This document shows positions 1 through 29,439 of a DNA stretch of 29,439 nt, one piece after another (positions within the stretch are counted from its first letter, which is position 1; each line of letters starts with the position of its first letter). The notes beneath the pieces are model-generated. The model had not been told where the DNA came from, searched no databases, and was given only the letters and a program-made list of their open reading frames with translations. The translations under genes were made by a program, and so were the position numbers. The stretch comes from a virus. The stretch lies in the IMG/VR virus record IMGVR_UViG_3300042691_028523, positions 1 to 29,439 of that record. One strand, written 5' to 3'.

Positions 1-20
1 CCCCCCCCCCCCCCCCCCCC
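1..20. other. poly-C run at contig edge
   Basis: Twenty consecutive C residues open the window and pass directly into ordinary sequence. A homopolymer at the exact edge of a sequence is best explained as an assembly or sequencing artefact: two-colour Illumina chemistry gives poly-G read tails, seen as poly-C on the other strand. A genuine homopolymer genome end is possible but has no support here. Confidence 0.7.
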
Positions 21-60
21 GAGAGGGCTTTTTTCATCGCTGCGCTTTTCGTGGCTCATA

Positions 61-107
61 GGCTACGGTAGTGGGTAGCCTGCCCTATTTGAATGGGGTA
101 GGCATCC
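61..107 (+). promoter_or_regulatory. leader with overlapping inverted repeats
   Basis: The leader before the first gene contains GGCTAC (61-66) with its complement GTAGCC (75-80). A longer imperfect dyad follows, in which GCCTGCCCTA faces TGGGGTAGGC across TTTGAA. These could be an operator or an RNA hairpin in the first transcript. I see no convincing -35/-10 pair, and the rest of bases 21-129 shows no gene. Confidence 0.3.
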
Positions 108-129
108 TGCCACTTCCCCGAGATCCCGC

Positions 130-381
130 ATGAACACTGCGATCCTCACCGTTTCTGCGCAGCAGATCAGCCGCGCAACCCTCGCTGAACTGCTCGGCAG
201 CGACGGCCCCGCATACGAGGCCCTCGGCGCCGGCGTGACCGCTGCCTTGGATTGCCTGATCAATGCCCGCCAGTTCTATGCGCTTCCGCAGGGTCTGGAG
301 CCCGAGCTGCACCAGTTCGCCCTGCATCTGCATGAGGCGCTGGCGGCACTGGAGCGGGCCAAGCGCCAGGTGGGCGCGTGA
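130..381 (+). CDS. hypothetical protein, 83 aa
   Basis: This is the first complete gene in the window, an acidic and probably all-alpha protein of 83 residues (MNTAILTVSAQQI...). The middle and C-terminal half (LHQFALHLHEALAALERAKR) can form one long amphipathic helix, which hints at a small oligomerising protein. No catalytic motif or membrane segment is visible. The ATG at 130 has no Shine-Dalgarno sequence, as for most genes here. Third positions are strongly G or C, which supports real coding. It lies at the head of the early region, upstream of a ribbon-helix-helix gene and separated from it by CTAG-rich non-coding DNA. The function is unknown. Confidence 0.65.
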   Translation: MNTAILTVSAQQISRATLAELLGSDGPAYEALGAGVTAALDCLINARQFYALPQGLEPELHQFALHLHEALAALERAKRQVGA

Positions 382-404
382 AGCAGATCTGCGGCATCCC
401 TCCA

Positions 405-445
405 CTAGCCGCTAGCGGAGCCTAGCGTTCAGGTGTTGGCTAGCC
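405..445. repeat. cluster of CTAG-centred sites (1)
   Basis: Four CTAGC sites lie within about 40 bases: ACTAGCC (404-410), CGCTAGCGG (410-418), CCTAGCG (421-427) and GGCTAGCC (438-445). Two of them sit inside 8-base perfect palindromes. They lie just before and around the start of the ribbon-helix-helix gene. CTAG is generally an under-represented tetranucleotide in bacterial and phage DNA, so the clustering suggests selected protein-binding sites, possibly an operator for the adjacent ribbon-helix-helix protein. Confidence 0.4.
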
Positions 446-465
446 GTCGGCTGCCCCTCTCCGCC

Positions 466-672
466 ATGACTCCGAACTCCGCACTGATGATGCGTAAGCC
501 CAAGCGGGTGAGCATCACTGTCTCCCATTCCGTCGTCGATCGCCTGCAGCGGCTCAGCGATGAGCAGGGCCGCAGCACCAGCAATCTGGCCGCCCACCTG
601 CTGGAGGTGGCCCTGGACGCCATGGAAGGCGACCCACCGATCCACAAGCGCTGGCCCAACAAGGCCGCCTAG
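466..672 (+). CDS. ribbon-helix-helix DNA-binding protein
   Basis: This 68-residue protein has the layout of the CopG/Arc/MetJ ribbon-helix-helix fold. A short basic beta strand (KPKRVSITVS, residues 11-20) is followed by helix A (VVDRLQRLSDEQG), a turn with RSTSN, and helix B (LAAHLLEVALDAM). Proteins of this fold dimerise and insert the paired strands into the DNA major groove at short palindromes, usually as repressors of their own operon. I chose the ATG at 466. A GTG at 433 would add residues that overlap the CTAG cluster, and ATGs at 484-490 are also possible. A strong terminator follows the stop. CTAG-containing palindromes on both sides are plausible binding sites, which is inference. 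Confidence 0.65.
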   Translation: MTPNSALMMRKPKRVSITVSHSVVDRLQRLSDEQGRSTSNLAAHLLEVALDAMEGDPPIHKRWPNKAA

Positions 673-673
673 T

Positions 674-698
674 GCCCCGGCCCCAGCCGGGGCTTTTT
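674..698 (+). terminator. intrinsic terminator
   Basis: A perfect 8-base-pair GC stem, GCCCCGGC (674-681) with GCCGGGGC (686-693), encloses a CCCA loop and is followed at once by TTTTT (694-698). This is a textbook rho-independent terminator. It closes transcription of the first two genes and isolates the replication-like gene at 848, which must therefore have its own promoter in 699-847. Confidence 0.9.
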
Positions 699-713
699 CG
701 TGTCTGACCTCTG

Positions 714-789
714 GCTAGCAGGGCGGGATCCATGGGACCCAGCGGATGCGGCGCTAGTGCTCTTGATCTGCGGCTAGCTGCCGCTAGTG
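714..789. repeat. cluster of CTAG-centred sites (2)
   Basis: Four further CTAG sites lie in the spacer between the terminator and the gene at 848: GGCTAGCA (713-720), GCGCTAGTG (751-759), CGGCTAGCTG (771-780) and CCGCTAGTG (781-789). Their flanks resemble those of the first cluster, with a C/G pair before and G/C after. The gene downstream also begins with a ribbon-helix-helix-like segment. Confidence 0.4.
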
Positions 790-797
790 TCTGCTGT

Positions 798-827
798 AGC
801 CGAGGGCTACCGCTCAGCGCCTCGGCT
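798..827. promoter_or_regulatory. inverted repeat, candidate operator
   Basis: AGCCGAGG (798-805) is mirrored perfectly by CCTCGGCT (820-827) across 14 bases. It lies 20 bases before the GTG start at 848 and has no T tract, so an operator or 5' leader hairpin is more likely than a terminator. Confidence 0.4.
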
Positions 828-847
828 CATACTTTCAGCTACCGCCC

Positions 848-1474
848 GTGCCACAGCTCAATTTCACGATTCCGGCCGACCTGCTGGACAGGATCGACGC
901 CGCAAAGCCCAACTATCTAGACAGGAAGGGCTTTCTCTGCCTGCTGCTTGAACAGCAGTTGACAGGGGGAGCTACAGTACGCGCCTACCGTGTCGGTGCG
1001 GGAACCAGTTCTCTTGTAGAACAATCTATGCAAGACCTGCCAAAGGAGCAGGTCAAGCAAGGGTTGCCTACGCAGCAAGGGCTTTTGGATCCTGGCTTTG
1101 GGGTCCCTCTTGAACCAAAAAAAAATAAACCTAAACCATATAAAGGTAGAAAGCAGGGTAAAAAGCGCCCTGAATATACCCCTGAATTTGAAGCCTTCTG
1201 GCGCGCTTACCAGAGTCTCCCTGTAAAGGCTTGCAAGCAGTCCAAGCCTCTGGCGCTGGATGCCTGGACTGAAGCCGTGACCGATCACACGGCCGATGAC
1301 CTGCTGAAAGCGGTGCAGGCCCTCCTGGCCCTGCAAGAGCGCGAGCTGCGCTCTGAGCGGGGCTTCACCGTGACCATGCCCGACTGCTTCCGCTGGCTGC
1401 GAGACGAGTGCTACCTAGCCCTGCTGGAGCAGGAGCAACCTGCGCAGTCGTCCAAGCCTTCGTGGATGCTCTGA
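848..1474 (+). CDS. replication-organiser-like protein with RHH-like N-terminus
   Basis: This 208-residue protein has two parts. Residues 1-40 (PQLNFTIPADLLDRIDAAK, then the hydrophobic helix FLCLLLEQQL) look like a ribbon-helix-helix DNA-binding unit. A low-complexity basic linker follows at about residues 85-112, rich in K, P and Q. Residues 113-195 (FEAFWRAYQSLP, AWTEAV, LLKAVQALLALQ, MPDCFRWLRDECY) match the general pattern of the C-terminal domain of phage replication-initiation or helicase-loader proteins (FEAFWxAYP...AW...PxxxWL). The likely role is origin recognition and recruitment of replication enzymes. The start is a GTG. The linker is encoded by a sharply AT-rich stretch preceded by repeats, as in lambda O, where the origin lies inside the gene. 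The assignment rests on pattern only. Confidence 0.55.
   Translation: MPQLNFTIPADLLDRIDAAKPNYLDRKGFLCLLLEQQLTGGATVRAYRVGAGTSSLVEQSMQDLPKEQVKQGLPTQQGLLDPGFGVPLEPKKNKPKPYKGRKQGKKRPEYTPEFEAFWRAYQSLPVKACKQSKPLALDAWTEAVTDHTADDLLKAVQALLALQERELRSERGFTVTMPDCFRWLRDECYLALLEQEQPAQSSKPSWML
1034..1165. other. candidate replication origin inside the replication gene
   Basis: A perfect inverted repeat, GACCTGC (1034-1040) with GCAGGTC (1048-1054), is followed by two direct copies of AGCAAGGG (1056-1063 and 1074-1081, 18 bases apart). A strongly AT-rich patch follows at about 1112-1165, containing a run of nine A residues. The surrounding DNA is GC-rich. Repeats beside an AT-rich unwinding segment inside an initiator gene is the lambda-type origin layout. 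The coding sequence here is a low-complexity linker that would tolerate such a site. Confidence 0.35.
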
Positions 1475-1475
1475 G

Positions 1476-1778
1476 ATGAAGCTCTACGAACCCCAAGCGG
1501 CCAATCACTTCGTCTTTGCCACCGTCTCGATCACGGCCCGCGAGGGCACGGCCCCGGACTACAAGGCGATCAGCGCCCAGTCCATTGACGCGGCCCTGAA
1601 CCAGCTGGATGCCTCGCGGCTGCGCAGCGCCTACCCGTACCCACTGGGCCGCTACGACGAGCACGGTCGCTACTGCACCTACACACCGCCGATAGAAGGC
1701 GTCACCCCCGGCCGCTTTGTCTTGCACCCCCTGGCCTACGAGGAGCACAAGCGCGAGCAGGTGGCGTCATGGCGCTGA
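1476..1778 (+). CDS. hypothetical protein, 100 aa
   Basis: This 100-residue soluble protein (MKLYEPQAANHFVFATVS...) starts one base after the stop of the replication-like gene and overlaps the next gene by ten bases, so it belongs to a translationally coupled early operon. Features include a beta-rich start (HFVFATVSITA) and an aromatic, tyrosine-rich middle (YPYPLGRYDEHGRYCTYTP). No known catalytic motif is visible. Third-position GC bias supports real coding. Its place between replication and nuclease genes suggests a role in early phage DNA metabolism or host takeover, but the sequence does not show one. Confidence 0.65.
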   Translation: MKLYEPQAANHFVFATVSITAREGTAPDYKAISAQSIDAALNQLDASRLRSAYPYPLGRYDEHGRYCTYTPPIEGVTPGRFVLHPLAYEEHKREQVASWR

Positions 1779-2044
1779 AACGCGTGAGCACCGAGCTGGC
1801 AGCGCGCAAGTTGCTGCAGCGCCTGGTGGATTCCGGTCGGTGCCAGATGGAGCACTTCGACTACCCCACCGTTGCCCACTGCAACCCGGAGACCTACCGC
1901 AACCTGCTGCGCGACCCTGACCCGGAGGAGGCCGTGGCAATCAGCGACCCCCGCGACTTCATCCCGACCGTGGGCCCAACCCCGGCCGAAGCGCCAGAGC
2001 TGCCGCTGACGCTGGAGCAACCGCTGGAGGAGGCGCCATGGTGA
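1769..2044 (+). CDS. hypothetical protein, 91 aa
   Basis: This 91-residue protein overlaps its upstream neighbour by ten bases and its downstream neighbour by seven. The N-terminal half is helical and mixed in charge (LKRVSTELAARKLLQRLVDSG). The C-terminal third is a proline- and glutamate-rich tail (PTPAEAPELPLTLEQPLEEAP) that is probably disordered and might mediate a protein contact. No enzyme or DNA-binding motif is evident. It is part of the coupled early operon leading to the exonuclease gene. The function is unknown. Confidence 0.6.
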   Translation: MALKRVSTELAARKLLQRLVDSGRCQMEHFDYPTVAHCNPETYRNLLRDPDPEEAVAISDPRDFIPTVGPTPAEAPELPLTLEQPLEEAPW

Positions 2045-2376
2045 GCCTCGGCCCCCTGTTTGACTACTCCGCTAGGGCTAGCGAGGCGGCACGCGACTGC
2101 GGCATTGCCGTGGTTGGTCGCAATGCTGGGGTGGCCTTCATGGAAGCGGCCAAGGCCGTGATCCTCGACCGCTTGGCTGGCCAGGAGGTGCTGGCCGAGG
2201 AAATGCGCCGCCTCTGCGAGGAAGCCGGCATCCATCCCCATCACCACAACGCGTGGGGCAGCCTGACCAACCAACTGGTCAAGGCCGGAATCCTGCAGGA
2301 CACCGGCCGCATTGCCAAAAGCACCCGCGTCACCTCTCACGCACGCCGCAACACCGTTTGGAAAGTGCGCTCATGA
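2038..2376 (+). CDS. small winged-helix-like phage protein
   Basis: This 112-residue protein has a recognisable C-terminal pattern: AGIHPHHHNAWGSL, LVKAGIL, then KSTRVTSHARRNTVW. Small phage proteins with the pattern GI-P-HHN-AWG, a G-turn and S-x-HAR-x-VW are common beside phage replication genes and are predicted to adopt a winged-helix-like fold. DNA binding is therefore plausible, but no target can be named. The N-terminal half is alanine-rich and helical. It ends in an ATGA overlap with the exonuclease gene, which implies coupled translation. The family resemblance is from memory of the pattern only. Confidence 0.55.
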   Translation: MVSLGPLFDYSARASEAARDCGIAVVGRNAGVAFMEAAKAVILDRLAGQEVLAEEMRRLCEEAGIHPHHHNAWGSLTNQLVKAGILQDTGRIAKSTRVTSHARRNTVWKVRS

Positions 2377-3002
2377 CCTGGCTCACCCCTCTCCCCATCA
2401 CCCGCGATGACGCCACCTGGTCGTATCGCCGCACCGACACCGGCCACACCTTCCCCGCCTCGATCACGCAGGTGATTGGGGCCGTCACCCTCACCGATGC
2501 CGACCGCGCCAACATTGAGGCGTACCGCTCCAGCTGGGAACCTCGCGGCAACACCGTCCATGCCTGCCTGGAGTCTTGGCTCAAGACCGGCACCAGGCCC
2601 TCGGCCGATGACTGCGGCGACTACGCCGATTGGGTGTACCCGCTGATTGACCATCAGATCTGGCAGCACTGTGAGGTGATCGCCTCCGAGCTGACCGTCT
2701 GCGACATGCGTCAGAACTGGGCCGGCACGCTCGACGTGATCGTGCGCTGGCACAAGGGCGGCCACGGCATCGTCGATCTCAAGACCAAGAGCAAGCCCGG
2801 CAGCGGCAAACAGGACGTGCGGCCCCAGCTCGGTGCCGGCACCCGTGCCGTGATCGACAGCTACCAGCTCAACCCCACGCGCAACCTGGCGCTCTGGGCC
2901 TATCCGGGCCAGATGGTCCCCGAGGGCTTTGAGCCGCAGGCGTGTCTGGATGGCTGGGCTGATGTCTTTGAGCAGTACATCCAGCGCTTCCGGGCTTTCT
3001 AG
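2373..3002 (+). CDS. PD-(D/E)XK exonuclease (RecB/Cas4-like)
   Basis: This 209-residue protein carries the core of RecB-type PD-(D/E)XK nucleases: a helix with GNTVHACLESWL (His63), an acidic residue in ASELTV (Glu106), AGTLDVIV (Asp121), the IVDLKTK signature (Asp135, Lys137), and the following SYQLNPTRNLALW helix, which holds the expected Gln165. Such phage enzymes bind Mg2+ and degrade DNA ends for recombination, repair or host DNA breakdown. I chose the ATG at 2373, which overlaps the upstream stop as ATGA. An open frame extends further upstream but there it shadows the preceding gene. With RusA downstream it forms a likely recombination set. The gene ends an operon before a 211-base intergenic region. 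Confidence 0.8.
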   Translation: MTWLTPLPITRDDATWSYRRTDTGHTFPASITQVIGAVTLTDADRANIEAYRSSWEPRGNTVHACLESWLKTGTRPSADDCGDYADWVYPLIDHQIWQHCEVIASELTVCDMRQNWAGTLDVIVRWHKGGHGIVDLKTKSKPGSGKQDVRPQLGAGTRAVIDSYQLNPTRNLALWAYPGQMVPEGFEPQACLDGWADVFEQYIQRFRAF

Positions 3003-3057
3003 GCGCTGATTAGCCGCGCCTAGCCCTCTGGGCCCTCATCCCATGGCACCATTGGCT

Positions 3058-3130
3058 TGCCGGGATGGTCCGAATACAAGACCCTCGCGGGGAATCAGGA
3101 CAGGGCATGCGGCCCATCGGAATCCCGGCA
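3058..3130 (+). other. predicted structured element, possible ncRNA
   Basis: This part of the 3003-3213 gap folds into a long imperfect stem. TGCCGGGAT (3058-3066) pairs with ATCCCGGCA (3122-3130), and after a two-base bulge TCCGA (3069-3073) pairs with TCGGA (3117-3121). Two small inner hairpins are possible: CCC-TCGC-GGG, and GGGC-ATGCG-GCCC. There is no T tract. It could be a structured 3' end, a small RNA or an origin-type structure. The right arm resembles a tRNA T-arm and acceptor end, but no cloverleaf fits. Confidence 0.3.
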
Positions 3131-3149
3131 CCCCTTCCGCTAGCCCCCC

Positions 3150-3178
3150 TTGACGGTTGCGTCAGGCTAGCCTACGAT
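3150..3178 (+). promoter_or_regulatory. sigma70-type promoter
   Basis: TTGACG (3150-3155) and TACGAT (3173-3178) are separated by exactly 17 bases, a near-consensus primary-sigma promoter. A start site near 3185 fits the ATG at 3214. The spacer contains a GGCTAGCC palindrome, and another CTAGC lies just upstream (3140-3144), so the promoter may be under the same regulator as the first genes. It would drive the small-gene operon from 3214 onward. Confidence 0.65.
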
Positions 3179-3213
3179 CCAGAAGCAACGGGGCGACCCT
3201 CCGCATCTCACCC

Positions 3214-3432
3214 ATGACCACCACCCCCACGGTGGAGCAGCTGGTTTCAGATTCCCTGCTCACCACTGGTTACAACGCTGGCTTCTGCCAGTGGCGCGAC
3301 GACGACGGCACGCTTTTCCTCATGCTGCCCGCCAGGCTGCAGCAGGAGCTGGACTGGTTTTACGACGAGGCCGACCCGGACTGGATGAACCGCATCAGCT
3401 TCCCCGCCGTTGAGGATGGCCGCGATGACTAG
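3214..3432 (+). CDS. hypothetical protein, 72 aa
   Basis: This small acidic protein of 72 residues begins MTTTPTVEQLVSDSLL. I chose the ATG at 3214 because the upstream in-frame TTG at 3157 lies inside the promoter. The sequence is rich in aspartate and aromatic residues (CQWRDDDGTLFLMLPARL, ELDWFYDEADPDW). Highly acidic small early proteins of phages often bind host enzymes or mimic DNA, but that is only a possibility here. It is the first gene of the operon driven by the promoter at 3150 and overlaps the next gene by eight bases. Confidence 0.6.
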   Translation: MTTTPTVEQLVSDSLLTTGYNAGFCQWRDDDGTLFLMLPARLQQELDWFYDEADPDWMNRISFPAVEDGRDD

Positions 3433-3595
3433 GCCTAACGAGCTGCAGCGCCTCCTCGACGAGGCCATCACCGACGACATCCACGAGGAGTCAGCCATTG
3501 AGTACCTCGAAGACCGTTCCCTCCCCTTCTTCAGTCACTCCCGCCAGTACCTGATTGAGCTGGCCTACCGCAACGGCTGGAGGCCAACGCCATGA
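3425..3595 (+). CDS. hypothetical protein, 56 aa
   Basis: This 56-residue protein (MTRPNELQRLLDEAI...) starts inside the end of the preceding gene and overlaps the following start by four bases, so translation is coupled on both sides. It is mostly helical and acidic, ending RQYLIELAYRNGWRPTP. There is no recognisable family motif. A TTG five codons upstream is a less likely start. Strong third-position GC bias supports coding. Confidence 0.55.
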   Translation: MTRPNELQRLLDEAITDDIHEESAIEYLEDRSLPFFSHSRQYLIELAYRNGWRPTP

Positions 3596-3786
3596 GCTTC
3601 CTCGTCACCTTCTATTCCGCCTTCGACCTCAACTTGGTCCGCACGCTCCAAGGCACCGACTACAGCCTTCAGCCCGTCACCGAAACCCTCATCGCCCCGT
3701 CCACCTGGAACGAGCGACAGGTCTCTGAAGCCTTCCTCCGCAATCACCCCGGCACCCAACTCATTGCCTGCCTGAAGCAGCCATGA
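3592..3786 (+). CDS. hypothetical protein, 64 aa
   Basis: This 64-residue protein begins MSFLVTFYSAFDLN and overlaps both neighbours as ATGA. The composition suggests a small alpha/beta fold, with strand FLVTFYSAF, a central turn and helix QVSEAFLRNHPG, then strand TQLIACLKQ. The next small gene repeats the same order, ending in helix then strand (FRVIRVDQD), so the two may be distantly related small early proteins. The function is unknown. Confidence 0.55.
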   Translation: MSFLVTFYSAFDLNLVRTLQGTDYSLQPVTETLIAPSTWNERQVSEAFLRNHPGTQLIACLKQP

Positions 3787-3968
3787 CCTACGCCATCCAA
3801 TCCCTCACCGCCGCTGGTTGGTCATCCAACTTTCCCCTCCTTGATTCACCCCTCAACCCTGACGCCAATGTCTTTGAACAACACGAACGTGCCACCCGCC
3901 TCGCTGCCGACCTTCACGACCTCTGGCCCGACGCCACCTTCCGTGTCATCCGCGTCGATCAGGACTGA
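3783..3968 (+). CDS. hypothetical protein, 61 aa
   Basis: This 61-residue protein (MTYAIQSLTAAGWSS...) is joined to its upstream neighbour by an ATGA overlap. The C-terminal part, a helix RATRLAADLHDLWPD followed by strand ATFRVIRVDQD, looks like a small alpha/beta domain. Codon third positions stay strongly C in this frame to its end, so it rather than the overlapping frame is the real reading here. No function can be assigned. Confidence 0.55.
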   Translation: MTYAIQSLTAAGWSSNFPLLDSPLNPDANVFEQHERATRLAADLHDLWPDATFRVIRVDQD

Positions 3969-4125
3969 GCCCTCCCTGCCCACCTTCACCCGTCGCCGTA
4001 CTCGTCATGCCCGCCGCACGCACCGCACCACCCGCCGCAGCTTCCTCAATCGCCACGCTGACGCCATCCTCTTCCTCTGGTCTTGCCTGCTCATCGCCGG
4101 CCTCATCATCCTCGCCCTCACTTGA
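3943..4125 (+). CDS. small basic single-pass membrane protein
   Basis: In the frame ending at 4125 a very basic stretch (TRRRTRHARRTHRTTRRS) is followed by a hydrophobic segment (ILFLWSCLLIAGLIILALT) that ends the protein. This is the layout of a small tail-anchored membrane protein with a cytoplasmic basic arm. Third positions are overwhelmingly C through 3969-4122, which identifies this frame as coding. The start is unclear: GTG at 3943 limits the overlap with the previous gene to 26 bases, while ATG at 3868 would add 25 residues in a region where the other frame looks real. The role is unknown, possibly acting at the host membrane. Confidence 0.5.
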   Translation: MSSASIRTEPSLPTFTRRRTRHARRTHRTTRRSFLNRHADAILFLWSCLLIAGLIILALT

Positions 4126-4141
4126 CGCCACACTGGAGGAG

Positions 4142-4417
4142 TTGACCGAGCTGGCCCAGCATGAAAAGGCCCTTCAAGCGAGACGACAAACACTCCTTGA
4201 CGCGTTGGATCAACTGGTGGAAGCGGGTGAAGCAGAGGAAGCAATGGAATGGAACGACTACAAGATCACCCGTCGCATCCGCAAGTCGTACACCTATCCG
4301 GAGCACATCAGCGACCAGCGTGAGCAGCTGAAGGCCGCCGAGAAACTCGCCATCGCCCTAGGCGAGGCCGAGGTGAAGCAGACCAGCTTCTGGGAAGTGC
4401 GGCAACCCAAGGCATGA
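4142..4417 (+). CDS. coiled-coil phage protein, about 91 aa
   Basis: The coding part begins around 4121-4142. Residues LTELAQHEKALQARRQTLLDALDQLV form a coiled coil, then WNDYKITRRIRKSYTYPEHI, a second helix EQLKAAEKLAIALGEAE and a final strand. Small proteins with this coil, a RxxRRSYTYP-like strand and coil plan are frequent in phage recombination regions and have no settled function. The start is doubtful: there is no ATG near 4130, TTG at 4142 lies directly after GGAGGAG, and an in-frame ATG at 4007 would add low-complexity sequence overlapping the membrane-protein gene. It overlaps the RusA gene as ATGA. Confidence 0.55.
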   Translation: MTELAQHEKALQARRQTLLDALDQLVEAGEAEEAMEWNDYKITRRIRKSYTYPEHISDQREQLKAAEKLAIALGEAEVKQTSFWEVRQPKA

Positions 4418-4845
4418 GCGCCATCACCTTCACCGTGGCCGGCATGGCGCCTCAGCCTCAGGGCAGCAAGCGGCACGTAGGCAACGGGGTGATGGTCGAA
4501 TCCTGCAAGAACCTCAAGCCCTGGCGCTACCTGGTGCAGCAGGCCGCCGTCAACCTCAACCATCCCACCATCCTCGGCCCCGTCTCCCTCTCCTGCGTCT
4601 TCCTCTTCCCCCGTCCCAAGTCCCACTACACCAGCAAAGGCGCTCTGCGCCCCACCGCTCCAGCCTTCCATTCCGTCAAGCCCGATGGCTCCAAGTGCCT
4701 GCGCTCTACTGAAGACGCTCTGGTCGATGCTGGCCTCCTTCAAGATGACGCCCGCATTGCCGTTTCCTCCTACACCAAGCGCTACACCGTCGGCACCGAG
4801 CACCCCGGAGCCCTCATCACCATCATTCCCCTCTCGGCAACCTAA
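4414..4845 (+). CDS. rusA: RusA-family Holliday junction resolvase
   Basis: This 143-residue protein matches RusA endonucleases, dimeric Mg2+-dependent enzymes that cut four-way DNA junctions. Visible landmarks are the N-terminal PQPQGSKRH loop, the core strand and turn FLFPRPKSHYT, then KPDGSKCLRSTEDALVDAGL and LQDDARI, which carry the acidic residues of the active site (Asp91, Asp101, Asp111, Asp112), and a lysine in YTKRY. Length is normal for the family (about 120-150). It starts in an ATGA overlap with the coiled-coil gene. With the exonuclease at 2373 it makes a phage recombination and branch-resolution module that also readies DNA for packaging. Confidence 0.85.
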   Translation: MSAITFTVAGMAPQPQGSKRHVGNGVMVESCKNLKPWRYLVQQAAVNLNHPTILGPVSLSCVFLFPRPKSHYTSKGALRPTAPAFHSVKPDGSKCLRSTEDALVDAGLLQDDARIAVSSYTKRYTVGTEHPGALITIIPLSAT

Positions 4846-4847
4846 CC
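4836..4847 (+). promoter_or_regulatory. junction motif GGCAACCTAA
   Basis: GGCAACCTAACC spans the end of the RusA gene, and its TAA is the RusA stop. It lies 14 bases before the next ATG (4862) and is the first copy of the recurring junction motif GG(C/A)AAC(C/T)T. Confidence 0.35.
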
Positions 4848-4861
4848 ACAACGCCAGGACC

Positions 4862-5176
4862 ATGGAGCCGTGGTCGATCGTCGCTAACCACCCCTTTGAC
4901 GGTGACCCGTTCGGCCTGGTCATTGATCTGGACGTGACCTTTGCTGATGCGGAGCACATCGCCATCAACCTGCTCGGCACCTTCAAGCTCACGGGTGCCT
5001 TCATCCCCTCCTCGGCCATTCACCCCCTGCAGGGGCAGTACCTCTTCCTCTACCGCGTAGACCCTGAGCGCAACCCTCGCATGGCCAGCATCTGGGCCGA
5101 CAACTTGGACGATGCCGAACTGCGACTGAACATCCTCGCGGCAGACGGCATCCTCTTGATGCCCGCTTCCGGTTAA
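4862..5176 (+). CDS. hypothetical protein, 104 aa
   Basis: This 104-residue protein (MEPWSIVANHPFDGDPFGL...) is predicted to be beta-rich in the middle (HIAINLLGTFKLTGAFI, QYLFLYRVDPE) with an acidic C-terminal helix (DNLDDAELRLNILAADG). I chose the ATG at 4862 because sequence upstream in this frame shadows RusA. It is the last gene before the packaging block, nine bases before the small terminase, and could be co-transcribed with it. No family is recognised. Confidence 0.6.
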   Translation: MEPWSIVANHPFDGDPFGLVIDLDVTFADAEHIAINLLGTFKLTGAFIPSSAIHPLQGQYLFLYRVDPERNPRMASIWADNLDDAELRLNILAADGILLMPASG

Positions 5177-5185
5177 ACTCCGGCC

Positions 5186-5536
5186 ATGGCAGTTAAGACC
5201 TCCGAGCACGAAAAAATACAGCGGATTCATGAGGTCTATCGCCTTTTGGTTAAAGGCGCCTCACGTTTTCGCATCGTTCAACATGCTTCAAAAAAGTGGG
5301 GAGTAAGCGATAGAACCGCAGACAACTACCTTGCAGAGGCTCGCAAGCTGCTAGACCGCGACCTTGAAGTTGCACGGCCCGAGTGGCTGGCGCAGGCTGT
5401 TGCCGAGATGCAGGACTGGATGTGGCAAGAGCTGAACCCTGATGACCGCGACGACCGGGTAACCACGCAAAACCGGCTGGCAGCTCTTCAGTACCTCAAG
5501 GCGCAGGCCTCACTTCTCAAGTTTGAAATGACCTGA
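5186..5536 (+). CDS. terS: terminase small subunit
   Basis: This 116-residue protein lies directly before the large terminase, with a TGATG overlap. Residues 10-60 contain a helix-turn-helix: a helix IQRIHEVYRLLVKG, then RFRIVQHASKKWGVSDRTADNYLAEARKLL, typical of TerS and other phage DNA-recognition subunits. The remainder is helical and would form the oligomerisation core (WLAQAVAEMQDWMWQEL, NRLAALQYLKAQASLLKFEM). TerS forms a ring that recognises the packaging site and feeds DNA to the motor. Codon use is slightly more AT-rich at its start than in the neighbours. Confidence 0.8.
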   Translation: MAVKTSEHEKIQRIHEVYRLLVKGASRFRIVQHASKKWGVSDRTADNYLAEARKLLDRDLEVARPEWLAQAVAEMQDWMWQELNPDDRDDRVTTQNRLAALQYLKAQASLLKFEMT

Positions 5537-6867
5537 TGCTGGGTCTCAACTACGAGGTCGCGCCTAATGCCTTGGTCGGTGCTTTCATGCAGCCAACGGC
5601 GCACGCCGACCGCCTTGCAGCCCTTCAGCAGCAGCTTTACACCTCTCTCACCGACCCCCAGCGCACCGTCTACGACGCCAACACCCGCTTTACCTACCTC
5701 TGCTCTGGCCGTCGCTTTGGCAAGACCTACCTCTCCCTCACCCGCCTCATCAACTGGGGCCTGGAGCGCCCCGGCGGCCTTTTCTACTACGTCGCGCCCA
5801 CCTACCGCATGGCGAAGCAGATCGCTTGGGTGCAGCTCAAGCAGATGGTCCCGCCCGAGGTCTTTGACCGCAAGAACGAAACCGAACTGTCGGTTCACCT
5901 TGCCAACGGCAGCACCATCTACCTCAAAGGCGCCGAAGACCCAGACCGCCTGCGCGGAATTTCGTTGTCAGGCTGCGTCATTGATGAGGCCGCCTACGTC
6001 CGCGAAGACGCTTGGACCATGGTCTTGCGCCCTGCCCTCTCGGATCAGCAGGGCCCTGCCTGGTTCACCACCACACCCGCCGGCCTGAACTGGTTCGCTG
6101 AAGCCTGGGACGCTGCTGACGACGACCCGCAAGCCTCTTGCTTCACCTTCAACACCCTCGAAGGTGGCCAGGTCAGCGCTGACGAGATCGAGGCTGCCCG
6201 CCGCACCCTTGACCCTCGTACCTTCTCTCAGGAATACGAGGCCTCCTTTGTCAACCTCGTCGGCCGCGTTGTCCCTGACTTCAACGACGACAACATCCGC
6301 GACGACCTGGAAGACCTTGGCGGTGAGCTGATCGTTTGCGCTGACTTCAACGTTTCACCGATGCACTGGATCATCGGCCAGAAGGTCGGCAACCAGTTCC
6401 ATGCGTTCGACGAGATCCACATTCGTGAGACGCACACGGATGAAGCAGCCTCGGAGCTGCTGCGCCGCTACCCCGACCGCACGATCCGCGTTTACCCAGA
6501 CCCCACGGGCCATGCCCGCAAGACCTCAGCCGGCGGCAAGACCGACCATGGCATCCTCCGTCAGCGGGGGCTTTGGGTGTCGGAGAACAAGCGCCCCTAC
6601 ATGCAGGACGACAAGCGCAATGCCATCAACGCCATGGTCTGCGATGCCAACGGCAACCGCCGCTTGTTCATCCACCCACGCTGTAAGCAGACAATCAAGA
6701 GCCTGCGCAACCTGACCTTCAAGGATGGCACCAACATGCCGGACAAGGAATCAGGCCACGATCACGGCTGGGATGCGTTGTCCTACGGCATCATCGGCGT
6801 CTACGACCCGGTGGCACCGTGGAAGGCCTCGGCCGGCAAGGCGGTGCGCAACCTGCGGCTCTACTGA
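5536..6867 (+). CDS. terL: terminase large subunit
   Basis: This 443-residue packaging motor has both domains. The ATPase part shows Walker A SGRRFGKT (57-64), Walker B CVIDE (147-151) and the coupling motif FTTTPAG (177-183). The C-terminal RNase H-like nuclease shows its three acidic clusters in VCADFNVSP, VYPDPTGHARKTS and GHDHGWDALSYG. It pumps DNA into the prohead through the portal and makes the headful or terminal cut. Length is normal. The ATG at 5536 overlaps the TerS stop. An alternative start at 5587 (MQPTAHAD) cannot be excluded. The order TerS, TerL, portal, scaffold, capsid is standard. Confidence 0.95.
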   Translation: MLGLNYEVAPNALVGAFMQPTAHADRLAALQQQLYTSLTDPQRTVYDANTRFTYLCSGRRFGKTYLSLTRLINWGLERPGGLFYYVAPTYRMAKQIAWVQLKQMVPPEVFDRKNETELSVHLANGSTIYLKGAEDPDRLRGISLSGCVIDEAAYVREDAWTMVLRPALSDQQGPAWFTTTPAGLNWFAEAWDAADDDPQASCFTFNTLEGGQVSADEIEAARRTLDPRTFSQEYEASFVNLVGRVVPDFNDDNIRDDLEDLGGELIVCADFNVSPMHWIIGQKVGNQFHAFDEIHIRETHTDEAASELLRRYPDRTIRVYPDPTGHARKTSAGGKTDHGILRQRGLWVSENKRPYMQDDKRNAINAMVCDANGNRRLFIHPRCKQTIKSLRNLTFKDGTNMPDKESGHDHGWDALSYGIIGVYDPVAPWKASAGKAVRNLRLY

Positions 6868-6869
6868 TC

Positions 6870-6880
6870 GGAAACCTAGG
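6870..6880 (+). promoter_or_regulatory. junction motif GGAAACCTAGG
   Basis: A copy of the recurring junction motif lies in the 24-base gap between large terminase and portal, ending 11 bases before the portal GTG start. Confidence 0.4.
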
Positions 6881-6891
6881 CAAAAAGCGCT

Positions 6892-8379
6892 GTGCATACG
6901 CTCGCTGCCACTGATCTGACCCCGATCCTCAGCCTGCAGGATCTGAAGGTTCACGATCCCGGCATTGCCTGGCAGCGGATGCAACCCCGCTGGGAGCTGA
7001 TTGAGGAGCTGACTGGCGGCACGCTGCAGCTGCAGGCCGCTGGTCGCCGCTACCTGCCGCAGGAGCCGAAGGAATCCGACGAGGCCTACCGGGCACGCCT
7101 GCTGCGGTCCGTCTGCCCGCCGTACCTGGCGCGCACTGAGCAGATGCTGGCCGGGATGCTGACCCGCAAACCGGTCCGCCTCGACAACGTGCCGGATGTG
7201 ATGAGCGAGCAGCTCTTTGATGTGGACCTGCAGGGCAATGACCTCAACGTCTACGCCAACCAGCTGGCCCGCACCTGCATCCGCTACGGCCACGTCGGCG
7301 TGCTGGTGGACTTCCCCCGAGGCGACGAGGGCGACGACAGCCCGGTGCAGGACTTCAACCGCCCGTACTGGGTGGGCTACACCCCGCGAGACATCCTCGG
7401 CTGGCGCACCGATGTGGTGGGTGGCACGCAGAAGCTGACGCAGCTGCGCCTGCTGGAGCGGGTGGTGGTGCCCTACGGCGAGTTTGGCGAGGAGCTGGTG
7501 GAGCAGGTGCGCGTGCTGGAACCCGGTGCGTTCCGCCTGTACCGCAAGCAGGCCAGCCGCACCCGTGACTGGGAACTGATCAGCGAAGGCACCACCACCC
7601 TCGATGAGATCCCCTTTGCGGTGGCCTACAGCAACCGCACAGCGTTCATGGAGTCCACCCCGCCGCTGGAGGAGATCGCCCACCTCAACCTGCAGAGCTA
7701 CCGCGTCGGCTCCGACCTCAGCAACCAGCTGCACCTGGCAGCGGTGCCGCGTTTCCACCTCTACGGCGTGCCGGCCGAGCTGGACGAGATCACCGCCGGC
7801 CCGGATTCGGCCATGGCCTTGCCGGTGGATGCTCGCGCTGAGTTCGTTGAGCCGCAGGGCACCAGCTATGGCTTCCAGCTGCAGCAGCTGGAGCGCATCG
7901 AAAAGCAGATCGCCGAGCTGGGCCTGGCCGCGATCCTCGGTCAGAACATGACCAACCAGGCGGCGCAGTCCAAGGCGATTGACCGCAGCCAAGGCGATGC
8001 GGCCCTGATGCAGGTGGCCCTCGGCCTGCAGGATCTGATTGACAACTGCTTGCGCTTTCACGCTCGCTTCCTGAACCTGCCTACAGGCGGCAGCAGCATG
8101 GTCAACAACGACTTCGTGGCCAAGACGCTGGAGCCGGCGCATGTGCAGCAGCTAATCCAGCTGCGCAATGCCGGCGACATCACGCAGGAAACCCTGCTGA
8201 TCCAGCTGGCTGATGGTGAGTGGCTCTACGACGACTTCAACGTGGACGCTGAGATTGAAGCCACCGCCGCACAGCAGCAGTCGCGCTTGAAGGCCACAGA
8301 GCAGCAGCTGCAGGGTGCGCTGCAGGAGCTGCCGAGCGTTGATCGGCAACCTACGGAGCAATCCAGCCCTGTGGGCTAA
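6892..8379 (+). CDS. portal protein (DUF4055-type)
   Basis: This 495-residue protein sits where the portal is expected, between large terminase and scaffold. The N-terminal part (WQRMQPRWELIEELTGGT, then GRRYLPQEPKESDEAYRARLL, and the MLAGMLTRKPV segment) matches the general pattern of DUF4055 portal-like proteins. A helical stem region follows around residues 330-380. The C-terminus is a glutamine-rich coiled tail (AAQQQSRLKATEQQLQGAL). It would form the dodecameric ring through which DNA enters and leaves the head. The start is GTG. The - strand carries a 463-codon open frame opposite this gene, a by-product of codon bias, not a gene. Confidence 0.85.
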   Translation: MHTLAATDLTPILSLQDLKVHDPGIAWQRMQPRWELIEELTGGTLQLQAAGRRYLPQEPKESDEAYRARLLRSVCPPYLARTEQMLAGMLTRKPVRLDNVPDVMSEQLFDVDLQGNDLNVYANQLARTCIRYGHVGVLVDFPRGDEGDDSPVQDFNRPYWVGYTPRDILGWRTDVVGGTQKLTQLRLLERVVVPYGEFGEELVEQVRVLEPGAFRLYRKQASRTRDWELISEGTTTLDEIPFAVAYSNRTAFMESTPPLEEIAHLNLQSYRVGSDLSNQLHLAAVPRFHLYGVPAELDEITAGPDSAMALPVDARAEFVEPQGTSYGFQLQQLERIEKQIAELGLAAILGQNMTNQAAQSKAIDRSQGDAALMQVALGLQDLIDNCLRFHARFLNLPTGGSSMVNNDFVAKTLEPAHVQQLIQLRNAGDITQETLLIQLADGEWLYDDFNVDAEIEATAAQQQSRLKATEQQLQGALQELPSVDRQPTEQSSPVG

Positions 8380-8382
8380 TCC

Positions 8383-9066
8383 ATGCCTGAAGAACAGCTG
8401 GACACTCCTGTGGAGTCGTCCGCCTCTGATACCACGGCCCTCCAAGCTGAACTGGAGGCCATGCGCCGCAAGAACCAAGAACTGCTCAACGAGAAAAAGC
8501 AACTCCAGAAAAAGCTCCCCGAGATCCCCGATGGCGTGGATGTGCAGGAGCTGCTGGAGTTCAAGCGCAAGGTGGAGCAGCAGCAGCTGGAATCCAAGGG
8601 CCAGTACCAAGACGCCCTCAAGACCTACGAGCAGCAATTCCGCGACCGCGAAAGCTCCTACCAGCAGCAGATTGAGAAGCTGCAGGGTGAGGTGCGCAAC
8701 CTACGCCTTGATTCCCGCGTGGTGGCCAAGCTCGCTGATCAGGTGCATGACCCCAGCGATGTGCTGCGTCTGCACAGCAGCAGCCTGACCCTCAACGACA
8801 ACGGGGAGCCCGTCTACAAGGACGGTTACCAAGAGCTGCCGATCGACGAGTGGATGGGCCAGCTGCAGCAGCAGAAACCCTGGCTGTTCAAAGCACCCAA
8901 GCCGCAAGGCACCGGTGCGCCTGCCGGCAGCCGCAGCACCGCCGTGGTGCCCGCCGGCATGAAAAACCCGTTTAGCCCTGAGCATTACAACCTGACCGAA
9001 CAGGGGCGTCTGTTCAAGACCAACCCCGACCTTTACGCCAAGTTGAAATCAGAAGCGAAACGGTAA
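8383..9066 (+). CDS. head scaffolding protein
   Basis: This 227-residue protein has a long charged coiled coil (about residues 18-110: LQAELEAMRRKNQELLNEKK onward) and a short conserved-looking C-terminus, NPFSPEHYNLTEQGRLFKTN. A coiled coil followed by a basic C-terminal capsid-binding helix, immediately before the major capsid gene, is the hallmark of phage scaffold proteins. These organise capsid assembly and then leave the head. No protease signature is visible in it or its neighbours. It starts three bases after the portal stop, and a copy of the junction motif lies within the portal end at 8345-8356. Confidence 0.8.
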   Translation: MPEEQLDTPVESSASDTTALQAELEAMRRKNQELLNEKKQLQKKLPEIPDGVDVQELLEFKRKVEQQQLESKGQYQDALKTYEQQFRDRESSYQQQIEKLQGEVRNLRLDSRVVAKLADQVHDPSDVLRLHSSSLTLNDNGEPVYKDGYQELPIDEWMGQLQQQKPWLFKAPKPQGTGAPAGSRSTAVVPAGMKNPFSPEHYNLTEQGRLFKTNPDLYAKLKSEAKR

Positions 9067-9138
9067 GCTATAGCCAAAGGGACGGCTGTGCTGACCCAAC
9101 GGCTTGTGGCCACCAACCACCCCTCTTAAATCATCATC

Positions 9139-10164
9139 ATGGCAACCCTTCGGAGCGACATCATCGTTCCCGAGGTTTTCACTGCCTACGTTGACGAGGC
9201 TGTCACCACCCGGTCGGCCTTCCTCAACAGCGGCGTGATCCAACCTCTGGAGATCCTCAACGCCACAGAAGGCGGCGACTACGTAAACGTCCCGTCCTGG
9301 ACCGCCAACCTCAGCGGCGACGCTGAAGTGCTGAGCGATTCCGCCAGCCTCACCCCTGGCAAGATCGGCGCTGAGAAGCAAATCTGCCCGGTCCTGCACC
9401 GTGGCCGCGCCTGGGAAGTGCGCACCCTGGCCGCCCTCGCCGCTGGCGATGACCCGATGCAAGCCATCGGCCGCAAGGTCGCTGACTACATCAGCCACCA
9501 GCAGCAAAAGGATGTGTTCGCCATCCTCAAAGGCGTCTTTGGTCCGCTGACCAGCAACACCACCGGTGCGCTGAAAGCTCTGGCGATTGACTCCAACGCC
9601 ACTGCTGTGCCCCTGAGCCCTGGCAAGGTGGCTGAAGCTCGCGCTGCCCTGGGCGACCAAGGCGAGAAGCTGAGCGTGATCGCCATGCACAGCAAGACGT
9701 TCTACGACCTCGTGGAGCGCAAGGCGATTGACTACGTGACCAACGACGAGGCACGCGGCGGCGGCACGGAAGCCACCACCGGCATCGCGCCTGTGTTCGG
9801 CGGCAGCGTGGCTGGTGCTTACACCAACAACGCCACCGTTCCCTTCTACATGGGGATGCAGGTTCTGGTGTCGGATGATGTGAACAACGATGGCACGCAG
9901 TATGCGTCCTATCTGTTCACCCCTGGCGCTCTGGCCAGCGGCAATCAATCCGGCCTTGTGACTGAAACCGACCGTGACATCCTCGCCCTGAGCGATGCCA
10001 TGTCGGTTCACTGGCACAACCTGTTCCACCCGCTGGGCATGTCCTACACCGCTGGTGGTGTCAACCCCTCCCGCGCCACGCTGGAGACCGTTGGCAACTG
10101 GACTCAGGTGTACGAGACCAAGAACCTTGGGATCGTGTCCATCGTCTCCAACCCCAACTTCTGA
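9139..10164 (+). CDS. major capsid protein
   Basis: This 341-residue protein follows the scaffold and is by position and sequence the major capsid subunit. Its early region (TRSAFLNSGVIQP, GGDYVNVPSW, LTPGKIGAEKQI, VLHRGRAWEVRTLAALAAG) follows a pattern common to scaffold-dependent capsid proteins of siphophages, presumably with the HK97 fold. The C-terminus is beta-rich. The 72-base gap before it has no Shine-Dalgarno sequence, which is notable for what must be one of the most highly made proteins and fits a host that relies little on that signal. A 377-codon open frame on the other strand is a shadow. Confidence 0.9.
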   Translation: MATLRSDIIVPEVFTAYVDEAVTTRSAFLNSGVIQPLEILNATEGGDYVNVPSWTANLSGDAEVLSDSASLTPGKIGAEKQICPVLHRGRAWEVRTLAALAAGDDPMQAIGRKVADYISHQQQKDVFAILKGVFGPLTSNTTGALKALAIDSNATAVPLSPGKVAEARAALGDQGEKLSVIAMHSKTFYDLVERKAIDYVTNDEARGGGTEATTGIAPVFGGSVAGAYTNNATVPFYMGMQVLVSDDVNNDGTQYASYLFTPGALASGNQSGLVTETDRDILALSDAMSVHWHNLFHPLGMSYTAGGVNPSRATLETVGNWTQVYETKNLGIVSIVSNPNF

Positions 10165-10175
10165 GGTAACTAACG

Positions 10176-10562
10176 ATGGCATCCATCTTTGAACTGGAGC
10201 AGGCCAACTTTGGCCGTGCCACAGAAGGCTACGTCCTTCTGGCTGGCGGCAACGCTGACACCACCCTCACCGCTGCCCAAAGCGTTGAGAGCGTGGTCAC
10301 CGTGACCCCGACCACCGGCCGCACCTACACCACTGCCACCGCCGCTGACATCATCAGCGAGCTGGGCAACAGTGCCAAGGTCGGTCAGTGCTTTGAGGTG
10401 ACGATCGTCAACCTCGCCAGCGCGACTCATGCCGTCACCTTTGCGGGCGGCACCAGTGTCACCGTCAGCGGCAATGCCACTGTGGCGGCGGCTACTTCTG
10501 CCACCTTCTTGGGCCGCGTGGCTTCGGCCAGCACGGTCGTCTTCTACCGCAAGGGCGGCTGA
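10176..10562 (+). CDS. head decoration-like structural protein
   Basis: This 128-residue protein lies directly after the capsid gene. It is rich in threonine, alanine, valine and glycine in alternating patterns (VVTVTPTTGRTYTTATAA, HAVTFAGGTSVTVSGNATVA), typical of a beta-sandwich virion protein. The position suggests a capsid decoration or head-fibre-like protein. There is no signal peptide or catalytic motif. It ends in a TGATG overlap with a tiny downstream gene. The role is inferred from position and composition. Confidence 0.6.
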   Translation: MASIFELEQANFGRATEGYVLLAGGNADTTLTAAQSVESVVTVTPTTGRTYTTATAADIISELGNSAKVGQCFEVTIVNLASATHAVTFAGGTSVTVSGNATVAAATSATFLGRVASASTVVFYRKGG

Positions 10563-10723
10563 TGGGTCTGTTCGCCTTCCGGCGACTGCGTGACCAGCTG
10601 GAGGCTGCCTCTCAGGAGGCGGCCTCTTTTGCTGCAGAGCAGTGCCAGCTGCAGGAACCCCCGGCAACACCCAAGCGCCGGCGGCAACCTAAGCCGCTCA
10701 GTGACCACAGCGAGGGCGGCTGA
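10562..10723 (+). CDS. tiny hypothetical protein, 53 aa
   Basis: This 53-codon frame starts in a TGATG overlap with the decoration-like gene and ends in another TGATG overlap with the next tiny gene. The product (MGLFAFRRLRDQLEAASQEA...) has a helical N-terminus and a basic, proline-rich second half (PPATPKRRRQPKPL). Perfect coupling on both sides and GC-rich third positions argue that it is translated. A copy of the junction motif lies within it at 10683-10694. No function is known. Confidence 0.5.
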   Translation: MGLFAFRRLRDQLEAASQEAASFAAEQCQLQEPPATPKRRRQPKPLSDHSEGG

Positions 10724-10860
10724 TGGCTGTCAAAGCCAAGACTGCCGCTACGGCCAAGCTGTTCCGCCGCCAACCACCCAAGCGCACGCGGCAGGGCAAT
10801 GGGCAGCACAGCAAGCCCAGCCATGGGCGCAAGCTGAACCGAGGCCAAGGGCGTGGCTGA
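10723..10860 (+). CDS. tiny basic protein, 45 aa
   Basis: This 45-codon frame encodes a very basic peptide (MAVKAKTAATAKLFRRQPPK, ending GRKLNRGQGRG). It starts inside the stop of the preceding tiny gene (TGATG) and overlaps the start of the MuF-type gene by eight bases. Such a charge suggests DNA, RNA or virion binding, for example a minor head component. Short basic ORFs at this place between capsid and MuF genes are easily missed. The evidence is coupling and composition only. Confidence 0.5.
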   Translation: MAVKAKTAATAKLFRRQPPKRTRQGNGQHSKPSHGRKLNRGQGRG

Positions 10861-12835
10861 TCTCTCCGCGCAGGTCGAGGAGTTCCTGCGCAATGCCTTG
10901 CGGCAGAAGAAGCTGGAAGACCGGCTGATCCGCCAGGCGCTGCGCGATCTGCGTCAAACCCTCATCGCTGTCGAGCGGGTGATGGGCAGCAGCGGTGTGC
11001 TCAGCGTGGGCCCAAACCGCGAGCGCACCATTCAGGCGGTCGTCACCGCCGTGGCCAAGAGCGTGCAGGACTCCTTCGGCGTGCCGCAGCTGGCCGCACT
11101 GCAGGAGGCCTTGACCCCGTTCGTGGAGCAGCAGCTGGGCTTTGCGCGGCGCATGGTCACCATGGCCGGCGGTGAGCTGGTCAACGAGGGCGCCGTGGCC
11201 GCCAGTGGCGCCCAGGTGCAGCGCATCGTCAACGATGCCGTGGTGGCCGGTAAGACGCTGAGCACGCAGCTGAGCAGCGCGCTGCCGGCACTGGTGGCCG
11301 ATCGCGTTGAGCGCTTCATTCGGCTGGGCTTGTCGGATGTGGGCGGTGAGACCTTTGCCACCTACCAAGACGCGGTGGTGCGCACGACGGAGAACAACGT
11401 TGAGGCCCTGATTCGCACCGGCGTGCATGAGGTGGGCAGCGCGGCGCAGCAGGCGATCTATGAGTTCGAGACGGACCCGGCCTGGATGGGCCCGGAGGGC
11501 TTGGTGTGGACAGCGGTGCTGGATTCCAACGTCTGCCCGATCTGCCTGAAGCTGGACGGCAAGCGGTTCCCGACCGAGTACCGCAAGGTGTCACCGCATC
11601 CGCAGTGCGTTCTAGGCGATACGCCCGTTATCGCTGGAAGCGTTGCCGCTGCGGTGCGGTCGGTATACAGCGGCAATGTCGTCACTATCGGCACGCATGG
11701 CGGCCGGAACCTTTCGGTTACCGAAAACCACCCAGTGCTCACCGCCAACGGATGGAAGCCGGCCAAGGCAATCACAGAGGGTGACCAGCTCGTCTGCCAC
11801 GGCATCCCAAACCCGGTAGCGAGCGTCAATCCAGACCTCAATCAGCGCCCAACCACGGCTGAAGAGCTTTTCACGCTTGCTCTCCAGCAACCTTCTGTGG
11901 AAATCGGTGCTGTGCCAGCCGCCGCCATGGACTTCCACGGCGATGGAGCCGGGATGCACGGCGAGGTCAACATTGCATGTGTGAACCGGGAACTGCTGCT
12001 GCACGGCCAGTCCCCGTGCGCGAAGCATGTCGGCCAGGCGCTGCTCGTTGGCGCTGATGTGCAACTGACGGACGTAGTTGACCTCAGCACGCTTGATGCG
12101 TTCCTCTTCGCTATGCACGCGGCCGCGACAGGCCTCGTTAGCGCTAGCGACTTGCTTGCGGCGCTGCTCAGGGGTGAGCTGACTCCACTTGAGGGTCTCC
12201 GCCTCGCTTTGGCTGCGCGGTGTGATGCCCGCTTTGATGAGCCGCTTGCGGATGGTGCCGCGTGCGACTCCAAGGCGTTGGGCGATCTGGTTCTCGCTCA
12301 AGCCAGATCGGTACAGCTCGACAATGACGGCAATGTCCACCTTGGGCCGATGCCTGACCTCAATGCCTGCGGCGTCAAGGCAGGCTTTGATGGTGTAGAA
12401 GCGGCACCGTTGCTGCTTCATGATTTCGGCAAAGCCCAAGCCGGACTGGTAGAGCTGGACAATGTGATCAGCGTTGAGATCGGGGCGCGGCATGAGATAC
12501 CCGTGTATGACTTTTCTACCCTCAGCGGGGCATATTTGGCTGATGGCATTGTAGTGCACAACTGCCGCTGCTACCTGCTGCCATGGAAGTGGCGCAGCGA
12601 AGACATGACCGACCCCAGCGGCAACAAGGTGCCGCCCAAGCGCCCAGCGGATGGCGATGGCGCCGAGCAGGCCCTGAGCTTCAAGGTGGCGGCCAAGCAG
12701 TGGGTCAAAGACAACCCCGACACCGCGCAGGCCATCTTCGGCAAGAAGCTCGGCCAGCGCCTGGTGGACGGTGAAATCGGCTTTGACAAGGCCGTCAAGC
12801 TCTGGTCGGCACCGAAGAAGCCGCCGGCAACTTAA
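10853..12835 (+). CDS. MuF-type head morphogenesis protein interrupted by an intein
   Basis: The 660-codon frame encodes a minor head protein split by an intein. The N-extein (residues 1-251) is helical and ends in the MuF signature (WTAVLDSNVCPICLKLDGKRFP ... SPHPQ). The C-extein (571-660) continues CRCYLLPWKW and a charged helical tail. Joined, they restore the family's HPxCRC motif and give a normal 341-residue protein. MuF-type proteins join the portal vertex in small copy number and act in head assembly or DNA ejection. The intein lies exactly in the conserved motif, the usual choice for selfish elements. The GTG at 10853 overlaps the preceding tiny gene by eight bases. Confidence 0.9.
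   Translation: MADLSAQVEEFLRNALRQKKLEDRLIRQALRDLRQTLIAVERVMGSSGVLSVGPNRERTIQAVVTAVAKSVQDSFGVPQLAALQEALTPFVEQQLGFARRMVTMAGGELVNEGAVAASGAQVQRIVNDAVVAGKTLSTQLSSALPALVADRVERFIRLGLSDVGGETFATYQDAVVRTTENNVEALIRTGVHEVGSAAQQAIYEFETDPAWMGPEGLVWTAVLDSNVCPICLKLDGKRFPTEYRKVSPHPQCVLGDTPVIAGSVAAAVRSVYSGNVVTIGTHGGRNLSVTENHPVLTANGWKPAKAITEGDQLVCHGIPNPVASVNPDLNQRPTTAEELFTLALQQPSVEIGAVPAAAMDFHGDGAGMHGEVNIACVNRELLLHGQSPCAKHVGQALLVGADVQLTDVVDLSTLDAFLFAMHAAATGLVSASDLLAALLRGELTPLEGLRLALAARCDARFDEPLADGAACDSKALGDLVLAQARSVQLDNDGNVHLGPMPDLNACGVKAGFDGVEAAPLLLHDFGKAQAGLVELDNVISVEIGARHEIPVYDFSTLSGAYLADGIVVHNCRCYLLPWKWRSEDMTDPSGNKVPPKRPADGDGAEQALSFKVAAKQWVKDNPDTAQAIFGKKLGQRLVDGEIGFDKAVKLWSAPKKPPAT
11606..12562 (+). mobile_element. 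intein (319 aa) in the MuF-type protein
   Basis: The element begins at Cys252 and ends at Asn570, before Cys571. Block A is CVLGDTPVIAG (252-262). Block B is NLSVTENHPVL with Thr290 and His293, followed by GWKPA and EGDQL as in Hint domains. Blocks F and G are IPVYDFSTLSGAYLADG and VVHN, ending His569-Asn570 before Cys571. All residues needed for protein splicing are present: Cys1, the TxxH pair, penultimate His, terminal Asn and +1 Cys. Between about residue 318 and 548 the + strand reading has no LAGLIDADG or HNH motif. Instead the - strand there encodes a homing endonuclease. The sense product of that stretch would be a linker inside the intein. Confidence 0.92.
11612..12493 (-). CDS. homing endonuclease encoded antisense within the intein (HTH + Vsr/EDxHD-like)
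   Basis: On the strand opposite the intein a 293-codon gene starts at ATG 12493 and stops at TAG 11612-11614, wholly inside the intein. The protein has two helix-turn-helix units (about residues 7-44, IVQLYQSGLGFAEIM..., and 52-90, IVELYRSGLSENQIAQRLGV...). A nuclease domain follows: SANEQRLADMLRARG (Glu150), CNVDLAV (Asp176), IAVEVHGGGWHS (Glu187, His189, His194), REKLFSRGW and LIEVW. That is the pattern of Vsr-like/EDxHD homing endonucleases, known from phage inteins and introns. Third positions are strongly GC, so it looks like a real gene. Its codons coincide exactly with sense codons, and it contains no TTA, CTA or TCA codon, which would create stops in the intein. Confidence 0.85.
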   Translation of the reverse strand: MPRPDLNADHIVQLYQSGLGFAEIMKQQRCRFYTIKACLDAAGIEVRHRPKVDIAVIVELYRSGLSENQIAQRLGVARGTIRKRLIKAGITPRSQSEAETLKWSQLTPEQRRKQVASANEACRGRVHSEEERIKRAEVNYVRQLHISANEQRLADMLRARGLAVQQQFPVHTCNVDLAVHPGSIAVEVHGGGWHSTDFHRRLLESKREKLFSRGWALIEVWIDARYRVWDAVADELVTLCDCLGRLPSVGGEHWVVFGNRKVPAAMRADSDDIAAVYRPHRSGNASSDNGRIA

Positions 12836-12837
12836 GG
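12826..12837 (+). promoter_or_regulatory. junction motif GGCAACTTAAGG
   Basis: This copy of the recurring junction motif spans the stop codon of the MuF-type gene and ends 16 bases before the connector ATG at 12854. Confidence 0.4.
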
Positions 12838-12853
12838 CCAAGAGTGTGCCGCC

Positions 12854-13411
12854 ATGCCTGTCACCGTCACCGCCACCGTTGGCTCGGCATCGGCCAACAG
12901 CTACTTGACCGTCGCAGCCGCTGACGACCTGGCGAATCTGTACCTCGGCACGCTGAGCTGGGCTTCAGCCAGCACCGACAACAAGGGCCGGGCGCTGATC
13001 ATGGCGACCCGCTACCTCGATGAGCTGACCTTTGTCGGCACCAAGGCCAGCACCACGCAGGCGTTGCTGTGGCCGCGCACAGATGCCGAATGCGGCGACT
13101 GGTCGTACACCAGCAGCGAGATCCCCCAGCCGATCAAACAGGCCACGTTTGATCTGGCGGAATACCTGCTGGGCGACAGCAACGTGCTCAGCGGCACCGG
13201 CGCCGGTAGCAGCGAACTGATCCCCGGCATTCCCAATGCCAACCTGAAGCGTGCTCGCGTGGATGTGATTGACGTGGAGTTCAACCAGACCGGCCAGGCC
13301 GAAGCGAAGAACGCGCTCAACGTGGTGCCGCACCTGAAGCAAGTGATGGGCTGCCTGTGCCTGAGCGGCTCTACTTCCAGCGTCGGAACAGTGCAGGTGC
13401 TGCGAAGTTAG
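12854..13411 (+). CDS. head-tail connector (DnaT-like/gp6-type)
   Basis: This 185-residue protein shows the pattern of the phage family often annotated as DnaT-like ssDNA-binding but found between head and tail genes: SANSYLTVAAADDLANLYL, W followed by KGRALIMATRYLDEL, FVGTKA, QALLWPRTDAECGD, then IPQPIKQATFDLAEYLLGD. The helical bundle resembles the head-completion adaptor (gp6/gp15-like) that docks under the portal, and that role fits its position after the MuF-type gene. The C-terminus (HLKQVMGCLCLSGS) is the variable end. The virion role is inferred from position and family pattern. Confidence 0.7.
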   Translation: MPVTVTATVGSASANSYLTVAAADDLANLYLGTLSWASASTDNKGRALIMATRYLDELTFVGTKASTTQALLWPRTDAECGDWSYTSSEIPQPIKQATFDLAEYLLGDSNVLSGTGAGSSELIPGIPNANLKRARVDVIDVEFNQTGQAEAKNALNVVPHLKQVMGCLCLSGSTSSVGTVQVLRS

Positions 13412-13414
13412 AGT

Positions 13415-13987
13415 ATGGCTATGCGCGTTGCAGACGGTCAGCTTCAGCTATTTGAGGTTCCCGTCAAGCGACGTTCGGAGCCACACCTAGCGCAGCCGCT
13501 CACGCGTCAAGAGCAGCGCCGCATTGGCCGCATGTATGCCGAACACATTGGCCTGATCAAGAGCTTTGGCGGGAAGCTCGCCCGCAAGTACGGGCATTGC
13601 CTGGCCAGGGAAGACATCTTCTCCTGCGTGGACATGGCCTTCATCAAGGCGGCCAAGGCCTGGAACCCGGACAAGGGCCGGCTGAGCACGATCTTCTGGA
13701 GCTTTGCCCAGGGTGAGGTGCTGCACTACCTGCGCAGCCACAACTGGACAATCAAGGCGACGCACAAGGCACGGCTGCTGGGCAACCAAGCGCGCAAGCT
13801 GATGGCGCTGGGCTGGGAGACCCCTGCGGTGTGCAAGGAGCTGAACTGCAGCAAGAACGACCTCAAGGATGCGCTGCTGGCCACCGCCGGCATTGCGCAC
13901 GATGTTAAGGGCTTTGACCTGCACGTCTCGCCCATCCCAACACCGTGGGAGGTGCTGGAAGCGGAAGAGGAACGGTTGGCGGGCTAA
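13415..13987 (+). CDS. phage-encoded sigma70-family factor
   Basis: This 190-residue protein resembles RNA polymerase sigma factors. Residues 40-110 match region 2: MYAEHIGLIKSFGGKLARKYG, then REDIFSCVDMAFIKAAKAW, NPDKGRLSTIFWSFAQGEV and HYLRSHNW, the region that binds core polymerase and melts the -10 element. Residues 122-160 (LGNQARKLMALGWETPAVCKELNCSKNDLKDALL) look like a helix-turn-helix in the region 3/4 position for the -35 element. It would redirect host polymerase to phage promoters. A sigma gene inside the head-tail module, not the early module, is unusual. The ATG at 13415 (or 13421) follows the connector by three bases. The recurring junction motif is a candidate target. Confidence 0.65.
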   Translation: MAMRVADGQLQLFEVPVKRRSEPHLAQPLTRQEQRRIGRMYAEHIGLIKSFGGKLARKYGHCLAREDIFSCVDMAFIKAAKAWNPDKGRLSTIFWSFAQGEVLHYLRSHNWTIKATHKARLLGNQARKLMALGWETPAVCKELNCSKNDLKDALLATAGIAHDVKGFDLHVSPIPTPWEVLEAEEERLAG

Positions 13988-13990
13988 AAT

Positions 13991-14042
13991 AGGTTGGATC
14001 AGCGCGGCGCCAACCGCCTGATCCGTGACCAACCTGTGGAGG
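13991..14042 (+). promoter_or_regulatory. strong hairpin and SD in the leader of the GIY-YIG gene
   Basis: GGATCAG (13996-14002) and GCGG (14004-14007) pair with CCGC (14014-14017) and CTGATCC (14018-14024) around the loop CGCCAA, an 11-pair stem with one bulged C. AGGTTGG (13991-13997) could alternatively pair with CCAACCT (14029-14035). A GGAGG (14038-14042), rare in this genome, lies seven bases before the ATG at 14050. There is no T tract, so an RNA switch controlling translation is more likely than a terminator. Confidence 0.5.
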
Positions 14043-14049
14043 CAGGCTG

Positions 14050-15078
14050 ATGACAAAGACATTAGACCTAGCTGGGCACCGCTATGGCCGCCTGCTTGTC
14101 CAGAGCCAGGCCCCTAGCAGCAAGGACGGGAAGGCTAGATGGCATTGCTTGTGCGACTGCGGGGCACCATGCGTCGTGGCTGGAAAAGAGTTGCGATCCG
14201 ACAAGACAAAAAGTTGCGGCTGCCTAAGAAGGGAAACCACTAGCAAGCAAAGGGGCAAAAATCTTGAAGGCCATAAGATTGGGCGGCTTTTGATTGTCAA
14301 GCGTGTTGACAAAAACAGGCAAGGCAATTACACCTGGCTGTGCAACTGTGATTGCGGCAAGTCAAAAATAATTTCATCGCTAGGGCTTTTAAGCGGCGGT
14401 ACAAAAAGCTGTGGCTGCCTGAAGGCAGAAGCCGCTAGCGAGAGGATGGCCGTTGACATGCGAGGCAGGCTCTACGGCAGACTTACCGCCATTGAGCAAG
14501 CGGGAACAGGGGCGTTTAACCGCCTGCTCTGGCGCTTTCGCTGTGAATGCGGTCAAGAGGTTATCCGTTCTGGAGTGTCGGTGAGAAACTGTGGAACGCG
14601 CAGCTGTGGCTGCCTAAGGGTTGAAACCAGCCGTGAGTGGGGCAAGTTGATAGGCCCAAAACATCTGTGCAGTGATGGCTTGGAGATTTTTGCGCAAGAC
14701 CCCGCCTATGCCGAAAGGGAATGCAGTTTATACCTAGCCCAAGTGGCCACTTCTTTTTTGAAGATTGGTATTGCGTTTAACGTCAAAAGACGAGGGCGAG
14801 GTGACTACGAGGCGGTTTTGTTTGAAAAGCGAATGGGGCGGGCTTGCTGCTGGGTTGTCGAACAAACGGCACTTGACATGACTAGATCGTATTCGACTCA
14901 AAATGTGCCAAGGCATTTGAAGTGCGAAGGATACTCAGAGTTCCGAGAAGGCTTGCCGGCTGCTATGGGCCAGGTGCTGCTCCACACCTTGAGCGAAGAA
15001 GTGCTCAGGGTCGGCTGGGCTAAATTTGCTCAGCGCTATCAGGCAGGGCAAGTTAGGGCACACGCCATTTCAGACTAA
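14050..15078 (+). CDS. zinc-finger / GIY-YIG homing-endonuclease-like protein
   Basis: This 342-residue protein begins with three tandem repeats (about 9-61, 74-125, 138-191), each G-x-x-x-GRL, W-x-C-x-CxCG, then SCGCL. The Cys clusters (such as Cys33/35/37 with 56/58) form zinc-ribbon fingers of the type seen in phage homing endonucleases. The C-terminal part carries a GIY-YIG-like core: SLYLAQ (226-231), FLKIGIA (236-242), arginines at 247-248 and Glu271 in VVEQTAL. It would cut DNA at a specific site and copy itself into related phages. Base composition is more AT-rich than in its neighbours and it has its own Shine-Dalgarno sequence, signs of recent insertion between the sigma and tail-tube genes. 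Its stop overlaps the next ATG (TAATG). Confidence 0.7.
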   Translation: MTKTLDLAGHRYGRLLVQSQAPSSKDGKARWHCLCDCGAPCVVAGKELRSDKTKSCGCLRRETTSKQRGKNLEGHKIGRLLIVKRVDKNRQGNYTWLCNCDCGKSKIISSLGLLSGGTKSCGCLKAEAASERMAVDMRGRLYGRLTAIEQAGTGAFNRLLWRFRCECGQEVIRSGVSVRNCGTRSCGCLRVETSREWGKLIGPKHLCSDGLEIFAQDPAYAERECSLYLAQVATSFLKIGIAFNVKRRGRGDYEAVLFEKRMGRACCWVVEQTALDMTRSYSTQNVPRHLKCEGYSEFREGLPAAMGQVLLHTLSEEVLRVGWAKFAQRYQAGQVRAHAISD

Positions 15079-15545
15079 TGGGCTACTTCGCTGCCCTCGG
15101 ATACAAGCTGTACGTAAAAGCTGGAACCACATCCAGCACAAACCCGACGGCTTCCACTGGCATGACCTTGGCGGGCAACGTCAGCGACTGCCCGATTCAG
15201 GGCAGCTCTGATACCACCGACGTGATTGACTACAACAGCACGCTGGGCTTTAAGAAGTCCGTGGTGACCGGGATGGGCTATACCGTGCCCTGCACCATGA
15301 ATCTTGACTTAAACGATTCCGCATATTCCATTCTCAAAACGGCGTTCCTGAATGCCACCACTCAGACGGTGGAGTGGTACCGCGAAAGCCCTGAGATGAG
15401 CGCTACCGGCACTCCCGAATACCACTCTGGGGTTGCATTCGTCACAGACTTTCAGGAGTCAGTGGCCGCAGGCCAGGTGGCAACTGTCAGCTTTACGTTG
15501 ACTGGTTACGGCTCGCCAACCTGGACCGCAGAGACGAACGCCTGA
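15078..15545 (+). CDS. major tail protein (tail tube)
   Basis: This 155-residue, beta-rich protein starts in the stop of the preceding gene. Its pattern (KLYVKAG at the start, GNVSDCPIQGSSDTTDVID, GYTVPCTMNLDLNDSAYSIL, VEWYRESPEM, and a final strand VATVSFTLTGYGSPTW) fits siphophage tail tube subunits, which stack as hexamers around the tape measure. It is the last + strand gene before a strong terminator, and the next + strand gene is the tape measure. The usual tail chaperone genes are absent between them and a candidate pair lies at 25608. Confidence 0.75.
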   Translation: MGYFAALGYKLYVKAGTTSSTNPTASTGMTLAGNVSDCPIQGSSDTTDVIDYNSTLGFKKSVVTGMGYTVPCTMNLDLNDSAYSILKTAFLNATTQTVEWYRESPEMSATGTPEYHSGVAFVTDFQESVAAGQVATVSFTLTGYGSPTWTAETNA

Positions 15546-15570
15546 GCAAACTAGACGCGGAGAGTCGAGG

Positions 15571-15601
15571 GAGCGGTTGCTGTTGGGGCGACCGCTTTTT
15601 T
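15571..15601 (+). terminator. intrinsic terminator after the head-tail operon
   Basis: AGCGGT (15572-15577) pairs with ACCGCT (15591-15596), extended inward by about three more pairs (TGC with GCG, one a G-T). Six T residues (15596-15601) follow. It ends + strand transcription six bases before the convergent - strand gene. No T tract exists in the other orientation, so it works in one direction only. Confidence 0.85.
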
Positions 15602-15606
15602 CTTGG

Positions 15607-16053
15607 CTACAGTCCGCCGCGTGCCAGCTTGCGCCATTCAGCGGCAAAGAAGGCATCCAGCGGCTTGGCTTCTAGGGCGGGTCTGATCCAGTTGCGGCCG
15701 GGCACCACCGTGCCGCGTCTGGTGGTGTAGCCGGTGAGGATCAGCGGTGCATAGGGAAACCCTTTGTCGCTCTTGGCATCCCAGGTGAAGCGCAACTCCG
15801 TGGCGCTGGGCCGGTCCCGGCGTTGAGAGCGCAAGAACCCGCCGAGATCCACAATGTCGCGGGGGCTGCTGACCACGGAACGATTGCGGCGACGCGTCTC
15901 ACGCGGCCAGTCGAACTGCGGCGTTTTGATCTCCTCTTTGAGCTGCTGGTCCAGCACCTTGCCGTAGGCAGTGAGGATGACCGGCACGCGCAGCTTGAGC
16001 TGTGTGCTGTTCCACCCGGTCAGCTTGAAGCTGGCCTTGACCTGAACTGCCAT
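15607..16053 (-). CDS. neck / tail-completion protein (HK97 gp10-like)
   Basis: This 148-residue protein on the - strand begins MAVQVKASFKLTGWNSTQLKL and shows the plan of HK97 gp10-type tail-completion proteins: an N-terminal helix with KVLDQQLKEEI, a middle RDIVDLGGFLRSQRRDRPSA giving a conserved-looking DxGxLxxS pattern, and a C-terminal ILTGYTTRRGTVVPGRNWIRPALE segment. Such proteins sit at the head-tail joint. It starts in an ATGA overlap with the head-closure gene, so the two - strand genes form one operon. That operon is inverted relative to every other structural gene. Function is assigned by pattern and context. Confidence 0.65.
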   Translation of the reverse strand: MAVQVKASFKLTGWNSTQLKLRVPVILTAYGKVLDQQLKEEIKTPQFDWPRETRRRNRSVVSSPRDIVDLGGFLRSQRRDRPSATELRFTWDAKSDKGFPYAPLILTGYTTRRGTVVPGRNWIRPALEAKPLDAFFAAEWRKLARGGL

Positions 16054-16448
16054 CAGCTCTGCAGGTAGCGAGCGATCCGGATCTTGTCGCCCAGCACCTG
16101 CTGCAGCGTGCTGCCGATCGTGCCGGTGCTGCCGTAGGGGAAGCGGCTGCTGATCACCTGGCAGTCGGCGCTGCTCTGGCCGGCAAAGCTCAGTGTGCCG
16201 GTGGTGCCGGGCTTGATGCGGGCATCCAAGGCCTGGGGGCTGACGGCGTAGCCCTCGAACACCTCAATGTCTGCATCAACGCCGGGCAGGTCGGTGCTGG
16301 TGGCGCCGCCTTGGCGCAAGTACAAGCTGACGCTGACGGCTTCAGTCACAGGCAACACGTTGCCGGTGTTGGGGTCGGTGGTGGTGCCAACGGTGGCCAC
16401 GCTGAAGGTGGCCGTGGCATTGGCGAGGCCGGCGAGAGCACTTGTCAT
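16053..16448 (-). CDS. head-closure-like protein
   Basis: This 131-residue beta-rich protein is transcribed away from the tape measure gene. It begins MTSALAGLANATATF and has NTGNVLPVTEAVSVSLYLRQG, a DADIEVFEGYAVSP strand-turn, and ITSS-like KPGTTGTLSFAG near the end. Size, beta content and coupling to a gp10-like gene suggest a head-closure or stopper protein, which caps the connector after packaging. It could also be another small neck protein. Its start lies only two bases after a junction motif on the same strand, and 51 bases separate it from the divergent tape measure gene. Confidence 0.5.
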   Translation of the reverse strand: MTSALAGLANATATFSVATVGTTTDPNTGNVLPVTEAVSVSLYLRQGGATSTDLPGVDADIEVFEGYAVSPQALDARIKPGTTGTLSFAGQSSADCQVISSRFPYGSTGTIGSTLQQVLGDKIRIARYLQS

Positions 16449-16450
16449 GG

Positions 16451-16461
16451 CCTAGGTTGCT
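16451..16461 (-). promoter_or_regulatory. junction motif, minus-strand copy
   Basis: Read on the - strand this is AGCAACCTAGG, directed toward the head-closure gene and ending two bases before its ATG. With the + strand copy at 16471 it forms a dyad, so the 51-base divergent spacer carries one copy facing each operon. Confidence 0.5.
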
Positions 16462-16470
16462 CCGCCGAGC

Positions 16471-16482
16471 GGCAACTTAGGG
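16471..16482 (+). promoter_or_regulatory. junction motif GGCAACTTAGGG, plus-strand copy
   Basis: This copy faces the tape measure gene and ends 17 bases before its GTG start. CCTAnGTTGC (16451-16460) and GCAACnTAGG (16472-16481) form an inverted repeat across 11 bases, which could act as one bidirectional control site. Confidence 0.5.
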
Positions 16483-16499
16483 ACACGTAGGGGCGCGTC

Positions 16500-18449
16500 G
16501 TGGCGGATCAGCTTGGCAGTGCAGTCCTGACTGTCAGCGTTGACAACACGCAGCTGAACGCAGGCCTACAAGCGGCGCAACGGCAAGCAACGACGGCTGG
16601 GCGCAATATCGGAGAAGGCCTTTCCAACGCCTTCAAAAGCATCGCCGGCATTGCTGGCGTGGTCGGCATTGGCGCGCTAACGCAGCAGCTGATCAGCACT
16701 GGCCAGCAGGCTCAGCGAAGTGAGATGCAGCTACGTGCTCTGTCCGGGGCCTACGGAGAGACGGCGCAGGCCGGGCAGGCAGCGGCTCGCATTCAACAAG
16801 TGCTTGGCATCAGCACTGTGGAAGCCACTAACAGCTTTGCGCAGCTCTACGCAGCTCTGCGTGGCACCGGGATTGGCCTGCAGCAGCTTGAGGTGCTGTT
16901 TGTCGGGATTAGCAACGCGGCGCGGCTCTCGGGCGCAGGAACTGCCGAAGCATCGGCGGCGCTGCTGCAGCTAAAGCAAGGCCTTGCCTCGGGGCGCTTG
17001 CAGGGCGATGAGCTGCGTTCAGTACTGGAACAACTGCCGGCATTCTCTCAAGCAATCGCGGCCGAGCTTGGTGTAAGCGTTGGAAAACTGCGTGATCTGG
17101 GCAGTGAGGGCAAAATCACAAGCGACATCATCTTTAATGCCGCCAAGCGGCTAGCCACTGCATTGACGCCAGGCCGGACGGAAGTAGAGCAAATTGGCAT
17201 TGCATTTCAGAATCTCCAAGCGCAGGCGGCCAAGGCAATCGGCCCAGCCTTGGTGGAAAGCCTTTCAACCGTTGCAGCTGGGCTCATTGCGTTCCGTGAG
17301 TTCATTAGAACCAACCAAGATGCGCTTACCAACTTCGGCAAGACAGTTGTTAATCTAGGCAAGACACTGCTGCCATTTGCCGCCGGCATCTTGGCTGTGC
17401 GTGCGGCATTTCAGGCATGGGCACTGGCCACAAAAGCGGTGGCCGTGGCGCAGGCTGCGGTTCTCGCGCTGCAAGGGCCCAAGGGTTGGGTGGTTCTTGC
17501 CGCTGCACTGGCTGCAGCTGGTGGTGCGGCCTATCTGCTGGAAAAGGGATATGAAGGGGTTGGCAATGCTGTTGGCAAAGCAGCAGACGAAGCCAAAAAG
17601 GCAAAGGCGCAGTTTGCGGCATTGCTGGGCGGCACAACGCTGACCCCGGCGCCACAGGCGGCTGACCCGAAGATCATTGCCCAACAGCAACAGCAGCGCG
17701 TTGAAAGCCAGCTGGCCCTGCAGGCCGTGCAGCAGCGCATCACCGCCGCCAAGGAGCTGGCCACCGTTGAAGCCGGCGTGGTGCGCCAAACCATCCAGCA
17801 GCGCCAGGAGATCGAAGCCGGCGTTCAAGCCTCTAAAGACCAGATCGCCCGCATCGGCGCTCAGATTGACGCCCTGCGCCTGCAAGGCGGCGACAACGGC
17901 CCGCAGCTGCAGAAGCTGGTGGATGAGCAGAAGGTGGCCGCCACTGAGATCCGCCTGAAGCTGATTGAAGGCGCCACGGCGCTGAAGGATGCAGGCAAAC
18001 AGCTCAAGCAAGACCTTGGCGGCGCCGTGCTGGAGCTGGCCGGCATCCGCAACGACCCCGGCGGCCTCAACCAGTACCTCAACCAGCAGCAGATCCAAGA
18101 GCGCGGGCAGGCCACGCTGCAGTCGCTGCTGCCGCAGTTCCGTGAGACACAGGCGAAGTTCACGCAGCTGACGGGTGCCCAAGCACCGGAGTTCCGGGGC
18201 ACCACCAGCGGCGTCGTTGACTCGGTGCGGCAGTTCATCGAGCAGGTCAAGCGTGAGGATCTGGCGGGCCAGAACGTCTCCAACCTGCAGGAGGCGCTCA
18301 GCAGGAACACCGCCGACCTAGCCCAAGTCAACGGGCAGCTGCTTGCAGCAATCAATGGACTGACGGGCAAAGACTGGGCGGTGAACGTCAACGTCGCCGC
18401 CAACGGCCAGGCCAGCGTCTACGGCGATGCCGTCAACGGAGCCTTCTGA
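16500..18449 (+). CDS. tail tape measure protein
   Basis: This 649-residue protein determines tail length. It begins with a helical region (VDNTQLNAGLQAAQRQATTAG) and has a tape-measure core: GETAQAGQAAARIQQVLGIS, then VEATNSFAQLYAAL, AARLSGAGTAEASAALLQLKQGLASGRLQGDELRSVLEQLPAF and LGVSVGKLRDLGSEGKIT. Hydrophobic segments around residues 280-350 (LLPFAAGILAVRAAF, GWVVLAAALAAAGGAAYLL) may form the membrane-active part. Long coiled coils follow. It is short for a tape measure, implying a tail of roughly 100 nm or less by the usual 1.5 angstrom-per-residue rule. The N-terminal half has relaxed codon third positions and the C-terminal half is strongly GC-biased, suggesting a mosaic origin. The start is GTG. 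Confidence 0.85.
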   Translation: MADQLGSAVLTVSVDNTQLNAGLQAAQRQATTAGRNIGEGLSNAFKSIAGIAGVVGIGALTQQLISTGQQAQRSEMQLRALSGAYGETAQAGQAAARIQQVLGISTVEATNSFAQLYAALRGTGIGLQQLEVLFVGISNAARLSGAGTAEASAALLQLKQGLASGRLQGDELRSVLEQLPAFSQAIAAELGVSVGKLRDLGSEGKITSDIIFNAAKRLATALTPGRTEVEQIGIAFQNLQAQAAKAIGPALVESLSTVAAGLIAFREFIRTNQDALTNFGKTVVNLGKTLLPFAAGILAVRAAFQAWALATKAVAVAQAAVLALQGPKGWVVLAAALAAAGGAAYLLEKGYEGVGNAVGKAADEAKKAKAQFAALLGGTTLTPAPQAADPKIIAQQQQQRVESQLALQAVQQRITAAKELATVEAGVVRQTIQQRQEIEAGVQASKDQIARIGAQIDALRLQGGDNGPQLQKLVDEQKVAATEIRLKLIEGATALKDAGKQLKQDLGGAVLELAGIRNDPGGLNQYLNQQQIQERGQATLQSLLPQFRETQAKFTQLTGAQAPEFRGTTSGVVDSVRQFIEQVKREDLAGQNVSNLQEALSRNTADLAQVNGQLLAAINGLTGKDWAVNVNVAANGQASVYGDAVNGAF

Positions 18450-18451
18450 CC

Positions 18452-19222
18452 ATGACCATCACCATCGGCAGCTTCAGCACCAACGCCCTCACCGCCCAGC
18501 CGTTCGGCTACGAGGGCGACGCCCGCACCGGCCTGACCGCCCGCACGTTCCGCATCAACGGCTTGCTCACCAGCAGCCAGTGGCAGGCGTTGGTCAGCGA
18601 GTACAACAGCTGGCGCAACACCCGCCTGACCGATGCCGACACGCTCAGCAGCGCCAGCGTCGGCACCACCGTCAGCCTGAGCATCACCAGCAGCAACGGC
18701 CTCAGCGTCAGCAGCCTGGCGTGCTGGTTTGCCGAACCCCCCAGCGGTGAGCAGGCGGGTGCCTACATCAGCGCCAGTGCCACGCTGGTGGATGCGGCGC
18801 AGGCGTTGGCGGTGCTGCTGCGCAGCAAGGAGAAGGAGCGCCAGGGCAGCGAAGCGCTGGTGCCCAGCTTGGGAACGGTGGCCCTGACCTGGCCATCAGA
18901 TAACACCGTCACCATTGTTCTCACCAAACCGCTGGAGACGCGACAGGACGGCCCTAGCGCTCAGTTGACGGCACTCGGCAAAACCTATCTCACCGGACCT
19001 TACGCTGCCCACAAGTTGCGCCAGATTGACGGCTACATCCAAGAAAGCAACAAAACCGCTACCGACGTTTTGGCTTGGTATGACTACAGCATTTCTGGCG
19101 CCCCAACGGTGGACTCATGGTTCCCCATAAGCGCCCCATCGTTTAGTGCTGAGGTAATCATCAGCGGTGGCGTTAAGTCAACACGCTGGACCGTCCAGCT
19201 CAACGCCATCCAGGTGATCTAA
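18452..19222 (+). CDS. distal-tail-like protein
   Basis: This 256-residue protein follows the tape measure and precedes the tail hub, the usual place of the distal tail (Dit) protein. It is beta-rich (ITIGSFSTNALTAQPFGYEG, TVSLSITSSNGLSVSSLACW) with a start resembling tail-tip proteins that carry a beta-sandwich for hexamer formation. The second half (QLTALGKTYLTGPYAAHKLR, STRWTVQLNAIQVI) may be a further domain. No enzyme motif is seen. Its stop overlaps the hub start. The assignment is mainly positional. Confidence 0.5.
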   Translation: MTITIGSFSTNALTAQPFGYEGDARTGLTARTFRINGLLTSSQWQALVSEYNSWRNTRLTDADTLSSASVGTTVSLSITSSNGLSVSSLACWFAEPPSGEQAGAYISASATLVDAAQALAVLLRSKEKERQGSEALVPSLGTVALTWPSDNTVTIVLTKPLETRQDGPSAQLTALGKTYLTGPYAAHKLRQIDGYIQESNKTATDVLAWYDYSISGAPTVDSWFPISAPSFSAEVIISGGVKSTRWTVQLNAIQVI

Positions 19223-21969
19223 TGGACAATATTTTGCTGGACACCCGCGCCAAGCTGATCTGTACGATTAACGCCGTACCTGTAGAAATCATCAGCGGTT
19301 CAATCTCGGATTCGCAAGCGGCCAACGCTGGGCTGATATTCGTTAGGGGCAATATAAAGGTCAAAGGCAGCGTGCGTCCCTCCATTGGCCAACCTGTAGA
19401 TATCAAATACGATAAATACTATTTGCAAGCTGCGTCAGTAACTCCGTCAAAAGTGCGGCGCCAGATTCAGCGTGGGCTGTTGGTCATCGGCTTTAGCGTG
19501 GATCCAACTAAGGGAGTCACGGAAATTGAGATCGGTTGTCGGCTCACCATGCTGCGAAACTATGCAGAAAATAAGCGGTTTACCTACAAGGACGGCTTAA
19601 CGGCCGCTGACTCTAACCTGACTGACTCCGATGCTGATGCTGTCACGCTGCCGTTGAGCGCTGATTTGATTGCGAGCGCAATCATTTCAAAACTAGGCAT
19701 CAATGGCAATCCAGATCTAAGCAACGAATTCAGCGTCGCTGCGTTTGACTTAAGCGGCGGATACGTCAACGCGTTAAATGATTTGCTGTACTCCGAAGGA
19801 AAAATCGGATACATGAAAACCACTGAGCAACTGGAGGTTAAAGATCACAACCCCCTGACAAGCGCAACGTCTCAGGGTATTGATAACACCAGCCTGATAG
19901 ACATAGGCCCACTCAGCATTGGTGAAGTCCCGCCGCTAAAGCTGATTGCCTCATACAACTATCGCACCCTCGCCAAAAACGAGGAAGAAGACGTTGAAAA
20001 GCTGAACTGGGAAAAGCAGGAAAGCTACGGCCTCCCGACAACAATTACCATTGACAACCCCGTTGAGCCAAGGTTCGGCGGCACTGCGGTGTGGGATGTG
20101 CCTGACTCGTTTAAGTACACCTATACGCCGTACACGCTAGTTGAAACGACCTACGACACCTATGATCGCGTCGTTACGCGAAAGACAACGGAACGCAGCA
20201 TCGTGGCAGAAGTTGCGCCTGGCTACATCCAGCACATAGCCAACAAGTATGTTGCCAGCACAAGTCTCGGCAGCAGTCTGACCTACTCGCAAATTACACC
20301 TCCAGAAGGTTCGGCCCCGGTGAGCACGATCACCACGCAGGCATTTGCCTATAAAGTCCAAGCGCCGTCTGTTTTTGACGGGACAACGTATCCAGATGGC
20401 TACGAGGAGATTGAGCGCGAGGAGACTGTGACCGAGGAGCCCGTGTTACGGCTGACGGCCTCGACGCCGATTTACTCCTTTGCCGGTGAGGCCAACGTCA
20501 AGTATGACTTTGGAAGCGACCCTGATCAGCGATTTGTGGCACGCCGCGAAGTCCGCACCTACGAAACAGCAAAAGGAGCGCAAGGGCAGCAGCTCAGCAA
20601 AGCGCTAACGGAGCAGTACCTATGCCATGCCTATACGCAAGAAGGACAACAAATCTTGGCTGACGCGTTGCAGAAGATTAGTCAGCGCTTTCCTTTTGAC
20701 GAGACCGCCGCCAACACCCTATTTGTCAATGCGCAGGTTGTTAAGCGCCTTGGCACCAGCGTAGAAATCAACTCAGGCCGCGAGGTAGCTCTTCAGCAAC
20801 GCCCCCCGCAAGGAGAGCGCACCGCTCAAGGCGCAGAATCCAAGCAAGGGTCTGAGGAGCTGCGGACCGGAACCGGAATTGGAGAGCAAACCATCTCAAT
20901 TCCCTACGCATACGACGATACTTTCAAGAAGGTGGGCGGCACCTATGAAGTAATTTCTCATGCAGACGCTAGGGGCAAAAAAGCAAGGAAATTCTTGAAG
21001 AACTATTTTTACTACATGCTGGGGCTGCGATGCGGTGTGTCTGTGACCACCCCACCGGAAAGCCTGCCACCATTGCCCATGACTGGCGTGACGATTGATA
21101 TAGGTGGCGTTGGTGGCGGCTTCATGCCCACCGCTATCACTTACACCTTTGACGCCAACGGCATTGTGGCAACTGCCGATTGCCTGCTAGCAGGCGGTGC
21201 GCAGGGCAACATGGGTAACGCATGGTTTCCCGTTGCTGCCGGCATCAGCTATACCGCCCCTGCACTGACAGTAACGGACACCCGCCCAACCATCTACTTG
21301 GGCCAGATCGCCACGGTTGGCGCCAATGCACAGACCACTCTCAATACCGCCTATCCAACGGCAACCAGCGGCACCGGCGTGCAAGCTGTGGATACGCTGC
21401 ACTTCTGGGTCTACAACGGCAGTTCATGGGTGGATCGAGGCACGGATCCTGCTGTGACGTATCCGGCCTATACGCCTGTCCCGACGACCCTGCTCACTCC
21501 GCTGCTGGCGGCCGATACCACCACCCGCGTGGAGGTGCAGAGCCTGCCCTATGCGTTGGCGCTGCAGACCGAGCTGGCAATTACCAGCCTGACGCAGCTC
21601 GTGGTCAGCAAGATCGTGAAGGTGGAGCCCCCGTTGGCCGTGGTCAGCGTGGCTGGCAATGCCCCAGCCGTGGCGCTTGGCGTTGTCGTGAACGTGCCTG
21701 TCAACAGCATGGCGCTCACAGGGATCGCCCCGGCTGTGCAGCAAAGCACTGTGGTGGCGGCACCTGCCGGAGTTGTGGCGGTGGCCGGCTTGGCCCCTGA
21801 GCAAGTGGGGCCCGATGGCGCCACTGTCGCGGTGCCGCTGGCCACCATCAACCTAGCCGGTGTGGCACCAGAGCAGGCCGGCCCCGACACCGACACGTTC
21901 TTCAGCAGCTACTACCGCCAGGTCTACGGCTGGGAGCAGTCGATCTACCCGGATTGGTGGGCGGACTAA
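19222..21969 (+). CDS. tail hub / tail-associated protein
   Basis: At 915 residues this is the largest uninterrupted gene. The N-terminal third (KLICTINAVPVEIISGSISDSQ, IEIGCRLTMLRNYAENK, GGYVNALNDLLYSEGKIGYM) resembles hub proteins that close the tail tube, with VRR-type beta domains. The middle is a long beta-rich region. The last 110 residues contain short hydrophobic repeats of the form V-x-V-A-G-x-A-P (SVAGNAPAV, ALTGIAPAV, AVAGLAPEQV, NLAGVAPEQA), then an aromatic tail (YRQVYGWEQSIYPDWW). Such repeats may stalk a receptor-binding unit. The first 1.8 kb is clearly more AT-rich than the last 0.9 kb, a sign of mosaic descent. A junction motif follows the stop. Confidence 0.6.
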   Translation: MDNILLDTRAKLICTINAVPVEIISGSISDSQAANAGLIFVRGNIKVKGSVRPSIGQPVDIKYDKYYLQAASVTPSKVRRQIQRGLLVIGFSVDPTKGVTEIEIGCRLTMLRNYAENKRFTYKDGLTAADSNLTDSDADAVTLPLSADLIASAIISKLGINGNPDLSNEFSVAAFDLSGGYVNALNDLLYSEGKIGYMKTTEQLEVKDHNPLTSATSQGIDNTSLIDIGPLSIGEVPPLKLIASYNYRTLAKNEEEDVEKLNWEKQESYGLPTTITIDNPVEPRFGGTAVWDVPDSFKYTYTPYTLVETTYDTYDRVVTRKTTERSIVAEVAPGYIQHIANKYVASTSLGSSLTYSQITPPEGSAPVSTITTQAFAYKVQAPSVFDGTTYPDGYEEIEREETVTEEPVLRLTASTPIYSFAGEANVKYDFGSDPDQRFVARREVRTYETAKGAQGQQLSKALTEQYLCHAYTQEGQQILADALQKISQRFPFDETAANTLFVNAQVVKRLGTSVEINSGREVALQQRPPQGERTAQGAESKQGSEELRTGTGIGEQTISIPYAYDDTFKKVGGTYEVISHADARGKKARKFLKNYFYYMLGLRCGVSVTTPPESLPPLPMTGVTIDIGGVGGGFMPTAITYTFDANGIVATADCLLAGGAQGNMGNAWFPVAAGISYTAPALTVTDTRPTIYLGQIATVGANAQTTLNTAYPTATSGTGVQAVDTLHFWVYNGSSWVDRGTDPAVTYPAYTPVPTTLLTPLLAADTTTRVEVQSLPYALALQTELAITSLTQLVVSKIVKVEPPLAVVSVAGNAPAVALGVVVNVPVNSMALTGIAPAVQQSTVVAAPAGVVAVAGLAPEQVGPDGATVAVPLATINLAGVAPEQAGPDTDTFFSSYYRQVYGWEQSIYPDWWAD

Positions 21970-21973
21970 CGCC

Positions 21974-21985
21974 GGCAATCTTGGG
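21974..21985 (+). promoter_or_regulatory. junction motif GGCAATCTTGGG
   Basis: This variant copy has T in place of C at position 6. It lies in the 31-base gap after the hub gene and ends 15 bases before the next ATG. Confidence 0.35.
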
Positions 21986-22000
21986 TAAGAGGCGCGACGT

Positions 22001-22360
22001 ATGGCAGCTCCGAATCTCAAGGCTCCGACCACGATCACGGGCAAGACGGACGGCTACGCCGTGACCACCAGCCTGGCTGCAGCGCTGACCAACAGCGCCG
22101 CCAGCGGCAAGGTGCTCAAGATCAACTCGGTCTACTGCGCCAACGTGGACGGCGCCGCAGCGGCCGACATCAGCCTGAGCTACTACAACGGCACCACGGA
22201 TTTCTACCTAGCCAAGACCATCACGGTGCCGGCTGATGCCACGCAGGTGCTGGTGACCCGTGAGGCGTACATCTACCTGGAGGAAGGCGACAGTCTGCGA
22301 GCACTGGCCAGCGCCACCGGCGACCTGGAGTTGGTCATTGGCTACGAGGAAATCACCTAA
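22001..22360 (+). CDS. minor virion protein, beta-sandwich type
   Basis: This 119-residue protein has alternating beta-strand composition: YAVTTSLAAALTNSAASG, VLKINSVYCANVDGAAAAD, TVPADATQVLVTREAYIYLEEGD and ALASATGDLELVIGYEEI. This plan is common in small phage tail or fibre-attachment proteins lying after the hub gene. It ends exactly at the start of the LamG-domain gene. No enzyme motif is visible. The virion role is inferred from position and fold impression. Confidence 0.55.
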   Translation: MAAPNLKAPTTITGKTDGYAVTTSLAAALTNSAASGKVLKINSVYCANVDGAAAADISLSYYNGTTDFYLAKTITVPADATQVLVTREAYIYLEEGDSLRALASATGDLELVIGYEEIT

Positions 22361-23133
22361 TGCTTGGCAGCAACGGCGGGCTACTAGGCAAACCACGACA
22401 ATCAGGGCCATACCAAGCCCCAGGCGTTTGGACACCGACAGAGCAGGCTATTGGCCAGGGTCAAGTATCACGATGGCCTATCGGCGCTAGTGACCCATAC
22501 TGGTCTTCTGTCACGTTATTGCTGCACTTTGACGGCACAAACGGCAGCACCACATTCACAGATTCCAGCACAAGTGCGACTGCATTTACAGTCAACGACG
22601 GCACTGTCACGATCGGCACTGGCGATAGCGTTTTTGGTGGTGCATCCGGCAACTTTACAACTGGCGGTGATCTCCGCACCGGAACCAGCATTGCAGGTCT
22701 AAACTTTGGCACTGGCGATTTTACGATTGAATTATGGGCTAAACAGACTGCAAGCACAGGCACGCTTGACACACTGCTATGTGCAAACAGCGAAGCAACA
22801 TTTATGATTCGCCCCAGCACTAGCAACGCTCAAATCAGTATAGGCAGCCTGACAAATCTGCTAATTGGCACGTCATTTACCCTGACCGCCTCGACTTGGC
22901 ATCACATCGCAGTGACTCGAAAGTCAAGCGTTTGCCGTGCGTTTAAGGATGGCGCAATCATAGGCGCCGCCTTCTCAAGCGACGCAATCAACCTAAGCCG
23001 TTTGATTATTGGCGACAGCTCAACAACAGGCCGATATTTTCGTGGATGGGTTGATGAGTTACGAGTGACCAAAGGCGTCGCTCGTTATGTGGAGGATTTT
23101 GCAGTTCAATCAGCGGCATTCCCCGACGCCTAG
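22360..23133 (+). CDS. LamG/concanavalin-like tail protein
   Basis: This 257-residue protein contains a LamG-like jelly-roll domain (about residues 45-250), recognised by LLLHFDGTNGSTTFTDSS, FGTGDFTIELWAK, the motif WHHIAVTRKSSVCRAFKDG, and the closing GWVDELRVTKGVARY. In phages this domain occurs in tail fibres and probably binds cell-surface sugars, so a host-recognition role is likely. The first 45 residues are a glycine- and proline-rich arm, probably for attachment. Codon use inside the domain is more AT-rich than in flanking genes, as expected for an exchanged host-range module. Confidence 0.75.
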   Translation: MLGSNGGLLGKPRQSGPYQAPGVWTPTEQAIGQGQVSRWPIGASDPYWSSVTLLLHFDGTNGSTTFTDSSTSATAFTVNDGTVTIGTGDSVFGGASGNFTTGGDLRTGTSIAGLNFGTGDFTIELWAKQTASTGTLDTLLCANSEATFMIRPSTSNAQISIGSLTNLLIGTSFTLTASTWHHIAVTRKSSVCRAFKDGAIIGAAFSSDAINLSRLIIGDSSTTGRYFRGWVDELRVTKGVARYVEDFAVQSAAFPDA

Positions 23134-23156
23134 GCTGACCCCAGCGCAAGCGCACC

Positions 23157-23210
23157 ATGGCATCCCTGATCTACAACTCAGCCATTGACGACATGGCCCA
23201 GGCAACCTAG
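23157..23210 (+). pseudogene. vestigial N-terminus of a tail gene
   Basis: A 17-codon frame reads MASLIYNSAIDDMAQAT and ends at a TAG that belongs to the junction motif (23201-23212). The opening ASLIYNSAIDDM resembles the start of a phage structural family to which the next gene (MAITVSLYNHTAKRFADGSN...) seems distantly related. The simplest reading is a remnant left when a paralogous copy was lost or replaced at the motif. A translated short peptide is possible. The rest of the 95-base gap shows nothing else. Confidence 0.35.
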
Positions 23211-23212
23211 CC
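23201..23212 (+). promoter_or_regulatory. junction motif GGCAACCTAGCC
   Basis: This copy of the recurring junction motif overlaps the stop of the vestigial frame and ends 16 bases before the ATG at 23229. Confidence 0.4.
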
Positions 23213-23228
23213 CTAGCACGCTAACGCC

Positions 23229-23663
23229 ATGGCCATCACTGTCAGCCTGTATAACCACACGGCCAAGCGCTTTGCCGATGGCAGCAATGCTGTAGGCGAT
23301 ACCTACAAGGTCAAGCTGCTCAGCGCCAATGCCGGCGGCTTTGATGCCACCCACACCACGCTGGCTGCCACCGGTGGCACCGAAGTCAGCAACACCGGTT
23401 ACACCGCCGGCGGCGCCACGCTGGCCAACGTCACCTGCGTGACCAGCACCACGAACGATGCCACCTGGGACGCGGATGACGTGACTTGGACCGCTACCGG
23501 CGCGGCGCTCAGCGCCATTGCCGCCGTGATCTACAACGACACGGACGCCAGCGATCCACCGCTTGCCTACGTGGACTTCGGAGGCACGCAGACCGCACAG
23601 GACACCGCCCAGTTCAAAATCGTCTGGAACGCCAGCGGCGTCTTGAACTTCACGGTGGCCTAA
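23229..23663 (+). CDS. virion structural protein of a common phage family
   Basis: This 144-residue protein has a plan seen in many phage tail regions: an opening SLYNHTAKRFADGS, a strand TYKVKLLSANAG, then STGYTAGG-type VSNTGYTAGGATLANVT, and a closing AVIYNDTDASDPPLAYVDF with QFKIVWNASGVL. The family is structural with no enzymatic role and is probably attached to the tail tip or fibres. A remnant of a related start lies just upstream at 23157. The exact function is unknown. Confidence 0.6.
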   Translation: MAITVSLYNHTAKRFADGSNAVGDTYKVKLLSANAGGFDATHTTLAATGGTEVSNTGYTAGGATLANVTCVTSTTNDATWDADDVTWTATGAALSAIAAVIYNDTDASDPPLAYVDFGGTQTAQDTAQFKIVWNASGVLNFTVA

Positions 23664-23666
23664 CCG

Positions 23667-24077
23667 ATGGCGCAAACCACAACAATCAGCACCAAGGAGC
23701 TGAAACGCCAAGCGGCAGCCTGCTTTGAGGGCAAAGCGCTGCGGGTGATGCTCTGCCTCGCAGGCGCCAGCGGCTACACCGCCGAGAGCACCGTGACCAA
23801 CTGGCAGGCGCAGGAGGTGTCTACCACAGGCACCGGCTATGCGCGTTTCAGCGCCACGGTCGGCACCAGCACCTACAACGCCACCACGGCCCGCCAAGAG
23901 CTGCCCTACATTGATGCGGCCTTCAGCTGCAGCACCAGCTACAGCTACGACACGGTGGTGATTTACTTCAACGGTGAGACCTACATCCACAGTTTAGTGA
24001 CGGAAAGCCCCAACATCACGCTGTCACCCGGCCAGACGCAGACGTACCGCATCACGTTTAGCCAAGACGACGCATGA
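23667..24077 (+). CDS. hypothetical structural protein, 136 aa
   Basis: This 136-residue protein (MAQTTTISTKELKRQAAACF...) begins with a basic helix followed by a beta-rich body (LRVMLCLAGASGYTAEST, DAAFSCSTSYSYDTVVIYF, ITLSPGQTQTYRITFSQDD). It lies three bases after the preceding structural gene and overlaps the next by ATGA. The composition matches a small tail protein. No family is recognised with confidence. Confidence 0.6.
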   Translation: MAQTTTISTKELKRQAAACFEGKALRVMLCLAGASGYTAESTVTNWQAQEVSTTGTGYARFSATVGTSTYNATTARQELPYIDAAFSCSTSYSYDTVVIYFNGETYIHSLVTESPNITLSPGQTQTYRITFSQDDA

Positions 24078-25483
24078 CCACCCGCATCAACATTAACGTT
24101 GATCAAGCGGCGCTGCTGCAGCGCAGCCGGGAACAGACGCAGGCGAACCGCCTGGGGTTTCTGGAGGGTCAGAATCGCAACAAGGTAGAGGCAGAAGCGC
24201 GGCGCCAGCGCGATGCCACCCGCGCCCAGCAAGGCATCGGTCCCGATGGCCAGCCGCTCTATGGCGTCCCGTTCCGCGACCCCCTGCGCCGCGATGAGCC
24301 GGCGGCATCTCGTTTTGGCAAGCTGGCCGGCGTTGGCAACGCTTGGCTTTGGACGGCCGCCACTGAGCCGTTTAACCTTGTGTCAAATGGCTCAAGCCAA
24401 ACAAGCTATGGCTACAGATTTCTGACACGGCTCGGCTGCTTAGACGGCACGCAATGGTTGGAGCTGACGGACACATACCAGACGACGCCACCAGATCTAG
24501 CAGGTCTAAACACACCATTACCTGCGCCTCCTAATGCCGCAAATTTGTACTCTCATACTTTTACCCTAAATGGATACCTTAATACTCAAAACTACTCGGT
24601 CACTGAGCGCCAGTTTGCATTCCCCATTGGTCCGCAGGCTCTAATCTATGTGTATCTGCGTAGTGTAGCATTTGCTCTGCTTCCCACAAAAAAATCCTTA
24701 TACGGTAGCCCTGGAAGTTTTCGCGAAAACGCTTATACTCTTAGCACAGAGACCTACAGCTGGACAACGCAACGTGCTTTCTTTGTCGGGCAATCTTCCG
24801 TGCGCGAAATCACATTGCCCAGCACAGCGGGCAGCTTATTGGCAGCATTAACGCAAACTGCCGGCGTGACTGTCACTACTCAAAGCGTGCTTTTTTTCGG
24901 CTTCGGCGCCGCGCAAGCCTACTGGAATAGCCAAACTGGGTCCTTTAATATTCCTCGCGTTAATCTGACACCTCAAAGCCCTACCAATCCAGACATAGCA
25001 TGGTTTGGCACCGACGAACGATACAGCCCATTTTTAGATAATCCCGAAATTTCAAACCTTAATCTTCGCTTTAACGCTTACTCTGCCGCCGTCTATCCGC
25101 TACTGGCCTACGGTTCAAGCTGGGAGACGGATAGCCTTGATCCGCAGGCAGCTGGCATCAAAAACAAAGCCGGCTTTGTTGTGCCCTCAAACACAGCTGC
25201 ATTTGCGCAAATGCCTAATGCCAACCTCAGCAGCCTATACAACGTTGCTGGCGACCTAGAGTATACCTATGGCAATAAAATTTTGCGCAACAGCGTTAGC
25301 CCTGCCAAAATAGCTCAGCCTATTGGCGATCCGCCGGCGCTGACATATGTAGATAGCGCTGGAACAACAAGAACGACAAACTGGGACGTCGCTTTACTGA
25401 CCACCCACGACTGGGCCAACAGCAACTTTTGCAAACAGCGGCTGCTGAGCCTGGGTTTTAACGCCTCTGACCTCCAGCCATGA
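24074..25483 (+). CDS. putative tail fibre-like protein, 469 aa
   Basis: This 469-residue protein has a helical N-terminus (residues 1-55, with LLQRSREQTQANRLGFLEGQ) and a large aromatic, beta-rich body (FNLVSNGSSQTSYGYRFLTR, AFPIGPQALIYVYLRS) with no known domain. The N-terminal motif recurs in the 42-residue gene immediately downstream, which suggests a duplicated attachment module. The body is clearly AT-rich compared with both ends of the gene, the usual mark of an exchangeable receptor-binding or surface domain. It starts in an ATGA overlap. The fibre role is inference. Confidence 0.5.
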   Translation: MTTRININVDQAALLQRSREQTQANRLGFLEGQNRNKVEAEARRQRDATRAQQGIGPDGQPLYGVPFRDPLRRDEPAASRFGKLAGVGNAWLWTAATEPFNLVSNGSSQTSYGYRFLTRLGCLDGTQWLELTDTYQTTPPDLAGLNTPLPAPPNAANLYSHTFTLNGYLNTQNYSVTERQFAFPIGPQALIYVYLRSVAFALLPTKKSLYGSPGSFRENAYTLSTETYSWTTQRAFFVGQSSVREITLPSTAGSLLAALTQTAGVTVTTQSVLFFGFGAAQAYWNSQTGSFNIPRVNLTPQSPTNPDIAWFGTDERYSPFLDNPEISNLNLRFNAYSAAVYPLLAYGSSWETDSLDPQAAGIKNKAGFVVPSNTAAFAQMPNANLSSLYNVAGDLEYTYGNKILRNSVSPAKIAQPIGDPPALTYVDSAGTTRTTNWDVALLTTHDWANSNFCKQRLLSLGFNASDLQP

Positions 25484-25608
25484 CCACCCCCACCCCCAAC
25501 CCCCAGGCCCTGATCCAACGCGCTCAGGTGCAGACGCAGGCCAACCGCTATGCGTTCCTGCGCAAGGCTGCGGACAATAAGCTGGTGGCACAGATCGCTA
25601 AGAGCTGA
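25480..25608 (+). CDS. tiny protein sharing the fibre-like N-terminal motif, 42 aa
   Basis: This 42-codon frame starts in an ATGA overlap with the preceding gene and ends in a TGATG overlap with the next. Its sequence ALIQRAQVQTQANRYAFLRK aligns with LLQRSREQTQANRLGFLEGQ at the start of the 469-residue protein (residues 14-33), sharing the QTQANR core. It is therefore a paralogous N-terminal module without a body: either a stand-alone adaptor peptide or what is left of a second fibre gene. Confidence 0.55.
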   Translation: MTTPTPNPQALIQRAQVQTQANRYAFLRKAADNKLVAQIAKS

Positions 25609-26189
25609 TGCTGCCGTTCATTACGCCCCCAGCACCACGCGCCACGCGCCAGATCGGCAATGAGCAGGTTGGCGTGCTGGAGGTGGAAGTGCGCGGCGGC
25701 CTCACGGTGGGCGAAAGCGCCACCATCTCCGAGCTGTTAGCCGAGGAGCAAAGCAGCTTCGTGCGTGGCGCCCAGATCGCGGATGCTATCGCCAAAGAGG
25801 AAAGCATCTCGCTGACCGAGGCGTTCCAGATCATCGAGTCGGCCATTGCGGGGCGCCCGCTGGAAGCGGAAGCTGATGCGATCCGCCTGCGTCATGCCGA
25901 GCGCATTGCTGAGGTGGCGCGGGTGTATGCGCAGGCTGGGCAGCGCAACCTGGAGGCCACCGTCTGCGCCATCGTGCGCTCGCGGTGTGCCGGCTGCAGC
26001 AGCTTCGGCATCGAGGAGGTGCGCGGCATGGCCAAGCCGCTGTTTGATGGCCTGTGGCAACTGGCGCAGGATGAGCAGGCGGCGGAAGATCTGCCGTCGT
26101 CGCCCCCGAGCGAGGACGACCTAAAAAAGCCGCAGCCGGCGGCAGTGGCCGGGAACAAACGGACTGGGCGGCGCTCTACTGGGAACTGA
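25608..26189 (+). CDS. tail-assembly-chaperone-like protein (0-frame product)
   Basis: The 193-residue product has an N-terminal beta part (IGNEQVGVLEVEVRGGLTVGE) and a helical middle (ATISELLAEEQSSFVRGAQIADAIAKEE, LTEAFQIIESAIAG), followed by a hydrophilic tail. At codons 172-174 (CTA AAA AAG) it carries the heptamer A AAA AAG, the classic -1 slippery site. In the -1 frame an excellent coding sequence continues, so most product would be this short form and a minority a longer fusion, as with lambda G and GT. It is far from the tape measure gene, unlike the usual chaperone position, so the functional name is tentative. Confidence 0.6.
   Translation: MLPFITPPAPRATRQIGNEQVGVLEVEVRGGLTVGESATISELLAEEQSSFVRGAQIADAIAKEESISLTEAFQIIESAIAGRPLEAEADAIRLRHAERIAEVARVYAQAGQRNLEATVCAIVRSRCAGCSSFGIEEVRGMAKPLFDGLWQLAQDEQAAEDLPSSPPSEDDLKKPQPAAVAGNKRTGRRSTGN
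26123..26152 (+). other. -1 ribosomal frameshift signal
   Basis: The heptamer AAAAAAG (26123-26129) is in the correct phase (CTA AAA AAG in frame 0). Six bases later comes a GC hairpin, CCGGC (26136-26140) with GCCGG (26148-26152). A purine-rich GAGG lies about eight bases upstream and could act as an internal Shine-Dalgarno stimulator. These are the three parts of a dnaX-type -1 signal. After slippage the frame continues from 26129. Confidence 0.75.
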
Positions 26190-26890
26190 GCCGAGGCTTC
26201 CCCGGCGAGTTCCACCGCAGCAGCTACAGCTTGGAGCTGCGGGTGACGGTGCTCAACGCCTGGAAGGCACTGCAGAAGCTCAAGCGCGAGGAGATGGCAC
26301 TGCAGGAGCTGCCGGTGGCCTCGTTGTCGGCGCTGACCGCCAACATCAACCGCGACCCCAAAAAGGGCAAGGCGTTTGCGCCGGCCGACTTTGCGCTGTT
26401 CCGCGAGCGCGAGGCGCAGCAGGCGCAGCTCAGCCCGGAGGTGGCCGCTGTGGCCTTGGCGCTGCGGCATGAAGACCAAGCGCCGCCGGTGCTGCTGGCG
26501 GCCTGGACGGAGGTGCTGGCCAGTGCCACCGAGAGCGCCCAGGTGCCACCGGTGCGGGCCTTGCGCAGCGACGACGGCCGGGTGTGGGTGCTGGCCCCCA
26601 GCTGGGAGGGCCGCAACATTCGGGGCGGGCTGGTGATGACCACCGGCTGCGCCCATGGCACCGTCACCCTGCGCGACATTGACCGCAACCTTGCCACCTA
26701 TGCGGTGCAGGTACCGAAGCGTCCGCTGGCGGGATGGCTAGAAGCAGGACTGCTGCTTGTCTGCGGGGAAACCTCGGAACATGGACATCCTCGCCCTGCG
26801 AACGTCGATCGCGGCAACCCTGAGCAGCCTGATCGGCACCTACACGCTGGCGAACGGCAGCACCACCCCGGCAATTTCGGTGCGCGGTAG
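26129..26890 (+). CDS. -1 frame extension of the chaperone-like gene
   Basis: In the -1 frame the sequence after the slip reads AAAGGSGREQTDWAALYWEL, then SRGFPGEFHRSSYSLELR and a long helical region (LNAWKALQKLKREEMALQEL), with coding-like third positions and no good start codon of its own. Fused to the first 174 residues it gives a protein of about 427 residues. Segments FAPADFALFREREAQQAQLS and VAAVALALRHED look like helical tail-chaperone sequence. The last 110 bases overlap the next gene, where this frame loses coding character, so the functional end may lie before the formal stop. Confidence 0.6.
   Translation, partial: AAAGGSGREQTDWAALYWELSRGFPGEFHRSSYSLELRVTVLNAWKALQKLKREEMALQELPVASLSALTANINRDPKKGKAFAPADFALFREREAQQAQLSPEVAAVALALRHEDQAPPVLLAAWTEVLASATESAQVPPVRALRSDDGRVWVLAPSWEGRNIRGGLVMTTGCAHGTVTLRDIDRNLATYAVQVPKRPLAGWLEAGLLLVCGETSEHGHPRPANVDRGNPEQPDRHLHAGERQHHPGNFGAR
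26767..26777 (+). promoter_or_regulatory. junction motif GGAAACCTCGG
   Basis: This copy of the recurring junction motif lies within the end of the frameshift extension and finishes only three bases before the next ATG (26781). Confidence 0.35.
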
Positions 26891-27176
26891 CGGCGAGAGC
26901 CTGCCCGCCGGCACCACCGTCACCGGCATGGAGGTGGTGATCCTGCGCGACCCGGAACTGCAGGCCATCCCCAGCTACCAGAAGGGCCAGGCCATCAACC
27001 GCTGGACGCTGTATCTGGTGGATTGGGACATGACGGCCAGCCTGCAGGAGGCAGCCGGGAAGCTGATCTGGGCGTGGCCGGGCAGCAATGCGGTGAGCAT
27101 CAACGTGCCGCAGAGCGTGGGGCCTCGGCACCAGATGCGGGTGGACCTGCAGACCAACCCTGAGACGTATCCGTAG
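26781..27176 (+). CDS. hypothetical structural protein, 131 aa
   Basis: This 131-residue protein (MDILALRTSIAATLSSLIGTY...) begins with an amphipathic helix, then beta strands (PAISVRGSG, TGMEVVILRDPE) and a segment WTLYLVDWDMTASLQEAAGKLIWAWPG. An N-terminal helix followed by an alpha/beta sheet is the general plan of tail terminator proteins, but I see no specific signature, so this remains a possibility only. I preferred the ATG at 26781 to an upstream TTG at 26757, because the junction motif lies between them. It is followed by another junction motif. Confidence 0.55.
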   Translation: MDILALRTSIAATLSSLIGTYTLANGSTTPAISVRGSGESLPAGTTVTGMEVVILRDPELQAIPSYQKGQAINRWTLYLVDWDMTASLQEAAGKLIWAWPGSNAVSINVPQSVGPRHQMRVDLQTNPETYP

Positions 27177-27181
27177 GACGC

Positions 27182-27194
27182 GGAAACCTTGGGG
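27182..27194 (+). promoter_or_regulatory. junction motif GGAAACCTTGGGG
   Basis: This copy of the recurring junction motif lies in the 36-base gap and ends 18 bases before the ATG at 27213. Confidence 0.4.
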
Positions 27195-27212
27195 TAGCAC
27201 TGACCCCTGTAG

Positions 27213-27590
27213 ATGGCTGTTTTTCCTGGCGCTGGTGACGCGTCTGTACGGCTGGCGTTCAACGATGCCAGCGGCGTTGAGCAGAGCGTCACGGCCACCA
27301 ATGCGCTGCCGATCGAGCCCCTGGGTCAGGCGGGTGTGGCGCGGAAGCTGACGGCGGGTGCCAGCAGTGCCAACACGGCGCTGACGAGTACGTGCAAACG
27401 GATCACGATGCGAGCGGTGACGGCTGACATCCGCTACGCGATTGGCACCAGCTCGCAGACAGCGACCACCAGCAGCCACTTCATTGCCAGCGGCGAGCGG
27501 CTGGATCTGGCGGTGCCGCTTGGCGCCAACATTGCCATCATCCGCGATGCAGCAACCAGCGGCACGCTGGAACTGACCGAGCTGGTCTGA
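27213..27590 (+). CDS. hypothetical structural protein, 125 aa
   Basis: This 125-residue protein is rich in alanine, threonine and valine with repeating strand-like segments (ASVRLAFNDASGVEQSVTAT, RITMRAVTADIRYAIGTSSQ, LDLAVPLGANIAIIRDAATSG). It is probably a beta-sandwich virion protein, similar in style to the proteins at 10176 and 22001. Its stop codon overlaps the next start. No enzymatic or membrane feature is visible. Confidence 0.55.
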   Translation: MAVFPGAGDASVRLAFNDASGVEQSVTATNALPIEPLGQAGVARKLTAGASSANTALTSTCKRITMRAVTADIRYAIGTSSQTATTSSHFIASGERLDLAVPLGANIAIIRDAATSGTLELTELV

Positions 27591-28396
27591 TGCCAAGACT
27601 GCGCGTTACACGCAACAGCGTCACGGGTGCGGCTGTGGCTGCAGTGGCGGCAGGCCCCAGCTACGACGCCGACGCCACGACGTATTTCGCTGCGGTTGAA
27701 GCGGCGGACGGCCAGAGCTTGGAGAGCGGCGTCAAGACTGCCATCAATGACTTCATCGTGGGCTGCAAGGCCGATGGCACCTGGAGTGCGCTGAAGGCGT
27801 CTTGCATCCTTGCCGGTGCGCGCACCCTTTCTGGAGCATTGGTTCCACTTGCTGGCACAGCACCTACAAACTATAACTTCGTCAGCGGCGATTACAACAG
27901 AAAGACGGGCTTGGTTGGCAATGGCTACAGCAAATATTTAGATAGCAATAGGCTGGATTCAACAGATCCGCAAGACAATAGCCATGTCAGTGTTTACAAG
28001 ACAGCCGGAACAACCGGCGGATCGTTGCTGGGATCCGCCAATCCGCCTTCGTATAACAGAATGACGGGCATGGATATTTTGGGGTCTAGCTATAGGTTCT
28101 TCTCTAGAGACGCTGGAACAGCCCTAGGTTCCAGTTCCGCTACTGGCGTTGTAGGGGTGTCAAGAGCATCGTCAACTACAATTTTAATTAGAGTAGCATC
28201 CTCGACTAGCTCAAACTCATCTACTTCGGGGACTCCATCCGGCAATAAGTATTTTGTCTTTGATAGATCAGGCGGCAGTAGTTATTTCAGCAGTGCCCGC
28301 CTCTCCTTCTACTCCATCGGCGAGGCCGTAGACCTTGCCCTGCTCGACACTCGCCTCACCACCCTGATGTCCGCCCTGGCTACCGCCATTCCCTGA
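27590..28396 (+). CDS. tail fibre-like surface protein
   Basis: This 268-residue protein has a segment typical of many phage tail or fibre proteins: INDFIVGCKADGTWSALKAS, then CILAGARTLSGALVPLAG and the motif FVSGDYNRKTGLVGNGYSKY, followed by a LamG-like beta region rich in serine and threonine. The related proteins are usually placed at the tail tip and probably touch the host surface. Codon composition is AT-rich from about 27860 to 28290, while both ends are GC-rich, consistent with exchange of the surface-exposed part. The ATG overlaps the preceding stop. Confidence 0.6.
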   Translation: MPRLRVTRNSVTGAAVAAVAAGPSYDADATTYFAAVEAADGQSLESGVKTAINDFIVGCKADGTWSALKASCILAGARTLSGALVPLAGTAPTNYNFVSGDYNRKTGLVGNGYSKYLDSNRLDSTDPQDNSHVSVYKTAGTTGGSLLGSANPPSYNRMTGMDILGSSYRFFSRDAGTALGSSSATGVVGVSRASSTTILIRVASSTSSNSSTSGTPSGNKYFVFDRSGGSSYFSSARLSFYSIGEAVDLALLDTRLTTLMSALATAIP

Positions 28397-28398
28397 TC

Positions 28399-28740
28399 AT
28401 GACTCTCGCTGACCTCCTGCCCACCGTTGCCGGCATGACCGATGCCGAAGCCAAGGCGCTTGCCCTGGTCTTTGGCGACGACGCCTATGACGCCCTGCTT
28501 GCCGCGCAGGCGCAACGCCCTGATGCCCGCGACCGCGTGGCCCCTGTGCAGCTCACCGATGGCCGCTGGCTGGTGTGCGCTGATGTGCTGCGCGAAGCCG
28601 CGACCGGCGGCCTCTATGCCGAGGGCTTTGCCCTGCTGCCACCCGCGCTGTTCGACACGGTGGACGTGATGCCGTGGGACGACGGCTGCGCCCTGCTGCC
28701 ACCGCCGCCAGAGATGCCTGGCTTGGGCGGCGGCCAGTAG
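28399..28740 (+). CDS. hypothetical protein, 113 aa
   Basis: This 113-residue acidic protein follows the fibre-like gene by two bases. It has a helical start (LADLLPTVAGMTDAEAKALALVFG) with AYDALLAAQAQ, a beta middle (APVQLTDGRWLVCADVLREA) and a proline-rich end (LLPPPPEMPGLGGGQ). It could be a fibre-assembly or attachment helper by position only. It is the last + strand gene, and nine bases separate its stop from that of the convergent - strand gene, with no visible terminator. Confidence 0.55.
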   Translation: MTLADLLPTVAGMTDAEAKALALVFGDDAYDALLAAQAQRPDARDRVAPVQLTDGRWLVCADVLREAATGGLYAEGFALLPPALFDTVDVMPWDDGCALLPPPPEMPGLGGGQ

Positions 28741-28749
28741 ACCTGCACA

Positions 28750-29013
28750 CTACGGGGCACCCTCCAGCTCGGCGGCGATGGCGAGGAGCTGGTGGTGCAC
28801 ACTTTGCTTGGCTTCCCTGAAGCCCTCCATGTATTCGTTCATGGGATAGCGGCCAGGGAAAGGCGCGACCTCATGCGCAGCAGCCCGCAGGGCGGCGGCA
28901 ATCAGCGGCGCCATCTCTTCAGCAAAGTCAGGCAGTCCTTCTGGTGGCACGTCGTATTTCTTCAATGTCACTGCTGTCAGGACTGCGCGGGCAGCGGAGG
29001 AGATGTCAGTCAT
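28750..29013 (-). CDS. hypothetical protein, 87 aa
   Basis: This 87-residue protein on the - strand (MTDISSAARAVLTAVTLKKY...) is largely helical (EMAPLIAAALRAAAHEVAP, FREAKQSVHHQLLAIAAELEG). It overlaps the end of the upstream - strand gene by eight bases, so both are in one operon. Small helical proteins of this style are common in phage accessory regions. The sequence gives no function. Confidence 0.6.
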   Translation of the reverse strand: MTDISSAARAVLTAVTLKKYDVPPEGLPDFAEEMAPLIAAALRAAAHEVAPFPGRYPMNEYMEGFREAKQSVHHQLLAIAAELEGAP

Positions 29014-29404
29014 CGAGTTGCTCCAGTGCGCGGCGGATCACAACGGCGTCCTCTATCGGTAGGACCAACACCGGAACCGGATGATCAGCCCCGTCAACCT
29101 CCAGCAACGCCTTCAGCGCCTGCTCTTTCAAGGTCGGCGGCTTGGGGCGGCGGGCGGCGCGGAGATCCTGCACTGCTTCGTGCTCGTAGCAGAACCACCC
29201 TTCATTTACCAGCCACTCACAGCACGCCTCAAGCTCCTGGTCAGCTCCCCAGCGGGCGGCTTGAGTGGCAATGTGCTCTTGCCAGGCAATTGGATCTTTT
29301 GGATCCATGCGCTGTGCTTGTTGCGCCCAGAGACGACGCAGCTCAGGCGGTGGGGTGATCGGGTGCTCGGCGCCAGAAGGCGCTTGATACTCTTTGCTCA
29401 TCAT
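29006..29404 (-). CDS. hypothetical accessory protein, 132 aa
   Basis: This 132-residue - strand protein contains a pattern I associate with small accessory genes of cyanobacteria and their phages: ITPPPELRRLWAQQ near the start, AARWGADQELEACCEWL in the middle, then LRAARRPKPPTLKEQALKAL and a C-terminal EDAVVIRRALEQLDD. It is mostly helical with a tryptophan- and cysteine-containing core. Two adjacent ATGs (29404, 29401) are possible starts. The function is unknown. The association with cyanophages is pattern memory, not a search. Confidence 0.65.
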   Translation of the reverse strand: MMSKEYQAPSGAEHPITPPPELRRLWAQQAQRMDPKDPIAWQEHIATQAARWGADQELEACCEWLVNEGWFCYEHEAVQDLRAARRPKPPTLKEQALKALLEVDGADHPVPVLVLPIEDAVVIRRALEQLDD

Positions 29405-29408
29405 CCTG

Positions 29409-29439
29409 TTACGGCAGGGTGGTCACGGCCTCGGTGGTG
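29409..29439 (-). CDS. partial gene, 3' end only
   Basis: On the - strand the last 31 bases read as the C-terminal codons TTEAVTTLP followed by TAA (29411-29409), four bases before the next - strand start. Spacing and third-position GC bias fit the end of an upstream gene in the same operon that runs off the window. Too little is present to identify it. Confidence 0.4.
   Translation of the reverse strand, partial: TTEAVTTLP

Follow-up and report, generated by a model that had tools for sequence, protein, structure and literature searches.

A phage MuF intein with a putative Vsr-fold homing endonuclease gene on its antisense strand

The window analyzed here is a viral DNA of 29,439 nucleotides (IMG/VR record IMGVR_UViG_3300042691_028523, positions 1–29,439, one strand). 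Its sense ORF 10853–12835 (+) encodes a MuF-type head protein with an intein inside. The head gene is organized as follows (here and below, a slash within a motif marks the point of insertion):

10853–11605, + strand: MuF N-extein, 251 codons ending in SPHPQ (PF04233, E 1.3e-4; phrog_241, E 9e-15), with its border set by empty alleles
11606–12562, + strand: intein of 319 residues, placed before C-R-C (PF14890, E 1.4e-7; TIGR01445; TIGR01443; Hint fold at both ends; exact empty sites)
11606–11608, + strand: Cys1 of block A, the N-terminal splicing nucleophile, the same residue in 42/42 sense inteins
11720–11731, + strand: block B, T-E-N-H (T39–H42), with T39 and H42 invariant among 42 inteins
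12503–12562, + strand: C-terminal splicing blocks F and G, V-Y-D ... H-N; nearly all variation in codons 301–319 falls at sense position 3 (pos1/pos3 0.23)
12563–12835, + strand: MuF C-extein, first residues C-R-C, including the stop codon, from the ORF reading and empty alleles

The intein has the motifs of the class-1 type, namely an N-terminal Cys, a block B TxxH and a C-terminal HN (H318–N319) that is followed by Cys+1 of the C-R-C motif. Residues C1, T39, H42 and N319 are invariant among the 42 inteins compared. Since intein-less close relatives, with N-exteins 69–86% identical to that of the window, read SPHPQ/CRC with zero gap, the borders of the window intein are exact. An earlier note on this DNA had placed a full set of splicing blocks within the HPxCRC motif of a MuF gene, and its placement was correct to the base. 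Empty alleles at SPHxx/CRC number 45. AlphaFold predicts a Hint fold at both ends of the intein (pLDDT about 90 and above), and the structural matches of the sense product are inteins (GyrA, RecA and VMA). The two Hint halves would rejoin the MuF head protein by protein splicing. The intervening region is different in character: residues 133–266 of the sense product are mostly of low confidence, and the sense frame has no confident match to any Pfam family besides Intein_splicing and MuF. A sense-strand endonuclease in the intein middle, considered as a candidate, was ruled out by this lack of a family match and the largely low-confidence fold; its absence had already been claimed from the letters, and the relatives likewise have no recognized sense endonuclease.

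The opposite strand of the intein carries a long ORF (12493–11612) that is contained entirely within the element:

11612–12493, − strand: putative antisense homing endonuclease gene, 293 codons plus stop (ATG at 12493, stop at 11612–11614)
12371–12472, − strand: helix-turn-helix (HTH) 1, antisense residues 8–41 (AlphaFold helices 8–16, 21–28 and 32–41; resolvase-type HTH matches)
12233–12334, − strand: HTH 2, antisense residues 54–87 (PF02796, E 1.3e-5; PF13384, E 1.6e-5; helices 54–62, 67–74 and 78–87)
11687–12064, − strand: Vsr-like nuclease core, antisense residues 144–269 (1cw0, Z 13.2, rmsd 2.0 over 115 residues; 3r3p, I-Bth0305I, Z 10.5)
12044–12046, − strand: putative catalytic E150, kept in 47/47 relatives
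11966–11968, − strand: putative catalytic D176, kept in 47/47 relatives
11933–11935, − strand: putative catalytic E187, kept in 47/47 relatives
12548–12553, − strand: weak −10-like hexamer TACAAT (tentative), 60 nt upstream of the antisense ATG

The antisense protein, modeled by AlphaFold with 47 relatives (mean pLDDT 88), consists of two HTH units and a nuclease core, and this core superposes onto the Vsr structures 1cw0 and 1vsr (Z 12.1 for the latter) and onto the homing endonuclease I-Bth0305I. Pfam matches are to HTH families and to the MTES_1575/Vsr group (MTES_1575, E 8.8e-9; Vsr, 0.02). The score against REase_MTES_1575 (PF18741) is 35.8 bits, under the curated cut-off of 38.2, and by this measure the antisense protein is related to the family but not a member of it. 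The earlier note had read two HTH units and a Vsr/EDxHD-like core in this frame. Profile matches and predicted structure bear out the HTH units, the Vsr fold and the homology to nucleases; the EDxHD set is matched in part, as the putative catalytic acids are invariant and the histidine, H194, is incompletely conserved (38/47 relatives). The last ∼23 antisense residues, together with an antisense GEHWVV motif, mostly mirror sense Hint codons. This C-terminal motif was rejected as a part of the endonuclease, being largely the mirror image of sense block B. By its predicted fold, the product of the antisense ORF is homologous to Vsr-type nucleases, and the enzyme probably cuts DNA and spreads the intein. 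The PHROG head-protein profile phrog_15127 aligns over the entire window intein (11606–12562), including its middle, and is apparently a model of the antisense gene's sense shadow.

The two frames lie codon-on-codon, such that antisense position 3 faces sense position 1. In the exteins and the C-terminal splicing codons, relatives differ mainly at sense position 3. In the intein middle, the differences fall mainly at sense position 1, which is antisense position 3: changes at sense positions 1/2/3 are 88/34/71, 94/48/75 and 30/9/14 between the window and its relatives L003, L006 and L007, respectively. The corresponding identities of the middle are 65, 60 and 84% for the antisense reading, compared to 54, 50 and 68% for the sense reading, so that the antisense reading is the better conserved of the two. 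The same flip in codon position is seen in eight other pairs. A sliding map locates antisense constraint at intein residues 76–250, mixed constraint at 26–75 and sense-only constraint at 301–319. In one phage, tblastn gave an E-value of 2e-29 for the antisense protein, compared to 2e-14 for the sense reading of the same intein. These patterns indicate that the middle is read from the antisense strand and the splicing ends from the sense strand. The antisense ORF could otherwise be a by-product of GC-rich coding DNA, in which a codon-on-codon frame is left open and the sense middle serves as a functional linker; in favor of this, the window has a high GC content and contains many other long antisense ORFs. 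However, changes in the middle are synonymous in the antisense frame about twice as often as in the sense frame, or more, and the confident Vsr fold with its invariant catalytic residues contrasts with the poorly predicted sense middle.

A tblastn search with the antisense protein identified relatives in 122 phage records, where the places concerned are annotated as head, structural or hypothetical proteins; the arrangement, for which the earlier note had proposed such a search, recurs in other MuF genes. The endonuclease is named in no inspected record. Relatives were also found in 315 viral contigs, counted with a profile from the smaller sequence set A2, and in two plasmids, one from a Chloroflexota bacterium (37% identity). 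The element occurs in phages of Gamma- and Actinobacteria as well as in the Chloroflexota plasmid. At 107 of 108 loci (about 84 non-redundant), a stop-free sense frame lies opposite the endonuclease in one identical register, compared to 4 to 38 stops in the remaining two opposite frames. Since the loci were collected by means of the antisense protein, openness of the sense frame was no criterion of the search. The only endonuclease codons that would give stops in the head gene are TTA, CTA and TCA; synonymous choice can therefore keep both frames open. None of these codons was observed in the endonuclease genes, compared to 389 expected from the codon usage of each host gene. Both frames are open even in relatives at 36–45% GC. 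The codon-position pattern and these AT-rich relatives rule out a chance antisense ORF, and we regard the by-product explanation as scarcely credible. An N-terminal splicing domain is present at 83 of the 84 non-redundant loci, before the MuF CRC motif. The exception to the common register is a free-standing relative in Acinetobacter phage P1068 (L021, 2806–3699), annotated as hypothetical, which contains 12 TTA/CTA/TCA codons and is convergent with, and abuts, an intact intein-less MuF gene. The arrangement, as judged from these loci, is a widespread architecture and not a single oddity.

Several loci depart from the common pattern. In Virus Rctr197k (L198, 3013–3897), the same type of intein and antisense gene lies in a cytidine/deoxycytidylate deaminase-like protein (PCVA/CAK); its annotation as a head morphogenesis protein probably stems from the intein. 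Escherichia phage fEg-Eco06 (L199, 3001–3894) carries the element at a second MuF position, STT/CRARDG, upstream of the usual CRC site. The terminase gene of Vibrio phage 1.238.A (L201, 349–4077) is apparently broken within its intein, with the N-part in gp11 and the Hint C-part in gp12, about 0.5 kb apart; this intein is possibly fractured or split. Among 369 cases in gammaproteobacterial genomes, one was true, the others being HTH-only, nuclease-only or inteins without this antisense gene. In one bacterial ORF (L217, 664–2391), a segment similar to the HTH part of the endonuclease is repeated several times, and the nuclease core seems to be missing.

The Gordonia phages Nordenberg (L200, 2866–3687) and Barsten (L202) have an intein at the same MuF site, with a middle unrelated to the Vsr-like type. 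Its antisense frame, in the same register, is LAGLIDADG-like, with a weak phmmer match to I-MsoI (E 6e-4); the product matches phrog_5046 (E 3.6e-15; labeled HNH in PHROGs) and no Pfam family. Changes between the two middles at sense positions 1/2/3 are 43/4/9, and the antisense identity is 94%, compared to 70% for the sense reading, a sign of strong antisense selection. Of 50 changes, 41 are antisense-synonymous and 5 sense-synonymous, an imbalance that also counts against an antisense frame left open as a by-product. No further LAGLIDADG-type relatives were confirmed in the viral contigs. An unrelated antisense endonuclease at the same site points to repeated evolution of the arrangement. 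It is likely that the placement of a homing endonuclease on the antisense strand is a general and recurrent feature of phage inteins, which has arisen at least twice (Vsr-like and LAGLIDADG-like), codon-on-codon and in many instances with a full set of antisense expression signals in the splicing codons, and that many inteins filed without an endonuclease are fully mobile two-strand elements.

In the family as a whole, a common place for the antisense start codon is block F (H-V-Y-D/N-L), with a GGAGGT-like sequence ahead of it. The block F Leu is encoded by CTC in 42 of 51 cases, compared to 9.8 expected from usage in the same gene; this choice provides GGAG, a Shine-Dalgarno sequence, on the antisense strand. 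Upstream of the antisense start and relative to synonymous recoding of the C-terminal splicing codons, exact TATAAT (30/77, 5.6 expected), TTGACA (17/77, 2.0 expected), a perfect TTGACA-N16..18-TATAAT (10/77, 0.11 expected) and the same with at most one mismatch (22/77, 1.0 expected) are all in excess; these statistics count related sequences as independent, which overstates significance, and the effects are large. Only two conventional inteins were usable as a negative control for the promoter. The counts indicate that in many relatives, the window not among them, synonymous codon choice has placed a consensus sigma-70 promoter and a Shine-Dalgarno sequence within the C-terminal splicing codons.

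The proposal of the earlier note that the endonuclease can be expressed independently of the head gene is thus supported for the family; the window itself has a weak −10-like hexamer, TACAAT, at whose place close relatives have TAGAAT or TAAAAT. The region upstream of the window ATG has no −35 match, no good promoter and no good Shine-Dalgarno sequence; a promoter was rejected for this copy, and in its clade the antisense start lies a few codons further in than the family norm. These missing signals are what would be expected if a genuine composite were decaying in the window, with the endonuclease no longer expressed and splicing alone maintained. Decay does occur in the family, as the copy in Rhodococcus phage REQ3 (L196, 3010–3684) has a shorter antisense ORF without the HTH units and an Ala that apparently replaces the intein Cys1. 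The window frame, however, is intact over its 293 codons with all catalytic residues present, and the comparison with L007 (84% antisense, 68% sense identity) reveals strong antisense constraint. We consider decay in the window unlikely, and infer that its endonuclease is expressed.

The presence of the intein is patchy and does not follow the host gene tree. We scored 54 genes on a tree of the N-extein, of which 9 carry the intein and 45 lack it. Intein presence requires 8 changes on this tree, compared to a mean of 8.5 after shuffling of the labels, and well-supported branches force at least 7 of the 8. Between Snoke (E. coli) and LSPA1 (Salmonella), the N-extein differs at 78 of 789 sites, and the N-terminal Hint region plus middle at 22 of 816. 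The simplest reading of this contrast is a recent transfer of the element, although dual coding may contribute to the low divergence of the inteins. The two HTH units, and the internal antisense promoter in relatives, would also suit a Vsr-fold protein kept for a role other than homing, such as repression of the MuF gene, antisense RNA regulation or repair. Such a role is improbable given that the nearest solved enzymes are Vsr and a homing endonuclease, that the catalytic acids are invariant, that presence is patchy with exact empty sites in near-identical genes, that the free-standing relative adjoins an intein-less MuF gene, and that Snoke and LSPA1 are much more alike in intein DNA than in extein DNA.

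The locus is thus very probably a composite mobile element, in which a sense-strand intein and an independently expressed antisense Vsr-fold homing endonuclease together permit homing into the empty MuF site; splicing, expression in the window, cleavage and homing are deduced from sequence and predicted structure. On the sense strand, the two Hint halves of a class-1-type intein would splice the MuF head protein together, and the linker between them would be the reverse complement, codon on codon, of a separate homing endonuclease gene. An antisense transcript would yield the endonuclease as a free protein whose production does not depend on late expression of the head gene; in many relatives, this transcript would start from the sigma-70 promoter, and be translated from the Shine-Dalgarno sequence, hidden in the C-terminal splicing codons. 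MuF genes without the intein would then be cut by this enzyme, at the conserved HPx/CRC site or close to it, and the element would be copied in during repair. The earlier note had proposed such a composite, with splicing and homing on opposite strands. Three kinds of contrary evidence were looked for, namely lack of nuclease homology in the antisense ORF, a conserved sense-strand endonuclease in relatives and higher conservation of the sense reading, and none was found; structure prediction gave both the Hint fold at the sense ends and the Vsr fold for the antisense protein that the note had called for.

Intein biology would gain an architecture in which splicing and homing are uncoupled onto opposite strands, such that the timing and amount of endonuclease would no longer be tied to a late structural gene. 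The element is also an unusually clean natural sense-antisense overlap of about 300 codons, with selection measurable on both strands; the codons of one protein contain the promoter and ribosome-binding site of another. As the antisense enzyme is unnamed in the inspected records, standard annotation misses real genes. The element is small, is found in phages of E. coli and Salmonella that can be cultured, and lends itself to direct tests.

I-Bth0305I and the EDxHD (Vsr-like) homing endonucleases are encoded in introns or beside split inteins, and we know of none that lies antisense within an intein. I-Bth0305I has its Vsr-fold core in common with the antisense protein, and the EDxHD motif is partly matched. 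A 2025 preprint by Gosselin, Arsenault and Gogarten reportedly treats, by its title, actinobacteriophage inteins and non-canonical architecture. It may overlap with the present findings, perhaps including the Gordonia cases, and priority is therefore uncertain. Our literature searches, whose scope left out most subscription papers and preprints, returned no intein with an antisense endonuclease. An intein in F of a Mu-like prophage of Methylococcus capsulatus, reported in 2004 without a recognizable endonuclease, sits like that of the window in the Mu F (MuF) head-assembly gene (PMC517821). The Snoke capsid morphogenesis intein was published and annotated solely as an intein, with no endonuclease named (PMC6776784); our tblastn search found that it and the nearly identical LSPA1 intein, both in a MuF-type gene, carry the same antisense Vsr-like gene as the window. 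The closest case in the literature covered is the ShiLan insertion element, a hidden HNH endonuclease in a phage methylase gene, whose report cites the 2025 preprint for overlapping frames (PMC11855218). In both systems, the insert is open in the frame of the host gene and a homing endonuclease occupies another frame. The ShiLan endonuclease, however, lies in the third frame relative to the methylase and is read from the same transcript; the insert is not an intein, nor an intron, and no ribosome-binding site is detectable in it (PMC11855218). In contrast, the element described here is an intein, its endonuclease gene lies on the opposite strand, and many relatives supply that gene with a promoter and a ribosome-binding site.
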